From assembly GCF_030646615.1 (NCBI RefSeq), contig NZ_JAUSLG010000038.1, positions 62,001 through 126,000 of the forward strand: a DNA stretch of 64,000 nt, read 5' to 3'. The notes under the pieces are model-generated. The model had not been told where the DNA came from. It saw only the letters and a list, made by a program, of their open reading frames with translations, and ran no database searches. Source of the stretch: Phenylobacterium sp. (GTDB lineage: Bacteria > Pseudomonadota > Alphaproteobacteria > Caulobacterales > Caulobacteraceae). The position numbers were made by a program, and so were the translations under genes. Of the stretch, positions 1-64,000 are shown in pieces (the first letter of the stretch is position 1; each line of letters opens with the position of its first letter).

Positions 1-224
1 CAGGTCGGGCAGGGTGACCACCACCAGCTGGCGGCCGGTGGCGCTCTCCAGGGCGGCCAGTTGCTGCGTCAGCTGCGCCTCGGTCTGGGGCGACAGCATG
101 TCGGCGCCGTCGACCACGCGGCCGCTCAACGCCGGGAAGGTGGGCGCGGTCTGGGCCTGTCCCGTCCCGGCGATCGCCAGGACGAGACCGAAGGCCAGGG
201 CGCAGGCGGCGCCGAACGACCTCA
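1..224 (-). CDS. TPM-domain (YgcG-like) protein, N-terminal part, runs off window
   Basis: Reverse strand reads MRSFGAACALAFGLVLAIAGTGQAQTAPTFPALSGRVVDGADMLSPQTEAQLTQQLAALESATGRQLVVVTLPDL: signal peptide plus TPM start. ATGA overlap with lemA stop. Confidence 0.8.
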
Positions 225-923
225 TTGGGCGGGCGCAGGCTCAACAGCAGGGGCCGGCGCGGGGAGCGGAGCCGGGGCCGGGGCCGGTGTGGGAACCGGT
301 GTGGGCGCAGGCGCCGCCGGCTGCTCGAAGGTCACCGTCGGCGCGGTCTGGGCCGAGGCCGAGGCTTCGAAGGTCTGCATGGGCTCGGCCCAGCCATGGA
401 TCGTGTTAGCCCAGATGGCGCCGGGGAAGGTGCGGATCTCGGTATTGTAGTCGCGCACCGCCTCATTGTAGTCGCGCCGGGCGATGGCGATCCGGTTCTC
501 GGTGCCCTCGAGCTGGCTCTGCAGGGCCAGGAAGTTCTGGTTGGACTTCAGCTCCGGATAGCGCTCCTGGATCATCATCAGCCGGCCGAGCACCCCCGAC
601 AGCTGGTTCTGCGCCTCGGCGAACCGCTGGAACTGCTCGGGATCGGTGACGGTGTCGGCATTGACCTGGACCTGTGTGGCTGAGGCCCGCGCCTCGGTGA
701 CCGCCACCAGGACCTCACGCTCCTGGGCGGCGAAGCCCTGGACGGTGGAGACCAGGTTGGGGATCAGGTCCGAGCGGCGCTGATACTGGGTCTGCACCTC
801 GGCCCAGGCCGCCTTGGCCCGCTCGTCCTTGGTGGGAATGGTGTTGATGCCGCAGCCGGCCAGGGCCAGGGGCACGACGATCAGGACGGCGGCGCGGGCG
901 AGGCGGGCGATCAGTCTGGACAA
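222..923 (-). CDS. lemA: LemA family protein
   Basis: Contains lipoprotein-like N-terminus and KAAWAEVQTQYQRRSDLIPNLVSTVQGFAAQEREVL, typical LemA; adjacent TPM gene. TTG start inferred. Confidence 0.88.
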   Translation of the reverse strand: MSRLIARLARAAVLIVVPLALAGCGINTIPTKDERAKAAWAEVQTQYQRRSDLIPNLVSTVQGFAAQEREVLVAVTEARASATQVQVNADTVTDPEQFQRFAEAQNQLSGVLGRLMMIQERYPELKSNQNFLALQSQLEGTENRIAIARRDYNEAVRDYNTEIRTFPGAIWANTIHGWAEPMQTFEASASAQTAPTVTFEQPAAPAPTPVPTPAPAPAPLPAPAPAVEPAPAQ

Positions 924-1005
924 GGCGGGCGCTCCAAAGCGGTGATGGCGCAGTTTCGCCGCGAATGTGGGCTGCGCCTTGATCCGGCGCAATGGGCGAC
1001 AGGTT

Positions 1006-1608
1006 CTAGGCGCCGAGCGCCGCCTCCACCTGGTCCAGCCGGTCCTTGCCGAAGAACATCTCCTCGCCCACGAAGAAGGTGGGCACGCCAAAGGCGCCCC
1101 GGGCCGCCGCCGCCTCGGTCCCCGCCAGCAGCTCGGCCTTCACCTCCGGATCCTGCGTCGCCGCCAGCAACGCCTGAGCGTCGAGGCCGGCGGCCGTGAG
1201 CACTTCGGCGACCACGGCGGGATCATCCATCTTCCGCCCAGCCTCCCACATGGCGGCGAGGACGGCCTCCAGATAGGGCGCTTCGACTTCCGCGCGGCGG
1301 GCGGCGACCAGGCCGCGCATGATCAGCAGGGTGTTGACCGGAAAGTGCGGATTCATCTGGAAGGCGGCGAGCCCATGGCGGGCCACAAAGCGCCGGGTCT
1401 CCAGGTTCTCATAGGCGAGCTTGCCCTTGACCTCGGCGAAGGCCTCCACCGGCGAGCGGTTGCCGGTCAGCTTGAAGAGCCCGCCCAGCAGCACCGGCTG
1501 CACCGCCACCACGGCGCCGGTGCGCGCCAGGATCGGCGGCAGGGCGCGCCAGGACAGGTAGGCGTTGGGACTGCCAAAATCGAACAGGAATTCCAGGGTG
1601 GCGGCCAT
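1006..1608 (-). CDS. 2-hydroxychromene-2-carboxylate isomerase / DsbA-family (GST kappa-like)
   Basis: LEFLFDFGSPNAYLSWRALPPI ... GAFGVPTFFVGEEMFFGKDRLDQVE motifs. Confidence 0.88.
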   Translation of the reverse strand: MAATLEFLFDFGSPNAYLSWRALPPILARTGAVVAVQPVLLGGLFKLTGNRSPVEAFAEVKGKLAYENLETRRFVARHGLAAFQMNPHFPVNTLLIMRGLVAARRAEVEAPYLEAVLAAMWEAGRKMDDPAVVAEVLTAAGLDAQALLAATQDPEVKAELLAGTEAAAARGAFGVPTFFVGEEMFFGKDRLDQVEAALGA

Positions 1609-1625
1609 TGGGCGTCTCTCCTTGC

Positions 1626-2366
1626 TCACCAGCTCTCCGACCACGGACGAAGATCGAGCTCATGGGTCCAGGCCGAGCGCGCCTGACGGTGAAGGGCCAC
1701 ATAGGTGGCGGCGATATCGGCGGGCTTGAGGATGGAGTCCTCGGCCAGGCGTTGTTCGATATCGGGCAGGTTTCCCCGGCTGAACACGCCATCGATGGCG
1801 CCGTCCACCACCACATGGGCCACGTGAATCCCCTTCGACCCCAGTTCGCGGGCCAGGCTCTGGGCGATGGCCCGCAGGCCGTGCTTGGCCGCGGCGAAGG
1901 CGGCGAACCCCTCGCGCCCGCGCACCGAGGCCGTGGCGCCGGTGAACAGGATCGTCCCGCGCCCGCGGGGCAGCATCACCCGGGCGGCCTCGCGGCCCGT
2001 GAGGAAGCCGGCGAAACAGGCCATCTCCCAGACCTTGGTGAAGACCCGGCTGGTGGTCTCCAGGATCGAAAAGCGGACATTGGCCCCGATGTTGAACACC
2101 ACCACCTCGATGGGGCCGACCTCGGCCTCGATGCGGTCGAACAGGGCGGCCATCTCGCCCTCCTCCCGAGCGTCGACCCCGTAGGCCCGGGCCTGACCGC
2201 CGGCGGCGATGATCTCGTCGGCCAGGGCCTGGAGCTGATCCCCATGGCGGGGCCTGCGGGTGACGCAGGCCACCAGGCCCTCGGCGGCGAAGGCCCTTGC
2301 GATCGCCCCGCCGACCCCGTCGCCGGCGCCGATGACCACGCAGGCGCCTCTGGGTTCATGGGTCAT
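1626..2366 (-). CDS. SDR family oxidoreductase
   Basis: VVIGAGDGVGGAIARAFAAEG nucleotide-binding region; FTGATASVRG...FAAAKHGLRAIAQSLARELG. Confidence 0.87.
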   Translation of the reverse strand: MTHEPRGACVVIGAGDGVGGAIARAFAAEGLVACVTRRPRHGDQLQALADEIIAAGGQARAYGVDAREEGEMAALFDRIEAEVGPIEVVVFNIGANVRFSILETTSRVFTKVWEMACFAGFLTGREAARVMLPRGRGTILFTGATASVRGREGFAAFAAAKHGLRAIAQSLARELGSKGIHVAHVVVDGAIDGVFSRGNLPDIEQRLAEDSILKPADIAATYVALHRQARSAWTHELDLRPWSESW

Positions 2367-2372
2367 AGGTTG

Positions 2373-2418
2373 CTCCGTTCTGAATTCGAACTCAGGCTCG
2401 TATTGAATTTGAACGGAG
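2373..2418. promoter_or_regulatory. Candidate HxlR operator in divergent SDR/HxlR intergenic region
   Basis: CTCCGTTC (2373-2380) ... GAACGGAG (2411-2418) inverted repeat; near-identical direct repeats TGAATTCGAAC (2381-2391) and TGAATTTGAAC (2404-2414). Confidence 0.5.
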
Positions 2419-2457
2419 TCAATCGCATCATTGGCCGGCAACGGGAGGCCGACCGCG

Positions 2458-2928
2458 ATGAAATGGGATGAGCTGGCGCAGGAGCCCTGTTCGGTGGCCC
2501 GGTCCCTGGCGGTGATCGGCGACCGCTGGACCCTGATGATCCTGCGTGACGCTTTCTTGGGCGTGCGCCGGTTCGAGGCCTTCCAGGCCAGGCTGGGCAT
2601 TTCCCGCAGCATCGTCACCGAGCGGCTGAACCTGCTGGTCGCTGCAGGCGTGATGCAGCGCCGCCTCTATCAGGATCGCCCCGTCCGTCACGAATACCGC
2701 CTGACCGACAAGGGTCTCGACCTGCATCCGGTGATCATGGCCCTCGTCGACTGGGGCGACCGCCACTATGCGGGCGAGGCTGGTCCGCCGATCCTGCGGC
2801 GGCACAAGGGCTGCGGCTGCGACTTCCACGCCGTCCAGGTCTGCTCCGAATGCGGCGAGCCCGTCACCGCCCGCGATGTGGAGGCGAGACCTGGGCCTGC
2901 CGCGGCGACGCTGCGAAGCCCCGCATGA
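2458..2928 (+). CDS. HxlR-family winged-helix transcriptional regulator
   Basis: CSVARSLAVIGDRWTLMILRDAFLGVRRFEAFQARLGISRSIVTERLNLLVAAGVMQRRLY is a canonical HxlR domain. Confidence 0.92.
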   Translation: MKWDELAQEPCSVARSLAVIGDRWTLMILRDAFLGVRRFEAFQARLGISRSIVTERLNLLVAAGVMQRRLYQDRPVRHEYRLTDKGLDLHPVIMALVDWGDRHYAGEAGPPILRRHKGCGCDFHAVQVCSECGEPVTARDVEARPGPAAATLRSPA

Positions 2929-3656
2929 TCAGGCTGGATCATATCGCCATCTGGACCGACCAGAGGGATGATCTGCTGAACCTCGTGGCCGACGCCGCCG
3001 GTCTCGGGATCATCGATGGCTACACCCCGGCCGGAAACCTGGTGGCCCGCGGCGTTCGCTTCGCCAATGGGCCGTTCCTCGATGTCCACCAGGTCGAGAA
3101 ACCGTCCCCTGACGACGGCCGGCCCTTTCACCGGCTGGTCGGCCTGAATGGTGATATCGACCAGGTCGAGCGCCGGGCGACAGCGTCCGGCCTGCGCGCC
3201 AAGGCGGCCCGCCGGGCCGAGGCCGCGCAACCGCAACTGGAAGCGCCCTGGGATCTGCTATCATTCCGCAAGGGACAGGGGCTGGCCTCCCAGATGTTTG
3301 TGATCGCCTACCACTCAGGCGCCCCCACCCTGCCGGACTTTGAAAGCCCGCTCTATGATCCGGCAGGGCCGGGCGCCGGTTCGGCTGAGCTGTCCCGGGT
3401 CTGGCTTCCCGAAGCCGATCTCGAGGCGGCGCAGGCGGTGCTCTCGGCCTTGGGCGCCAAGACCGCAGGCCCCGTGCAGTCGCCCCTGCCGCCCTATGAA
3501 GGCATGGCCTTCGACCTGGGCCCCACCCAGCTCGTTCTCGCCAGTCCTTGGGGTCCGCCGAGTGCGTTGCGGCTGGACATCCAAGCCGGCGGCGAAGACC
3601 CGAGAACGCTCTCGCCGCTGCCCGAGATCACCTTCGTGCTCAACGGGGCGGCTTGA
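2925..3656 (+). CDS. VOC / glyoxalase-like domain protein
   Basis: MIRLDHIAIWTDQRDDLLNLVADAAGLGI; translationally coupled (ATGA) to HxlR gene. Confidence 0.8.
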   Translation: MIRLDHIAIWTDQRDDLLNLVADAAGLGIIDGYTPAGNLVARGVRFANGPFLDVHQVEKPSPDDGRPFHRLVGLNGDIDQVERRATASGLRAKAARRAEAAQPQLEAPWDLLSFRKGQGLASQMFVIAYHSGAPTLPDFESPLYDPAGPGAGSAELSRVWLPEADLEAAQAVLSALGAKTAGPVQSPLPPYEGMAFDLGPTQLVLASPWGPPSALRLDIQAGGEDPRTLSPLPEITFVLNGAA

Positions 3657-3696
3657 GCCGTCCGGTCGAGCCCAGCCGCCTATGGCTCGCCCAAGC

Positions 3697-5580
3697 TCAG
3701 GTCCGCGTCGCGAACTCCGCATCGCCGGTGGCGGCCACCTGGGCGTCGTCGAACGAGGCGTGGGCCGAGGTGTAGAGCCGCGAATAGAGCCCCTTATTGG
3801 CCATCAGCGCCTCATGCGGTCCCTGCTCCAGGATGTGGCCCTGCTGCAGCACGATGATCTTGTCGGCGTCGCGGATGGTGGCCAGCCGGTGGGCGATGAC
3901 GATGCAGGTGCGTCCCGCAAACAGCACCTTCAGCGCCTTCTGGATCGCCTGTTCGGTGAAGGAGTCGATATTGGCTGTGGCCTCGTCGAGGATCAGGATC
4001 TGGGGATCGGCCACCAGGGCGCGGGCGAAGGACAACAGCTGTCGCTGTCCCAGCGAGAGGTTGCGGCCCCGCTGACCGAGCTGGGTGTCGTAGCCCTCGG
4101 GCAGGCGCATGATGAAGTCATGGGCCGAGACGGACTTGGCCGCCGAGATCACGTCCTCCCGGGTGGCGCCTTCGGTGTTGTAGCGGATGTTCTCCTCGAT
4201 GGTGCCGCTGAACAGGAAGGGCTCCTGCAGCACCATGCCGATATTGCGGCCCAGGGACTCCAGCGTCACGTCGCGCACGTCGCGGCCGCCGATCAGCACC
4301 TGGCCCTGGTCCACCTCATAGAAGCGGTGGGCGAGCGCGATGATGCTGGTCTTGCCTGAGCCGGTAGGGCCCACCAGGGCGACCACCTGGCGGGGCCGGA
4401 CCTCGAAGCTCACATCGTGCAGGACCGGCCGAGCCGGATCATAGCCAAAGGTGACATTGCGGAACTCCACCGTCGGCTCGAAGTCGGCCAGGGGCTGGGC
4501 GTCGGGCTTGTCGACAATGGTCACCGGCACATCCAGCACCTCGAAGATCCGGTGCCCGGCCGCCATGGCCCGCTGCATGATGGTGTACTGCATGGACAGC
4601 ATGCGCACGGGATCGAAGAACCGCTGCACATAGAAGATGAAGGCGACCATGACGCCGACGTCCAGCCGCCCCCCCAGCACCGCATTGCCGCCGACCACGA
4701 TGACGATGCCCATGGCCAGGCCGGTCAGCACGTCCACCGTCGGCACCATCACCTGGGTCATGGCCGCCGAGTTGTTCTGGGCGACCATGTTCTCCCGGGC
4801 CTTCTCCGAATAGAGCTCGAAGTTCATCGCCTCGCGGCGGCTCTCCTGGACGGTGCGGACCCCCTGGATGTTCTCGGCCAGGGCGCTGTTGGCGGTGGAC
4901 GATGCGTCGCGGGCTTCCCGGAAGGTCTTCTTGGAGAAGGGCAGCCAGATGGCCCGGACCACGATCAGGGCCGGGATCACCGTGAGGGTCAGCAGGCCCA
5001 ACTGCAGGTCCATGCTGAGCAGGGCGACCGTGATGCCGATCAGGAGCGCGATGTCGCCCACTGCGCCTGTGGTGCTCTCCAGGAACTCCTGCAGGGCGTT
5101 CACGTCCCCCTGCAGCCTGGCCATGATCCGGCCCACATGGGTCTTGTCCATGAAGGACAGGGAGACGTCCTGGAAGTGGCTGAACATGGAGCGGCGGACA
5201 TCGAAGATGACCCGCTGGGCCAGCCGCGAACTCATCCACTGTTCGAGGAAGAAGGCGCCGGCGTTCAGGATCACCACGCCGACGAAGACGGCGATGATCA
5301 TGTCCAGGCGCGCATTGTCGCCGCCGCCGACCGCGGCGTTCACCGCCTGGCCGATCATGTAGGGGATGGCGATGGCCGTGGCCGCCGAGATCAGCACGGC
5401 GATCTGCGCCCCGATCACGAACGCCTTGTGCGGCTTCAGATAGGGGATGAACCGCCCCAGGACCTTGGGGTTGATCGAGGCGAAGATCTCCTCGGCGTCG
5501 TCATTGCCCAGGGTGGCCCGGGGCCGGCGGGGCGTTTGCGAGGCGACATCATTGCCGCGGTCGAAGACGAAGTCGCTCAT
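3697..5580 (-). CDS. ABC transporter ATP-binding/permease (heterodimeric exporter subunit)
   Basis: Walker A GPTGSGKTS, signature SLGQRQ, Walker B ILILDEATANID; N-terminal TM region. Confidence 0.93.
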   Translation of the reverse strand: MSDFVFDRGNDVASQTPRRPRATLGNDDAEEIFASINPKVLGRFIPYLKPHKAFVIGAQIAVLISAATAIAIPYMIGQAVNAAVGGGDNARLDMIIAVFVGVVILNAGAFFLEQWMSSRLAQRVIFDVRRSMFSHFQDVSLSFMDKTHVGRIMARLQGDVNALQEFLESTTGAVGDIALLIGITVALLSMDLQLGLLTLTVIPALIVVRAIWLPFSKKTFREARDASSTANSALAENIQGVRTVQESRREAMNFELYSEKARENMVAQNNSAAMTQVMVPTVDVLTGLAMGIVIVVGGNAVLGGRLDVGVMVAFIFYVQRFFDPVRMLSMQYTIMQRAMAAGHRIFEVLDVPVTIVDKPDAQPLADFEPTVEFRNVTFGYDPARPVLHDVSFEVRPRQVVALVGPTGSGKTSIIALAHRFYEVDQGQVLIGGRDVRDVTLESLGRNIGMVLQEPFLFSGTIEENIRYNTEGATREDVISAAKSVSAHDFIMRLPEGYDTQLGQRGRNLSLGQRQLLSFARALVADPQILILDEATANIDSFTEQAIQKALKVLFAGRTCIVIAHRLATIRDADKIIVLQQGHILEQGPHEALMANKGLYSRLYTSAHASFDDAQVAATGDAEFATRT

Positions 5581-7481
5581 GCCCGCACCCCCTGGATCTG
5601 GTTGGCGACCGCTTCGGGGTCAATGGTCGGCTCCGGCGGCAGGTCTTCGGCCAGCCCCCCCTGATCGGCCCGGGTCTGCAGGGCGTAGAGGTCGGCATAG
5701 ACGCCGCCGGCGGCCACCAGCGTCTGGTGGTCGCCGCGCTCCACCACCCGGCCCTCGTCCAGCACGATGATCTGGTCGGCGTGCATCAGCGAGGACAGGC
5801 GGTGGGCGATGATCACGGTCGCCTTGGCCTTGGTGGCGCTGGCCAGGGCGTCGCGGACCTTGCGCTCGGTGACCGCGTCGATGGCGGCGGTGGAGTCGTC
5901 GAAGATCATGACGCCAGGCCCGGGCACCACGCCCCGGGCGATGGACATCCGCTGGCGCTGGCCGCCCGACAAGGCCACGCCCCGCTCGCCCACCCGGGTG
6001 GTGTAGCCTATGGGCAGGCCGGCGATATAGTCGTGCAGTTGGGCGGTGCGGGCGGCGCCGACGATGCGATCCTCCTCGGCCCAGGGATCGGCATAGGCGA
6101 CATTGTTGGTCACCGTGGTGTCGAACAGGAAGGCCTCCTGCTGCACCAGGCCGACATATTCCCGCAGGGAGGCCAGGCTGACCTCGCGGATGTCCTGGCC
6201 GTCGATGGTGATCCTGCCGCCGGTGACGTCATAGAAACGGGGAATCAGGTTGGCGATGGTCGACTTGCCGCTGCCCGGCGCGCCGACGACGCCCAGGGTC
6301 TGGCCCGGTCGGACCTCGAAACTGACATCGCTCAGCACCGGCCGGCCCACGTCATAGGCGAAGTCCACATGCTCGAAGCGCAGGACTCCTTGCGTCGGCG
6401 CCAGCGGCTGGGCGCCCGGCGCATCGGCGATCTCGGGCTCCAGGTCGAGGACCTCGAACACCCGCCCGCCCGATGAGGTGGCCCGGGCGGCCGAGGCGAA
6501 GATCATGGCGATCTGCCGGATCGGCGCCTGCAGCAGGGTCATATAGGCGAGGAACTCGGTAAGCCGGCCCACCGACATGGCGCCGGCGATCACCTGGTGG
6601 CCGCCGTACCAGAGCAGCAGGGCCATGGAGCCGTAATAGCTCAGCGTCATGGCGGTGATCGCCCGGAAGCGCAGGGTGATGCGCTTGAACGAATACTGCA
6701 GGGCGTTGTCGGCGGCGACGTCGAACTTGCCCATCTCGAAGGCCTTGGCCGAGAAGGCGCGCACCACCCGGATGCCCTGGAGATTTTCCTCCATGGTCAG
6801 GGTCAGCACCGACATCAGCTGCTGAACCCGCAGCCAGGTCACCCGCAGCATGATCCCCATCCGCGCCAGGACCCAGCTGGCGAACGGCACGAAGGCCAGG
6901 GCCAGGAAGGCCATTGTCACGTCGGTGGAGAACATCATGAAGGCCGAGACCGACAGCAGCATGACCAGCGTCAGGGTCTGCATCATGCCGCCCTGGATGA
7001 AGGCCCGCGTGCCCTCCAGGTCCAGCATCCCCCGGGTCACCAGGTCGCCGGAATGGATCTTGTCGTGGAAGCCGAAGGACAGGCGCTGAAGCTGCTGGAA
7101 GAAGGCCAGGCGCAGGTCATAGGCCACCTTCTGGCTGACCTTTTCGGCCACATAGCCCCCATAGCCGGTGAGCAGGCCGCGAAGGCTGGCGGCCCCCAGA
7201 ACCAGCAGCGCCGTGGTGATCAGGGCGCGCTGGACGTCATCGACGCTGGCGTTCTCGCTGGCCAGCAGCAGATGGGCCTGGTCCACCGCCTGGCCGAAGA
7301 GCCGGGGCAGGGTCAGGCTGAACAGGGCCGCGCCAATGGAACAGCCGACGGCCAGGGCGACCAGGCCCGGATAGCGCAGGGCCAATCCCATGATTCTGCG
7401 CAGCACCCGGGGCATGGCCGAGACGTCAATCGACACAGAATCCGCCGCCGCATCCCTGGGGGAGGGGCGTGAATCACTCAT
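5577..7481 (-). CDS. ABC transporter ATP-binding/permease (partner subunit)
   Basis: Walker A GAPGSGKST, signature LSGGQRQR, IFDDSTAAIDAVTE; overlaps following exporter gene by 4 bp. Confidence 0.93.
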   Translation of the reverse strand: MSDSRPSPRDAAADSVSIDVSAMPRVLRRIMGLALRYPGLVALAVGCSIGAALFSLTLPRLFGQAVDQAHLLLASENASVDDVQRALITTALLVLGAASLRGLLTGYGGYVAEKVSQKVAYDLRLAFFQQLQRLSFGFHDKIHSGDLVTRGMLDLEGTRAFIQGGMMQTLTLVMLLSVSAFMMFSTDVTMAFLALAFVPFASWVLARMGIMLRVTWLRVQQLMSVLTLTMEENLQGIRVVRAFSAKAFEMGKFDVAADNALQYSFKRITLRFRAITAMTLSYYGSMALLLWYGGHQVIAGAMSVGRLTEFLAYMTLLQAPIRQIAMIFASAARATSSGGRVFEVLDLEPEIADAPGAQPLAPTQGVLRFEHVDFAYDVGRPVLSDVSFEVRPGQTLGVVGAPGSGKSTIANLIPRFYDVTGGRITIDGQDIREVSLASLREYVGLVQQEAFLFDTTVTNNVAYADPWAEEDRIVGAARTAQLHDYIAGLPIGYTTRVGERGVALSGGQRQRMSIARGVVPGPGVMIFDDSTAAIDAVTERKVRDALASATKAKATVIIAHRLSSLMHADQIIVLDEGRVVERGDHQTLVAAGGVYADLYALQTRADQGGLAEDLPPEPTIDPEAVANQIQGVRA

Positions 7482-7624
7482 CTGAAAATGTCCAATCTTG
7501 GTATGACGCCATCATGCGGCGCCACCAGGGGTCGCGCCACCATCTTTTGACGCGCCCGCCAAATAGTCCGCCCACGTGACATCCATCCCCACGCGGGCGA
7601 CCAGACAGGACAGACAAGTTGGCG

Positions 7625-8431
7625 TCAGGCCGCCGAAGGGTGGGCCTGTGGCGTCAGGGTGACGGGATTTCGCGGCGCCCTGGGTCGGGCGCGAATCCGC
7701 TCGCCCTTCAGCCAGATCTTCAGGGCTTCCCAGTGGATGGCGCCCATGACGCCCAGGGTCATCCAGGGGTGGCCCAACCAGGCGGCCAGCAGGCGCCGGT
7801 CATCCAGCGGCTGGCGCTGACCGGCGAAGCTGGCCGAGAGCAGCGGCCCCTGGGCGTCGGCCACCTCGATGCTGACGGCCAGGCCAGCCGTCTCGCCCTG
7901 TCCCGGCGGACGGACCTTGAAGGCGTAGGTCAGGTCCATGTCCATGAAGGGCGAGACGAAGAACACCTTGTCGGCGCTCTGGCGCACGACCCCGCCCGAC
8001 CCGTCCGCCGCCACCGGGATCAGATAGCTGTGCCGGTCGCCGAAGGTGTTGTTGACCTCATAGAGGATGGCGCTGAGCGCCCCGTCCGGCCGATGGCAGA
8101 AATAGACGCTGATGGGGTTGAAGACGCCGCCCAGCACCCGCGGCATGCAAAGCAGGCGCACCGCCCCGCCGCCCTCTAGGCCCGCCGTCGCCAGGTGTTG
8201 TTCCACCTGGATCTTGAGCGGCGTTTCCGAACCGTCCCCGTGGTCGCAGGTCTGGAAGCTCATCAGACCAGGGCCGTCGAAGCCGAACAGGCGAAGCCCC
8301 CGACCCAGCGCCGGCCCCTCATCCAGGTCCAGCAGCAGCATGAAGATGCGATAGCGCAGGGCGTGCGTCCGCGGCCGCGTCCGCCGATGGCTGACGAGGC
8401 CGGAATACAGCGCGCTGGCGCGCTCGCTCAC
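7625..8431 (-). CDS. DUF1365 domain-containing protein
   Basis: YSGLVSHRRTRPRTHALRYRIFMLLLDLDE ... LGGVFNPISVYFCHRPDG typical DUF1365. Confidence 0.9.
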   Translation of the reverse strand: MSERASALYSGLVSHRRTRPRTHALRYRIFMLLLDLDEGPALGRGLRLFGFDGPGLMSFQTCDHGDGSETPLKIQVEQHLATAGLEGGGAVRLLCMPRVLGGVFNPISVYFCHRPDGALSAILYEVNNTFGDRHSYLIPVAADGSGGVVRQSADKVFFVSPFMDMDLTYAFKVRPPGQGETAGLAVSIEVADAQGPLLSASFAGQRQPLDDRRLLAAWLGHPWMTLGVMGAIHWEALKIWLKGERIRARPRAPRNPVTLTPQAHPSAA

Positions 8432-9789
8432 GCGGCCGCCTCGGCCAGGGCGGCGGCGGCCGGAGGCGACAGGTGGATGCGGCCGGACTCGTCCTTCACC
8501 GACCAGGGCCGGCGGACGCCCCCCAGCTGCTCGGCGACGGCCAGGCCTGACTGCAGGCCGTCCTCATGGAACCCATGGCCGAAATAGGAGCCGCAGAACC
8601 AGGTCCGCTTCACCCCCTGCAGGCCCCAGAGTTCCTGCTGGGCGGCGATCGCCCCGCCATCGAACAGGGGGTGGTCATAGACATCGGTGCGGATCACCGC
8701 GTCGGGCGCGATCTCCCGGGTCGGATTGAGGGTGACGAACAGCTCGGGCCTGGCCGGCAGGCTCTGGAGCCGGTTCATCCAATAGGTGACACAGCCCTCC
8801 TGCGGGGCGTTGCGCCGGCCGATGTGGTTCCAGCTGGTCCAGGCCGCCCGGCGCCGCGGCATCAGGGCCGGGTCGGTGTGCAGCACCGCCAGGTTGCGGC
8901 TGTAGCGGAAGGCCGACAGAAGCCGCGTCTCCTCGGCCGTCGGATCCTCAAGCAGGGCCAGAGCCTGGTCCCCATGGGTGGCGATCACCACCTCGTCGAA
9001 CCGCTCCACCTGGCCGCTGGCCAGGCGGATATCGACCCCGCCGGCCTCGCGGCGCACGCCGGTGACTCGGACGCCCGTGCGCACCTCGCCCTGAAAGGCC
9101 TGGGCGAGCTTCTCCACATAGGCCCGACTGCCGCCCTCCACCGTCCGCCAGAGGCCGCGGCCGAACACCTGCATCATGCCGTGGTTCTGGAAGAAGCGGA
9201 TCAAGGCCGCGGCCGGATAGTCGCGGATGGCCGCCAGGGGCGTCGACCAGATGGCCGCAGCCTGGGGCAGCAGGTGATCGTCGCGGAAGGCCTGGCAGTA
9301 GCCCTTCTGCTTCAGATAGTCGTCCAGGCTGGTCAGCGGCGAGTCCAGCTCGGCCAGGTCCTTGGGTCCGTTGCGGTAGAAGCGGGTGACATCCCGGAGC
9401 ATGCCCCAGTAGCGGGCGCTGAAGAAGTTGCGCTTCTGGGCGAACAGCGAGCCCGACGAATATTCGAACGCCCCGTCGTCCAGGGAGACGCTGAGCGCCA
9501 TGTCGGCGTCGATGCTGGGGGTCTCCAGGTGCTTCAGCAGGGCGGTGAAGTTGGGATAGTTGTCCTCGTTGAAGACGATGAAGCCCGTATCCACCGGAAT
9601 GACCCCGTCGGGCCCGCCGGGAGCCTCCACCGTATGGGCGTGGCCGCCGAGGCGGCCATCGCCTTCGAACAGGGTCACCTCGTGGCGAGCGCTCAGGAGC
9701 CAGGCGGCGGAGAGTCCGGCGACACCGCCGCCGACAACCGCGATCCGCAACGGCCTGGAAGTGCTCTCTACGCCCACGGGCATTCCCAT
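8428..9789 (-). CDS. FAD/NAD(P)-binding oxidoreductase (amine-oxidase-like)
   Basis: RIAVVGGGVAGLSAAWLLSARHEVTLFEGDGRLGGHAHTVE dinucleotide-binding motif; ATGA overlap with DUF1365 gene; internal start at 9789 or 9783. Confidence 0.88.
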   Translation of the reverse strand: MGMPVGVESTSRPLRIAVVGGGVAGLSAAWLLSARHEVTLFEGDGRLGGHAHTVEAPGGPDGVIPVDTGFIVFNEDNYPNFTALLKHLETPSIDADMALSVSLDDGAFEYSSGSLFAQKRNFFSARYWGMLRDVTRFYRNGPKDLAELDSPLTSLDDYLKQKGYCQAFRDDHLLPQAAAIWSTPLAAIRDYPAAALIRFFQNHGMMQVFGRGLWRTVEGGSRAYVEKLAQAFQGEVRTGVRVTGVRREAGGVDIRLASGQVERFDEVVIATHGDQALALLEDPTAEETRLLSAFRYSRNLAVLHTDPALMPRRRAAWTSWNHIGRRNAPQEGCVTYWMNRLQSLPARPELFVTLNPTREIAPDAVIRTDVYDHPLFDGGAIAAQQELWGLQGVKRTWFCGSYFGHGFHEDGLQSGLAVAEQLGGVRRPWSVKDESGRIHLSPPAAAALAEAAA

Positions 9790-9828
9790 CTCTTGGCGGC
9801 GACGCCACAGCGGGTCCCGGCGAGACAC

Positions 9829-9856
9829 GATACGACGCGAGCACCGCGGCGGATGC
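9829..9856 (-). promoter_or_regulatory. Candidate ECF-sigma promoter (GCATCCG-N15-CGTATC) for FAD oxidoreductase/DUF1365
   Basis: Reverse strand GCATCCG (9856-9850), 15-nt spacer, CGTATC (9834-9829); same architecture as the plus-strand copy. Confidence 0.6.
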
Positions 9857-9868
9857 AGCCAAGGTGAC

Positions 9869-9896
9869 GCATCCGAACCTCCGCCTTGCGCGTATC
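9869..9896 (+). promoter_or_regulatory. Candidate ECF-sigma promoter (GCATCCG-N15-CGTATC) for CFA-like gene
   Basis: GCATCCG 9869-9875, 15-nt spacer, CGTATC 9891-9896, about 65 nt before ATG 9962. Confidence 0.6.
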
Positions 9897-9961
9897 CATG
9901 GGTGATCTGGCCCCGGCTCTGTTGATCCCCCGGCCGCCACGCCCCAGCGAGGACCGCCCCC

Positions 9962-10990
9962 ATGAGTTTCATCAGTTCGACCGTCCAGGCCTTCGAGGGC
10001 GCGCCCATCCCCGATGTCATGCGGCGCGTGGCGATCGAACTGCTGGTGGCCAACGCCCGTCGGCGCCTGGGCGCTGCAGGGCGAGACGCTGAAACCGCCT
10101 TCGCCCTGGAGATGGCCCAGAGGCCCATCGCCGAGCACGCCGCCGCGGCCAATGACCAGCACTACGAACTGCCGGCCGCCTTCTTCGAGAAGGTGCTGGG
10201 GCCGCAGCTGAAATACTCCTCCTGCCTCTATGGCCCCGGCGTCGAGGATCTGGCGGCGGCCGAGGAAAATGCCCTGTCCGAAACCGCCGATCATGCGGGT
10301 CTGGCGGACGGCCAGGAGATCCTGGAGCTGGGCTGCGGCTGGGGCTCCCTCACCCTGTGGATGGCGCGGGCCCTTCCGAACGCCAGGATCACAGCGGTGT
10401 CCAATTCGGCCAGCCAGGGGGACTTCATCCGCAGCCGGGCCGGCGCCCTTGGGCTGACCAATGTCACGGTGGTGACCGCAGACATGAACGTCTTCGAGGC
10501 GGCCGGCCGCTTCGACCGCGTAGTCTCGGTGGAGATGTTCGAGCACATGGCCAACTGGCGCGCCCTGCTCACGCGGGTGCGCGGCTGGCTGAAGCCCGAG
10601 GGGCGGGCCTTCATCCACGTCTTCACCCATCGCACCACGCCCTATCGGTTCGATGTGGAGGACGAGGCCGACTGGATCGCCCAGCACTTCTTCTCCGGCG
10701 GGGTGATGCCCAGCCACGGCCTGATGGCCCAGTTTCCCGACCTGTTCGAGGTCGAGGCCGACTGGCGCTGGTCGGGCCGCAACTATGAGCGCACCGCCCT
10801 CCATTGGCTGGAGAATTTCGACCGCCATGACGCCGCCCTGCGCGAGGTGCTGGCCGAGGTCTATGGGGACGCGAGCCCCCTTTGGCGCCGCCGCTGGCGG
10901 CTGTTCTTCCTGGCCACGGCCGGCCTGTTCGGTCACCGGGACGGGCAGGAGTGGGGCGTCAGCCACTATCGTCTGAAACCGTCGGCCTGA
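9962..10990 (+). CDS. Cyclopropane-fatty-acyl-phospholipid synthase-like SAM methyltransferase
   Basis: NDQHYELPAAFFEKVLGPQLKYSSCLY and ILELGCGWGSLTLWMA motifs. Confidence 0.9.
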   Translation: MSFISSTVQAFEGAPIPDVMRRVAIELLVANARRRLGAAGRDAETAFALEMAQRPIAEHAAAANDQHYELPAAFFEKVLGPQLKYSSCLYGPGVEDLAAAEENALSETADHAGLADGQEILELGCGWGSLTLWMARALPNARITAVSNSASQGDFIRSRAGALGLTNVTVVTADMNVFEAAGRFDRVVSVEMFEHMANWRALLTRVRGWLKPEGRAFIHVFTHRTTPYRFDVEDEADWIAQHFFSGGVMPSHGLMAQFPDLFEVEADWRWSGRNYERTALHWLENFDRHDAALREVLAEVYGDASPLWRRRWRLFFLATAGLFGHRDGQEWGVSHYRLKPSA

Positions 10991-11001
10991 AGGACTCGAC
11001 C

Positions 11002-11412
11002 ATGCTGAAATATGTCATCGGCTATCTGGGCGCGGGCCTGGCCTTCGCCCTCATCGACGCGGTCTGGCTGACCACGGCGGGGCCCAAGCTCTATCGGCCG
11101 ACCCTGAACGCGGTGCTGGCCGACCAGTTTTCCCTGCCCCCGGCCATCGCCTTCTATCTGATCTATATCGCCGGCATCATGATCCTGGCGGTCAGTCCGG
11201 CGGTGCGCGAGGGCGTCTGGACCCAGGCGCTGACTACCGGCGCCATCCTCGGCTTCCTCTGCTACGCCACCTATGACCTGACCAACCAGGCGACGCTGAA
11301 GGTCTGGGCGACCCACATCACCTTGGCCGACATCGCCTGGGGCACGGTGCTGACCGGCGCCTCGGCCACCGCCGGCTACTTCGTCACCCGTTGGGCCGAG
11401 CGCACCTTCTAG
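11002..11412 (+). CDS. DUF2177 family membrane protein
   Basis: ALIDAVWLTTAGPKLYRPTLNAVLAD...CYATYDLTNQATLKVW; multiple TM segments. Confidence 0.87.
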   Translation: MLKYVIGYLGAGLAFALIDAVWLTTAGPKLYRPTLNAVLADQFSLPPAIAFYLIYIAGIMILAVSPAVREGVWTQALTTGAILGFLCYATYDLTNQATLKVWATHITLADIAWGTVLTGASATAGYFVTRWAERTF

Positions 11413-11632
11413 GCCGCCGATCCCCTCCCATCGCCAGCCCCATCCGACCTCTGTTCGGATTTGGCGGGCGTTGTCGTTGCGGAATTCCGCTGTCATTGTG
11501 AGCGCCGATGACGGTTCGGCGGGCGGGCAGGCATATTGCGTCTGCGCCCCTCCGATGAACGGCCGTCCGCAACGATAATCAGATGCGACCTGCGTCCCGA
11601 AGCCTCGGACAGCAGGCGCCGGGAGGAATTTG

Positions 11633-13216
11633 ATGGAAGATTTGAAAGAGCGCCTTGGCCTGGAAGATCGCCTGGATCAGGCCGCAGTCAACGGCATGAC
11701 CATGGCCGTCTGGGCCGATGTCCAGCCCGACAAGGCCGCGGTCATCGACGCCTATGGCAAGTCGCGGACCTTCGCCGAGGTCAACGCCAACGCCAACCGG
11801 CTGGCCCGCCTCTTCCGTCAGCATGGGGTTCAGCCCGGCGACAGCCTGGCCCTGGTCTGCTCGAACCGGGCGGAATTCATCGAGGTCCTGGCCGCCACCA
11901 TGCGCGCCGGCGTGCGCATCACCCCGGTCAACTGGCACCTGAACGCCGACGAAATCGCCTACATCATCAATGACTGCGAGGCCAAGGTGCTGGTCGGCGA
12001 CGTCCGCGTCGCCGTGATCGGCGAGGCCGCCACCCACTGCCCGCACCTGACGCTGAAGCTGTCGGTGGGCGGTGAGATCGACGGCTTTGTGGATTATGAC
12101 ACCGCGCTCTCGCCCCTGGACGGCTCCGACATCTCTGACCCCGTCCTGGGCAACCAGATGATGTACACCTCGGGCACCACCGGGCGGCCCAAGGGCGTGT
12201 TCCGCCCCGTCGCCGCGGTCACGCCGGCCAGCATCCTGGCCGGCCGCGGCTATGACGACACCTCGATCCAGCTCTGCGCCGGCCCCGCCTACCACGCCGC
12301 GCCGCTGGCCTTCGATGTCCGGGCCGCCATGGGCACCGGCTCGACCCTGATCTTCATGGACAAGTGGGACTCAGAGCAGATCCTGCGCACCATCAGCGAA
12401 GAGAAGGTCACCCATCTGCACATGGTGCCGATCATGTTCCAGCGCCTGCTGGACCTGCCGGCCGAGGTGAAGGCCAAATATTCCGTCGATCACGTCCGCT
12501 ATATCGTCCACGGCGCAGCGCCCTGCCCGCCCGAGGTCAAGCAGGCGATGATCGAATGGTTCGGCCCGGTGCTCAGCGAGTACTATGCGGGCTCCGAAGG
12601 GGGCGCGGGCTTCGCCATCAGTTCCGAGGAATGGCTGAAGAAGCCCGGCAGCGTCGGCAAGCGTCCGGCCATGCTGCAGGTCCGCATCATCGACGAACAG
12701 GGCAATGACTGCCCCAACGGCGTGCCCGGCACCATCTACCACCAGCTGCCCCCCGGCGGCGGCTTCCAGTACTACAAGGACGAAGCCAAGACCCAGGCCT
12801 CCCGGGTCGGTGAGTTCTTCACCATGGGCGACGTCGGCTATTTCGATGAGGACGACTATCTGTTCCTCACCGGCCGCAGCGCCGAGACCATCATCTCCGG
12901 CGGCGTGAACATCTATCCGCAGGAAATCGACAACGAGCTGATCAAGCATCCGGCCGTGGCCGACTCCTCCACCGTGGGCATCCCCCACGCCGAATGGGGC
13001 GAGCAGGTGAAGGCGGTGATCATGCTCAATGAGGGCTATGAGCCCAGCGACGAACTGGCCCACGAAATCCTCGACTTCGCCCGCAAGGCCCTGCCCGGCT
13101 TCAAGGTCCCCCGCAGCCTGGACTTCGTCACCGAGCTGCCGCGCAGCGAGGCCGGCAAGATCCAGCGCAACAAGGTCCGCGCCCCCTATTGGGAAGGCCG
13201 CGCCCGGCAGATCTGA
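11633..13216 (+). CDS. AMP-binding acyl-CoA synthetase
   Basis: MYTSGTTGRPKGV P-loop, YYAGSEGG, FLTGRSAETIISGGVNIYPQEIDN, C-terminal GKIQRNKVR. Confidence 0.92.
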   Translation: MEDLKERLGLEDRLDQAAVNGMTMAVWADVQPDKAAVIDAYGKSRTFAEVNANANRLARLFRQHGVQPGDSLALVCSNRAEFIEVLAATMRAGVRITPVNWHLNADEIAYIINDCEAKVLVGDVRVAVIGEAATHCPHLTLKLSVGGEIDGFVDYDTALSPLDGSDISDPVLGNQMMYTSGTTGRPKGVFRPVAAVTPASILAGRGYDDTSIQLCAGPAYHAAPLAFDVRAAMGTGSTLIFMDKWDSEQILRTISEEKVTHLHMVPIMFQRLLDLPAEVKAKYSVDHVRYIVHGAAPCPPEVKQAMIEWFGPVLSEYYAGSEGGAGFAISSEEWLKKPGSVGKRPAMLQVRIIDEQGNDCPNGVPGTIYHQLPPGGGFQYYKDEAKTQASRVGEFFTMGDVGYFDEDDYLFLTGRSAETIISGGVNIYPQEIDNELIKHPAVADSSTVGIPHAEWGEQVKAVIMLNEGYEPSDELAHEILDFARKALPGFKVPRSLDFVTELPRSEAGKIQRNKVRAPYWEGRARQI

Positions 13217-13222
13217 TCGCAG

Positions 13223-13252
13223 CGCCGCGCCGGGACCCGTTCCGGCGCGGCG
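13223..13252 (+). terminator. Strong GC hairpin after acyl-CoA synthetase
   Basis: CGCCGCGCCGG-gacccgtt-CCGGCGCGGCG 11-bp perfect stem, no U-tract. Confidence 0.5.
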
Positions 13253-13336
13253 AAATCTTGCGAAAACATCCGTGTTTGGCGTGACCTCCGGGACCGTGGC
13301 ATGTACCGCCGCCCTCTAGATCCGCGAGTTTCCGCC

Positions 13337-14503
13337 ATGCCGATTCCGTTCATCGACCTGCAGGCCCAGCGCCAGCGCCTCGGCGAGCCCCTGGAGGCGG
13401 CCATCCTCGAGGTGGTGCGCTCCGGCGCCTATGTCATGGGTCCGCAGGTGGCCGCCTTCGAGGCCGCGCTCGCCGAATTTGGCCAGGCGCCGCACGTGCT
13501 GTCCTGCGGCTCGGGGACGGAAGCCCTGATGCTGCCGCTGATGGCCTGGGGGATCGGACCCGGCGACGCGGTCTTCTGCCCGTCCTTCACCTTTGCGGCC
13601 ACCGCCGAGGTCGTGCCCCTGGTGGGCGCCTCGCCGGTCTTCGTCGACATCCTGCCCGACACCTACAATATGGACGCCGTCCACCTGGACGCCGCCATCG
13701 CCGCGGTGAAGGCCGAAGGCAGGCTGACGCCCAGGGCGGTGATCGCCGTGGACCTGTTTGGCCAGCCCGCCGACTATCCCGCGATCAGCGCGGTCTGCCG
13801 CAGGCACGGGCTGAAGCTGATCGCCGATTCCGCCCAAGGCTTCGGCTGCACCCTGGACGGCCATCACCCCCTGCACTGGGCCGATGTGGCCACCACCAGC
13901 TTCTTCCCGGCCAAGCCGCTGGGCTGTTATGGCGACGGCGGGGCGGTGCTGAGCAAAGAAGCGCGCCTGCACGACCTGCTGGTCTCCCTGCGGGTGCACG
14001 GCCAGGCGGTGAAGTCCGACCTCGAGGGCCGCACCTTCGACCACGATCCCAAGTACCTGAACATGCGGATCGGCATGAACGCCCGGATGGACACGATCCA
14101 GGCCGCGGTCCTCTTGCAGAAGCTGTCGATCTTCGCCGACGAGATCGCCGCCCGGAACCGGGTGGCCGATCGCTACGCCCAGGGGCTGGGCGACGTGGTC
14201 CGGACGCCTGACGTGATCGCCGGCGGCGTCTCGGTCTGGGCCCAGTACACCATCGAAACCGACGACCGCGACGGCCTGGCCGGACACCTGAGGGCCGCCG
14301 AAATCCCCACCGCGGTCTATTATCCGATCCCGATCCACAAACAGGGGGTCTATTCGGGCTATCCTGTGGGGCCGGGGGGCCTGCCGGCGACCATGGCCGC
14401 GGCCGAGCGGGTCATCAGCCTGCCCATGCACCCCTATCTGGAGGCCGACGTGCAGGATCAGATCATCGCCGCCATCCGCGCCTTCGCCGGTCGCAACGCA
14501 TGA
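13337..14503 (+). CDS. DegT/DnrJ/EryC1/StrS family aminotransferase (WbpE-like)
   Basis: IPFIDLQAQRQRL...VLSCGSGTEALMLPLMAWGIGPGDAVFCPSFTFAATAEVV...TTSFFPAKPLGCYGDGGAV. Confidence 0.92.
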   Translation: MPIPFIDLQAQRQRLGEPLEAAILEVVRSGAYVMGPQVAAFEAALAEFGQAPHVLSCGSGTEALMLPLMAWGIGPGDAVFCPSFTFAATAEVVPLVGASPVFVDILPDTYNMDAVHLDAAIAAVKAEGRLTPRAVIAVDLFGQPADYPAISAVCRRHGLKLIADSAQGFGCTLDGHHPLHWADVATTSFFPAKPLGCYGDGGAVLSKEARLHDLLVSLRVHGQAVKSDLEGRTFDHDPKYLNMRIGMNARMDTIQAAVLLQKLSIFADEIAARNRVADRYAQGLGDVVRTPDVIAGGVSVWAQYTIETDDRDGLAGHLRAAEIPTAVYYPIPIHKQGVYSGYPVGPGGLPATMAAAERVISLPMHPYLEADVQDQIIAAIRAFAGRNA

Positions 14504-15873
14504 GCGGACCTGCCCTGGACGGGGATCGTCCGACGCCGGATCAGATGGCCGCGGCGTTCGAGGCCCGCGCGGAATCCCGCGACCTGGTCATCGGCGTCAT
14601 CGGCCTGGGCTATGTGGGCCTGCCGCTCGCCGAAGGCTTCATCGGCAAGGGTTTCCGCGTCCTGGCCTATGACCCGGACGCCGCCAAGATCGCCGCCCTG
14701 AGCAGCGGCCACTCCTACATCAAGCACATCTCCGACGCCCGGGTCGCGGCCATGGGGGCCACCGGCCGGCTGGAGGCCACCACAGACGAGGCGCGCCTGG
14801 CCGCCGCCGACGCCCTGCTGATGTGCGTGCCGACGCCGCTGAACGTGCATCGGGAGCCGGACCTCTCCTATGTGGCCGACTGCGCCAAGACCATTTCGCG
14901 GCATCTGCGCCGGGGTCAGCTGGTGGTTCTGGAATCCACCACCTATCCCGGCACCAGCGAGGAGTTGATCCGGCCCATCCTGGAGGCGGCCACCGGCCTG
15001 AAATCGGGCGTCGACTTCGCCATCGCCTACAGCCCCGAGCGCGAGGACCCCGGCAATCTCGACTTCGGGGCCACCACCATCCCCAAGGTGGTTGGGGCCG
15101 ACACCCAGGCCGAGCGGCGGATGGCTATCGCGGTCTATTCGCCGCTCACCCAGGTGGTGCCGGTCAGCGACCTGAAGACGGCCGAGGCGGTGAAGCTGAC
15201 CGAGAACATCTTCCGGCTGGTCAATATCGCCCTGGTCAACGAGCTCAAGGTGGTCTTCGAGAGCATGGACATCGACATCTGGGAGGTGATCGATGCGGCC
15301 AAGACCAAGCCCTTCGGCTACATGCCCTTCTATCCGGGGCCGGGCCTGGGCGGGCACTGCATCGCCATCGACCCCTTCTACCTGACCTGGAAGGCCCGCG
15401 CCCACGGCGAGGCCACCCGTTTCATCGAGCTGGCCGGCGACGTGGTCGCCGCCCTCCCCCGGCGGGTGGTGGAGGCGGTGGCCGAGTCCCTGTCCAGCCG
15501 CGAAGGCAAGGCGGTCAAGGGCGCCCGCATCCTGGTGGTCGGCCTGGCCTACAAGAAGAATGTCGACGACATGCGCGAGAGCCCCTCGCTGCACGTGATC
15601 CGCCTGCTGCGCGAGCGCGGCGCCCTGGTCGACTATTATGACCCGCACATCCCGATTGTTCATGACCATGGCGAGCATCCGGAAGTGGCCGGCATGAGCT
15701 CCATCGCCTGGGACCTCGCCGCCATCGGCGCCTATGACTGCGCGGTCATCTGCACCGACCACGACGCGGTGGACTACGCCGCCCTGACGACGGCGGTCCC
15801 CCTGGTGGTGGACACCCGCAACGCCGTCGGCCGCCTGGCCCCCGACTTCGTGGATCAGATCCGCAAGGCCTGA
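14500..15873 (+). CDS. Nucleotide sugar dehydrogenase (UDP-N-acetylglucosamine 6-dehydrogenase, WbpA-like)
   Basis: VIGVIGLGYVGLPLAEGFIGKGFRVLAYD; GPGLGGHCIAIDPFYLTWKA catalytic region; ATGA-coupled to aminotransferase. Confidence 0.92.
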   Translation: MSGPALDGDRPTPDQMAAAFEARAESRDLVIGVIGLGYVGLPLAEGFIGKGFRVLAYDPDAAKIAALSSGHSYIKHISDARVAAMGATGRLEATTDEARLAAADALLMCVPTPLNVHREPDLSYVADCAKTISRHLRRGQLVVLESTTYPGTSEELIRPILEAATGLKSGVDFAIAYSPEREDPGNLDFGATTIPKVVGADTQAERRMAIAVYSPLTQVVPVSDLKTAEAVKLTENIFRLVNIALVNELKVVFESMDIDIWEVIDAAKTKPFGYMPFYPGPGLGGHCIAIDPFYLTWKARAHGEATRFIELAGDVVAALPRRVVEAVAESLSSREGKAVKGARILVVGLAYKKNVDDMRESPSLHVIRLLRERGALVDYYDPHIPIVHDHGEHPEVAGMSSIAWDLAAIGAYDCAVICTDHDAVDYAALTTAVPLVVDTRNAVGRLAPDFVDQIRKA

Positions 15874-15897
15874 GGACAAAGCCGCCCACGCTCGTCA

Positions 15898-15972
15898 CCC
15901 TCGGGCGCGACCCGAGGGCCTATGAACACAGAGCCAGTCCCGTATTCATGGATGGTCGGGTCAAGCCCGACC
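15898..15972. repeat. Composite intergenic palindromic (REP-like) element
   Basis: Hairpin CCCTCGGG-cgcga-CCCGAGGG (15898-15918), imperfect ATGAACAC...GTATTCAT pair, hairpin GGTCGGG-tcaag-CCCGACC (15954-15972). Confidence 0.65.
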
Positions 15973-15987
15973 AAGACGGTGAAGCCC

Positions 15988-16800
15988 CTACTTGAACCAG
16001 CAGAGCTGCTCGGTGGTGGCCAGCAGGACGCCGTCCCGGGACCAGAGCGCCCCGTGCTGGTCGAAGAAGCCGCTTTCGAACCGGCGGCCCTTGGCTTCGC
16101 CCAGGATGAAGTCGCCGCCCACCGCTTCCAGCTCCGCCGGCGTGGCGTGGAAATAGACGCTCATGCTCACCGTCGAGGCCGGCCGCCGCTCGGCGCTGCG
16201 GTAGAAGATCCGCGGGGCGAAGACGTCGGCCAGACCCGCCAGCAGCACATAGTCCAGCGGTCTCGCCTGGTGGTCGCGCATCCAGTTGCGGGTCAGGCTG
16301 TCGGGGTTTTCCTGCAGCGGCGCCGAGCCCTGGACCGGCCGCTGCTCGAACATGGCGGTGAAGAAGCCCGGACGGGTTGGGACGCTCTCGATATCTTCGG
16401 GACGCTTTACGCCCTCGGGAAAGCTCGCCTCGTGGGTCGAAAAGGTCTCCCGCCGCTGGCCGAGGGTCACCATGGCCATGGCCACCGGGGCGCCGTTCTG
16501 GATGAGCTCAGAGGTCCAGAACTCCACAGACTTGCCCTGGCGGGCCGGCCGCGTGGAGAGCTGCAGCGGACTGTCGTCCAGGCCGCCCATCAGATTGACG
16601 GTCAGGCCCACCGGCGTGCCGCCATGGTCGCTCTCGGCCAGGACGGCCTTCAGCAGCAGGGCGGCGGTCCAGCCGCCCCAGGGGCCGATCATGTTCCAGT
16701 AGCGCTTGTCGATCCGGGAGTCCCACAGGCGGGGACCGGCCGGGCTCAACGGCAGGGCTTCGTCGAAGTCGTGCAGGCGCACGGGCGCGGCGGCGTCCAT
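15988..16800 (-). CDS. Acyl-CoA thioesterase-like (double hotdog) protein
   Basis: IDKRYWNMIGPWGGWTAALLLKAVLAE ... MSVYFHATPAELEAVGGDFILGEAKGRRFESGFFDQHGALWSRDGVLLATTEQL. Confidence 0.82.
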   Translation of the reverse strand: MDAAAPVRLHDFDEALPLSPAGPRLWDSRIDKRYWNMIGPWGGWTAALLLKAVLAESDHGGTPVGLTVNLMGGLDDSPLQLSTRPARQGKSVEFWTSELIQNGAPVAMAMVTLGQRRETFSTHEASFPEGVKRPEDIESVPTRPGFFTAMFEQRPVQGSAPLQENPDSLTRNWMRDHQARPLDYVLLAGLADVFAPRIFYRSAERRPASTVSMSVYFHATPAELEAVGGDFILGEAKGRRFESGFFDQHGALWSRDGVLLATTEQLCWFK

Positions 16801-16894
16801 GGGAAATCCCTCAAAAAATGGCAGGCGCGGCGGGGAGGCCGCGATCAATAAGCCTGCTTCTAGAAAGGGCGCCCTAGGGGAAGGCAAAACGAAT

Positions 16895-16921
16895 GAGAGC
16901 GCAGCCAAGGACTGCGCTCTC
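16895..16921 (-). terminator. Terminator hairpin for minus-strand secreted-protein gene(s)
   Basis: GAGAGCGCAG-ccaagga-CTGCGCTCTC 10-bp stem followed on the minus strand by ATTCGTTTTG. Confidence 0.6.
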
Positions 16922-16985
16922 TCCGTCAGGATGAGGCCGGAACTCCCCCAAGCCCGGCTACGTCACAGCAAGGGATGCGACGCTC

Positions 16986-17507
16986 CTAACAGCCTTTTTC
17001 CCGGTAGAGGCCCAGCAGGTGGTTCATGCGCTGCTGCTGGGGCGAAACGGTCGGGGCGGCGACCTCGCCGCCGGCCGCCACCGCCTGACCGACGGCCTCG
17101 GAGCTGGAATCGGCCACCGCGCTCAAGGCCTGGGCGGCGAAGGGGCTGAAGGCCCCGCCCACCATGCCGCGGGCCAGCCCATAGCGAGCCGCGCCGCCCA
17201 GGACGCCGCTGGCCAGGCCGCCGGCCATGCCCCGGCCCTGCTTGGCGCGCTGGGCCTGCTTGGCGGCTTCCGCCTGCTCGGCCATCAGCTGGGCGTTCAG
17301 CGCGTTGGCTTCGGCGCCGACCCGCTCGCAGCTCATGGCCCGGTCGCCGGGACGCAGCACCTGATAGACGCCGGGGTCGATCATCGGCGCGGCGGGCGGC
17401 AGGCTCTCGGCCGGCGCCGGCGGCAGGGCGGTGACGTCAGGGGTCTGGGCGACCGCGGCGCCGGCGGCCAGCGCCAGGGCGGCCGTGGCGCAGATCAAGC
17501 GCTTCAT
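16986..17507 (-). CDS. Hypothetical secreted protein
   Basis: Signal peptide MKRLICATAALALAAGAAVAQ; Gly/Ala-rich central segment; alternative start at 17522. Confidence 0.7.
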   Translation of the reverse strand: MKRLICATAALALAAGAAVAQTPDVTALPPAPAESLPPAAPMIDPGVYQVLRPGDRAMSCERVGAEANALNAQLMAEQAEAAKQAQRAKQGRGMAGGLASGVLGGAARYGLARGMVGGAFSPFAAQALSAVADSSSEAVGQAVAAGGEVAAPTVSPQQQRMNHLLGLYREKGC

Positions 17508-17545
17508 GGTTTTGGTCTCCATAGGACGGAAGATGGCGGGGAGGA

Positions 17546-18727
17546 TCATTGGCCGCGCGCCTTGCGGATCTCGGCCACCAGGGCGGTATTGAAACCCTGG
17601 ATGGCGGCGCGGCTGAGGGCGGCGTAGCGCTTGGGCGAAACCTCGGCGTCGTAGACGAGGCTCTGGCGGTAGATCGAGCCGAAGCCGACGCTGACCAGGG
17701 CGTTGTGGGTGGCGACGGAGTCCGATCGGTCGGCGGTCTGGGCCAGGATGCCGAAGGGCTGCGGGGTGAAGGCGCCCTTGGTGGTGAACCAGCCGGGCAT
17801 GGCGCCGCCGCTGTCGTTCCCCCAGACGAAGTCCACCCGCGACGTGGGATTGATCCCGAACCGCAGTTCGGCATCCACCGAGGCCGAGCCGCTGTAGGTG
17901 CGCCGGCCCGTGCTCTCCATGTCGATATAGTCGAGCAGCAGCCGCGGCGAGATGATGATGGCGTCCAGATCGCGGCTGGCCCGGCCGAACCGCATGAGGG
18001 CGCCGGAGGCCGCCACCGCCCCCATGCCCGTCTCAAAGGCGTGGCCCTTGATGGGCGGCAGCCCCGTCGGGCCATAGACGACCCAGGCCTTGGTGGCCCG
18101 ACCGTCGATGATCCCCTGCCCGCCGAAACGGGCGCTGTAGCGGGCCAGGCCCTGCATCTGCTCGGACGCCAGCTGGGCGACCGGGTCGACCACCTGGAAG
18201 CCGGCGGCCTCAAGCTGGCGCACCAGGTCGGCATAGGCCTCGTCGGCCAGGTCGCGGGCCATCTCATCGGTGAGGCCCACCAGACGGGTGGCGATCTGGG
18301 TCCGCCGCTGGCTGGGGTCGAGGCCGGCTCCGCCACCGAAGGCGCTGGCGCTGGCGCCCTGGACGAAGGCCAGGGTGTAGCCCGGGATGGCGATCTTCGA
18401 CCGGTTGGCGAGGAACCGGGTGGAATGGCCCTGCAGCGCCACCGGCAGGGGCGGCGCATGGGTCGGCATCATGTCCAGCTGCGCGAGGCTCACCCGACCG
18501 CCGGCCTCGGCGCCCACATAGAAGCGCCCCACCGCGCCGCTGACCGAGGTCGAGCCGGTGCGCCCCGACGAGGCGTCCTGGGCCGGCGGCGCGCCTGCCG
18601 GCGGGGTGTAGAGGGCGCCGAAGGGATCGGACTGGCTCGCAGCCGGACCGCTGAAGGCCAGGGTCAACAGGCTGGCGCAACCCAGGACGCTAAGGCCCTG
18701 GCGGCGACGGCGGATGGTGAGGCGCAT
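17546..18727 (-). CDS. Hypothetical exported protein
   Basis: Signal-peptide-like N-terminus MRLTIRRRRQGLSVLGCASLLTLAFSGPAASQ, long conserved-looking ORF; family not recognised. Confidence 0.72.
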   Translation of the reverse strand: MRLTIRRRRQGLSVLGCASLLTLAFSGPAASQSDPFGALYTPPAGAPPAQDASSGRTGSTSVSGAVGRFYVGAEAGGRVSLAQLDMMPTHAPPLPVALQGHSTRFLANRSKIAIPGYTLAFVQGASASAFGGGAGLDPSQRRTQIATRLVGLTDEMARDLADEAYADLVRQLEAAGFQVVDPVAQLASEQMQGLARYSARFGGQGIIDGRATKAWVVYGPTGLPPIKGHAFETGMGAVAASGALMRFGRASRDLDAIIISPRLLLDYIDMESTGRRTYSGSASVDAELRFGINPTSRVDFVWGNDSGGAMPGWFTTKGAFTPQPFGILAQTADRSDSVATHNALVSVGFGSIYRQSLVYDAEVSPKRYAALSRAAIQGFNTALVAEIRKARGQ

Positions 18728-18881
18728 GGGGGAATGGCCTTGGCGAAAACAGACGGAGGCGTGTCGTCCCCTTCCTGCGGCCTGCGACGGGACCGCCGCA
18801 TGATCCAAACGGACTAGGCTGGCCGACTTCGGCGCGCCGGGCGCCTTGCGATCATCGCCCCGGCATGGGAAGGCTTGGCGT

Positions 18882-18891
18882 CAAACGTTTG
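18882..18891. promoter_or_regulatory. Palindromic operator candidate CAAACGTTTG
   Basis: 10-bp perfect palindrome 26 bp upstream of ATG 18917. Confidence 0.4.
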
Positions 18892-18916
18892 TTTTAAGTC
18901 ATTAGGGAGACGGCCC

Positions 18917-19882
18917 ATGAAGGCTGCGGTCTATTACGAGAACGGCGGTCCTGAAGTCCTCAAATACGAGGAAATTCCGGACCCGACCTGCCACCCCAAG
19001 GGGGTGATCATCCGCGTCGAAGCCATCGCCATCGAGGGCGGCGACACCTTGAATCGCTGGCGCGGCCCGCTGATGACCAACCCGCATGTGGTCGGCTATC
19101 AGGCGGCCGGCGAAATCATCGAGATCGGCTCGGAAGTCACCAATGTCCGGGTCGGCCAGAAGGTCGCCACGGTGAACAACTGGGGCAGCCATGCCGAGCT
19201 GCGCTCGGTTCCGGCGCGCAACTGCTGGCCTGTTCCCGACGGCTTCGACCTGCGCAAGGCCGCGGCCATTCCGGTGACCTTCGGCACGGCCCATGACTGC
19301 CTGTTCGAGTTCGGCCGCATGAAGAAGGGCGAAACCGTCCTGGTCCAGGCCGGCGCGTCGGGCGTCGGCGTGGCAGCCATCCAGCTGGCCAAGCGGGCCG
19401 GGGCCGGCCTGATCCTGGCTACCGCCTCGTCCGACGAGCGGCTGGAGAAGCTCAAGCGCCTCGGCCTCGATCACGGCATCAACTACACCCGCGACGACGT
19501 GGTGAAGGAGGTCAAGCGCCTGACCGACAACAAGGGCGTCGACGTGGTGGTCGATTCCGTCGGCGGCTCGACCCTGCAGGGCTCGATCAATTCGCTGGCC
19601 TATCGCGGCCGGGTCTCCATGGTCGGCGCGGCCGGGCGCGAGCCCATGGTGGTCGATGTCGGCACCATGATGGGCGGCAACCGGGCGCTGTCGGGCGTCT
19701 TCCTGGGCGCCGAGATCGGCACCGACCGGGTGCATGACAACATCCAGCAACTGATCGAAGACGCCGCCAAGGGCGAGCTGGAAGTGATCATCGACAAGGA
19801 ATTCCCCCTGTCGGACGCCGCCGGGGCGCATGCCTATATCGAGAGCCGCCAGGCTGTCGGCCGGGTGGTGCTGGTCCCCTGA
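18917..19882 (+). CDS. Zinc-binding dehydrogenase / quinone oxidoreductase (MDR family)
   Basis: MKAAVYYENGGPEVLKYEEIPDP; VLVQAGASGVGVAAIQLAKRAGA. Confidence 0.92.
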   Translation: MKAAVYYENGGPEVLKYEEIPDPTCHPKGVIIRVEAIAIEGGDTLNRWRGPLMTNPHVVGYQAAGEIIEIGSEVTNVRVGQKVATVNNWGSHAELRSVPARNCWPVPDGFDLRKAAAIPVTFGTAHDCLFEFGRMKKGETVLVQAGASGVGVAAIQLAKRAGAGLILATASSDERLEKLKRLGLDHGINYTRDDVVKEVKRLTDNKGVDVVVDSVGGSTLQGSINSLAYRGRVSMVGAAGREPMVVDVGTMMGGNRALSGVFLGAEIGTDRVHDNIQQLIEDAAKGELEVIIDKEFPLSDAAGAHAYIESRQAVGRVVLVP

Positions 19883-19955
19883 TCGCCCCATGATCGGACG
19901 GCGCGGGCGCAGGCCTGCGCCGTCCGCAATCCTTTTCCTATACCGGGAGGCCGCC

Positions 19956-20792
19956 ATGCCCCGCGCCGCCGTCAACGGCATCGAGATCGAGTACGAGACC
20001 TTCGGCCCGGATGACGCCCCGCCCGTGCTGCTGATCAACGGCCTGGGGTCGCAGATGACCCGCTGGCCCGTCGCCTTCTGCGAGAAGCTGGTCGCCCGGG
20101 GCTATCGCGCCATCCGCTTCGACAACCGCGATGTGGGCCGCTCCACCTGGTTCCAGTCCGGCGACCGCTACACCCTGTCGGACATGGCCGCCGACGCCTC
20201 AGGCCTGCTGGACTGCCTGAAGATCGACAAGGCCCATGTGGCTGGCGTCTCCATGGGCGGCATGATCGCCCAGACCGTGGCCATCGAGCATCCGGGCCGC
20301 GTGCGCTCGCTCACCTCGATCATGTCGGCCACCGGCGCGCCGGGAACCATGGACTCCACCCCGGAAGCCGCCGCCGTGCTCACCCAGGTGGCGCCAGATC
20401 CCACCGTGGACGAAGAGGCCTTCGTCGCCCACGGCATGAGGAACGCCCGCATCATCGGCAGCCCGGCCTATCCGTGGACCGACGAGGCCCTGCGCGAGCG
20501 TGTGCTGTCGGAAATGCGCCGCGCCTTCAATCCCAAGGGCGTGCAACGCCAGCGCGGCGCCATCGGGGCCAGTGGCGATCGCACGGAGAAGCTCTCCAAG
20601 CTCGACGTGCCCACCGTCGTCCTGCACGGCGAGGTCGATCCGCTGATCCCCAAGGCCGGCGGCGAGGCCACGGCCAAGGCGATCCCCGGCGCGGAGTTGC
20701 GCATCATTCCGGGCATGGGCCACGACCTGCCCGAAGCCCTCTACGACACAATTATCGACGCCATCGTCGCCGCCGCCGAACGGGCGCGCTGA
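19956..20792 (+). CDS. Alpha/beta fold hydrolase
   Basis: PPVLLINGLGSQMTRWP; nucleophile elbow GVSMGGMIAQ; GMGHDLP. Confidence 0.9.
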   Translation: MPRAAVNGIEIEYETFGPDDAPPVLLINGLGSQMTRWPVAFCEKLVARGYRAIRFDNRDVGRSTWFQSGDRYTLSDMAADASGLLDCLKIDKAHVAGVSMGGMIAQTVAIEHPGRVRSLTSIMSATGAPGTMDSTPEAAAVLTQVAPDPTVDEEAFVAHGMRNARIIGSPAYPWTDEALRERVLSEMRRAFNPKGVQRQRGAIGASGDRTEKLSKLDVPTVVLHGEVDPLIPKAGGEATAKAIPGAELRIIPGMGHDLPEALYDTIIDAIVAAAERAR

Positions 20793-20815
20793 CGCCTTTA
20801 TCGCAGGAGAACTAC

Positions 20816-21607
20816 ATGGGACGTCTCGAGGGCTTTTCGGCCGTGGTCACCGGCGCGGCCAGCGGCATCGGCCGCGCCAGCGCCAGCCTGTTCGCCAAGG
20901 AGGGCGCCCGGGTGGTCTGCGTCGACCGCGCCGAGGCCGTGGAAGAGACCGCCGCGTCCATCCAGGCCCACGGGGGCCAGGCGATCGCCATGACCGGCGA
21001 CGCCGGGGATGAGGCCTTCGTCCAGTCCTACATCCAGCGCGCGGTGGACGAATTCGGCGGCCTGGACGCCGTCTACGCCAATGCCGGGATCACCGGCGGC
21101 CCCACCCCCTTCTTCGAGCTGACGCCGGAGATCTGGACCGAGGTGCTGCGGATCAACCTGATCGGCCCGTTCCTGGCCATCAAGCACGCCAGCAAGGTGA
21201 TGATCCCCAAGGGCAAGGGCTCCATCGTCTGCACGGCTTCCGTGGCCGGCATCCGCTCTGGCGCTGGGCCGGCCTCCTATTCGGCCTCCAAGGCCGGGGT
21301 CATCAACCTGGCCACCACGGCGGCCAACGAGCTCTATGGCACGGGCGTGCGGGTCAACGCCGTCTGCCCGGGCCTGATCGAGACCGGCATGACCCAGAGC
21401 GTCTTCGACTATGCCCGATCCCGCGGCAGCGAGGACAGGATCGGCCAGCTCAATCCGCTGAAGCGCGCCGGCGTCCCCGACGAGATCGCCCACATGGCCC
21501 TGTTCCTGGCCAGCGACGAGGCCTCCTATGTCAACGGCCAGGCCATCGCCGTGGACGGCGGTCTCTCGTCCTCACATCCCGTGGGCAAGCGCGGCGGCCC
21601 CCGATAG
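20816..21607 (+). CDS. SDR family oxidoreductase
   Basis: AVVTGAASGIGRASASLFAKEGARVV; YSASKAGVINL; C-terminal VNGQAIAVDGGLSS. Confidence 0.93.
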   Translation: MGRLEGFSAVVTGAASGIGRASASLFAKEGARVVCVDRAEAVEETAASIQAHGGQAIAMTGDAGDEAFVQSYIQRAVDEFGGLDAVYANAGITGGPTPFFELTPEIWTEVLRINLIGPFLAIKHASKVMIPKGKGSIVCTASVAGIRSGAGPASYSASKAGVINLATTAANELYGTGVRVNAVCPGLIETGMTQSVFDYARSRGSEDRIGQLNPLKRAGVPDEIAHMALFLASDEASYVNGQAIAVDGGLSSSHPVGKRGGPR

Positions 21608-21621
21608 GCGCAACCTTCGAA

Positions 21622-21648
21622 GGGGCGCAGGGTTTTGCCTTGCGCCCC
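21622..21648 (+). terminator. Hairpin downstream of SDR gene
   Basis: GGGGCGCAGGG-ttttg-CCTTGCGCCCC. Confidence 0.45.
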
Positions 21649-21706
21649 GGCGGGCGCTAGAAGCGGCGCTCACACGCTGCAGACCAGACGAAGACCTCCA
21701 GGACCC

Positions 21707-22453
21707 ATGGCCGGACATTCAAAGTTCAAGAACATCATGCACCGCAAGGGCCGCGCCGATGCGGTGCGGTCCAAGCTGTTCTCCAAACTCAGCCGCGAGA
21801 TCACGGTGGCCGCCAAGTCGGGCATGCCTGACCCGGCGATGAATTCCCGCCTGCGCCTGGCGGTGGCCAACGCCAAGGCCGAGTCCATGCCCAAGGACAA
21901 TATCGACCGGGCGATCAAGAAGGCCTCAGGCGCCGACGCCGAGGCCTATGAAGAAATCCGCTATGAGGGCTTCGGCCCGGGCGGGGTCGGCCTGATCATC
22001 GAGGCCCTGACCGACAACAGAAACCGTGCGGCGGCCAATGTGCGGGCCATCTTCGCCAAGAACGGCGGCAATCTGGGGGAGACCGGCGCGGTGTCCTTCA
22101 TGTTCGACCGGGTCGGCCAGATCGTCTATCCGGCCAGCGTCGGCACCGAAGACAAGGTGATGGAAGCCGCCATCGAGGCCGGCGCCGAGGACGTGGAATC
22201 CGACGAGGACACCCACACCATCTACACCGCTTTTGAAGGCCTGTCCGAGGTCGCCCAGACCCTGGAAGCCTCGCTCGGCGAGCCCAAGTCCACCACCATC
22301 GCCTGGCGCCCCAAGACCCTGACGCCCGTTGAGGGCGAGCCCGTCGCCACCCTGATGAAGCTGATCGACGCCCTGGAAGACGATGACGACGTCCAGAACG
22401 TCTATGGCAATTACGACATCTCCGACGAGGACCTGGAGACCTACGCCGGCTGA
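21707..22453 (+). CDS. yebC: YebC/PmpR family protein
   Basis: [73 protein letters not shown]. Confidence 0.96.
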
Positions 22454-22494
22454 GCGCCCGTGAAGCTCCCGCGCGCCTCGCGCGTTGGAGGTCC

Positions 22495-23196
22495 ATGGAG
22501 TGGTTCGCCGCCTATGTGCTGCCCGTTGCGGGCGCCGTCATCGCCGGCGGGCTGATCGGGTTCGAGCGGGAGTACCGCGGCCGGCCGGCCGGCTTCCGCA
22601 CCCACATCCTGGTCAGCCTGGCCTCGGCCCTGCTCATGCTGGCCGCCGTCCACCAGGTCGAGTGGATGGGCGATGTCTCGGCCGAGATCATCCGCATCGA
22701 TCCGGTGCGCATGGCCCACGGCATCCTGACCGGGATCGGCTTTCTCTGCGGCGGCGTGATCTTCCGCCATGGCCTCAGTGTGCACGGCCTGACGACGGCG
22801 GCCTCCCTCTGGATCACCTCGGCGCTCGGCACCCTCTATGGCGTCGGCTTCTACGGCCTGGCGATCGGCGGCACGGCAGTGACGGTGCTGGTCCTGGGGG
22901 TCCTGCGGTGGGCCGACCGGCACATGCCCCAGCTCAATATCATCGACGTCCGGGTCTGTTACCGTCGCGCCGAAGCCCTGGACGAAAGCGCCTTTCGCGA
23001 GCTGATGGGCGAGTTCGGCCTGCACGCCGGCGCCATCAGCCAACGGCTCTGGGCCGGCGCCGGGGACCGGCTGGGCCGGGTGGAATACAGCGCCACCCTG
23101 CACGGCAGCGGCCAGCTCAAGGTGGAGCGCCTGGCCAGGCGTCTGCGCGATGATCCCCTGGTGGTGGAGTACAGGCTTGCGCCCCGAAAGGACTGA
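22495..23196 (+). CDS. MgtC/SapB family membrane protein
   Basis: VAGAVIAGGLIGFEREYRGRPAGFRTHILVSLASALLM; ILTGIGFLCGGVIFRHGLSVHGLTTAASLWITSALG. Confidence 0.93.
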   Translation: MEWFAAYVLPVAGAVIAGGLIGFEREYRGRPAGFRTHILVSLASALLMLAAVHQVEWMGDVSAEIIRIDPVRMAHGILTGIGFLCGGVIFRHGLSVHGLTTAASLWITSALGTLYGVGFYGLAIGGTAVTVLVLGVLRWADRHMPQLNIIDVRVCYRRAEALDESAFRELMGEFGLHAGAISQRLWAGAGDRLGRVEYSATLHGSGQLKVERLARRLRDDPLVVEYRLAPRKD

Positions 23197-23241
23197 GCCA
23201 GGCGACAGGGCCATGCCTGCGGTGCTAGAAGCCGCGCCCTC

Positions 23242-23730
23242 ATGACCTTGCGAATCTGGATCGAAACCAATCATCAGGCCCCCTACCGCACCGGCGGCTG
23301 GGCCTGGCTCCGTCAGACCGGCAAGGCCGTTTCCGGCGCCGCCGGCGGCGACCGGGACCTGGACGCCGAAGGCTTCTGCATCCGCGCCCTGCAGGCGGCG
23401 CTGATCGATCTGCCGGCCGACGAGGGGGTCGCCCTGCACCTCTCCGACCCCCTGCTGATCGACGGCGTGCGCACCATGTCGGCGAGGCGGGCGGCCGGCT
23501 GGCTGGATGAGGCCGGCGCGCCCGATCCGGAAGCCAAAGGCTGGGAAGGGGTGGCCCAGGCCCTGGCCGGGCGGACCCTCAGCCTGGTCCGCACCCAGCC
23601 CACCGACCCCCACACGCCGGCCGGCTTTGCGGCCGCCTGGGCCGAGCTCGCCCGGGACAAGGCCAAGACCAAGGGGACGTTCAAGAACCCGATCCCCCGC
23701 CCGAACCTGACCAAGGTCCGCGGCCTCTAG
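23242..23730 (+). CDS. RNase H-like fold protein, apparently degenerate active site
   Basis: Manual alignment to RNase HI: IWIETN/IFTDGS, DAEGFCIRALQAAL/MELMAAIVALEAL, HLSDPLLIDGV/STDSQYVRQGI, AWAELARDKA/RCDELARAAA. Confidence 0.55.
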   Translation: MTLRIWIETNHQAPYRTGGWAWLRQTGKAVSGAAGGDRDLDAEGFCIRALQAALIDLPADEGVALHLSDPLLIDGVRTMSARRAAGWLDEAGAPDPEAKGWEGVAQALAGRTLSLVRTQPTDPHTPAGFAAAWAELARDKAKTKGTFKNPIPRPNLTKVRGL

Positions 23731-23812
23731 GCAAGCGTAAACGCCGCCTTAACCCCGTGGCGGGCTAATCGGCCGGTAGGAACAATCCCCGAACACGCCT
23801 ATAGAGTCGCCC

Positions 23813-24331
23813 ATGGCCGCCGTGCGAATCCTTGGACTGGACCCCGGCCTCCGCCGCACCGGCTGGGGGGTGATCACCATCGAGGGCGCACGTCTGACCC
23901 ACGTGGCCCATGGGGTCATTGCGCCCAAGGACTCCCTGCCCTTTTCCGAGCGCCTCCTGGTTCTGTTCGAGGCCATCAGCGCCATCGTCGCCGAGCACGG
24001 GCCCGACGAGGCCGCGGTGGAGGAGACCTTCATGAACAACAACGCCGCCTCCGCCCTGAAGCTGGGCCACGCCCGGGCCATGGCCCTGGTGGCGCCGGCC
24101 CGCGCCGGTCTGCCGGTGGCCGAATACGCCGCCACCGTGGTCAAGAAGGCGGTGGTGGGCACCGGTGGCGCCGACAAGGACCAGGTCGCCTTCATGATCG
24201 CCCGGCTGCTGCCGGCCGCCGGCGGCGTCACCGCCGACGCCGCCGACGCCCTGGCCGTGGCCATCGCCCACGCGCATGCCCGCACAGCCCGCAGCCTTGC
24301 GGCGCGGATACCGTCGAGGAAGGTGGCGTGA
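23813..24331 (+). CDS. ruvC: Crossover junction endodeoxyribonuclease RuvC
   Basis: [39 protein letters not shown]. Confidence 0.97.
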
Positions 24332-24948
24332 TGATCGGCCGGCTGCGGGGAACGGTCGCCGAGATCGGCGAGGAGGACGCCCTGATCGATGTCCTGGGCG
24401 TCGGCTATGTGGTCCGCTGCGGCGCCCGCACCCTGGCCCGGCTGCCGCCGGTGGGCGAGGAGGCGGTGCTGCACATCGAGACCCAGTGGAGCGAGCAGGC
24501 GGGCATGCGCCTCTATGGCTTCCTCACCCGGGACGAGCGCCGCACCTTCCTGATCCTCAAGGAGATCCAGGGGGTGGGCCCCAAGGCCGCGCTCGCGGTG
24601 CTGGACGTGCTGCCGCCGGCCGAGCTGGCCGCCGCCGCCGGGCGTCAGGACAAGGCGGCCATCGCCCGCGCCCAAGGGGTGGGGCCCAAGCTCGCCCTGC
24701 GCATCGCCACCGAGCTGAAGGACAAGCCGCTGACCGACCTGCCGATCAGCGCCTTTGCGCCCGGCGCCGGGGCGGCTGAACCGTCCGTGACGCCTTCAGC
24801 CTCCGGCGAAGCGGTCGCGGCCATGATGGGCTTGGGCGTCGCCGAGCCCCAGGCCCGCCGACTGGTCGAGGCCGCGGCCGCGCGCCTGGGCGAAGAGGCG
24901 CAGGCGCCCGCCCTGATCAAGGCGGCCCTGCAGGAGCTCGGCCGGTGA
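24328..24948 (+). CDS. ruvA: Holliday junction branch migration protein RuvA
   Basis: [50 protein letters not shown]. Confidence 0.97.
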
Positions 24949-25976
24949 GTCGGCTGGTCAGCGGCGAGGCGGCCCCAGCCGAGGGGACCGACCGGGCCTA
25001 TCGCCCCCAGACGCTCGCGGAATTCGTCGGCCAGGAGCAGTCCAAGGCCAATCTGCGGATCTTCATCCAGGCCGCCCGCGACCGCGGCGACACCCTCGAC
25101 CACGTCCTGCTGTTCGGGCCGCCGGGGCTGGGCAAGACGACGCTGGCCCAGATCATCGCCCGGGAGATGGGGGTGAACTTCCGCGCCACCTCCGGCCCGG
25201 TCCTGGCCAAGGCCGGGGACCTGGCCGCCATCCTGACCAATCTGGAGGCCGGCGACGTCCTCTTCATTGACGAGATCCACCGCCTGGCGGCCAATGTGGA
25301 GGAGATCCTCTATCCCGCCATGGAGGACCATGTGCTGGACCTGATCATAGGCGAGGGCCCCTCGGCCCGGTCGATCCGCATCGATCTGTCGCCCTTCACC
25401 CTGGTGGCCGCCACCACGCGGGCGGGCCTGTTGGCCACGCCGCTGCGCGACCGGTTCGGCATCCCCGTCCGCCTGGAATTCTACACCCCGGCCGAGCTCA
25501 TCAAGGTCCTGGCCCATGCGGCGGGCAAGATGGGGGTGAGCCTGACCAAGGACGGCGCCGCCGAGATCGCCGCCCGCGCCCGGGGCACGCCGCGGGTGGC
25601 CGGCCGGCTGCTGCGCCGGGTGCGGGACTTCGCCGCCGCAGAGGGCGCCGCCGAGATCGACCGTGGCGCCGCCGGCCGGGGCCTGGCGCGTCTCGAGGTG
25701 GATGAGGTGGGTCTGGACTCCCTCGACCGCCGCTATCTGCGCGCCCTGATCGACAACTATGGCGGCGGGCCGGCCGGGGTCGAAACCCTGGCCTACGCCA
25801 TCGCCGAGGCCCGCGACGCCGTCGAGGACGTGATCGAACCGTATCTGATGCAGCAAGGCTTCATCCAGCGCACCCCCCGGGGTCGCGTGGCCTGCGCCAA
25901 GGCCTACGCCCATCTGGGCCTGACCCCGCCGCCCCAGCCGCCGGGGGCGGGCCAGGCGACCCTGTTCGACGAATAG
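24945..25976 (+). CDS. ruvB: Holliday junction DNA helicase RuvB
   Basis: [56 protein letters not shown] start overlapping ruvA stop. Confidence 0.97.
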
Positions 25977-25993
25977 ACGAAAGGCCCGACGCG

Positions 25994-26464
25994 ATGACGC
26001 CTGCCCCTGGCGAGCCTTCCGCCGGCTGGATCGACGGCCGCGAACACGTCCTGCCGGTCAGAATCTATTACGAGGACACCGACTTCACCGGCGTCGTCTA
26101 TCACGGCAACTATCTCCGCTATTTCGAGCGCGGCCGGTCGGACTTCCTGCGGCTGGCGGGTGTGCGCCACGCCGAACTGCTGGCGCAGGAGACCCCGGCG
26201 GCCTTCACCATCGTGCGCATGGAGCTGGATTTCAAAGCCCCGGCCCGCATCGACGACGCCCTGCAGGTGCGCACCACCTATGACCGGGTCAAAGGCCCCC
26301 GCCTGTTCATCAGCCAGAGGATCGTGCGGGGCGAGACCCTGATCGCCCAGGCGGCGGTCCTGGCCGCCTGCATCGGCCTGGATGGCCGGCCCCGCAAGCC
26401 ACCGCCGGGGATGGCGGCCGCGCTCATCCCCTTCTTCGCCCACGAGCCATCAGCCTCCTCATAA
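25994..26464 (+). CDS. ybgC: Tol-Pal system-associated acyl-CoA thioesterase YbgC
   Basis: VRIYYEDTDFTGVVYHGNYLRYFERGRSDFLR. Confidence 0.95.
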   Translation: MTPAPGEPSAGWIDGREHVLPVRIYYEDTDFTGVVYHGNYLRYFERGRSDFLRLAGVRHAELLAQETPAAFTIVRMELDFKAPARIDDALQVRTTYDRVKGPRLFISQRIVRGETLIAQAAVLAACIGLDGRPRKPPPGMAAALIPFFAHEPSASS

Positions 26465-26494
26465 GGCCCGGGCAGGTGACGACGAGCGCACGGT

Positions 26495-26555
26495 GATTCA
26501 ACTTTGCTGCGATCGATTCGAGGCGTGTGGCGTTTCTGCGCGTTAGGCAGGATTC
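26495..26555. promoter_or_regulatory. Cluster of three GANTC (CcrM-type) sites upstream of tolQ
   Basis: GATTC at 26495-26499, 26515-26519, 26551-26555. Confidence 0.5.
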
Positions 26556-26687
26556 GGTAAGGTTATTGCTGTTCCAGTGTCTCGTTAAGGACGTGGTCAT
26601 CACCGACCGGCGCCTTAAGTTCGCCACCGCCACGTTCCAAGCCACCCCTGGGCGCAATCTCGCCCTCGCCAACGGAGCCCAGACCGC

Positions 26688-27398
26688 ATGGACCCCGCCG
26701 CCTCCGGCACATTGACGGCCGAAAGCTTTTCCCTGATCGCGCTGTTCCTGCGCGCCGACTGGGTCGTGAAGGCCGTGATGATCGGCCTCGGCCTCGCCTC
26801 CCTGTTCTCCTGGGCGGTGATCATCGACAAGCTGCTGCGGTTCAGCGCGCTCAACCGCCATGCCGACCAGTTCGAGGACCAGGTGTCGTCGGGCCGGTCC
26901 CTGGAGGAAATCGCCAACGAGGCCGGCGAACGCCCCCGCCACGCCCTGCCCCGCATGCTGCAGGCCGCCCTGCGGGAATGGCGCGAGGCCCGAACCAAGG
27001 GCCTGTCCAGCGACACCCAGGCCGGCTTCCTGATCCAGCGCATCGACCGGGTGCAGGACGCCATCATCGCCCGCGAAGCCTCCCGCGTGGAGGAAGGCCT
27101 GCCCCTGCTGGCCATCGTGGCCACCGCCTCGCCCTTCGTCGGCCTGTTCGGCACGGTCTGGGGGATCATGGGCGCCTTCCAGGCCATCGCCATCCAGCAG
27201 AACACCAACCTGACCGTGGTGGCCCCGGCCATCGCCGAGGCGCTGTTCGCCACCGCCATCGGCCTGGCCGCCGCCATCCCGGCCTATATCGCCTACAACA
27301 AGTTCTCCTCCGACGCCGCGCGCTACTCCGGACGCCTGGAGGGCTTCGCCGACGACCTGGCCACCGCAATCCAGCGGCGGCTGAGCGATCGGGCCTAA
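26688..27398 (+). CDS. tolQ: Tol-Pal system protein TolQ
   Basis: [29 protein letters not shown]...[31 protein letters not shown]. Confidence 0.96.
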
Positions 27399-27404
27399 GT
27401 CCCC

Positions 27405-27884
27405 ATGGCGCTCTCCTCCCACGACGCCTATTCGGCCGGCGGCGGCCGGCGGCGACGGCGGTCCAGCCGCCGCGGCGCCCTGTCGGAAATCAACGTCACG
27501 CCCCTGGTGGACGTGATGCTGGTGCTGCTGATCGTCTTCATGATCTCGGCGCCGCTCCTCACCGTCGGCGTGCCCCTGGAGCTACCCAAGACCGAGGCCA
27601 GCGCCATCCCCGACCAGTCCGAGCCCCTGACCGTCTCGGTGCGCGCCGACGGCGCGGTCTTCATCGACGAGGAGGAGACGCCCTTCGACAGCCTGTCGCC
27701 CCGCCTGATCGCCATGGCCGACGGCTCCACCGAGCGCCCGATCTATGTGCGCGCCGACGGCCGGGCCACCTACGCCCTCGTCGCCCAGGTCATGGCCGCC
27801 CTGGCCAGCTCGGGCTTCACCTCGATCAACCTGCTCACCGAGACCGGCGGCCCCTCTTCGGGCGCGGATCAGACGGCGCGCTGA
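27405..27884 (+). CDS. tolR: Tol-Pal system protein TolR (ExbD family)
   Basis: [41 protein letters not shown]. Confidence 0.96.
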
Positions 27885-27893
27885 GGCCAGCGC

Positions 27894-28829
27894 ATGCGCG
27901 ATGAGCGGTCGAATCTGAGCTCAGCCCTCATAATCTCGGCGATCCTGCACGTCGCCGTCGTCGGCGCGGCCCTGATTCCCTGGCCCTGGGCGCGGGAGCT
28001 GACCGTCGGGGCGGTAGTCCCGATCAAGGTTGTGAGCTCGATCCCAGACAATCCTCGCCCCGCCGTCCAGGGGCCGGAAGATCAGGCCGCCCAGACCGAG
28101 ACGCCGGAGCCCGAGGCGCCGCTTGATGCGCCGGCTGCGGCGCCAGAGCCACAACCTGAGCCGCAACCACAACCTCAGCCTCAGCCTCAGCCTCAGCCTG
28201 CGCCGCAACCCACGCCCAAGACGCCGACGCCCAAACCTGCGCCGACGCCCAAACCCGCGCCGACGCCGAAGCCGACGCCCACCCCGCCTCCCAAACCGGC
28301 GCCGGCGCCCAAGCCCGCGCCCACGCCTGCGCCTGCGCCGGCTCCGTCTCAACCGGCCCCGAAGCCGCCCGCCCCCAAGCCTGCCGCCCCGGCCAAGAAG
28401 GACAGCGGCCTGGACCTGGACGCCCTGGCTGACAGCCTCAAGGGCTCTCGCAGTTCCGCCGCCAAGGGACCCAGTCGCCCCGAAACCGCGACCCAACCCC
28501 GCGCGACCACCGGCAGCGGCATCTCCGGAGCCGCCATGTCAGGCCTGTCCGAAGAACTTCAGCGCCGCTGGAATCCCAATTGCGAGGTCGAGGCGGCGCG
28601 CAACGTCCGCGTGCGTGTCACCTTCCGCCTGGGGAGCGACGGCCGGGTGGTCGGCAATGTTCAGGCCGGCGGACAGGAAAACTCTTCGGACCCCGTCGTC
28701 CGCGCCGCCGCCGAACGCGCCATTCGCGCGGTCTATAGCGCCGCCCCCTTCACCACCCTGCCCCGCGAGTTCTACGGTGACCAGATCGCCGTGAGCTTCA
28801 ACGCCGCCCAGGCGTGCGCCGACAATTAA
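27894..28829 (+). CDS. tolA: TolA-like cell envelope protein with Pro-rich linker
   Basis: Single N-terminal TM, PQ/TPKPAP repeat linker, C-terminal TonB/TolA-like domain; position between tolR and tolB. Confidence 0.88.
28149..28400 (+). repeat. Low-complexity tandem repeat region encoding (PQ)n and (TPKPAP)n
   Basis: Tandem CCTCAG hexamers around 28173-28199 and CCGACGCCCAAACC(T/C)GCG-type repeats downstream. Confidence 0.85.
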
Positions 28830-28844
28830 GGAGCATTCGAGCCC

Positions 28845-30143
28845 ATGCGTCTAAGGACCCTGTTCGTCGCCCTGACGGCGGCCCTGCTGTCGGCCGCGAC
28901 CCTCGCCAGCCCTGCGCGCGCCCAGATCGAGGTGGACGTCAACCGCGGCGATATCCAACCCCTGCCCGTCGCCGTACCCGCCTTCACCGGCGAGCGGGGC
29001 GCGGAAATCGCCCAGGTGATCACCAGCAATCTCGAGCGCTCGGGTCTGTTCCGCCCCATCGACCCGGCCGCCTTCATCGAGCGCGACCTGGACATCCGCT
29101 ACCAGCCACGCTTCGCCGACTGGAAGACGATCAACGCCCAGGGCCTGGTCAATGGCGAGGTGACGGTGGACGCCACCGGCCGCCTGACCGTCAACTTCCG
29201 CCTATGGGACGTCTTCTCCGAACAACAGCTGCTGGGCATGCAGTTCACCTCGACTTCGGAGAACTGGCGCCGGGTGGCGCACAAGATTTCTGACGCCGTC
29301 TATGAGCGCCTGACCGGGGAAAAGGGCTATTTCGACACCCGCGTGGTGTTCGTGGCCGAGAGCGGCGGCCGCGTGGACCGGATCAAGCGCCTGGCCATCA
29401 TGGACCAGGACGGCGCCAATCCCAGCTATCTGACCGACGGCTCCTACATCGTCATGACGCCGCGGTTCTCCTCCACCAGCCAGGAGATCACCTACATGGC
29501 CCTGCGGCCGGACGGGTCGTCGATCTACCTGTTCAATCTGGAGACCGGCCGCCGGGAGTCCCTGGGCAATTTCAGCGGCATGGTGTTCGCTCCGCGCTTT
29601 TCACACGATGGCGGCAAGGTCGCCTTCTCGGTGGAGCGAGGCGGCAATACCGATGTCCACGTCATGGACCTGCGGAGCCGCTCCACCAGCCGCCTGACCA
29701 GTGATCCCTCCATCGACACCTCGCCCTCCTTCTCGCCGGACGGGGGGCGGATCACCTTCAACTCTGACCGGGGCGGCTCCCCGCAAATCTACGTGATGAA
29801 CGCCGATGGATCAGGCGCCATGCGGATCTCCCGGGGGAGCGGCCGATACATGACCCCGGTGTGGAGCCCAACGGGCGAATACATCGCCTTTACCAAACAG
29901 GCCGGCGGCCAATTCCATATCGGCATCATGCGCCCCGATGGCTCAGGGGAGCGCCTTTTGACCACCAGCTATCTGGATGAGGGTCCTACCTGGGCGCCCA
30001 ATGGCAGAGTTTTGATGTTCTCCCGTGAAACATCTGGCGGACCTTCGCGTTTGTGGACGGTTGACGTGACGGGCCGGGTAGTCCGGCCGGCGCCCTACCC
30101 TCAGTCAGGGTCGGACCCGGCTTGGTCGCCTCTGCTCAACTGA
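28845..30143 (+). CDS. tolB: Tol-Pal system beta-propeller protein TolB
   Basis: Signal peptide; [10 protein letters not shown]-like start ([14 protein letters not shown]); repeated [26 protein letters not shown] blades. Confidence 0.96.
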
Positions 30144-30275
30144 ATGTGAATGCAGGAAAAGAGTTTTGAAGTTGTTAGGCTAGCTTGACTTCAGCATGTA
30201 CAACCGCCTTCGCAAGTGTGACTGGCCCCGGGCGCGCCCCGCTATTATAACTCTTTTATAAGGAAAGACTGCGTG

Positions 30276-30827
30276 ATGACCACCAGCTCCATGACCAAGC
30301 GCGCCGCAAAGTTTGCGGTTATCGCGCTCGCCGCCGCCTCCGTCACTGCCTGTGCTTCACGTCCCAAGCCGGAAGCCGTAGGCCCCACGCCTCCGCCCCC
30401 GCCGCCTGCGACGTCCCAGCCGGGTACGACGCCGCCGCCCGTGAGCCAAGGCGCTCTGCCGGGCACCCAGCAAGACTTCGTCATCAATGTTGGCGACCGG
30501 GTCTACTTTGACTTCGACGCCTATTCGGTTCGTGGCGACGCCGCCCAAATCCTGGAAGCCCAGGCCGCCTGGCTGAACCGCTATCCGTCGGTGATGATCC
30601 GCATCGAAGGCAATGCCGACGAACGCGGCACCCGCGAATACAACCTCGCCCTGGGCGCCCGTCGCGCCAACGCCGTGCGCGACTTCCTGGTCGGCCGCGG
30701 CGTGTCGTCGAGCCGCATCAACACCGTGTCCTACGGCAAGGAACGCCCGATCGATCCGGGCACCAGCGAGGACGCCTACCAGCGCAACCGGAACGCCCAC
30801 ACGGCGATCACCTCCGGCGCCAACTAG
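30276..30827 (+). CDS. pal: Peptidoglycan-associated lipoprotein Pal
   Basis: Lipobox ASVTAC; OmpA domain VYFDFDAYSVRGDA...IRIEGNADERGTREYNLALGARRANAVRDFL. Confidence 0.96.
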   Translation: MTTSSMTKRAAKFAVIALAAASVTACASRPKPEAVGPTPPPPPPATSQPGTTPPPVSQGALPGTQQDFVINVGDRVYFDFDAYSVRGDAAQILEAQAAWLNRYPSVMIRIEGNADERGTREYNLALGARRANAVRDFLVGRGVSSSRINTVSYGKERPIDPGTSEDAYQRNRNAHTAITSGAN

Positions 30828-30853
30828 GCCTGAGCTCAAGCTATGAACTGGCG

Positions 30854-30881
30854 GAGGGGACCCCTGGCGGGTCCCCTCTTT
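30854..30881 (+). terminator. Rho-independent terminator after pal
   Basis: GAGGGGACCC-ctggc-GGGTCCCCTC followed by TTT. Confidence 0.85.
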
Positions 30882-30981
30882 GCTGTCAGCTTCCCATGAC
30901 CCTTGGCGCCGATGGCTTCGCTGGCCCATGGTGGCGCCAACGCCGCAATTTCGGCCCTTCGGCCCCATAGATGATTTGACC

Positions 30982-31863
30982 ATGACGCATCGCAGCCGCA
31001 TCGCCCTGCCCGCCGCCCTGGCCCTGTCTCTGATGACCCTGGGGCCGGCCTTCTCACCGCCGGCCCTGGCCCAGACGTCCATGAGCGACCCCCTGGACGC
31101 CCGCGACGCCCGGCGGGTCGAGCGCATGGAGCAGGTGGTGCGCGAACTCCGCGCCATCGTCTTCCAGGGCCGCGACACCGGCCGCCCCGTGGTCGTCCAG
31201 CCCGCCGAGACCGATTACCGCCTCGCCGACCTGGACCGGCGGCTGAGCGATCTGGAGACGGTGCTGACCCGGATCAACGGTCAGATCGAGACCAGCAGCT
31301 TCGACCTTCGCCAAGCCACCGAGCGCAACGCCGCCCTGGAGGCCCAGATCCAGGCGCTCAGCGAACGTATCGCCACGCTGGAAGCCTATACCGGGGCGCC
31401 CATCGGCGGCGGGGGCGGCGGCACACCCCCCGGCTTCGGCGCCACCCCCGCGCCCGGTGCGAGCAGCGGCGCCGGCGGTTCGCCGCAGGCGGAGTTTGAC
31501 CGCGCCCGCGGCCTGATGCTCAGCGGCGACTATGACGCCGCCGAGGCCGCCTTCGAGGGCTTCACGGCGAACCATGGCGGCTCCAATCTGGCGCCCGAGG
31601 CCAACTACTGGCTGGGCAAGACCCTGGTGGTTCGCGGCGCCGACGGCGAGGCGGCCAGCGCCTTCATCGCCGCCATCCGCGGCTGGCCGACGACGGCCTG
31701 GGCGCCGGACGCTGTGCTCGAGCTGTCCCGGTCGCTGATCGCCCTGGAGCGCAACGCCGAGGCCTGCCAGACCCTGGGCGAGCTTTCCCGCCGCTATCCC
31801 AACGCCGCGCCGTCGATCAAGTCCCGGGCGACGGCGGCCCGGACCCAGGCGCGGTGCGGCTAG
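30982..31863 (+). CDS. cpoB: Tol-Pal system coordinator CpoB/YbgF
   Basis: Signal peptide, coiled coil (LADLDRRLSDLETVLTRINGQIE), TPR-like AEFDRARGLMLSGDYDAAEAAFEGF. Confidence 0.9.
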   Translation: MTHRSRIALPAALALSLMTLGPAFSPPALAQTSMSDPLDARDARRVERMEQVVRELRAIVFQGRDTGRPVVVQPAETDYRLADLDRRLSDLETVLTRINGQIETSSFDLRQATERNAALEAQIQALSERIATLEAYTGAPIGGGGGGTPPGFGATPAPGASSGAGGSPQAEFDRARGLMLSGDYDAAEAAFEGFTANHGGSNLAPEANYWLGKTLVVRGADGEAASAFIAAIRGWPTTAWAPDAVLELSRSLIALERNAEACQTLGELSRRYPNAAPSIKSRATAARTQARCG

Positions 31864-33131
31864 CCGAGGCCGCGCCGGCCGAGAGCCACCCCGGACAGGA
31901 CGCCCTGTCGCGGCGTCTGCGGCCTGACTCGCCAGCCCCCCTGGCCGTGGCCTATTCCGGCGGCGGCGACAGCCTGGCCCTCCTACTGAGCGTCCGGGCC
32001 TGGGGGCGAGCCCATCAGCGCCAGGTGGTGGCGCTTCATGTGGACCATCAACTGCAGGCCGCCTCCGACGCCTGGGCGCGCCATTGCGCTGACGTGGCCG
32101 AGCGCCTGGGCGTACCTTTCCTCAGGCTGACATGGACGGGACCAAAGCCGAACACCGGCCTGCCGGCCGCCGCCCGCGCAGCCCGCCATCGTCTGTTGGC
32201 GCAGGCCGCGCGAGACCTCGGCGCCCGGGTTCTGCTGCTGGGGCATACGGCTGATGATGTCGAGGAGGCCCGCCTGATGCGGGCGGACGGCGCCTCCGTC
32301 CCGGAGCCTCGGAGCTGGACGCCCAGTCCCGTCTGGCCCGAGGGTCGCGACCTCTTCATCCTTCGCCCCTTGCTCGGTGAGCGCAGAGCCGCCTTGCGCG
32401 CCTGGCTGGCCGATCAGGCGCTCACCTGGATCGACGATCCGGCCAATGAGAACCTGACCTATGCGCGGGCTCGGGCGAGAACAGCCCTGGCCGATGGACA
32501 GGTTCGCGACCTGCCGACGCCGCGCCATATCGACACCCGAGCGCTCGCGGCGACCGCCCGCATCCATGCTCTGGGGCTCGTTGCATGGCCGCGGGGCGAA
32601 CTGGCCGCTCAACCGGTCGCCGTGGCCCAGCGGGCGCTCGCCATCGCCTGCCTGTGTGCGGCCGGCGCTGTGCAGCCACCGCGAACGGCGGCGCTGGCGA
32701 GTCTGCTGGCCCGCATCGGAACGCCGGAGGCCTTCACGGCTACCCTGGCCGGCGCCCGGATCGAGGCTGAGGCCCAGGACGTCACGATCCTGCGGGAGGC
32801 GGGCGAGGCGGCCCGGGGCGGCCTGACGGAGCAGGCGCTGATCCCGGACAGGGCTCAGGTCTGGGACGGACGTTTCGAGATCACGACCACTCGACCAGGC
32901 TTGCGGGTCCGCGCCCTCGCGGGGCTTGCGTCCAGGCTGGAGCCATCGGCGCGGCAGGAGCTCGCCGCCCTGCCCGCCCGTCTGCGCCCCGTCCTGCCGG
33001 CGGTGATCAAGGCGGACGGTCAGGTTGCCTGCCCCGTCTTGGCCCCGATCAAAGGCGTCGAAATCCGCAGCCTGATCGCCGGCCGCCTTGAGGCCGCCGC
33101 CGGCCTCGTGGAGCGAGAGCCGGCCGCCTAG
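31854..33131 (+). CDS. tilS: tRNA(Ile)-lysidine synthetase TilS
   Basis: PP-loop LAVAYSGGGDSLALLL; VVALHVDHQLQ; LLGHTADDVEEARLMR; WIDDPANENLTYARARARTAL; GTG start overlapping cpoB. Confidence 0.93.
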   Translation: MRLAEAAPAESHPGQDALSRRLRPDSPAPLAVAYSGGGDSLALLLSVRAWGRAHQRQVVALHVDHQLQAASDAWARHCADVAERLGVPFLRLTWTGPKPNTGLPAAARAARHRLLAQAARDLGARVLLLGHTADDVEEARLMRADGASVPEPRSWTPSPVWPEGRDLFILRPLLGERRAALRAWLADQALTWIDDPANENLTYARARARTALADGQVRDLPTPRHIDTRALAATARIHALGLVAWPRGELAAQPVAVAQRALAIACLCAAGAVQPPRTAALASLLARIGTPEAFTATLAGARIEAEAQDVTILREAGEAARGGLTEQALIPDRAQVWDGRFEITTTRPGLRVRALAGLASRLEPSARQELAALPARLRPVLPAVIKADGQVACPVLAPIKGVEIRSLIAGRLEAAAGLVEREPAA

Positions 33132-34543
33132 AGCGACTTGAGGATGCCCTCGACCATCTTCTTGGCGTCGCCGAACAGCATCATGGTGTTGTCCCGGAAG
33201 AAGAGCTCGTTATCGACGCCGGCATAGCCCGAACTCATGCCGCGCTTCACGAACAGCACGGTGCGGGCCTTCTCCACGTCCAGGATCGGCATGCCGTAGA
33301 TGGCCGAGGTCGGGTCGGTCTTGGCCGCCGGATTGGTGACGTCATTGGCCCCGATGACGAAGGCCACGTCGGCGGTGGAGAATTCCGAATTGATGTCCTC
33401 CAGCTCGAACACCTCATCATAGGAGACCCGGGCTTCGGCCAGCAGGACGTTCATATGGCCGGGCATCCGGCCAGCCACGGGGTGGATGGCGTATTTCACA
33501 TCCACGCCCTCGGCCTTGAGCACGTCGCCCATCTCGCGCAGGGCGTGCTGGGCCTGGGAGACGGCCATGCCGTAGCCGGGCACGATGATCACCTTGCTGG
33601 CGTTCTTCATGATGAAGGCCGCATCCTCGGCCGAGCCCTGCTTAACCGGCCGGGTCTCCACATGGCCGCCGGCCGCGGCCGCGGAATCGTCGGCGCCGAA
33701 GCCCCCCAGGATCACCGAGACGAAGGACCGGTTCATGCCCTTACACATGATGTAGGACAGGATCGCGCCCGACGAGCCCACCAGGGCGCCGGTGATGATC
33801 AGAGTCGTGTTCTCCAGCGTGAAGCCGAGCGCCGCGGCGGCCCAGCCGGAATAGGAGTTCAGCATCGAGACGACGACGGGCATGTCGGCGCCGCCAATGG
33901 GGATGATCAGGGTGACGCCGATCAGCAGGGCGAGCGCAAAGATGCCCCAGAAGGCCCAGACCGCCGCGCCGCCGCTGGCCACCAGCACCACCACCAGGGC
34001 GACGATCCCGGCGGCGATGGCCAGGTTCAGCAGGTGGCGGGCCGGCAGCAGGATCGGCGCGCCGGACATGTTGCCGTTCAGCTTGGCGAAGGCGATCACC
34101 GAGCCGGTGAAGGTCACCGCCCCGATGGCCAGGCCGAGGGACAGCTCGATCAGCGAGATCAGGTGGATCTCGCCGGTGATGCCGATGCCATAGGCCTCGG
34201 GGGTATAGATCGCCGCCACCGCCACCAGGCAGGCGGCCATGCCCACCAGACTGTGGAAGGCCGCCACCAGCTGGGGCATGGAGGTCATCGGCACCTTGCG
34301 GGCGATGACCGCGCCGACCCCGCCGCCGATGGCGACGCCGCCGATGATCAGGGCCAGGGTCAGGGCGTCCAGCGCCCCTTGGCCCAGCAGGGTGGCCATG
34401 GCCGTGCCGACGGCGATGGCCATGCCGATCATGCCGTTGCGATTGCCCGCCCGGCTGGTCTCAGGACTGGACAGGCCCCGCAGCGCCAGGATGAACAGCA
34501 CCCCGGAGACGAGATAGAGAATGGCCGCGAGATTGGCGTTCAT
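33128..34543 (-). CDS. pntB: NAD(P) transhydrogenase subunit beta
   Basis: VIIVPGYGMAVSQAQHALREM; IHPVAGRMPGHMNVLLAEA; VIGANDVTNPAA. Confidence 0.96.
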   Translation of the reverse strand: MNANLAAILYLVSGVLFILALRGLSSPETSRAGNRNGMIGMAIAVGTAMATLLGQGALDALTLALIIGGVAIGGGVGAVIARKVPMTSMPQLVAAFHSLVGMAACLVAVAAIYTPEAYGIGITGEIHLISLIELSLGLAIGAVTFTGSVIAFAKLNGNMSGAPILLPARHLLNLAIAAGIVALVVVLVASGGAAVWAFWGIFALALLIGVTLIIPIGGADMPVVVSMLNSYSGWAAAALGFTLENTTLIITGALVGSSGAILSYIMCKGMNRSFVSVILGGFGADDSAAAAGGHVETRPVKQGSAEDAAFIMKNASKVIIVPGYGMAVSQAQHALREMGDVLKAEGVDVKYAIHPVAGRMPGHMNVLLAEARVSYDEVFELEDINSEFSTADVAFVIGANDVTNPAAKTDPTSAIYGMPILDVEKARTVLFVKRGMSSGYAGVDNELFFRDNTMMLFGDAKKMVEGILKSL

Positions 34544-34565
34544 GGTTGTGCCCCCTGAGCCCGCT

Positions 34566-34886
34566 CTACTTCTGCTTCTTCTTGTACATGGCGAGCATGC
34601 GCTGGGTGACCAGGAAGCCGCCGAAGATGTTCACCGCCGCCAAGGCCGCAGCCAAGGCTCCAGCGCCCTTGGAGACCATCACGCTGCCGCTCAAGGCGGC
34701 GCCCTCGGCCCCATGGGCGGCGGCGGCCAGCAGGGCGCCGACGATGATCACCGAGGAGATGGCGTTGGTCACGGCCATCAGCGGCGTGTGCAGGGCCGGC
34801 GTCACGCTCCAGACCACATAGTAGCCCACGAAGATGGCGAGCACGAAGATCGCCAGGCGGAAGACGGTGGGATCGACGGATTCCAT
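34566..34886 (-). CDS. NAD(P) transhydrogenase subunit alpha 2 (membrane part)
   Basis: [40 protein letters not shown]. Confidence 0.94.
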
Positions 34887-34910
34887 GGGGGTCGTCCTCT
34901 CTTGATGGGG

Positions 34911-36041
34911 TCAGCCGGCCAGGGCGGGGTGGACCACGGCGCCGCCCCGGGTCACCAGGGCCGCCTTCAGGATCTCGTCCTCATAGTCGGGGGCGAAGGC
35001 GCCTTCCTTGTCGAGGAACAGGCCCGCAAAGGCGAACAGGTTGCGGGCATAGAGGGCCGAGGCGTCGGCGGCGATGCGGCCAGGCAGATTGGCATAGCCG
35101 ACGATCTTCACGCCCCCGGTCTCCACCACCTGACCCGATACCGAGCCCTCGACATTGCCGCCCTGCTCCACGGCCAGGTCGACGAGGACCGAGCCCGGCC
35201 GCATGGAGGCCACCTGGCCGGCGCTGACCAGCCGCGGCGCCGGACGCCCCGGAATCAGGGCGGTGGTGATCACCATGTCCTGCTTACGGATGTGTTCTGA
35301 GACCAGGGCCGCCTGCTTGGCCTGGTACTCGGCGCTCATTTCCTTGGCGTAGCCCGCGGCGGTCTCGGCGGCCTTGAACTCCTCGTCCTCGACGGCGACG
35401 AACTTGGCGCCGAGGCTTTCGACCTGTTCCTTGGCGGCGGGGCGCACATCGGTGGCGGTGACCACCGCGCCCAGGCGCCGCGCCGTGGCGATGGCCTGCA
35501 GGCCGGCGACCCCCGCCCCCATGACGAAGACCTTGGCGGCGGCGACGGTGCCGGCCGCGGTCATCATCATCGGCATGACCTTGCCATAGGCGTTGGCCGC
35601 CTCCAGCACCGCCCGGTAGCCGGCCAGATTGGCCTGGGAGGACAGCACGTCCATCACCTGGGCCCGGGTGATCCGCGGCACGAACTCCATGGAAAAGGCG
35701 CTGACGCCCTTGGCCGCCAGGGCCTGCAGGGTCGCCTTGTCCTGGTGCGGATTGAGCATGCCGACCACCAGGGCGTCGGCCTTCAGGCCTGCGATCTCCT
35801 CAGGGACGGGACTACGGACCTTGAACAGGATGTCGGCCTTGGCCAGGGCTGCAGCCAGGTCGGGCGCGATCTCCGCGCCGGCCGCCTCGTAATCGCCATC
35901 GGGATAAGACGAAGCCGCCCCGGCCCCGGCCTCGACCACCACGGCGAAGCCGGCGGCGATCAGTTTCTTGACCGTATCCGGCGTGGCGGCGACGCGGGTT
36001 TCCCCGTCGCGGCGTTCCTTGGTGACGGCGATGACGGCCAT
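34911..36041 (-). CDS. pntA: NAD(P) transhydrogenase subunit alpha 1
   Basis: MAVIAVTKERRDGETRVAATPDTVKKL; KVFVMGAGVAGLQAIATARRLGAVVTATDVRP. Confidence 0.95.
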   Translation of the reverse strand: MAVIAVTKERRDGETRVAATPDTVKKLIAAGFAVVVEAGAGAASSYPDGDYEAAGAEIAPDLAAALAKADILFKVRSPVPEEIAGLKADALVVGMLNPHQDKATLQALAAKGVSAFSMEFVPRITRAQVMDVLSSQANLAGYRAVLEAANAYGKVMPMMMTAAGTVAAAKVFVMGAGVAGLQAIATARRLGAVVTATDVRPAAKEQVESLGAKFVAVEDEEFKAAETAAGYAKEMSAEYQAKQAALVSEHIRKQDMVITTALIPGRPAPRLVSAGQVASMRPGSVLVDLAVEQGGNVEGSVSGQVVETGGVKIVGYANLPGRIAADASALYARNLFAFAGLFLDKEGAFAPDYEDEILKAALVTRGGAVVHPALAG

Positions 36042-36223
36042 GCCTGTGGTTCCCCCCGGGTCGGTCAAGCCGGCGGACCTTAGGGACGTCACAGGGGCCT
36101 TGTCCAGACGTCGATCAGCGATCTCTAAACGCGCGTTTGAATCGTTGTCGCCCGTCGCGGGCAGGCGGAGGCGCGGCCGGACCACGGCCCGCGCCGACGC
36201 CTCGGTAGGCGACAGGGGTGTGG

Positions 36224-36463
36224 CTAGTGCGCCGCGCCCGGCTTTTCGCGCAGGAGCACGAAGCCGACCGCCGCCAGGACCACGGCGCTGATCAGGCCGG
36301 CGAGGAAGCCGCCCGGCGTGCAGAACCAGACCGTGAACAGCAGCAGGGCGCTGGCGATCGCCAGGGAGCCCCATTTGGTCATGCCCATGAACAGGTTGTA
36401 GGTGGCCACCTGCTCCTGGATTTCCATTTCGCCGCGGTGATAGTCGGAAGCCTGTTCGCCCAT
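36224..36463 (-). CDS. aa3-type cytochrome c oxidase subunit IV
   Basis: DYHRGEMEIQEQVATYNLFMGMTKWGSLAIASALLLFTVWF. Confidence 0.85.
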   Translation of the reverse strand: MGEQASDYHRGEMEIQEQVATYNLFMGMTKWGSLAIASALLLFTVWFCTPGGFLAGLISAVVLAAVGFVLLREKPGAAH

Positions 36464-36529
36464 GGCGGCCGGGTCTCTCTTCTTACGGAACCAGTTCGAG
36501 TGCGGTGCTACACGAGAGCGCGCGCCGGC

Positions 36530-37588
36530 TCAAGATGGCCAGACGGCCAGCAGGGCGCGCAGGGCGGCGATCAGGGCCAGGGGCTGATCCACCATGACGT
36601 GATGGTTGGAGTCCGGGATGGCGATCTCGATCATATCCTTGGGCAGCGGATTGGCCCGGCCGTCATGGCGCCGCGCGATCACCGGGGAAAGCTCGCCATA
36701 GATGTGGGCGATGGGGACCTCGACCTTGGGCGGCCCCTCGGTGACCAGGGCGTTCATGGCGCTGCGGTCCAGCTTGTTCCACATGGCCGGGTCGAACATC
36801 CAGGCCCAGCCCTCGCCGGAGCCATCCTCCAGCGGCGCGCGCTTCAGCGAGCGGCGGGCGATGAAGTCGGCGACGAACAGATGGCCCGGTTCCTGGGGCG
36901 GCATGAAGCGGAAGCGGGCGAGCGCGGCCTCGAGGGTCGCATAGACCCGCTTGGGTCGGTCGGTGGTGGGGATATTGCGCACCTGCTCCATGCGGCGCGC
37001 CATCTCCTCCTGCTCCCGCGGCGGCGGGCCGCCAAAGCCGGTGTCCACCAGGATGGCGGCGTGCATGCGGTCCGGATAACGGCTGGCGGCGTAGAACACC
37101 TGCGAGCCGCCGAAGGAGTGGCCGATATAGATGGGCTTGCGGCCGCCGTCATAGAGGCCGGTCGCCTTCGCCACCGCCTCGGCGTCTTCGGCGAAGTCCT
37201 GAAAGGCGTAGGACTCCCGCCAGTCCGAGGCGCCCATGCCGGCCAGCGACATCGAGGCCACCCGATAGTCCTCCGCCAGATAGGGGGCGATGAAGCTCCA
37301 CCAGTCGGCATGCGCGCTGTTGCCGTGCACCAGCAGCAGGCCGGGCTTGCCCACCTCGCCCCAGGTCAGCACTTCGATCTGGCTGCCCATCGAGGTGACG
37401 AAGCTGCGCTGCGGCGCCTTGGCGATGGCGGCCTCGAACCAGGGCGGGGCCGGCGGCTTCTCGCCCTTGAACGGGGCCAGCGGCGCCTGGACCTCCGGCG
37501 GCAGTTCGCCGGGCTTGGTCTGGATGGGCCGGTCGTCGTCGAACTCGGCGGCGGCCACGGCCGGCGGCGTCTTGGTCTGGTCGGTCAT
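36530..37588 (-). CDS. Alpha/beta hydrolase
   Basis: PGLLLVHGNSAHADWWSFIAPYL; IGHSFGGSQVFYAASRYPDR. Confidence 0.9.
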   Translation of the reverse strand: MTDQTKTPPAVAAAEFDDDRPIQTKPGELPPEVQAPLAPFKGEKPPAPPWFEAAIAKAPQRSFVTSMGSQIEVLTWGEVGKPGLLLVHGNSAHADWWSFIAPYLAEDYRVASMSLAGMGASDWRESYAFQDFAEDAEAVAKATGLYDGGRKPIYIGHSFGGSQVFYAASRYPDRMHAAILVDTGFGGPPPREQEEMARRMEQVRNIPTTDRPKRVYATLEAALARFRFMPPQEPGHLFVADFIARRSLKRAPLEDGSGEGWAWMFDPAMWNKLDRSAMNALVTEGPPKVEVPIAHIYGELSPVIARRHDGRANPLPKDMIEIAIPDSNHHVMVDQPLALIAALRALLAVWPS

Positions 37589-37592
37589 GGGA

Positions 37593-38063
37593 TCAGGCCC
37601 TCTGCGCCTGGCGGTCGCCGGGCTTGCGCTTGATGTGGCGCATCCCCTTGAACACGCCGGTGCCGGTCATCAGGGTCCGCTCGCCGCACCAGATCTTGCC
37701 GCGAACCGTGAAGATATCGTCCTGCTCGGAGATGATCTCGCTGCCGCCCTCGACCCAGTCGCCCATCTGGGCGCCGGAGAGGAAGTCGGTGGTCAGGCGC
37801 ACCGTGACCCAGCCGATCTCCCGCTGGTTGGAGATCACCCGCCCCCAGGCCATGTCGGCGAAGCTCATCAGCATGCCGCCGTGGCAGTTGTTCATGCCGT
37901 TGGCGTGATGCTCCTCCACCCGGAAGGCCATGATCTCGTTATTGGCCTCGTCCCGCTTGGAATAGAAGGGGCCGACCGTGCGGCCAAAGCCACGCTGCCA
38001 GAGGTTGATCACATAGCCGTCCGGAATGACGGCGGTCTGGACGGGGGTCAGATCATCGGACAT
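37593..38063 (-). CDS. PaaI-like hotdog thioesterase
   Basis: [53 protein letters not shown]. Confidence 0.87.
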
Positions 38064-38131
38064 GCCCTGCTGACTAACGCCCGTTTGAAAAATGACAAGG
38101 CTTCAGGCGAGATTAGGCCGCTCCCGCGCGA

Positions 38132-40306
38132 TCAGGGCGCCAGGGTGCGAGCCTCCAGTTCAGCCTCGCCCGAAAGCGTCACAGTCTGGGCGTCCGACTG
38201 CAGGCTGACGGCCACCGCGCCCCCGTCGATCCGCCAGCCGGGCAGGCTCACATCATAGGCCGCCAGCAGACGCGGATCGGCGGTGATCTCCACCTCCCGC
38301 CGCTCGCCAGGCGCCAGGGCGACCCGGGTCCAGCCGATGAGCCGCAGGCCAGACTGACCATCCGCGCCTTTGACCCGCGCATAGAGCTGGGGTGTGTCCA
38401 CCCCGGCGCGATCGCCGACATTGGCCACGCTGAACCGCGCCCGCACGCTCGCCCCGCCCTGCAGGCGCAGGTTCTCATGGGCGAAGCGCGTGTAGGAGAG
38501 CCCGAAGCCGAACGGAAACAGCGGCGACGTCTGCTGGCGGTCGAACCAGCGGTAGCCGACGGCCGCGCCTTCGGGATGGGGCACGGAGAACCGCCCCTTG
38601 TGCTGCTGCACGTCCGGATAGGAGGTGGGGATGGTGGCCCCCTCCACCGGCGGACCGAAGATCATGCCGGGGATTTCGGGCCGCACGAGGTCGTCTGTAG
38701 AACGGGGGAAGCTGATCGGCAGGCGCCCCGAAGGCTCGGCCTCGCCAAACAGCAACCGGGCGATGGCCTCGCCGCCGCGGGCGCCGGGATACCAGGCCTG
38801 AAGGACGGCGGCGGCGTCATCGAGCCAGGGCATGGTGACCGGGCCGCCGGTCTCCAGCACCACGACGGTCTTTTCGTTGGCCGAGGCGACGGCGGCGATC
38901 AGGGTGTGCTGGTCGCCGGGCAGGGCCAGGGTCGGCAAGTCCTCGGCCTCGGTGGTCCATTGCTCGGCGAAGACCACCGCGACATCGGCGTCGGCGGCGA
39001 TGGCCATGGCGGCGGCGAGGTCGCGCCCGTCGGCATAGGTCACCAGGCCCGCGCGCCGGCCGATGGCCGCGAGCGGCGAGGAGGGATGATAGGTGATCCG
39101 CGAAAAGGCCGAGGACGGGCCGATGGTCACCGGGATCTCCAGGGCTGCGCCCCCCACCGGGATCACCTGGGACGAGCCGCCGCCCGACAGTACGCCCACA
39201 TCGGCATGGCCGCCGATCACCGCCACCTTCAGACGGGGCGCCAGGGGCAGCAGGCCCTGGTTCCTGAGCAGGACGAGGCCGGCCTCGGCGGCGGCCTGGG
39301 CCACCTGCGCATGGGCCTCATAGTCGATCTCTTCCCGCTCGACCGGCCGGTCGAGAACGCCGTGGGCGATCAGGCTGCGCAGGATCCGGCGGACCATGTC
39401 GGTCAGCCGCTCGAAGGACACCTCGCCCTCCTGCACCGCGGTCTTCAGGAGGTCGCCGAAATAGACCTGTTTATCCAGCTGCTCGCCGGACTCCTGGTCC
39501 AGGCCGCCGAGCGCCGCCTTGGTCGTGGAATGGCAGCCGCCCCAGTCCGACATCACCCAGCCGGGATAGGCCCAGTCGCCCTTCAGGACGCGGTTCAGCA
39601 GGAAGTCGTTCTCGCCGCACCAGTCGCCGCCCAGGCGGTTATAGGCGCTCATCACCGAGCCCGGCTGGCCCCGCTCGATGCCGATCTGGAAGGCCAGCAG
39701 GTCGCTTTCGCGCAAGCCCCCCTCGTCGATCTGCACATCGACCACGTGGCGGCAGGTCTCCTGGTCGTTGATCGCGAAGTGCTTGATCGTGCAGACGATG
39801 TCATTGGACTGGGCGCCGGCGATGGCCTCGCCCGCCAGGACGCCGGCCAGCAGCGGGTCTTCGCCGAGATATTCGAAATTCCGGCCGCAGCGGGGGTCCC
39901 GCGTCAGGTTGACCCCGCCGCCCAGCAGGATATTGAACCCCTTGGCCCGGGCCTCGGCCCCGACCATGGCGCCGGCCCGGCGGGCGAGATCGGGGTCCCA
40001 GGTGGAGGCGAGCGCCAGGCCCGACGGCAGGGCGGTGGCGCCGTCGCCTGCACGCACCTTGCGAGGGTTGGCCACGCCCAGGCTGGCGTCGGTGGCGTTC
40101 TGCGGGGGAATCCCCAGGCGCGCCACGCCCGGCACATAGCCGGCCCCTCGCGCCGCGTCGGCCGGAACCTCGTCCAGCAGGTTGGGCATCGGCCCATGAA
40201 CCAGGCCGATCATCTCGTCCAGGGTCAGCTCGGCGATCAGCAGGTCAGCCCGCTCGTCGGGCGAGCGGGCGGCGTCCATCCACGGCCGGGTGTCGGCTTG
40301 GCTCAT
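38132..40306 (-). CDS. Glycoside hydrolase family 3 beta-glucosidase-like
   Basis: GYVMSDWGGCHSTTKAALGGLDQE nucleophile region (WVMSDWG), C-terminal fibronectin III-like domain; no obvious signal peptide. Confidence 0.93.
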   Translation of the reverse strand: MSQADTRPWMDAARSPDERADLLIAELTLDEMIGLVHGPMPNLLDEVPADAARGAGYVPGVARLGIPPQNATDASLGVANPRKVRAGDGATALPSGLALASTWDPDLARRAGAMVGAEARAKGFNILLGGGVNLTRDPRCGRNFEYLGEDPLLAGVLAGEAIAGAQSNDIVCTIKHFAINDQETCRHVVDVQIDEGGLRESDLLAFQIGIERGQPGSVMSAYNRLGGDWCGENDFLLNRVLKGDWAYPGWVMSDWGGCHSTTKAALGGLDQESGEQLDKQVYFGDLLKTAVQEGEVSFERLTDMVRRILRSLIAHGVLDRPVEREEIDYEAHAQVAQAAAEAGLVLLRNQGLLPLAPRLKVAVIGGHADVGVLSGGGSSQVIPVGGAALEIPVTIGPSSAFSRITYHPSSPLAAIGRRAGLVTYADGRDLAAAMAIAADADVAVVFAEQWTTEAEDLPTLALPGDQHTLIAAVASANEKTVVVLETGGPVTMPWLDDAAAVLQAWYPGARGGEAIARLLFGEAEPSGRLPISFPRSTDDLVRPEIPGMIFGPPVEGATIPTSYPDVQQHKGRFSVPHPEGAAVGYRWFDRQQTSPLFPFGFGLSYTRFAHENLRLQGGASVRARFSVANVGDRAGVDTPQLYARVKGADGQSGLRLIGWTRVALAPGERREVEITADPRLLAAYDVSLPGWRIDGGAVAVSLQSDAQTVTLSGEAELEARTLAP

Positions 40307-40379
40307 CTTCAGGTTCCTCCCCACGCGCGGGTCTTCCCGTCGCGCTGCTTTAAGTCCCGGACGTCAAGGCCGGCTGGCC

Positions 40380-42170
40380 TCAGACCAGGGCTTCGAACTC
40401 GTCCACCAGCCGCTCCATCTGGGTCATGCCCGCCGCCCAGAAGGCCTTTTCCCGCGGGTTGAGGCCGAACGGCGCCAGGGCCTCCACATAGGTCCGCGAG
40501 CCGCCGGCGGCGAGCAGGTCCTCATAGAGGGGCGCAAAGCCCTTAGGGTCCTCCCGGCGCTTCTCCATCAGGCCCCGCACCAGCAGGTCGCCGAAGGCGT
40601 AGGCGTAGACATAGAAGGGCGCGTGGGCGAAGTGGCTGACATAGGCCCACTAGTGCTCATAGCCGGCGTTCAGCTTGATGGCCGGCCCCAGGCTTTCGCC
40701 CATCACCTCCATCCAGATCGCCGAGATCTCGTCGGTGGAGACCTCGCCCTGCTGGCGGGCGGCGTGGAAGCGGGTCTCGAACTTGTGGAAGGCGATCTGC
40801 CGGACCACCGTGTTCAGCCCGTCCTCGATCTTGCCGGCCAGTAGGCCGCGGCGCTCCTCGTCGGTGGCGCCGGCCATCAGGCGTTCGAACACCAGGCCTT
40901 CGCCAAAGATCGAGGCGGTCTCGGCCAGGGTCAGGGGCGTGTCGGCCAGCAGGGTGCCGAGCGGCGCGCACAGGGTCTGGTGCACCGCATGGCCGAGCTC
41001 ATGGGCCAGGGTGAGCACGTCGCGGCGCTCGCCCATATAGTTCATGAACACATAGGGATGGCGGTCGGCGCTGACCGGGTGGGAATAGGCGCCCGACTGC
41101 TTGCCGGCCCGGGGGCGGGCGTCGATCCAGGGCTGGGTGAAGAAGGTCTGGGCGGTGTCGGCGAACCGCGGCGCGAGCGCCGAGAAGGACTCCAGCACTA
41201 TCTCCTGGGCCTGCGGCCATGTGTAGGTTCGCGGCGCGCTGGCGTCCAAGGGGGCGTTGCGGTCCCAGTAGTCCAGGGTCTTGCGGCCCATGACCTTGGC
41301 CTTCAGGGCGTAGTAGCGATGACTGACGGTGGGATAGGCCTCGGTGACCGCCTCCACCAGGGCTTCAACCGCGTCGGCGTCCACCTCATTGGCCATATGG
41401 CGCGAGGCGGCCGGCTGCGGATACTTCCGCCAGCGATCCTCCACCTGCTTCTCATAGGCCAGGGTGTTGAGGCAGAGGGCCAGGGTCGAGGTGCGGTCCT
41501 CCAGCGCCTTGGCCAGACCCTGGGCGGCCTGCTTTCGCCGGGCGCCGTCGGGGTCCGACAGCCGGTTCAGGGTCTCGGGCAGGGTCAGGGTCTCTGACCC
41601 CACCTTGGCGGTCAGCTTGGCCAGGGTTTCGTCGAACAGGCGCATCCAGTTGGCGACGCCCGGCCCCCGGTCGATCATCAGCCGTTCGAGGTCGGCGCTC
41701 AGCTCATGTGGTCGCGACAGGCGCACCCGCCGCAGCCAGGGCAGCCAGCGCTTGGCCGGGGCGTGGGCGGCCAGGGCGGCGTCCAGCTCGGCCTCGTCCA
41801 GTTCGTTGATCTCGAGGGTGAAGAACAGGGTCTCGGCGCCGATCTGGGCGGCCTTGCCCCGGAAGTCGGCCTCGAACTTCGACCAGGCCGGATTGTCCCG
41901 CGCCGTGCTGGCCGACAGGGAGGCATAGGCGCCGACCCCATAGAGGGCGTTGGTTCCCACCTCATAGAGGGCGATGGTCTCGTCCAGACGACGCCCCAGG
42001 GTTTCCGGCTCGCCGCGGGCGGCCACCAGCTGGCCCTTATAGGCCAGCAGATCGGCGGCCGCCTTGCGGGCCTTGTCCAGGTCAGCCTCGATCTGCGGAT
42101 CGTCGCGACCGGCATAGAGGTCGTCGAGGCGCCATTCGGGCAGGGTGTCGGTCTTCACGGGTGCGTTCAT
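40380..42170 (-). pseudogene. pepF: Oligoendopeptidase F (M3 family), interrupted by in-frame TAG
   Basis: HELGHAVHQT zinc motif; reading frame continues across TAG at 40650-40652: ...IKLNAGYEH*WAYVSHFAHAPFYVYAYAFGDLLVRGLMEKRRE...; both halves in one frame (1791 bp). Confidence 0.88.
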
Positions 42171-42225
42171 GGGGGCGATCTAAGCACGCCCAGGGCCCGC
42201 CGCCACCTCCCCTTGGCCCAAGAAT

Positions 42226-42648
42226 CTACAGGCGGGTGGTCGCCAGCAGGATCGAGGTCTCGGTGGCGGCGATGCCGGGGATGCGGCGGATCTCATCCAG
42301 GGCGGCGCTGAAGGCGGCCAGGCTGTCGGTGTCCAGCTCGGCCACCAGGTCCCAGCGGCCGTTGGTGGTGTGGACCGCCACCACCTCGGCGAAGCCCTGC
42401 AGGGCGCGCACGACCCGCGGGCCGCCCTCCCCTTCCACCGAGATGGTCATGACCGCCCGCACCCTCTGGGCCTCCACATCTGGGCGAGTGCGCACGGTGA
42501 AGCCCTGGATCACCCCGCGCTGGCGCATCTTGTCGATCCGGTTCTGCACCGTGCCACGGGAGACCTTCAGGCGCTCGGCCAGGGCCGCCACCGAGGTCCG
42601 GGCGTCGGCGCGCAGCAGGGCCAGGAGCTGGCGGTCGATCTCATCCAT
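42226..42648 (-). CDS. Lrp/AsnC family transcriptional regulator
   Basis: MDEIDRQLLALLRADARTSVAALAERLKVSRGTVQNRIDKMRQRGVIQGF. Confidence 0.95.
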   Translation of the reverse strand: MDEIDRQLLALLRADARTSVAALAERLKVSRGTVQNRIDKMRQRGVIQGFTVRTRPDVEAQRVRAVMTISVEGEGGPRVVRALQGFAEVVAVHTTNGRWDLVAELDTDSLAAFSAALDEIRRIPGIAATETSILLATTRL

Positions 42649-42776
42649 CTCAGATCGCCACCTTGAGCTGTCAAATCGGCAGAATTCTCCGCATATACTA
42701 CAAGTCCTGCGCCTTTTCGCTAGCGCCGCCGTGTCCCACCCTTCGTCGCACCCACGACATTCTGAGGGAGGCGCGC

Positions 42777-43652
42777 ATGGCGACCCCGCACTATCTGATG
42801 ACCGATCCGGCGCATTTCGAGGTGTGCTACCAGATCAATCCCTGGATGGACCCCGCCGTCTGGCGGGCCGACGCCAGCGCCTGCGCCCGGGCCGCCGCCG
42901 GCTCCGACGCCCTGCGCCACGCCATCGAGGCGGCCGGCGGCAAGGTCGAGATGATCCCCGCCGAGGCCGGCCTGCCCGACCTCGTCTTCCCCGCCAATGC
43001 GGCCACCGTGCTGGACGGCCGCGCCCTGATGGCCCGCTTCGCCCATTCCGAGCGCCGCGGTGAGGAAGCGCCCTTCCTGGCCGCCTTCCACGCCCTGCGC
43101 GACCGGGGCGTGCTGCGCGAGGTGGCCGAGCTTCCCCCCGGGGTCATCCACGAAGGCGCCGGCGACGCCCTGTGGGACGCCGCCCGCGGCTGGTTCTGGG
43201 GCGGCCATGGGCAGCGCTCGACCCTGGCGGGCCTCGAGGCCCATGCGGATTTCTTCGGCCAGGAGGTGGTGGCCCTGGAGCTCGCCACCCCGCACTTCTA
43301 CCACCTCGACACCTGCATGCGCCCGCTGGACGGCGGCCACATCCTCTATTACCCGCCGGCCTTCACCGATCAGGCCCTGAAGACCCTGCGCGAGCGGGTG
43401 GCGCCCGACCTGCTGATCGAGGCCGACCGGGCGGCGGCCGAGGCGCTCTGCGTCAATGCGGTGAACCTGGGCGACACCGTGATCATGGCCAAGGCCCCGC
43501 CGACCCTGCGCGCGGCCCTGGAGGCGCGCGGTTATCGCCTCGTCGAGGTCGATCTCTCCCCCTTCATCATGTCCGGCGGCGCGGCCTTCTGCATGAGCCT
43601 GCGCCTGGACCTTTCCTCTCACCCCAAACCCGCCCTCGCGGCGGCCGAATGA
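42777..43652 (+). CDS. Amidinotransferase/dimethylargininase-like hydrolase (CtlX/DDAH-like)
   Basis: [13 protein letters not shown]...[50 protein letters not shown]. Confidence 0.88.
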
Positions 43653-43660
43653 GGCTTCCC

Positions 43661-44902
43661 ATGACCGACCACGCCGTTCTCGACCGTCCCGCCCTGTCCA
43701 CCCCGCAGGACTATATCGCCGCCGAGGCGCGCCTGGGCGCGCGCAACTACAAGCCGCTCGACGTGGTGCTGAGCCGCGGCGAGGGGGTCTATGTCTGGGA
43801 CGTCGAGGGCAAGCGCTACCTGGACGGGCTCTCGGCCTATTCGGCGGTCAACCAGGGCCATTGCCACCCGAAGATCCTGGCCGCCATGACCGAGCAGGCC
43901 GGCAAGCTGACCCTGACCAGCCGGGCCTTTCGCAACGACCAGCTGGCCCTCTTCTATGAGGAAATCTGCGCCCTGACCGGCTCCCATCGCGCCCTGCCGA
44001 TGAACTCCGGCGCCGAGGCCGTGGAAAGCGCCCTGAAGGTGGCCCGCAAGTGGGGCTATGAGGTCAAGGGCGTGCCGGCCGGCCAGGCCGAGATCATCGT
44101 CTGTTCGGAGAACTTCCACGGCCGGACCCTGGCGATCGTCGGCTTCTCCACCGACGCGCAGGCCCGCGGCGGCTTTGGCCCCTTCGCGCCGGGCTTCAAG
44201 GTCGTGCCCTTCGGCGATGCGGCGGCCCTGGAGGCGGCCATCACCCCCAACACCGTCGCCTTCCTGGTGGAGCCGATCCAGGGCGAGGCCGGCGTCATCA
44301 TCCCGCCGGCCGGCTATCTGAAGACCGCCCGGGAGCTCTGCACCCGCCATAACGTCGTCCTGATCCTGGATGAGATCCAGACCGGCCTGGGCCGCACCGG
44401 CAAGCTGCTGGCCGAGGAGCATGAGGGGATCGAGGCCGACCTCACCCTGGTGGGCAAGGCCCTGTCGGGCGGCTTCTATCCGGTCTCGGCCGTGCTTTCG
44501 AACGACGCGGTCCTGGGCGTGCTGAAGCCCGGCGAGCACGGCTCCACCTTCGGCGGCAATCCGCTGGCCTGCGCGGTGGCCCGCGCCGCCCTGAAGGTGC
44601 TGGTGGAAGAGGACATGATCGGCAACGCCGCCCGTGTCGGCGATCGCCTGCAGGCGTCCCTGGCCTCCATCCGCCACGACGCCATCAAGCAGGTCCGCGG
44701 CCGGGGCCTGATGCTGGCGGTCGAGCTGCATGCCGAGGCCGGCGGCGCCCGGCGGGTCTGCGAGAACCTCCAGCGCCGCGGCCTGCTGTGCAAGGAGACC
44801 CACGAGCACACCATCCGCATCGCCCCGCCCCTGGTGCTGACGCCGGCCCAGGCCGACTGGATCGCCGAGCAGTTCGAGGCCGCCCTGCGCGACCCGGCCT
44901 AA
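43661..44902 (+). CDS. rocD: Ornithine--oxo-acid transaminase
   Basis: [71 protein letters not shown]. Confidence 0.95.
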
Positions 44903-44919
44903 CGGCAGGGCGTCCCAAC

Positions 44920-44949
44920 GCGATCCTGGGTCAAGGCGCCCAGGATCGC
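44920..44949. terminator. Bidirectional hairpin between convergent rocD and PQQ dehydrogenase genes
   Basis: GCGATCCTGGG-tcaaggcg-CCCAGGATCGC 11-bp perfect stem. Confidence 0.6.
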
Positions 44950-44958
44950 AGGCTCCCT

Positions 44959-47070
44959 CTATTTCGCGCCGGCCGCGACCTTGGGCGGTGTCGCCCCCTT
45001 GCGGGCCTCGGTCAGCACATAGGCGCGGATGTTCTCGGCGTCGACGTCCGACAGGTAGCGCGAGAAGCCGACCATGCCCCGGGAGGCGAGCGCCCCATAG
45101 AGCACCACCGAGGACCAGTTCTCGTCTGAGAGCAGCATCTGCGAGCGCTTCAGGTCCGGCAGGTAGCGGCCCGAGGCGTTGGCGCCGTGGCAGACCTGGC
45201 AGTACTGCTGGAAGCTGGCGAAGCCCGCCGTCGCATTCCCCCGTGAGCTCACCCCCGTCAGGTCCAGCGGCTCGACCTGTGGCAGGTCATAGGCCGGCGC
45301 GGTCGCCGCGCCCCCGAGCTTGAAGACCAGAAGCCGGCCGGGCAGGCGCGAGCGGTCGGGCAGCAGGGCCGGCGAGGACAGGGCGCCGGCCCCGCCATAG
45401 CCCACCATCAGGGCCACATACTGCTCGCCGTCGATCTCATAAGTGGACGGCGGGGCGATCACCCCGTTCACCGTCTCATAGGACCAGAGCTTGGCGCCGG
45501 TGGCCGCGTCATAGGCCGAGAAGGTCCCCTCGGCGGCGCCTTGGAAGACCAGGCCTCCGGCCGTGGTCAGGACGCCCGCATTCCAGAAGAAGGGATGCTC
45601 GACGGTCCAGCGCGCCTTCTGGGCCACCGGGTCCCAGGCGATCAGCTGGCCCTTCACCATGGCCTTCAGCCCCGCCAGCTGGGCGGCGTCATCGGGCAGG
45701 GCGTTGGCCAGGAAGTCCGTGCCGACATTCCAGGCGCCGGGCTGATGGCGGTAGCCGGCCTCGTTCACATAGGCGAAGGGCACGACCTGAGCCGGGATAT
45801 AGACCAGCCCCGTCTGCGGATTGAACGCCATGGGGTGCCAGTTGTGCGCCCCGAACGGCGCGGGGATCTGCAGGGAGGGGGCGTCGCGATAGCGGGCGCC
45901 CGGCGCCTCGATGGGTCGGCCGGTGGCCTTGTCGACGCCGGTGGCCCAGGTGATCGGCACATAGGGTTCGGCCGAGATCAGCTCGCCGGTCGCCCGGTCC
46001 AGCACATAGAAGAAGCCGTTCTTGGGCGCCTGCATCAGCACCTGGCGCGTCTGGCCCTCGATGGTCAGGTCCGACAGGATGATGTGCTGGGTGGCCGTAT
46101 AGTCCCAGCTCTCGCCCGGCGTGGTCTGATAGTGCCAGACGTACTGGCCGGTGTCGGGCTTCAGGGCGAGGATGGACGAGACAAACAGGTTGTCGCCCTT
46201 GCCGTCCGAGCGCTTCCCGTGGTTCCAGGGCGTGCCGTTGCCGACCCCCACATAGAGGAGGTCGAGCTTGGGGTCATAGGCCATGGCGTCCCAGACCGTG
46301 GCGCCGCCGCCGGTGGCCTTCCAGCCCTCGCCAAACCAGGTGCCGGCCGCCTTCTCCGCCAGGATGGCGTCCGAAGCCGCCCCGTCGGGCTGGCCATCGG
46401 GATTGGGGGCGGTGAAGAAGCGCCAGATCAGGGCCCCGGTTTCGGCGTCATAGGCCGACAGATAGCCGCGCACCCCGTATTCCGCGCCGCCATTGCCGAT
46501 CAGCACCTTGCCCTTGATGACCCGCGGCGCGCCGGTGATGGTGTAGGGCTTGGCGGTATCGGTGGTCTGGACCGACCAGGCCTCGGCGCCGGTGTCGGCG
46601 TCGAGCGCGATCAGGCGACCGTCGAGGGCGCCCACATAGACCTTGCCGCCCCAGACCGCGACCCCACGATTGACCACGTCGCAGCAGGCGTCGAAGGCCT
46701 TTTCGCCGGCGACCTTGGGGTCATAGGACCATTTCAGCGCACCCGTGGCGGCGTCAAAGGCGTAGACCTTGGACCAGGCCGTGGTGGTGTAGAGCACCCC
46801 GTCCTTGACGATGGGGGTCGCCTCCTGGCCGCGGTCGGTGTCGAATTCGTAGGACCAGGCCAAGCCCAGCTCGCGCACCGACTCGGTGTTGATCTGGGTC
46901 AGCGGGCTGAACCGCTGCTCTGAATAGGACCGGCCATAGGACAGCCACTCGGCGTTGGTCTCGGCGGCCTCGAGCCGCGCCTGATCGACGTCCCGAGGGC
47001 CGGCCGCCTCCTGGCAGGCGCTGAGCAGACCCACGCAGGCGAGCGCGATCAGGGTGAACTTGAATGTCAT
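44959..47070 (-). CDS. PQQ-dependent alcohol dehydrogenase (quinohemoprotein, C-terminal cytochrome c)
   Basis: Lipobox LLSAC; PQQ propeller; vicinal Cys DACCDVVNRG; PGESWDYTATQ; heme c motif CQVCHG. Confidence 0.94.
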   Translation of the reverse strand: MTFKFTLIALACVGLLSACQEAAGPRDVDQARLEAAETNAEWLSYGRSYSEQRFSPLTQINTESVRELGLAWSYEFDTDRGQEATPIVKDGVLYTTTAWSKVYAFDAATGALKWSYDPKVAGEKAFDACCDVVNRGVAVWGGKVYVGALDGRLIALDADTGAEAWSVQTTDTAKPYTITGAPRVIKGKVLIGNGGAEYGVRGYLSAYDAETGALIWRFFTAPNPDGQPDGAASDAILAEKAAGTWFGEGWKATGGGATVWDAMAYDPKLDLLYVGVGNGTPWNHGKRSDGKGDNLFVSSILALKPDTGQYVWHYQTTPGESWDYTATQHIILSDLTIEGQTRQVLMQAPKNGFFYVLDRATGELISAEPYVPITWATGVDKATGRPIEAPGARYRDAPSLQIPAPFGAHNWHPMAFNPQTGLVYIPAQVVPFAYVNEAGYRHQPGAWNVGTDFLANALPDDAAQLAGLKAMVKGQLIAWDPVAQKARWTVEHPFFWNAGVLTTAGGLVFQGAAEGTFSAYDAATGAKLWSYETVNGVIAPPSTYEIDGEQYVALMVGYGGAGALSSPALLPDRSRLPGRLLVFKLGGAATAPAYDLPQVEPLDLTGVSSRGNATAGFASFQQYCQVCHGANASGRYLPDLKRSQMLLSDENWSSVVLYGALASRGMVGFSRYLSDVDAENIRAYVLTEARKGATPPKVAAGAK

Positions 47071-47314
47071 GTCGGCCCTCCCCGGCCTGGCCGCGTCTCC
47101 GGCCTTCAGGCTTCACTATGGCGCGCTCTCGACCTCAGGCAATCCCGCAGCCGATCTTGGTCGGCCAGGGCCCGCCTCCGGCCAGGATCAAGGCTCGCCC
47201 GTTAACCCCTGACTCAGGTCTGCGAAACCCCGCCTTTACCGGCGACCTGTATCAATCCGCGACAAGTGAGCCCCGCCCGAAGAGGTGGGCGTCCAGTACA
47301 GGTGGTGTCTTCAG

Positions 47315-48814
47315 ATGACCAAAACGGTCCTTGTCGTCGATGATGATCCGACCCAGCGCAGGCTGATCCAGGCCGTGCTGGAGCGGGAAGGCTTCGCCGT
47401 GGCCCACGCCGAATCCGGCGACGCGGCCATCGAGCACCTGATGGCCGGCGCCAAGGTCGATCTGATCCTGCTGGACCTGGTCATGCCCAGGCTCTCGGGC
47501 CAGGACGCCCTGAAGGAGATGCGCGCCCGCGGCTTCCACCAGCCGGTGATCGTGGTCACCGCCCAGGGCAGCATCGACACCGTCGTCCTGGCCATGCAGG
47601 CGGGCGCCGGCGATTTCTTCGTCAAGCCGGCCAGCCCCGAGCGGATCATGGTCTCGATCCGCAACGCCCTGTCCATGGGCGACCTGCGCGGCGAGGTGGA
47701 TCGCCTGAAGAAGCACAAGACCGGCCGCTTCACCTTCGCCGACATGGTCGGCGGCTCCGCGCCGATGACGCTCGTCAAGCGCATGGGCGAGCGGGCGGCC
47801 AAGTCGACCATTCCGATCCTGATCACCGGCGAGAGCGGCGTTGGCAAGGAGGTCATCGCCCGCGCCCTGCACGGATCGTCGGATCGCTCGGGCAAGGCCT
47901 TTGTCGCCGTCAACTGCGGCGCCCTGCCCGAGAACCTGGTGGAATCCATCCTGTTCGGCCACGAGAAGGGCAGCTTCACCGGCGCCACGGACAAGCACCT
48001 GGGCAAGTTCCAGGAGGCCAATGGCGGCACCCTGTTCCTCGACGAGGTGGGGGAGCTGCCGCTGGACATGCAGGTCAAGCTGCTGCGGGCCCTGCAGGAG
48101 AGTGAGATCGATCCGGTGGGGTCCAAGCGCTCGGTGAAGGTCGATGTGCGCATCGTCTCGGCCACCAATCGCGACCTGTCGCTCGCCGTGGCCGAGGGCC
48201 GGTTCCGCGAGGACCTCTTCTATCGGCTCAACGTCTTCCCCATCGAGGCTCCGGCCCTGCGCACGCGCAAGGACGACATCCCGGCCCTGGTCGAGCACTT
48301 CATCCGCCGCTTCAATGTGGAGGAGGGCAAGAAGGTGGTCGGCTGCGCGCCCGAAACCCTGCAGCACCTGCTGGCCTTCGACTGGCCCGGCAATGTCCGG
48401 CAACTGGAGAATGCGGTCTATCGGGCCATCGTCCTGTCGGACTCGCCCTATCTGCAGCCCTTCGACTTCCCCGCCATCTCCGGGATGGTGGCTCCGCCGC
48501 CAGAGGTCGCCTCGGCTCCGGCCGCCCAGGTCCCGTCGTCGAGCCCCATTTCGCCGGACGCCGCCCGGGAGCTGATGGCCGAGCTGCCCAAGGACGCCCC
48601 GGTGCGCATCCTCGACGAGCGCGGCCACCTGCGCACGCTCGAGGATATCGAGCGCGACCTGATCCAGCTGGCCATCGAAATCTATGCCGGCCACATGAGC
48701 GAGGTGGCGAGGCGCCTAGGCATCGGCCGCTCCACCCTCTACCGCAAGGTCCGCGAACAGGGCCTGGACGGGGTGATCGGCGGCGCCGACGACGGTGAGA
48801 CCGAAGCGGCCTGA
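47315..48814 (+). CDS. Sigma-54-dependent response regulator, TacA-like
   Basis: [29 protein letters not shown]+ [33 protein letters not shown]; Fis [25 protein letters not shown]. Close to gapR. Confidence 0.93.
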
Positions 48815-48825
48815 GGGCGCCATCC

Positions 48826-48936
48826 AAGCGCGTCAGCGCAAGATAAATAGGGGACACAAAGGACACGAAGAAGGCGCGAAGGGCACGAAGAGGCCTTGGT
48901 GTCCTTCGTGTCCCATCTTCATTGCGCCTGCGGCGC
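48826..48936. repeat. Long dyad-symmetric intergenic repeat, copy 1
   Basis: GGGACACAAAGGACACGAAG (48851-48870) pairs with CTTGGTGTCCTTCGTGTCCC (48895-48914), 18/20; flanked by GCGCGTCAGCGC and GCGCCTGCGGCGC. Confidence 0.75.
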
Positions 48937-48951
48937 CGAAAACTGCAGGCC

Positions 48952-49266
48952 CTAGTCCTCGACCTCGCGCGGTTTGCGGCCGAAGCCGCGGCGGGCCATG
49001 GGCTTCTTCTCGCCCTTGGCCTTGGCCGAGATTTCCTTGAGCTTGCGGTGCTGCAGGGCCGAAAGCGCCTGGCCCGGCGCGCCCTTTTCGGGATCGCCGA
49101 AGGCCCGGCCATAGGTCTTCACCCGGTCCTCCACCGAACCCAGGAACTCGCCCTCCCATTCGGAGAGCTCCACGCCGGTGCGCACGGCCTCACGCTGAAC
49201 ACGCTTGAGCGCGTTCAGCGCGGCCCGCTTGGCCTGGGCCCTGGGATCTGGCGCCTTACGCTTCAA
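48952..49266 (-). CDS. Conserved hypothetical, Lys/Arg-rich
   Basis: ORF with ATGA-type overlap with gapR; basic composition. Confidence 0.72.
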
Positions 49267-49529
49267 ATCTCTCCGAGCGCCGAGAGATAGAGGTCGAGGA
49301 TGGCCTCTTCCTCCTGCCGCTTGGCGCGGTCCTGTTTGCGCAGGCGGACCACCTTGCGCAGCACCTTGACGTCGAAGCCGTTGCCCTTGGCCTCGGCGAA
49401 GACTTCCTTGATCTGCTCGGCGATCTCGGACTTTTCCAGCTCCAGGCGCTCGATGCGCTCGATGATGCTCTTCAGCTGCCCCTGGGCGGTGGTGTTCAGA
49501 ATGTCGATGTGGGCGCTGTCGTCAGCCAT
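49263..49529 (-). CDS. gapR: GapR family (DUF2312) DNA-binding protein
   Basis: [53 protein letters not shown] is the canonical GapR coiled coil. Confidence 0.95.
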
Positions 49530-49666
49530 GGAAACGCGTCTTCCGAGTCGAGGGTGGTTTGAAGCGCCGGACCCTACCTCGCATCGTCGCCGAACGAAAT
49601 CCGTCTGGAGGTCACAGGCTGAACTCCCCTAGGGTTGTCGCTCGTCATTCGCCAGCGGAGGCCGCC

Positions 49667-50254
49667 ATGACCGACACCCCACGCCACCGACCCACCAAGG
49701 AAGAGGCCGAGGCCGCCGTGCGCACCCTCATCGAGTGGGCCGGGGACGATCCCGACCGGGAGGGCCTGACCGAGACGCCGGGCCGCGTCACCCGCTCCTA
49801 TCGCGAGCTGTTCGCCGGCTATGAGACCGACCCGCGGGAGTATCTGGAGCGCACCTTCGAGGAGGTCGGCGGCTATGACGAGATGGTCGTGCTGCGTGAC
49901 ATCCGGGTGGTCAGCTTCTGCGAGCATCACATGCTGCCGGTGATCGGCCGGGCCCATGTGGGCTATCTGCCCACCAACCGGGTGGTCGGCATCTCCAAGC
50001 TCGCCCGGGTGGTCCATGGCTTCGCCCGTCGGCTGCAGATCCAGGAGAAGCTCACCGCCGAGATCGCCGGCGCCATCCAGGACATCCTGCGCCCCAAGGG
50101 AGTGGGCGTGCTGATCGAGGCCGAGCACTCCTGCATGACCATGCGCGGGGTGAATACGCCCGGCTCGACGCTCACCACCTCGACCCTGCTGGGCGAACTG
50201 CGCGACGACCCCCGCACCCGCCAGGAATTCCTGGAGCTGGTCCGCGGCCGGTGA
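49667..50254 (+). CDS. folE: GTP cyclohydrolase I
   Basis: [46 protein letters not shown]. Confidence 0.97.
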
Positions 50255-50381
50255 GGCGCGGCGCGCAGCGCGACAAAGATGAACCACGAAGGACACAAAG
50301 GGCGCGAAGGCTCAGCACCGCCGCCCCTTTGTGGTCTTCGTGTCCTTCGTGGTTGAACAGGAAGGCGCCTGCGGCGCGCCA
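50254..50381. repeat. Long dyad-symmetric intergenic repeat, copy 2
   Basis: AACCACGAAGGACAC (50282-50296) pairs perfectly with GTGTCCTTCGTGGTT (50340-50354); flanked by GCGCGCAGCGCG and GCGCCTGCGGCGC as in copy 1. Confidence 0.75.
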
Positions 50382-50386
50382 GGTCT

Positions 50387-50989
50387 CTAAAGGAGGCCGT
50401 GGGCCTCGAGGGCGGGGCGCAGGGCCGCCGGGTCGGTGAAGTGGTGGGTGTTCAGGCCAAAGGCCTTGGCCGCGGCGATATTGGCCGCGCTGTCGTCCAC
50501 GAACAGGATGTCGCCGGCCGCATGGCCGAACCGCTCGCAGGCGATGGCGTAGATGCGCGGGTCGGGCTTGATCAGCTTCTCTTCGGCCGAGACCACATAG
50601 CCCTCCAGGCGGGCAAAGGCCGGGCTCATGGCGATGACCCCGTCAAACACCTCATGGGACATGTTGGTCAGGCCAAACTGCGGCACGCCGGCCGCGTGCA
50701 GGGCCTCGATGGCGTCTTCGGTCTCGGCGATGGTTCCGGAAAACATCTCCCACCACCGCGCCTCCCAGGCGAGGATCTGCGCCGCGTATTCCGGGAAGCG
50801 CGCGACCAGGGCCTTGCGGTTGTCTTCGAAGGTGACGCCCAGGTCGTGGTTCACATGCCAGACCATGGTGCAGACATGCGAAAGGAACCGGTCGCGTTCG
50901 ACCGGCTCCGGAAAGATTTTGGAATAGAGCGTCTTCGGGTCCCAGCGGACCACGACATTGCCGATATCCCAGAGGACCGCCTTGGCCAT
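50387..50989 (-). CDS. HAD-family hydrolase (phosphatase/haloacid dehalogenase-like)
   Basis: AVLWDIGNVVVRWDP; FGLTNMS; KPDPRIYAIACERFGHAAGDILFVDDSAANIAAAKAFGL. Confidence 0.93.
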   Translation of the reverse strand: MAKAVLWDIGNVVVRWDPKTLYSKIFPEPVERDRFLSHVCTMVWHVNHDLGVTFEDNRKALVARFPEYAAQILAWEARWWEMFSGTIAETEDAIEALHAAGVPQFGLTNMSHEVFDGVIAMSPAFARLEGYVVSAEEKLIKPDPRIYAIACERFGHAAGDILFVDDSAANIAAAKAFGLNTHHFTDPAALRPALEAHGLL

Positions 50990-51008
50990 CTCCGGGAGCC
51001 GGCCGCGC

Positions 51009-51134
51009 TTAGCCCTGCTTGGCTTTGAAGCGCGGGTCCGTCTTGTTGATGACGTAGACCACGCCCTTGCGGCGAACGAGCTTGCAGTCGCGGTGACGCG
51101 TCTTCAGCGACTTCAGCGAGCTTCTGACCTTCAT
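51009..51134 (-). CDS. rpmJ: 50S ribosomal protein L36
   Basis: Read directly from reverse strand: [41 protein letters not shown]; too short for the supplied ORF track. Confidence 0.95.
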
Positions 51135-51329
51135 GAGCTTGTCTTCGCGCGTCGCCGCGCGCCGTCTTCCAGAGGGTTACCAACAGAGCGGGCGCATATA
51201 CGGGGCGAGGCCTTGGGAGTCAACGGGGCGTCGCATCCGGGCCCTGCCGCCCCTGGTCTGGCTTGCGGCGCCGGCCCAAAGGCGCGAGGCTTCTCCCATA
51301 AGAATTAAGTCATGGGAGGATCATTCATT

Positions 51330-52145
51330 ATGTCTGCGACCATTAATCCGAACGGAACCCTGAAGGGCAAGACCGCCCTGGTCACCGGCGCCAGCCGCGG
51401 CATCGGCGAGGCCATCGCCGCGCGCCTGGCCATGGAAGGCGCCAAGGTCGTCGTCTCGGCCCGCACCGCCCAGGAGGGCGAGAGCCGCCTGCCCGGGACG
51501 CTCGCCCACACGGTCGAGCGCCTGAAGGCGGCCGGCGCCGAGGCCGTCCTGGTCAAGGCCGACCTCGCCCAGGCGTCTGAGCGCGAGCGGCTGGTCGAGG
51601 AGGCCGAAGCCGCCTTTGGCCCCATCGACATCCTGATCAACAACGCCGCCATCACTTATTTCATGCCGGTCCAGGACTTCACCGAGAAGCGCTTCAAGCT
51701 GATGATGGAGGTGCAGGTCTATGCGCCCTTCCATCTGGCCCAGCTGGTCATGCCCGGCATGCGCCAGAAGGGCTGGGGCTCGATCGTCAACATCTCCTCG
51801 CCGGCCGGCATCCATCCCAAACAGCCCTATTCCGGCGGCCGCGGCGGCACGGTCTATGGCCTGTGCAAGGCGGCCCTGGAGCGGTTCACGACAGGCCTGG
51901 CGTCCGAGGTCCAGGGCGACGGGATCGCGGTCAATGTGGTCTCGCCGGGCCTGGTCGACACCCCCGGCGTGGCGGTGCACGGCCTGATCAATGAGCAGAC
52001 CAAGGACCGGGTGCAGCCCATCGAGTTCATCGCCGAGGCCGTCTATCAGCTGGCCAAGGCCGATGCGAAATCCATGACCGGACGGGTGGACTATGCCGAG
52101 CCCCTGCTCAAGGAGCTGGGGATCAAGCCGTCCGAACTGGTCTGA
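51330..52145 (+). CDS. SDR family oxidoreductase
   Basis: KTALVTGASRGIGEAIAARLAMEGAKVVVSAR; INNAAI; YGLCKAALERFT. Confidence 0.92.
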   Translation: MSATINPNGTLKGKTALVTGASRGIGEAIAARLAMEGAKVVVSARTAQEGESRLPGTLAHTVERLKAAGAEAVLVKADLAQASERERLVEEAEAAFGPIDILINNAAITYFMPVQDFTEKRFKLMMEVQVYAPFHLAQLVMPGMRQKGWGSIVNISSPAGIHPKQPYSGGRGGTVYGLCKAALERFTTGLASEVQGDGIAVNVVSPGLVDTPGVAVHGLINEQTKDRVQPIEFIAEAVYQLAKADAKSMTGRVDYAEPLLKELGIKPSELV

Positions 52146-52150
52146 GGAAT

Positions 52151-53170
52151 CTAGTCTTCAAGGAGGGCCTGGAAGGCTGGCGAGAGCCGCTCTTCCAGGC
52201 CCTTTTTCGTGTGGATGAGGAAGCGGGCGGGGATGTCGTGGGCCGCGCAGAGCGCCAGGCCCTCGTCCGCCCCCGCCACCGACAGCAGGGTGCACCAGGC
52301 GTCGGCGACCATGGCCTGGGGGTGCAGCACGCTGACGCAGCCTACGCCGCTCTCGCTGGGCCGGCCGGTGCGGGGATCGAGGGTATGGGCGAGGCGCCGG
52401 CCCTCATGGATCATATAGCGGCGGTAGTCGCCCGAGGTGGCCACTGACAGGCCGCACAGGGCCAGCAGGATCGGCGTCTGGCTTTCGACCTCGCCCTCCA
52501 GCCGCTCCAGGGCCACCCACCAGGGCTGGCCGTCGGGCTTGAGCCCCTCGCCGCGCAACTCGCCGCCGACCTCCAGCAGGAAGTCACGCACCCCAAGACG
52601 CAGGAGCGCGCGGGCCGCCTCATCGACCCCGAACCCCTTGGCGACGCCTGACAGGTCCAGGCTAAGGCCCCCCGGCTGGCGCAGCCGGCGACCGACGGGA
52701 TCGAAGTCGAGTCGCGCCCAGCCGGCCCCAGCCAGGGCGTCGGCGACCATCTCGTCCGTCGGCGGCGTGGCCACCGGTCCCGGCGGCCCGAATCCCCAGA
52801 GATCCGTCAGGCGCCCGACCGTGGGGTCGAAGGCCCCCCGGCCCAGGGCCGCCATCCCCAGGGCGCAGGCCATCACCTGGGCGAAGCCTTGGGGCAGGTC
52901 CTGCCAGGCGCCGGCCGGGGCGCGGTTGAAGGCGCTGATATGGGAGGCCGGCTCCCAGGTGCTCATCTCCGCGACCACACGGTCCAGGCGGTCCTGGACC
53001 GTGCGGGCCAGGACCTGGGCGCCAAGGCCCGGCAGGGTGATCGCCCGGAGCGTCCAGGTCACGCCCATGGCGACGCCGGAGGCTTCCACCTCCAGCCCGC
53101 CGGCCTGGGGCGCCAGATCCTCAGGCAGGGTCAGGGGCACGGCGACCCGGTGTTCAGGGCCGGCGCGCAC
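52151..53170 (-). CDS. apbE: FAD:protein FMN transferase (ApbE family); start uncertain
   Basis: MGVTWTLRA; MSTWEPASHISAFNRA; GLSLDLSGVAKGFGVDEAARALLRLGVRDFLLEVGGELRGEG; HTLDPRTGRP. Confidence 0.93.
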   Translation of the reverse strand: MRAGPEHRVAVPLTLPEDLAPQAGGLEVEASGVAMGVTWTLRAITLPGLGAQVLARTVQDRLDRVVAEMSTWEPASHISAFNRAPAGAWQDLPQGFAQVMACALGMAALGRGAFDPTVGRLTDLWGFGPPGPVATPPTDEMVADALAGAGWARLDFDPVGRRLRQPGGLSLDLSGVAKGFGVDEAARALLRLGVRDFLLEVGGELRGEGLKPDGQPWWVALERLEGEVESQTPILLALCGLSVATSGDYRRYMIHEGRRLAHTLDPRTGRPSESGVGCVSVLHPQAMVADAWCTLLSVAGADEGLALCAAHDIPARFLIHTKKGLEERLSPAFQALLED

Positions 53171-53199
53171 CGATGAGGGAGCCTGGGAAGCCAACCGGC

Positions 53200-54018
53200 C
53201 TATTCCGGCAGGACTTCCAGGGTGCCGACATAGACCGCCATGCGCTCGGCGCCCTCGATCGGGCTCTTGCCGCCCCGCACCTCGGCCTCCATCCAGTACA
53301 TGCCCGGCTCCGCCCAATTGATCTCCAGCAGGCCGTCGGCGGCGGTGGTGAGCTTCATCTCGCCCGGATCGTCGCGATAGCGGCCGGCGCCGCGGATTAC
53401 GGTGACCTCGACGCCCGGAGCCGGCTGACCGTCGAGCAGCAGGCGGAACTGCGCCGTCTCGCCAGCGAACAGGTCGTTGGGATGGGTGACCGGGGCCAGC
53501 TCCAGGCCCTTGCCGGTCGGCGCCAGGGCCTCGGTGGTGGGCTCGCCCACGGTGGCGAAGGTTTCGATACGGCGCTGGGAGTGGGTGATCTTGATGTCGG
53601 TGGCCTCGGCCGGGATGGCGGTGGGCAGATCAGCGGCCGCCCCGCGCCAGCGCTTCTGCTCGCCGGCCAGCTTGTAGGAGGCCATGACGCCATCGCCGAC
53701 GCTGGCGATGCGATAGGTGCCGGGCTTGGAAAGCTGGACATCGAAGGTCGAGCGATACTTGCCGGTCGCCGCATTCTGGTGGGGCACAGCGGCACCGTCA
53801 GGGCCGGTGATGACCAGGCCGTCCAGGCGCATGGGCACATGCTCGAAGACGAACAGGTCGTTGGACACCGCCGCATCGACGGTCACCCAGGGATCGGTCC
53901 CCGACAGCACGGTCATGGAGGGCAGCATCCACTGCCGGTGGGCCTGGGCGGCCATGGGGGCGGCCAGCATGGCGGTGAGCGCCGCAGCGGCGCAAAGAGG
54001 GCGAAGCAGGGTCTTCAT
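53200..54018 (-). CDS. DUF4198 domain-containing periplasmic protein
   Basis: Signal peptide, AHRQWMLPSMTVLSGTDPWVTVDAAVSNDLFVFEHVPMRLDGL. Confidence 0.9.
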   Translation of the reverse strand: MKTLLRPLCAAAALTAMLAAPMAAQAHRQWMLPSMTVLSGTDPWVTVDAAVSNDLFVFEHVPMRLDGLVITGPDGAAVPHQNAATGKYRSTFDVQLSKPGTYRIASVGDGVMASYKLAGEQKRWRGAAADLPTAIPAEATDIKITHSQRRIETFATVGEPTTEALAPTGKGLELAPVTHPNDLFAGETAQFRLLLDGQPAPGVEVTVIRGAGRYRDDPGEMKLTTAADGLLEINWAEPGMYWMEAEVRGGKSPIEGAERMAVYVGTLEVLPE

Positions 54019-54052
54019 GGCGCGTCTCTCCGGAATTCTGTTGAAAGGGGGA

Positions 54053-54568
54053 TCAGGGCTTGAGGCTGAGGCTGACGACGCCGAGCTCGGTCTCGCCCTT
54101 GGCCTGGCCGCTGGCGGCGGCCTGGGGCGGCCACTGGAAGGGGATGCGGACCATTTCGCGGCCGCCGACCTCGCGGGCGGCTTCCACCACCAGATTGTAC
54201 TGGCCGGCCGGAAGCGTGCCGAGCGGCGCCTTGCCGCCGACGAACTTTACCTGATGACGGCCCGGCGCCTTGGTGGCGCCGCTGACGCCGTCGGCCGGCA
54301 GGGTCATGGCCCGCCCCGCCCGGCGCCACCACTGGCGCATGTCCTTCAGCCAGGTCTCGCCTTCGCTGTTCCTGAGCTTGATGTCGTACCAGACCGCCAG
54401 GGTCTTCACCGCGCTCTGGTCCGGCTTCTCGACCCAGATGGCCACATAGGGATTGTGGTACTCGGCCACCGACATGCGCGGGATTTCCACACTGAGGTTC
54501 AGCTCGGCGGCGGCGGCCGGGGCGGCCATCAGACCGGTAAGAACGGCGGCGGAGGCAAGTCGGCGCAT
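54053..54568 (-). CDS. DUF2271 domain-containing periplasmic protein with flavinylation-like motif
   Basis: Signal peptide; LNLSVEIPRMSVAEYHNPYVAIWVEKPDQSAVKTLAVWYD; DGVSGAT at 54272-54292. Confidence 0.9.
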   Translation of the reverse strand: MRRLASAAVLTGLMAAPAAAAELNLSVEIPRMSVAEYHNPYVAIWVEKPDQSAVKTLAVWYDIKLRNSEGETWLKDMRQWWRRAGRAMTLPADGVSGATKAPGRHQVKFVGGKAPLGTLPAGQYNLVVEAAREVGGREMVRIPFQWPPQAAASGQAKGETELGVVSLSLKP

Positions 54569-54582
54569 GGGCGAAGATCCGT

Positions 54583-55269
54583 TCAGTGAATGAAGAGCAG
54601 GGCGAGCAGCAGGGGAATGATCAGGCCCGCCCCCACCAGGGGCCAGGTGGAGCGGCGGGCGTGAGAGTGCAGTTGCAGCAGGATCAGGCCGGTGACGCAG
54701 AAGACCACGCACCCGACGGCGAAGATGTCGAGGAACCACATCCAGGCCACCCCGGTGTTGCGGCCCTTGTGCAGATCATTGAGGTAGGCGACCACGCCGC
54801 GATCGGTGCGCTCATAGATGACCTCGCCCACCTCCGTGTCGAGGCTCAGCCAGGCGTCGCCGCCAGGCCGCGGCAGGGCGAGATAGGCCTCGCCCGCCGA
54901 CCATTCCGGCGCAGCGTCGGCCGGCAGGCTCACCTTCAATTGGTCGCCGATCCAGGCGCGTACGGGCTCGGGCAGAGGAGCCTCCTGCGCCTCCGCAGCC
55001 TGCGCCAGGGCCAGGAGATCGGCCGGCAGCTCGGCCGTCCGCTCGCTCACCCGCGGCGTGGCCGGGATGGAGCCCGCATGGTTGAGCGTAATGCCCGTGA
55101 TGGCGAACAGCAGCATGCCGATCAGGCAGATGGCCGCGCTGATCCAGTGCCAGCGCAGGGTCTGGCGCAGGAAGCCAGCTCTCCGTTGCGCCTGACGCTT
55201 GGCCCGGGCGCGCGCCTCGGCGGCGTCAGGGGCCGCTGAGGCTGCGCCTAGCCGTTCAGAAGTCGACAT
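54583..55269 (-). CDS. PepSY-associated TM helix protein
   Basis: LRWHWISAAICLIGMLLFAITGITLNHAG...LNDLHKGRNTGVAWMWFLDIFAVGCVVFCVTGLILLQLHSHARR; several TM helices with flanking His. Confidence 0.9.
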   Translation of the reverse strand: MSTSERLGAASAAPDAAEARARAKRQAQRRAGFLRQTLRWHWISAAICLIGMLLFAITGITLNHAGSIPATPRVSERTAELPADLLALAQAAEAQEAPLPEPVRAWIGDQLKVSLPADAAPEWSAGEAYLALPRPGGDAWLSLDTEVGEVIYERTDRGVVAYLNDLHKGRNTGVAWMWFLDIFAVGCVVFCVTGLILLQLHSHARRSTWPLVGAGLIIPLLLALLFIH

Positions 55270-57409
55270 TCACCGAAACCCACAGCCGCCGCGGCTCCTG
55301 GTTGATGGCGTACTCGCCCGCATAGGCCGTGGTCGCGCCGTTCGCATAGGGCAGATAAGACACGAAGTCCTTGTCGAACAGGTTGTAGATGGTGGCGTTC
55401 ACCCGGACATTTTCCGCCACCTGGTAGCTGCCGCCCAGATGGAAGAGGCTGTAGCCCTTGTAGTCGCCCAGGGCGTCCTGAGCGGCGCCGGCGCCACGAT
55501 AGCGCTCGGAGCGCACCTCGGTCCGCACCCAGGCGTTCAGCTTGTCCGTGGCGCGCCAACGGACGCTGCCGTTCAGCATGTGCTCGGGCGTATTCACCAG
55601 GGGCTCGCCCGCCGAGGGGCCGCTTTTCTGCTCGCTGTCGGTGTAGGTGTAGTTGCCCGAGACCGTCCAATCGGGGCTGAAGGCGTAGCGGGCCGCTACC
55701 TCGGCCCCGCGGGTCACCGCCTCGTCGATGTTCACCGTCTGGCCATAGAGATCGACCCGGGGGAAGGCGCCATAGTCCACGCAACCGGGGCGATTGGGGC
55801 TGCCGGCGAAGGAACAGTTGGGCAGGCCGGGGCCTGAGGCGATCTTGTCCTCGAACTCGCTGTTGAACAGGGTCAGGTTGGCGTCAAAGCCGGCGCCATT
55901 GTCGAAATAGACCCCGACCTCGGCGGTCGTGCTGGTTTCCGGCTGCAGGGTCGGCGTGCCGATGGTCGGCACTGTGCCCTGGGCGGTGAAGCCCGTGATG
56001 CCCGAGGCGATCTGGTCCAGGCGCGGGGTCTTGAAGCCGCGGCTGACCCCGCCCTTCACCGTCCAGGCGTCGTTAGCCGTCCAGACCAGATAGGCCCGGG
56101 GGCTGGTCTGGCCGCCGAACTTGGAATGGTCGTCGTGCCGGACGCCGACCGTGAGGGCGAGATTGTCCAGCAGGCGCCATTCGTCCTCGGCGAACACCGC
56201 CCATTGGGTGTGCTCATAGGTGTCGACGGCCACCCCATCGACCATCTCGGCCTCCCACCACTGGCCGCCCACGGTGAAGGCGTGCGCCCCCATCTCCGTG
56301 GCCAGACGGGTGTTGAAGATGGTGTTGGTGGCCTCCAGCGTGCGCGGGTCGCCGGCGGTCTTGCCGGGCGTGCCCGGCGGGATGGTCCGCCCGATCGTCG
56401 TGGTGGTGTTGCGCACCACGTCCGAGGTGATCAGGCCGATGGGCGAGCGCCAGTCATGGGCCAGGCCGTATTGCTCGCGCTCGAAGCGCAGCTCGGGACC
56501 GTAGCCCCCCTGGACCGTGCCGGTGCCGAGCTGGCTGTCGGAATTGTCATAGGATTGTTCGGCCACATCGACATCCAGCCACAGGTCGTGGTCGGCGGCG
56601 GGCGTGAAGCTCAGCCGGCCGCCCAGGGTCCAGATGTCGGCCTCCACCGGGCTGGGCCCGCGCTTGGACACCTCGACCGGCTGGCCGTTGGCGTCCACAT
56701 AGGCGAGATCGGAGGCGTCGCGCTTGAAGAGGCTGCCGCGCAGCGCCAGGCCCAGCAGGTCCGGGATGATCGGGCCATCGACATAGGCCTCGGCGCCATA
56801 GCTGGCGCCGAACTGGTCATCGCTCTGCAAGGTCCCCTGCACGGTCGTCGCCGCCCGCCAGCGGTCGCCGACCCGGCGGGTGATGATGTTGACCACGCCG
56901 CCCATGGCGTCGGAGCCATAGAGGGTCGACATCGGCCCGCGGACCACCTCGATCCGCTCGATGGCCGAGGTGGGCGGCATGAAGCTGGTGGAGGTTTCGC
57001 CAAAGCCATTGGGCGTCACATTGCCCGCCGCGTTCTGACGGCGGCCGTCGATCAGCACCAGGGTATAGTCGCTGGGCATGCCGCGGATCGAGATGTTCAG
57101 GCCGCCGGTCTTGCCGACGCCATCGCCCACATCGACGCCTTCGACGTCCGCCAGGGCCTCGGCGAGGCTCGAGAATCGCTTGGTCTGCAGGGCTTCGCGG
57201 GTGATCACGCTGACCGATGCGGGCGCCTCGACCAGCTTGCGTTCGAAGGCCGAGGCGGTGACCACCAGCTGCTCGACTTCGGCGGCGTCATTGGCGGAGT
57301 CCAGCGCGCTGGGGGCCTGGGCGACAGCGGCGCTCCCGGCGGCGATCCCGAGGCTGACGACGGAGCAAAAGAGACTGCGGCGAAGGCCACTGCGACGGAA
57401 ACCGGACAT
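55256..57409 (-). CDS. TonB-dependent receptor
   Basis: Plug domain RFSSLAEALADVEGVDVGDGVGKTGGLNISIRGMPSDYTLVLIDGRRQN...IERIEVVRGPMSTLYGSDAMGGVVNIITRR; C-terminal aromatic end VSVNVDF. Confidence 0.96.
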   Translation of the reverse strand: MSGFRRSGLRRSLFCSVVSLGIAAGSAAVAQAPSALDSANDAAEVEQLVVTASAFERKLVEAPASVSVITREALQTKRFSSLAEALADVEGVDVGDGVGKTGGLNISIRGMPSDYTLVLIDGRRQNAAGNVTPNGFGETSTSFMPPTSAIERIEVVRGPMSTLYGSDAMGGVVNIITRRVGDRWRAATTVQGTLQSDDQFGASYGAEAYVDGPIIPDLLGLALRGSLFKRDASDLAYVDANGQPVEVSKRGPSPVEADIWTLGGRLSFTPAADHDLWLDVDVAEQSYDNSDSQLGTGTVQGGYGPELRFEREQYGLAHDWRSPIGLITSDVVRNTTTTIGRTIPPGTPGKTAGDPRTLEATNTIFNTRLATEMGAHAFTVGGQWWEAEMVDGVAVDTYEHTQWAVFAEDEWRLLDNLALTVGVRHDDHSKFGGQTSPRAYLVWTANDAWTVKGGVSRGFKTPRLDQIASGITGFTAQGTVPTIGTPTLQPETSTTAEVGVYFDNGAGFDANLTLFNSEFEDKIASGPGLPNCSFAGSPNRPGCVDYGAFPRVDLYGQTVNIDEAVTRGAEVAARYAFSPDWTVSGNYTYTDSEQKSGPSAGEPLVNTPEHMLNGSVRWRATDKLNAWVRTEVRSERYRGAGAAQDALGDYKGYSLFHLGGSYQVAENVRVNATIYNLFDKDFVSYLPYANGATTAYAGEYAINQEPRRLWVSVNVDF

Positions 57410-57478
57410 AAACGAGACGACCCTACTGACTTGCGACTGGCTCGCACTAGCAAGGCCTTTCCGAGGCCACAAGTTTTT

Positions 57479-57493
57479 TGCGATTAATTCTCA
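57479..57493. promoter_or_regulatory. Candidate Fur-type box upstream of TonB receptor
   Basis: TGCGATTAATTCTCA (reverse TGAGAATTAATCGCA), imperfect 7-1-7 dyad, 70 bp upstream of ATG. Confidence 0.5.
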
Positions 57494-57605
57494 CCCTCGC
57501 GGCAAGATTTCCTCGCCGCCGCGCGGAACCCGCAGGGTCCTTCAGGCTTTCATTGTCCGCAGGCGAGGTTGTGATCCCCCCCACCAATCTCGCCTAGCGT
57601 CCTGA

Positions 57606-57633
57606 AGCCCCGGGCCTGCAAAGGCCCGGGGCT
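57606..57633. terminator. 12-bp perfect hairpin with GCAA tetraloop
   Basis: AGCCCCGGGCCT-gcaa-AGGCCCGGGGCT. Confidence 0.5.
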
Positions 57634-57648
57634 CTCCATATCGGCCCC

Positions 57649-57666
57649 ATCACGCGATCGCGTGAT
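57649..57666. promoter_or_regulatory. 18-bp perfect palindrome, candidate operator
   Basis: ATCACGCGATCGCGTGAT, 33 bp upstream of ATG 57700 (27 bp upstream of alternative start 57694). Confidence 0.55.
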
Positions 57667-57699
57667 TGAGGCGTAGGCCAAGGAGACCTAGGATTGGCC

Positions 57700-58977
57700 A
57701 TGGATCGACGCTCCTTTCTTGTGCTGCTTGTCGCCGGTTGCGCTGACCCCGCCGCCAACCTCGGCCCTCAACTGGCCCTGGGCCCTGGCGCGCCGACGCC
57801 TTACCGGCCTGAGCCCACCGTCGATCTGCCGCCCTCGGGCAGCCCGACCTTCGACGCCTGGCTGAAGGAATTCTACGTCAAGGCGGTCAAGGCTGGCCTG
57901 CCTTCCGATCTGGTGGACCGGGAGCTCCGCGGCCTGACGCCCAACGACCGGATTTCAGCGCTGGATTCCCGGCAGCCCGAGTTCTCTCGCCCCGTCAGCG
58001 ACTACATCCGCGGCGTGGTGACCGAAGATCGAATCGCCATTGGCGCGCGGCGCCGCGACGCCCTGCCGGCCCTGAGCGACATCGAGACGCGCTTTGGCGT
58101 GCCGCGCAATGTGCTGGTGGCCATCTGGGGCCTCGAGTCCGGGTTCGGCGCCATCCTGGGCGACTTCGACGTAGTCCGCGCCATGGCCACCCTGGCCGCC
58201 GATGGCCGCCGACGGGAATTCGCCGAAGACCAGCTGATGGCCGCGCTCAAGATCATCGGCTCCGGGGAATTCCCCCGGTCGCGCCTGGTCGGCTCCTGGG
58301 CCGGCGCCATGGGCCAGACCCAATTCATCCCCACCACCTTCCTGGCCACCGCCATCGATGGCGACGGCGACGGCCGCCGCGACCTCTGGGGATCCTCGGC
58401 CGACGCCCTGGCCTCGGCCGCCAACCTGCTGTCCAAGGCCGGCTGGCGCCGAGGCGAGAGCTGGCACCGGGAAGTCACCGTGCCGGCCAGCTTCGACTAC
58501 GCGCTGACCGAGGGCCCTCGGGAGATCCCGGCCTGGTGGGCGCAGCGCGGCGTCGTCCCGGCCGATGGTCGCCCCATAGCGGCCGCCGATCAGAACGCCC
58601 CGGCCGAACTGATCGCCCCCTCCGGCGCCGGCGGGCCGATGTTCCTGATCTTCCACAACCACTTCATGATCCGCCGCTACAATAATTCGACGGCCTATGC
58701 CTTGGGCGTCGGACTGCTGGCCCAGCGCCTAGGCGGCGAAGGGCGGCTGGTCCGCGACTGGCCGCAGGAGACGCCGCTGGCGCTCTCCGACCGCACGGCG
58801 GCCCAGACCGCCCTCAACCAGCTCGGCTTCGACGCCGGCGCCCCGGACGGCATTGTGGGCGTCAACACCCGCAAGGCCCTGCGCGCCTATCAACAGGCCC
58901 GCGGCCTGGTGGCTGACGGCTACCTGTCGCTGGAAATGGTCCGTCGCCTCCGCTCAGAGACCGGCGCCCCGAACTGA
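57700..58977 (+). CDS. Lytic murein transglycosylase (MltB/SLT_2 family) with C-terminal PG-binding domain
   Basis: LVAIWGLESGFGAILGDFDVVRAMATLA; SWAGAMGQTQFIPTTFL; C-terminal QTALNQLGFDAGAPDGIVGVNTRKALRAYQQARGL. Confidence 0.94.
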   Translation: MDRRSFLVLLVAGCADPAANLGPQLALGPGAPTPYRPEPTVDLPPSGSPTFDAWLKEFYVKAVKAGLPSDLVDRELRGLTPNDRISALDSRQPEFSRPVSDYIRGVVTEDRIAIGARRRDALPALSDIETRFGVPRNVLVAIWGLESGFGAILGDFDVVRAMATLAADGRRREFAEDQLMAALKIIGSGEFPRSRLVGSWAGAMGQTQFIPTTFLATAIDGDGDGRRDLWGSSADALASAANLLSKAGWRRGESWHREVTVPASFDYALTEGPREIPAWWAQRGVVPADGRPIAAADQNAPAELIAPSGAGGPMFLIFHNHFMIRRYNNSTAYALGVGLLAQRLGGEGRLVRDWPQETPLALSDRTAAQTALNQLGFDAGAPDGIVGVNTRKALRAYQQARGLVADGYLSLEMVRRLRSETGAPN

Positions 58978-58998
58978 GCTTCACCCGACGCCGGGCCG

Positions 58999-60327
58999 CT
59001 ACTGGCCGGACTCGTCCCGGCGCTCGAGGGTGGCCATGGCCGCGTCGGCCCGCGTCGCCGGCTCGGGGTCGGCGTTCCGAAGCTGGGGATTGCGGAAGGC
59101 GTAGTAGAGCAGGCCCACCATAATCGCGGCGTTCAGCGCAAACGGCGCCCAGGCGATCAGCTGGTAGAGCCACACGAAGAACGGGGCCAACACCACATTG
59201 ACGCCGTTCACGGCGGCGATGGCGCCGGCCACCCGGGCCTGTTCGCCCATGTTCACCGCCAGGGACGACCCCGCCGTGAAACCCGGGCGGGCGAAGCCAA
59301 AGCCGAGGCTAGCGATCGCATAGCCCATGACCACCGCCCAGTAGTTGGGCGACAGGGCGACGATCACATTGCCCACCGCGGCCACGGCGACGCCCCAGCG
59401 CAGCAGTTGGCGCGGAGTCATCTCGAACATGCGGATGATGCCCCACTGGGCCAGCAGGCCAGCCATGGCCCCGAACATCATGGCGATGGCGATGAAGCCC
59501 TGGGCGGCGGCCGGCGACAGGGCCAGCTTGTCGATGATCAGAAAGCCCAGGGTCTGACCCTGGGCCGTCTGGCAGGCGGCGACCAGGAAGCCATAGATCA
59601 GGAAGGGCGTGATCCGCGGGTCCCGCCACATGGGCGTTTCCTTGACCCCGGGATTGGCCTTGCGGGTCTCGGCCTCTGCGTCGGTGCGCGCGCGGGTTTC
59701 GCCGGCGAAGGGGCTCTCGGGCAGGAAGCGATAGACGACGAACAACATGACCGCGGCGATCAGGGCGAAGCCGAACAGCGGCCCCGACAGGCCCAGGAAG
59801 GGCAGGATCAGCAGCGGCGCGAGAAAGGGGCCGATCACCGTCCCCAGGCCGAAGGCGCCGGCCAGGCTGGACATGGCCTGGGTGCGCTTCTCGGGCGCGG
59901 TATGCTCGGCCACATAGGCCTGGGTCGCCGGGTTCGAGGCGGCCCCGAACAGGCCGAACAGGGCTCGGGCGAACAGGAAGAAGACGAAGATCACCATGGG
60001 CGTCGCCCAGTGGCGCAGGCCCGCATTCACCACCAGGCCGCAGCAGACCATCGAGACCATGAAGCCGGTCAGGCCGACCAGCATCAGCGGCTTGCGCCCA
60101 TACCGGTCCGAGGCCCGGGCCCAGAAGGGCGAGGAAAACGCCCACAGAAGCGCCGAGAGCGAAAAGACCGCCGCCACCAGGGGGTCGGGGATGCCAATCG
60201 AGCGGCCAATGGCCGGCAGCACCGAGATCAGCCCCGTATTGCCCATGGCCGTGGCCAGGGACACCCCGAAGATGATCGCGAATGAACGCTTGGGAAGCAC
60301 CACGGGGAGCGCGGGAGATCCGGACAT
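58999..60327 (-). CDS. MFS transporter
   Basis: 12-TM pattern; FSSPFWARASDRYGRKPLMLVGL motif A. Confidence 0.92.
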   Translation of the reverse strand: MSGSPALPVVLPKRSFAIIFGVSLATAMGNTGLISVLPAIGRSIGIPDPLVAAVFSLSALLWAFSSPFWARASDRYGRKPLMLVGLTGFMVSMVCCGLVVNAGLRHWATPMVIFVFFLFARALFGLFGAASNPATQAYVAEHTAPEKRTQAMSSLAGAFGLGTVIGPFLAPLLILPFLGLSGPLFGFALIAAVMLFVVYRFLPESPFAGETRARTDAEAETRKANPGVKETPMWRDPRITPFLIYGFLVAACQTAQGQTLGFLIIDKLALSPAAAQGFIAIAMMFGAMAGLLAQWGIIRMFEMTPRQLLRWGVAVAAVGNVIVALSPNYWAVVMGYAIASLGFGFARPGFTAGSSLAVNMGEQARVAGAIAAVNGVNVVLAPFFVWLYQLIAWAPFALNAAIMVGLLYYAFRNPQLRNADPEPATRADAAMATLERRDESGQ

Positions 60328-60439
60328 GTGACCGCTGTTAATGCGGCGCGTCACCGCAGGCAATTGCGATTACCGCACACCGGCCATTAAGCATTAACCC
60401 CGATGCTCCCGCAGGATTAGCCGGGGGCCAAACGTCGTC

Positions 60440-61309
60440 ATGTTCCAGATCATCGGGATCGTTCTGCTGTTCGCCATGGTGTTCGGCAGCTACATCATGG
60501 CCGGCGGCAATATGGGGATCATCCTCCACGCCCTGCCCCACGAGATGATGGCGATCGGCGGCGCCGCGGTGGCCGCCTTCCTGATCAGCCACTCGATGAC
60601 CGTGATCAAGGGCGTCGGCGGCGGCCTGGCCAAGGCCTTCGCCGGCCCCAAGTGGAAGGCGTCGGACTACCGCGACCTCTTGTCCCTGCTGTTCCTGTTG
60701 ACCAAGACCATGAAGTCCAAGGGCGTCATCGCCCTGGAAAGCCACATCGAAAACCCGGGCGAGAGCACGATCTTCTCCCGCTATCCGAAGATCACCAAGG
60801 ACCACTTCGCCGTGGATTTCATCTGCGACACCCTGCGGATGATGACCATGAACCTGGAAGATCCCCACCAGGTCGAAGACGCCATGGAAAAGCAGCTCGA
60901 AAAGCACCATCACGAGGCCCTGGCGCCGGCCCACGCCCTGCAGAACACCGCCGACGCCCTTCCGGCCCTGGGCATCGTCGCCGCCGTGCTCGGCGTGGTG
61001 AAGACCATGGGCTCGATCTCCGAGCCTCCCGAGGTCCTGGGCGGCATGATCGGCGGCGCCCTGGTCGGCACCTTCCTGGGCGTGTTCCTGGCCTATGGCC
61101 TGGTAGGACCGCTGTCGTCGCGACTCAGCGCCGTGGTCGAGGAGGAGGCCTCCTTCTACAAGATCATCCAGGCCGTCCTGGTGGCCCACCTGCATGGCAA
61201 CGCCGCGCAGATCTCCGTCGAGATCGGCCGTGGTCATGTGCCCAGCGGCGCTCAGCCGAGCTTCCTGGAGTTGGAAGAGGCCCTTTCGGCCATCCCGGCC
61301 GAGGCCTGA
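60440..61309 (+). CDS. motA: Flagellar motor stator protein MotA
   Basis: MFQIIGIVLLFAMVFGSYIMAGGNMGIILHALPHEMMAIGGAAVAAFLI; ALPALGIVAAVLGVVKTMGS; GALVGTFLGVFLAYGLVGPLS. Confidence 0.96.
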   Translation: MFQIIGIVLLFAMVFGSYIMAGGNMGIILHALPHEMMAIGGAAVAAFLISHSMTVIKGVGGGLAKAFAGPKWKASDYRDLLSLLFLLTKTMKSKGVIALESHIENPGESTIFSRYPKITKDHFAVDFICDTLRMMTMNLEDPHQVEDAMEKQLEKHHHEALAPAHALQNTADALPALGIVAAVLGVVKTMGSISEPPEVLGGMIGGALVGTFLGVFLAYGLVGPLSSRLSAVVEEEASFYKIIQAVLVAHLHGNAAQISVEIGRGHVPSGAQPSFLELEEALSAIPAEA

Positions 61310-61513
61310 TCGGACCGGCTTTGCCGGCAAAAACGGGGGGCGAGGCGGCGTCGGCGAAAAAAGTGATCACAGCCGCGTGATTTACCCCCTTGCCCCCGCA
61401 CCAAACACCGGCATATTCCTGCACTGCGCAGCGATGCTGAAGCTTCTGGCCCCCGGGCCGGGGGCGACAGTCGCGCCAGGCGCAATCAACCTCCATTCCA
61501 GGGGACCAGGGAC

Positions 61514-61792
61514 ATGACCTCCGAGATTCTTCGCAAGCTGCTCGTGGCCGGCGCCGCCGTCGCCGCTCTCTCCGTCGCCGCCTGCGGCCAGCCCGCTGAA
61601 ACCGCCGACGAAGCCGCCGCGGAAGCCACCACCGAAGCCGCGACCGCCGAAGCCGCCGCCGACACGGCCGTTGACGCCGCCGCGACCGCCGACGCCGCTG
61701 CTGACGCCGCCACCGACGCCGCCACCGACGCCATGGCGCCGGCCGCGGAAGCCCCGGCTGCTGACGCCGCTGTGGAAGCTCCGGCTCACTAA
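61514..61792 (+). CDS. Small Ala-rich putative lipoprotein
   Basis: MTSEILRKLLVAGAAVAALSVAAC lipobox then (AADAATDAA)-type acidic/Ala-rich repeats; own terminator downstream. Confidence 0.72.
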   Translation: MTSEILRKLLVAGAAVAALSVAACGQPAETADEAAAEATTEAATAEAAADTAVDAAATADAAADAATDAATDAMAPAAEAPAADAAVEAPAH

Positions 61793-61823
61793 GCCATTCG
61801 CGAACGCCTCGGCGTTTTCGATG

Positions 61824-61851
61824 AAGGGCCGCCCTCCGGGGCGGCCCTTTT
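61824..61851 (+). terminator. Rho-independent terminator
   Basis: AAGGGCCGCC-ctccgg-GGCGGCCCTTTT. Confidence 0.88.
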
Positions 61852-61906
61852 GCTATGGGCGAACGATAGGTCTTGAAGCGATCGTCCGCTGGCCGCCAAT
61901 GGAGCG

Positions 61907-63736
61907 ATGCTCCCGCCCGCCGCCCCGCCCGATTCCCGTTCGGATGAGTCGCCCCTGATTCTCGACGATCAGGGCCAACCGCGCTCGCGCCTCTATGGCG
62001 ACGTCTATTTCTCCACCGAAGACGGCCTGGCCGAATCGCGGACCGTGTTCCTGCAGGGGTGCGGCCTGCCGGAGCGGTGGGCCGCTCGCCGGCGGTTCAC
62101 CGTCGCCGAACTTGGCTTCGGCACCGGGCTCAACATCCTGGCCCTGCTCGACCTGTGGCGTGAGACGCGGCCCCCCGGCGGGCGGCTTCACATCTTCACC
62201 GTCGAAGCCCATCCCCTGCGCGCCGAGGCGGCCGCCGCCGTGCTGGCCGCCTGGCCGGAGGTTGCAGACCTCGCCCGCCTGCTGACCGACCGCTGGCCAG
62301 GTCAGGCGCGGGGCTTTCACCGGGTGGATCTGCCCGAATTCCACGCCACCCTGGATGTGGCCGTAATGGAAGTCGCAGCGGCGCTGCGATCCTGGACGGG
62401 TCAGGCCGACGCCTGGTTCCTGGATGGTTTCTCGCCGGCGCTCAATCCGCAGATGTGGCGGGACGAGGTGTTTGCAGGGGTGGCGGCGCGCACAGCGCCA
62501 GGGGGCCGCCTCGCCACCTTCACCGTGGCCGGCGCCGTCCGCCGGGGCCTTCAGGCGCAGGGCTTCGAGGTGGCCAAGCGGCCGGGCCACGGCCGCAAGC
62601 GTGAACGTCTGGAAGCCTGGAAGACCGACGCTGTCATTCCAGCCCCACCGCCGTCGCAGGTGGCGGTGATCGGCGCGGGCGTGGCCGGCGCCGCCCTGGC
62701 CCGCGCGTTGCGGCAAGGCGGAGCCGAGGTCCAGGTGTTCGACGCCGGCGGTCCGGGCCACGGCGCGTCAGGCAATCCTGCCGCCCTCGTCACCCCCCGT
62801 CTCGACGCCGGGCTCGGCCCCCTCGCCGGCCTCTTCGCCCAGGCTCTGACGCGCGCCCGAACCCTGTATGAAGCGATCCCCGGCGCGGTGCTCGACCGCG
62901 GCGTGCTGCAACTGGCCCATCAGCCCAAGGACGGCGACCGATTCGCCCGGATCGCAGCGTCTGACCTGTTTGAGTCCTGGTCCTTGGAGGTCATAGGCGG
63001 CCAGGCCGTAGGTCAGTGGACGGGAGAGGCGACTGAGGGCGCCGGTCTCGCCCAGCACGGCGCCCTGGTGGTCAGGCCGAGCGCCATCCTGTCGGCCTGG
63101 CTCGGCGAGGTCAGCCAAGGCGCGGTCTCGGCCCTGGCGCGCCGGGACGACCGGTGGGTCGTGCTGGGGGCGGCGGGGCAAGAGCTCTGGCGCGGCGACG
63201 CCGTGGCGGTCTGCGCCGGGGCGGGCGCCGGCGAACTGCTGGCCCAGGCGCCCCTGCAGGCCGTTCGGGGACAGATCTCCCTGGCGCCTGGCCTGGATGC
63301 GCGGGCCGCCGCCTGGGGAGGCTACGTCGCCCCGTCTCCGGATGGCCTGGTGTTTGGGGCCACCCACGACCGCGACGACCATGGCTCCGAGGTCCGCGCC
63401 TCCGACCACGGACGCAACTTGGAGACTTTGGCCCAAGCCCTTCCCCAGCTGGCCGCCCGCGCCGGCGCCGTCGCGCTTGCAGGGCGCGCATCGCTGCGGG
63501 CGGTGACGCCCGATCGCCTGCCGCTGGCCGGACCAGGCCCGGGGGGCGAGAAAGGCCTGTTCGTCCTGTCCGGCCTGGGTTCCCGGGGCTTTTGCCTGGC
63601 GCCCCTCCTGGCCGAGCATGTGGCCGCCCAGCTCCTCGGCGCCCCCTCGCCCCTGCCCGGCGAAATGATCGACCTGATCGACCCCGACCGTTTCCGTCGC
63701 CGGGCGCAGCGACGAGCGGGATTGGCGCCCGATTGA
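61907..63736 (+). CDS. mnmC: Bifunctional tRNA mnm5s2U34 biosynthesis protein MnmC
   Basis: FTVAELGFGTGLNILALLDLW (methyltransferase), DAWFLDGFSPALNPQMW, then VAVIGAGVAGAALARALRQGGAEVQVFDAG (FAD oxidase domain). Confidence 0.95.
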   Translation: MLPPAAPPDSRSDESPLILDDQGQPRSRLYGDVYFSTEDGLAESRTVFLQGCGLPERWAARRRFTVAELGFGTGLNILALLDLWRETRPPGGRLHIFTVEAHPLRAEAAAAVLAAWPEVADLARLLTDRWPGQARGFHRVDLPEFHATLDVAVMEVAAALRSWTGQADAWFLDGFSPALNPQMWRDEVFAGVAARTAPGGRLATFTVAGAVRRGLQAQGFEVAKRPGHGRKRERLEAWKTDAVIPAPPPSQVAVIGAGVAGAALARALRQGGAEVQVFDAGGPGHGASGNPAALVTPRLDAGLGPLAGLFAQALTRARTLYEAIPGAVLDRGVLQLAHQPKDGDRFARIAASDLFESWSLEVIGGQAVGQWTGEATEGAGLAQHGALVVRPSAILSAWLGEVSQGAVSALARRDDRWVVLGAAGQELWRGDAVAVCAGAGAGELLAQAPLQAVRGQISLAPGLDARAAAWGGYVAPSPDGLVFGATHDRDDHGSEVRASDHGRNLETLAQALPQLAARAGAVALAGRASLRAVTPDRLPLAGPGPGGEKGLFVLSGLGSRGFCLAPLLAEHVAAQLLGAPSPLPGEMIDLIDPDRFRRRAQRRAGLAPD

Positions 63737-63812
63737 AACCACGATCCTGGGCTACCGTCCGGCCATCAGAAGCGCCTTGGCGGCGGCCTGACCAGAATTG
63801 AGGAGGCTCTCC

Positions 63813-64000
63813 ATGCGTACGTCCATTCTCGCCCTGGCCGCGCTGGCGACCGCCGCCTGCGCCCCGACCACCGGCTCCAATGACCTGGAGACCACGACGA
63901 ACGCCCCGGACAGTCGGGAGTGCTTCTTCACCCGCAACGTCAACGGGTTCAGCGCGCCAGATGACGAGACCCTCTATCTGAGGGTCGGGGTGCGCGACGT
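63813..64000 (+). CDS. DUF6491-like putative lipoprotein, truncated by window end
   Basis: MRTSILALAALATAACAPTTGSNDLETTTNAPDSRECFFTRNVNGFSAPDDETLYLRVGVRD. Confidence 0.7.
   Translation, partial: MRTSILALAALATAACAPTTGSNDLETTTNAPDSRECFFTRNVNGFSAPDDETLYLRVGVRD

Follow-up and report, generated by a model that had tools for sequence, protein, structure and literature searches.

Two divergent SigK-type promoters probably control a likely furan fatty acid gene module in Phenylobacterium

Introduction

Phenylobacterium is a soil and water bacterium. The closest described counterparts of the gene cluster analyzed here come from Rhodobacter, Mycobacterium tuberculosis and Yersinia enterocolitica. The Rhodobacter furan fatty acid pathway is composed of UfaM, UfaD and UfaO, of which UfaO carries DUF1365 (PMC7380195), and the genes induced by photo-oxidative stress in R. 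sphaeroides include RSP1091/1090, fasciclin and folE2 (PMC7074977). According to PMC7509140, mpt70/mpt83 of M. tuberculosis are under SigK control and SigK is itself autoregulated via Rv0449cp; the signal that activates SigK-RskA is described there as unknown.

The window (the whole 64,000-nucleotide stretch of Phenylobacterium sp. DNA that was analyzed) contains CFA-like, FAD amine-oxidase-like and DUF1365 genes, as identified with Pfam, on either side of an intergenic gap with two divergent promoter-like motifs. Its named relatives assign the window to Phenylobacterium. The locus resembles the UfaM/UfaD/UfaO pathway in having a CFA-like methyltransferase, an FAD desaturase-like protein and a DUF1365 protein. 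It differs in that control is apparently exerted by SigK and not by RpoE-ChrR. The gap very probably holds two divergent SigK-type promoters (GCATCC-N16-CGTA), predicted to be recognized by a sigma factor of the SigK family (ECF18/19) that is encoded on another contig, C41. This assignment is based on the sigK-rskA pair on C41, the homologues of SigK targets, the motif-bearing cassettes of other genomes and the co-occurrence of the cluster with SigK.

Twin motifs and flanking genes

Inspection of the sequence places GCATCCG-N15-CGTATC twice and in divergent orientation, at 9869-9896 (+) and 9856-9829 (-) (Table 1). The original prediction of two identical motifs, each with a spacer of exactly 15 nt and with 12 bp between the facing -35 elements, was thus correct in every detail. 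Its reading of them as ECF-type promoters also agrees with the sequence comparisons below, as does, at the level of probability, its proposal of a single sigma factor for both directions: one sigma factor probably drives both divergent promoters. A housekeeping sigma-70 promoter was also sought, and none was found within the intergenic gap. The start of the FAD gene may be ATG 9789, ATG 9783 or GTG 9777. Together, FAD-DUF1365 and CFA-DUF2177 likely constitute a furan/methylated fatty acid module, judging from gene content.

Table 1. Predicted promoter elements and genes at the divergent locus (positions within the window; TSS, transcription start site)
Feature	Position	Strand	Basis
DUF1365 protein, UfaO-like	7625..8431	-	Pfam DUF1365 E 1e-76; 4-bp overlap with FAD gene (operon)
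FAD-dependent oxidoreductase, UfaD-like	8428..9789	-	Pfam Amino_oxidase, NAD_binding_8
-10 element CGTATC, FAD-directed promoter; predicted TSS ~9822	9829..9834	-	sequence; TSS inferred
-35 element GCATCCG, FAD (UfaD-like)-directed promoter	9850..9856	-	sequence; GCATCC-N16-CGTA in 39/39 related loci
12-bp spacer separating both -35 elements	9857..9868	.	length -2 to 14 bp among relatives
-35 element GCATCCG, CFA-directed promoter	9869..9875	+	sequence; divergent exact copy in 28/39 related loci
-10 element CGTATC, CFA-directed promoter; predicted TSS ~9903	9891..9896	+	sequence; TSS inferred
CFA/CMAS-type methyltransferase, UfaM-like	9962..10990	+	Pfam CMAS E 3e-33
DUF2177 membrane protein (plus-strand operon, behind the CFA gene; likely start 11002)	11002..11412	+	Pfam DUF2177 E 6e-43

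Conservation and genome-wide occurrence of the motif

For comparison we used 39 loci of related Phenylobacterium in which the divergent cluster is complete. All 39 have an exact FAD-directed GCATCC-N16-CGTA, and 28 have an exact divergent copy as well (20 with N16 and 8 with N17). Among these relatives the gap between the -35 arms takes values of -2, 6, 7, 12, 13 or 14 bp, while the distance from each arm to CGTA stays constant at N16, or N17 in the 8 divergent copies. In a fortieth locus (L264) the FAD-directed site was found on inspection, at about position 4900. Such conservation among diverged relatives settles that the twin motif is real. In a Phenylobacterium lacking both CFA and SigK, the same gap contains a lone GCATCC (L256:4898) that lacks a correctly spaced CGTA and is perhaps a relic promoter.

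Within the 3.85 Mb genome, the strict pattern GCATCC-N14..18-CGTATC has three matches, two of which are the twin pair. The looser GCATCC-N16-CGTA has seven, compared with none for a reversed-pattern control. Since the reversed pattern (0.3/Mb across genomes of the genus) underestimates chance, genomes without SigK were taken as a second background. Their motif density is about 1.0/Mb, versus 1.8/Mb in SigK genomes. At 1/Mb about 2e-4 sites would fall in a 172-bp gap, so that the twin sites are not expected by chance; a few of the single genome matches may be, given the density in SigK-less genomes.

Of the seven genome sites, six are found a short distance before a start codon and the seventh is intragenic. 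Besides the twin pair (FAD and CFA), the genes preceded by the motif are DUF1295, fasciclin, DUF6134 and folE. In five sister genomes the pattern precedes DUF1295 (five genomes), DUF6134 (four), folE (one) and fasciclin (one with exact N16, the others with N17); folE is preceded by the motif in two genomes only. Taken as a regulon test, fasciclin and the FAD-DUF1365-CFA-DUF1295 gene types each have the motif upstream. A few fasciclin orthologues within SigK genomes are without it. Nor was it found in three SigK-less genomes with fasciclin (G007, G035, G064) or in ten SigK-less genomes with FAD-DUF1365 and no CFA. An additional divergent GCATCC twin pair occurs at an unrelated place (L212:6327-6333) in genome G031, which matches Phenylobacterium aquaticum. 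The same genome encodes a second ECF sigma factor of SigK-like type (41%), whose gene is preceded by GCATCC-N15-CGTA (L211:8426).

The SigK-RskA pair and its linkage to the motif

The sole RskA (RskA_C) domain found in the genome adjoins an ECF sigma factor gene on contig C41. Among solved structures, M. tuberculosis SigK (4nqw) is the best match to this sigma factor, and the C41 protein has a cysteine aligned with each of the two redox cysteines of that SigK, 133 and 183. According to PMC7509140, these two cysteines are conserved in 94% of ECF18, 56% of ECF19 and <2% of other families. The C41 protein scores 164 bits against the NCBIfam SigK model, for which the cut-off is 226 bits. In the phylogenetic tree it groups with the SigKs encoded at loci that have the motif and is separate from ChrR-paired RpoE, and the other ECFs of the genome are placed outside the SigK clade. 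In this genome the fasciclin gene is not adjacent to sigK-rskA.

In other genomes the motif is directly linked to sigK-rskA. Five Phenylobacterium loci (L201, L202, L203, L214 and L217) have cassettes of the form sigK-rskA-[motif]-fasciclin, and in Novosphingobium resinovorum the motif likewise lies between sigK-rskA and fasciclin. Burkholderia anthina and Caballeronia sp. NK8 have an operon sigK-rskA-DUF1295-CFA-lipocalin-FAD-DUF1365-CFA in which DUF1295 and FAD are each preceded by the exact motif; in B. anthina the same holds for sigK. An unannotated stretch of C. insecticola displays the same pattern of sites as these operons. The motif was not found at sigK-rskA-fasciclin loci of S. meliloti and of two Paracoccus plasmids.

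The sigK-rskA-lipid operon and a sigK-rskA-fasciclin cassette lie on plasmids typed as conjugative (L304 and L303; Burkholderia anthina, Novosphingobium). The SigK lipid/fasciclin module can therefore probably move between species. Streptomyces plasmids also encode FAD or FAD-DUF1365 genes; the two that were opened have no nearby sigma factor, and no exact copy of the motif was found in the one scanned (L308).

Among 72 Phenylobacterium genomes, 40 have both the cluster and SigK, four the cluster only, 11 SigK only and 17 neither. For genomes at least 90% complete the corresponding numbers are 39, 0, 8 and 10. The Fisher p value, ~1e-6, is uncorrected for kinship, by which the co-occurrence is confounded. 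All four cluster genomes without a detected SigK are at most 83% complete.

Comparison with the RpoE-ChrR class

The original prediction named a TGATC-like -35 element for homologous clusters under RpoE-ChrR. For other alphaproteobacteria this proved right: TGA(T/A)CC-N16-CGTA is present, on one or both strands, in 26 of 29 FAD-DUF1365 clusters linked to rpoE-chrR. In contrast, the 39 loci like the present one contain no TGA(T/A)CC-N15..17-CGTA, and a single one of the 29 linked loci, L295 of Devosia sp., has GCATCC. The two promoter classes have the -10 element and the spacing in common and are distinguished by the two leading bases of the -35 element. These two bases therefore follow the sigma factor.

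In L295 the cluster lies beside rpoE-chrR, GCATCC-N16-CGTA precedes the FAD gene and there is no TGATCC promoter; the same genome also encodes a SigK-like sigma factor (46% identity). L295 is thus a possible intermediate between SigK and RpoE-ChrR control. Both types of cluster can be found in a single Phenylobacterium genome, surely in G004 and in part in G023.

Alternative explanations

Could it be an RpoE-ChrR (ECF11) pair that recognizes the promoters, as part of a singlet-oxygen response like that of Rhodobacter? Membership of this regulon had been suggested for the locus. Homologous clusters beside rpoE-chrR are common, with five inside Phenylobacterium (L206-L210), and the photo-oxidative stress genes of R. 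sphaeroides listed above include homologues of the present targets. However, the ChrR cupin (Cupin_7) has no match in the genome, and the -35 elements are of the other class, as the counts above demonstrate. On these two grounds RpoE-ChrR was discarded as the regulator here and the suggested membership was not borne out; we consider it very improbable. That the window itself contains no rpoE/chrR pair, as had been noted, holds. Some other ECF sigma factor of the genome is an equally improbable reader. At least ten further ECF-like sigma factors are encoded, and the genome's own sigK is unlinked to the cluster and has no GCATCC-N16-CGTA-type motif upstream of sigK-rskA. Against this, the motif is directly linked to sigK-rskA in other Phenylobacterium and in Novosphingobium, Burkholderia and Caballeronia, the motif-bearing cluster co-occurs with SigK, and in the tree the genome's other ECFs do not join the SigK clade.

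A different kind of explanation would make GGATGC...GCATCC a palindromic operator, for example of a MerR/LitR-type light regulator, instead of paired -35 elements. The arms are indeed inverted, and in 13 relatives they form a perfect overlapping palindrome, GGATGCATCC. Yet each arm moves with its own CGTA, at 16-17, while the gap between the arms varies, and therefore two promoters fit better than one operator. Moreover, DUF1295, fasciclin and other genes are each preceded by one copy only, with unchanged spacing and no palindrome. A single palindromic operator was rejected on the variable arm gap and these single copies, and we regard it as very unlikely. Divergent SigK-type promoters are thus the preferred reading of the gap.

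Proposed SigK-RskA regulon and its implications

According to the SigK reading, membrane-anchored RskA would release SigK, and RNA polymerase with SigK would start transcription at about 9822 (-) and 9903 (+). The transcripts would encode FAD-DUF1365 and CFA-DUF2177, whose likely product is a furan or methylated fatty acid. The same SigK would also transcribe the genes for DUF1295, the fasciclin lipoprotein, DUF6134 and folE elsewhere in the genome. The inducing signal is perhaps photo-oxidative membrane damage.

The -35 element of M. tuberculosis SigK is of CCATCC type. The mycobacterial regulon (Rv0449c-Rv0444c, mpt83/mpt70) and the one proposed here have in common the SigK-RskA pair with conserved SigK cysteines and fasciclin (MPT83-like) targets. 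Presumably, Rv0449c-Rv0444c also contains the same FAD, DUF1365, CFA and DUF1295 gene types as Phenylobacterium; DUF1295 we take to be a mycobacterial SigK target type from the annotation of Rv0446c. Unlike in M. tuberculosis, sigK-rskA of the present genome lies apart from the lipid genes and has no motif upstream, the lipid genes form two divergent operons with twin promoters, and DUF6134 and folE appear as additional targets. The mpt83-sigK-rskA cassette of Yersinia enterocolitica is likewise a Gram-negative SigK-RskA system with a SigK site before the fasciclin gene. It differs in that the part of PMC7509140 considered here mentions no furan fatty acid-type genes there, whereas the Phenylobacterium lipid module bears the motif.

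Compared with RpoE-ChrR (ECF11) of R. sphaeroides, the targets are homologous, namely ufaD/ufaO, fasciclin and GTP cyclohydrolase (folE2), and rpoE-chrR-linked loci have the same -10 element and spacing. The differences lie in the -35 element (TGA(T/A)CC there, GCATCC in the Phenylobacterium cluster) and in the partner protein, a cupin-type ChrR there and RskA here, ChrR being absent from the genome. Judging from these sequence comparisons, a SigK-RskA regulon in Alphaproteobacteria very probably controls the lipid module that RpoE-ChrR controls elsewhere. More tentatively, and with somewhat less than even probability, SigK-RskA and RpoE-ChrR may have swapped control of this module for membrane-lipid protection within one genus through a change in no more than the two leading -35 bases (GC versus TG), with the -10 element and spacing kept.

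The two promoter classes represent a natural test of -35 discrimination between related ECF sigma factors. FAD, DUF1365, CFA, DUF1295 and fasciclin genes stand under SigK-type promoters here, whereas relatives have these target types under RpoE-ChrR. This points to a common stress, and Phenylobacterium, a harmless alphaproteobacterium, offers a safe and tractable system for probing the stress that SigK-RskA senses. If control was indeed swapped between the two pairs, the stress sensed by SigK-RskA in both Proteobacteria and mycobacteria would be of one kind, namely photo-oxidative or singlet-oxygen lipid damage.
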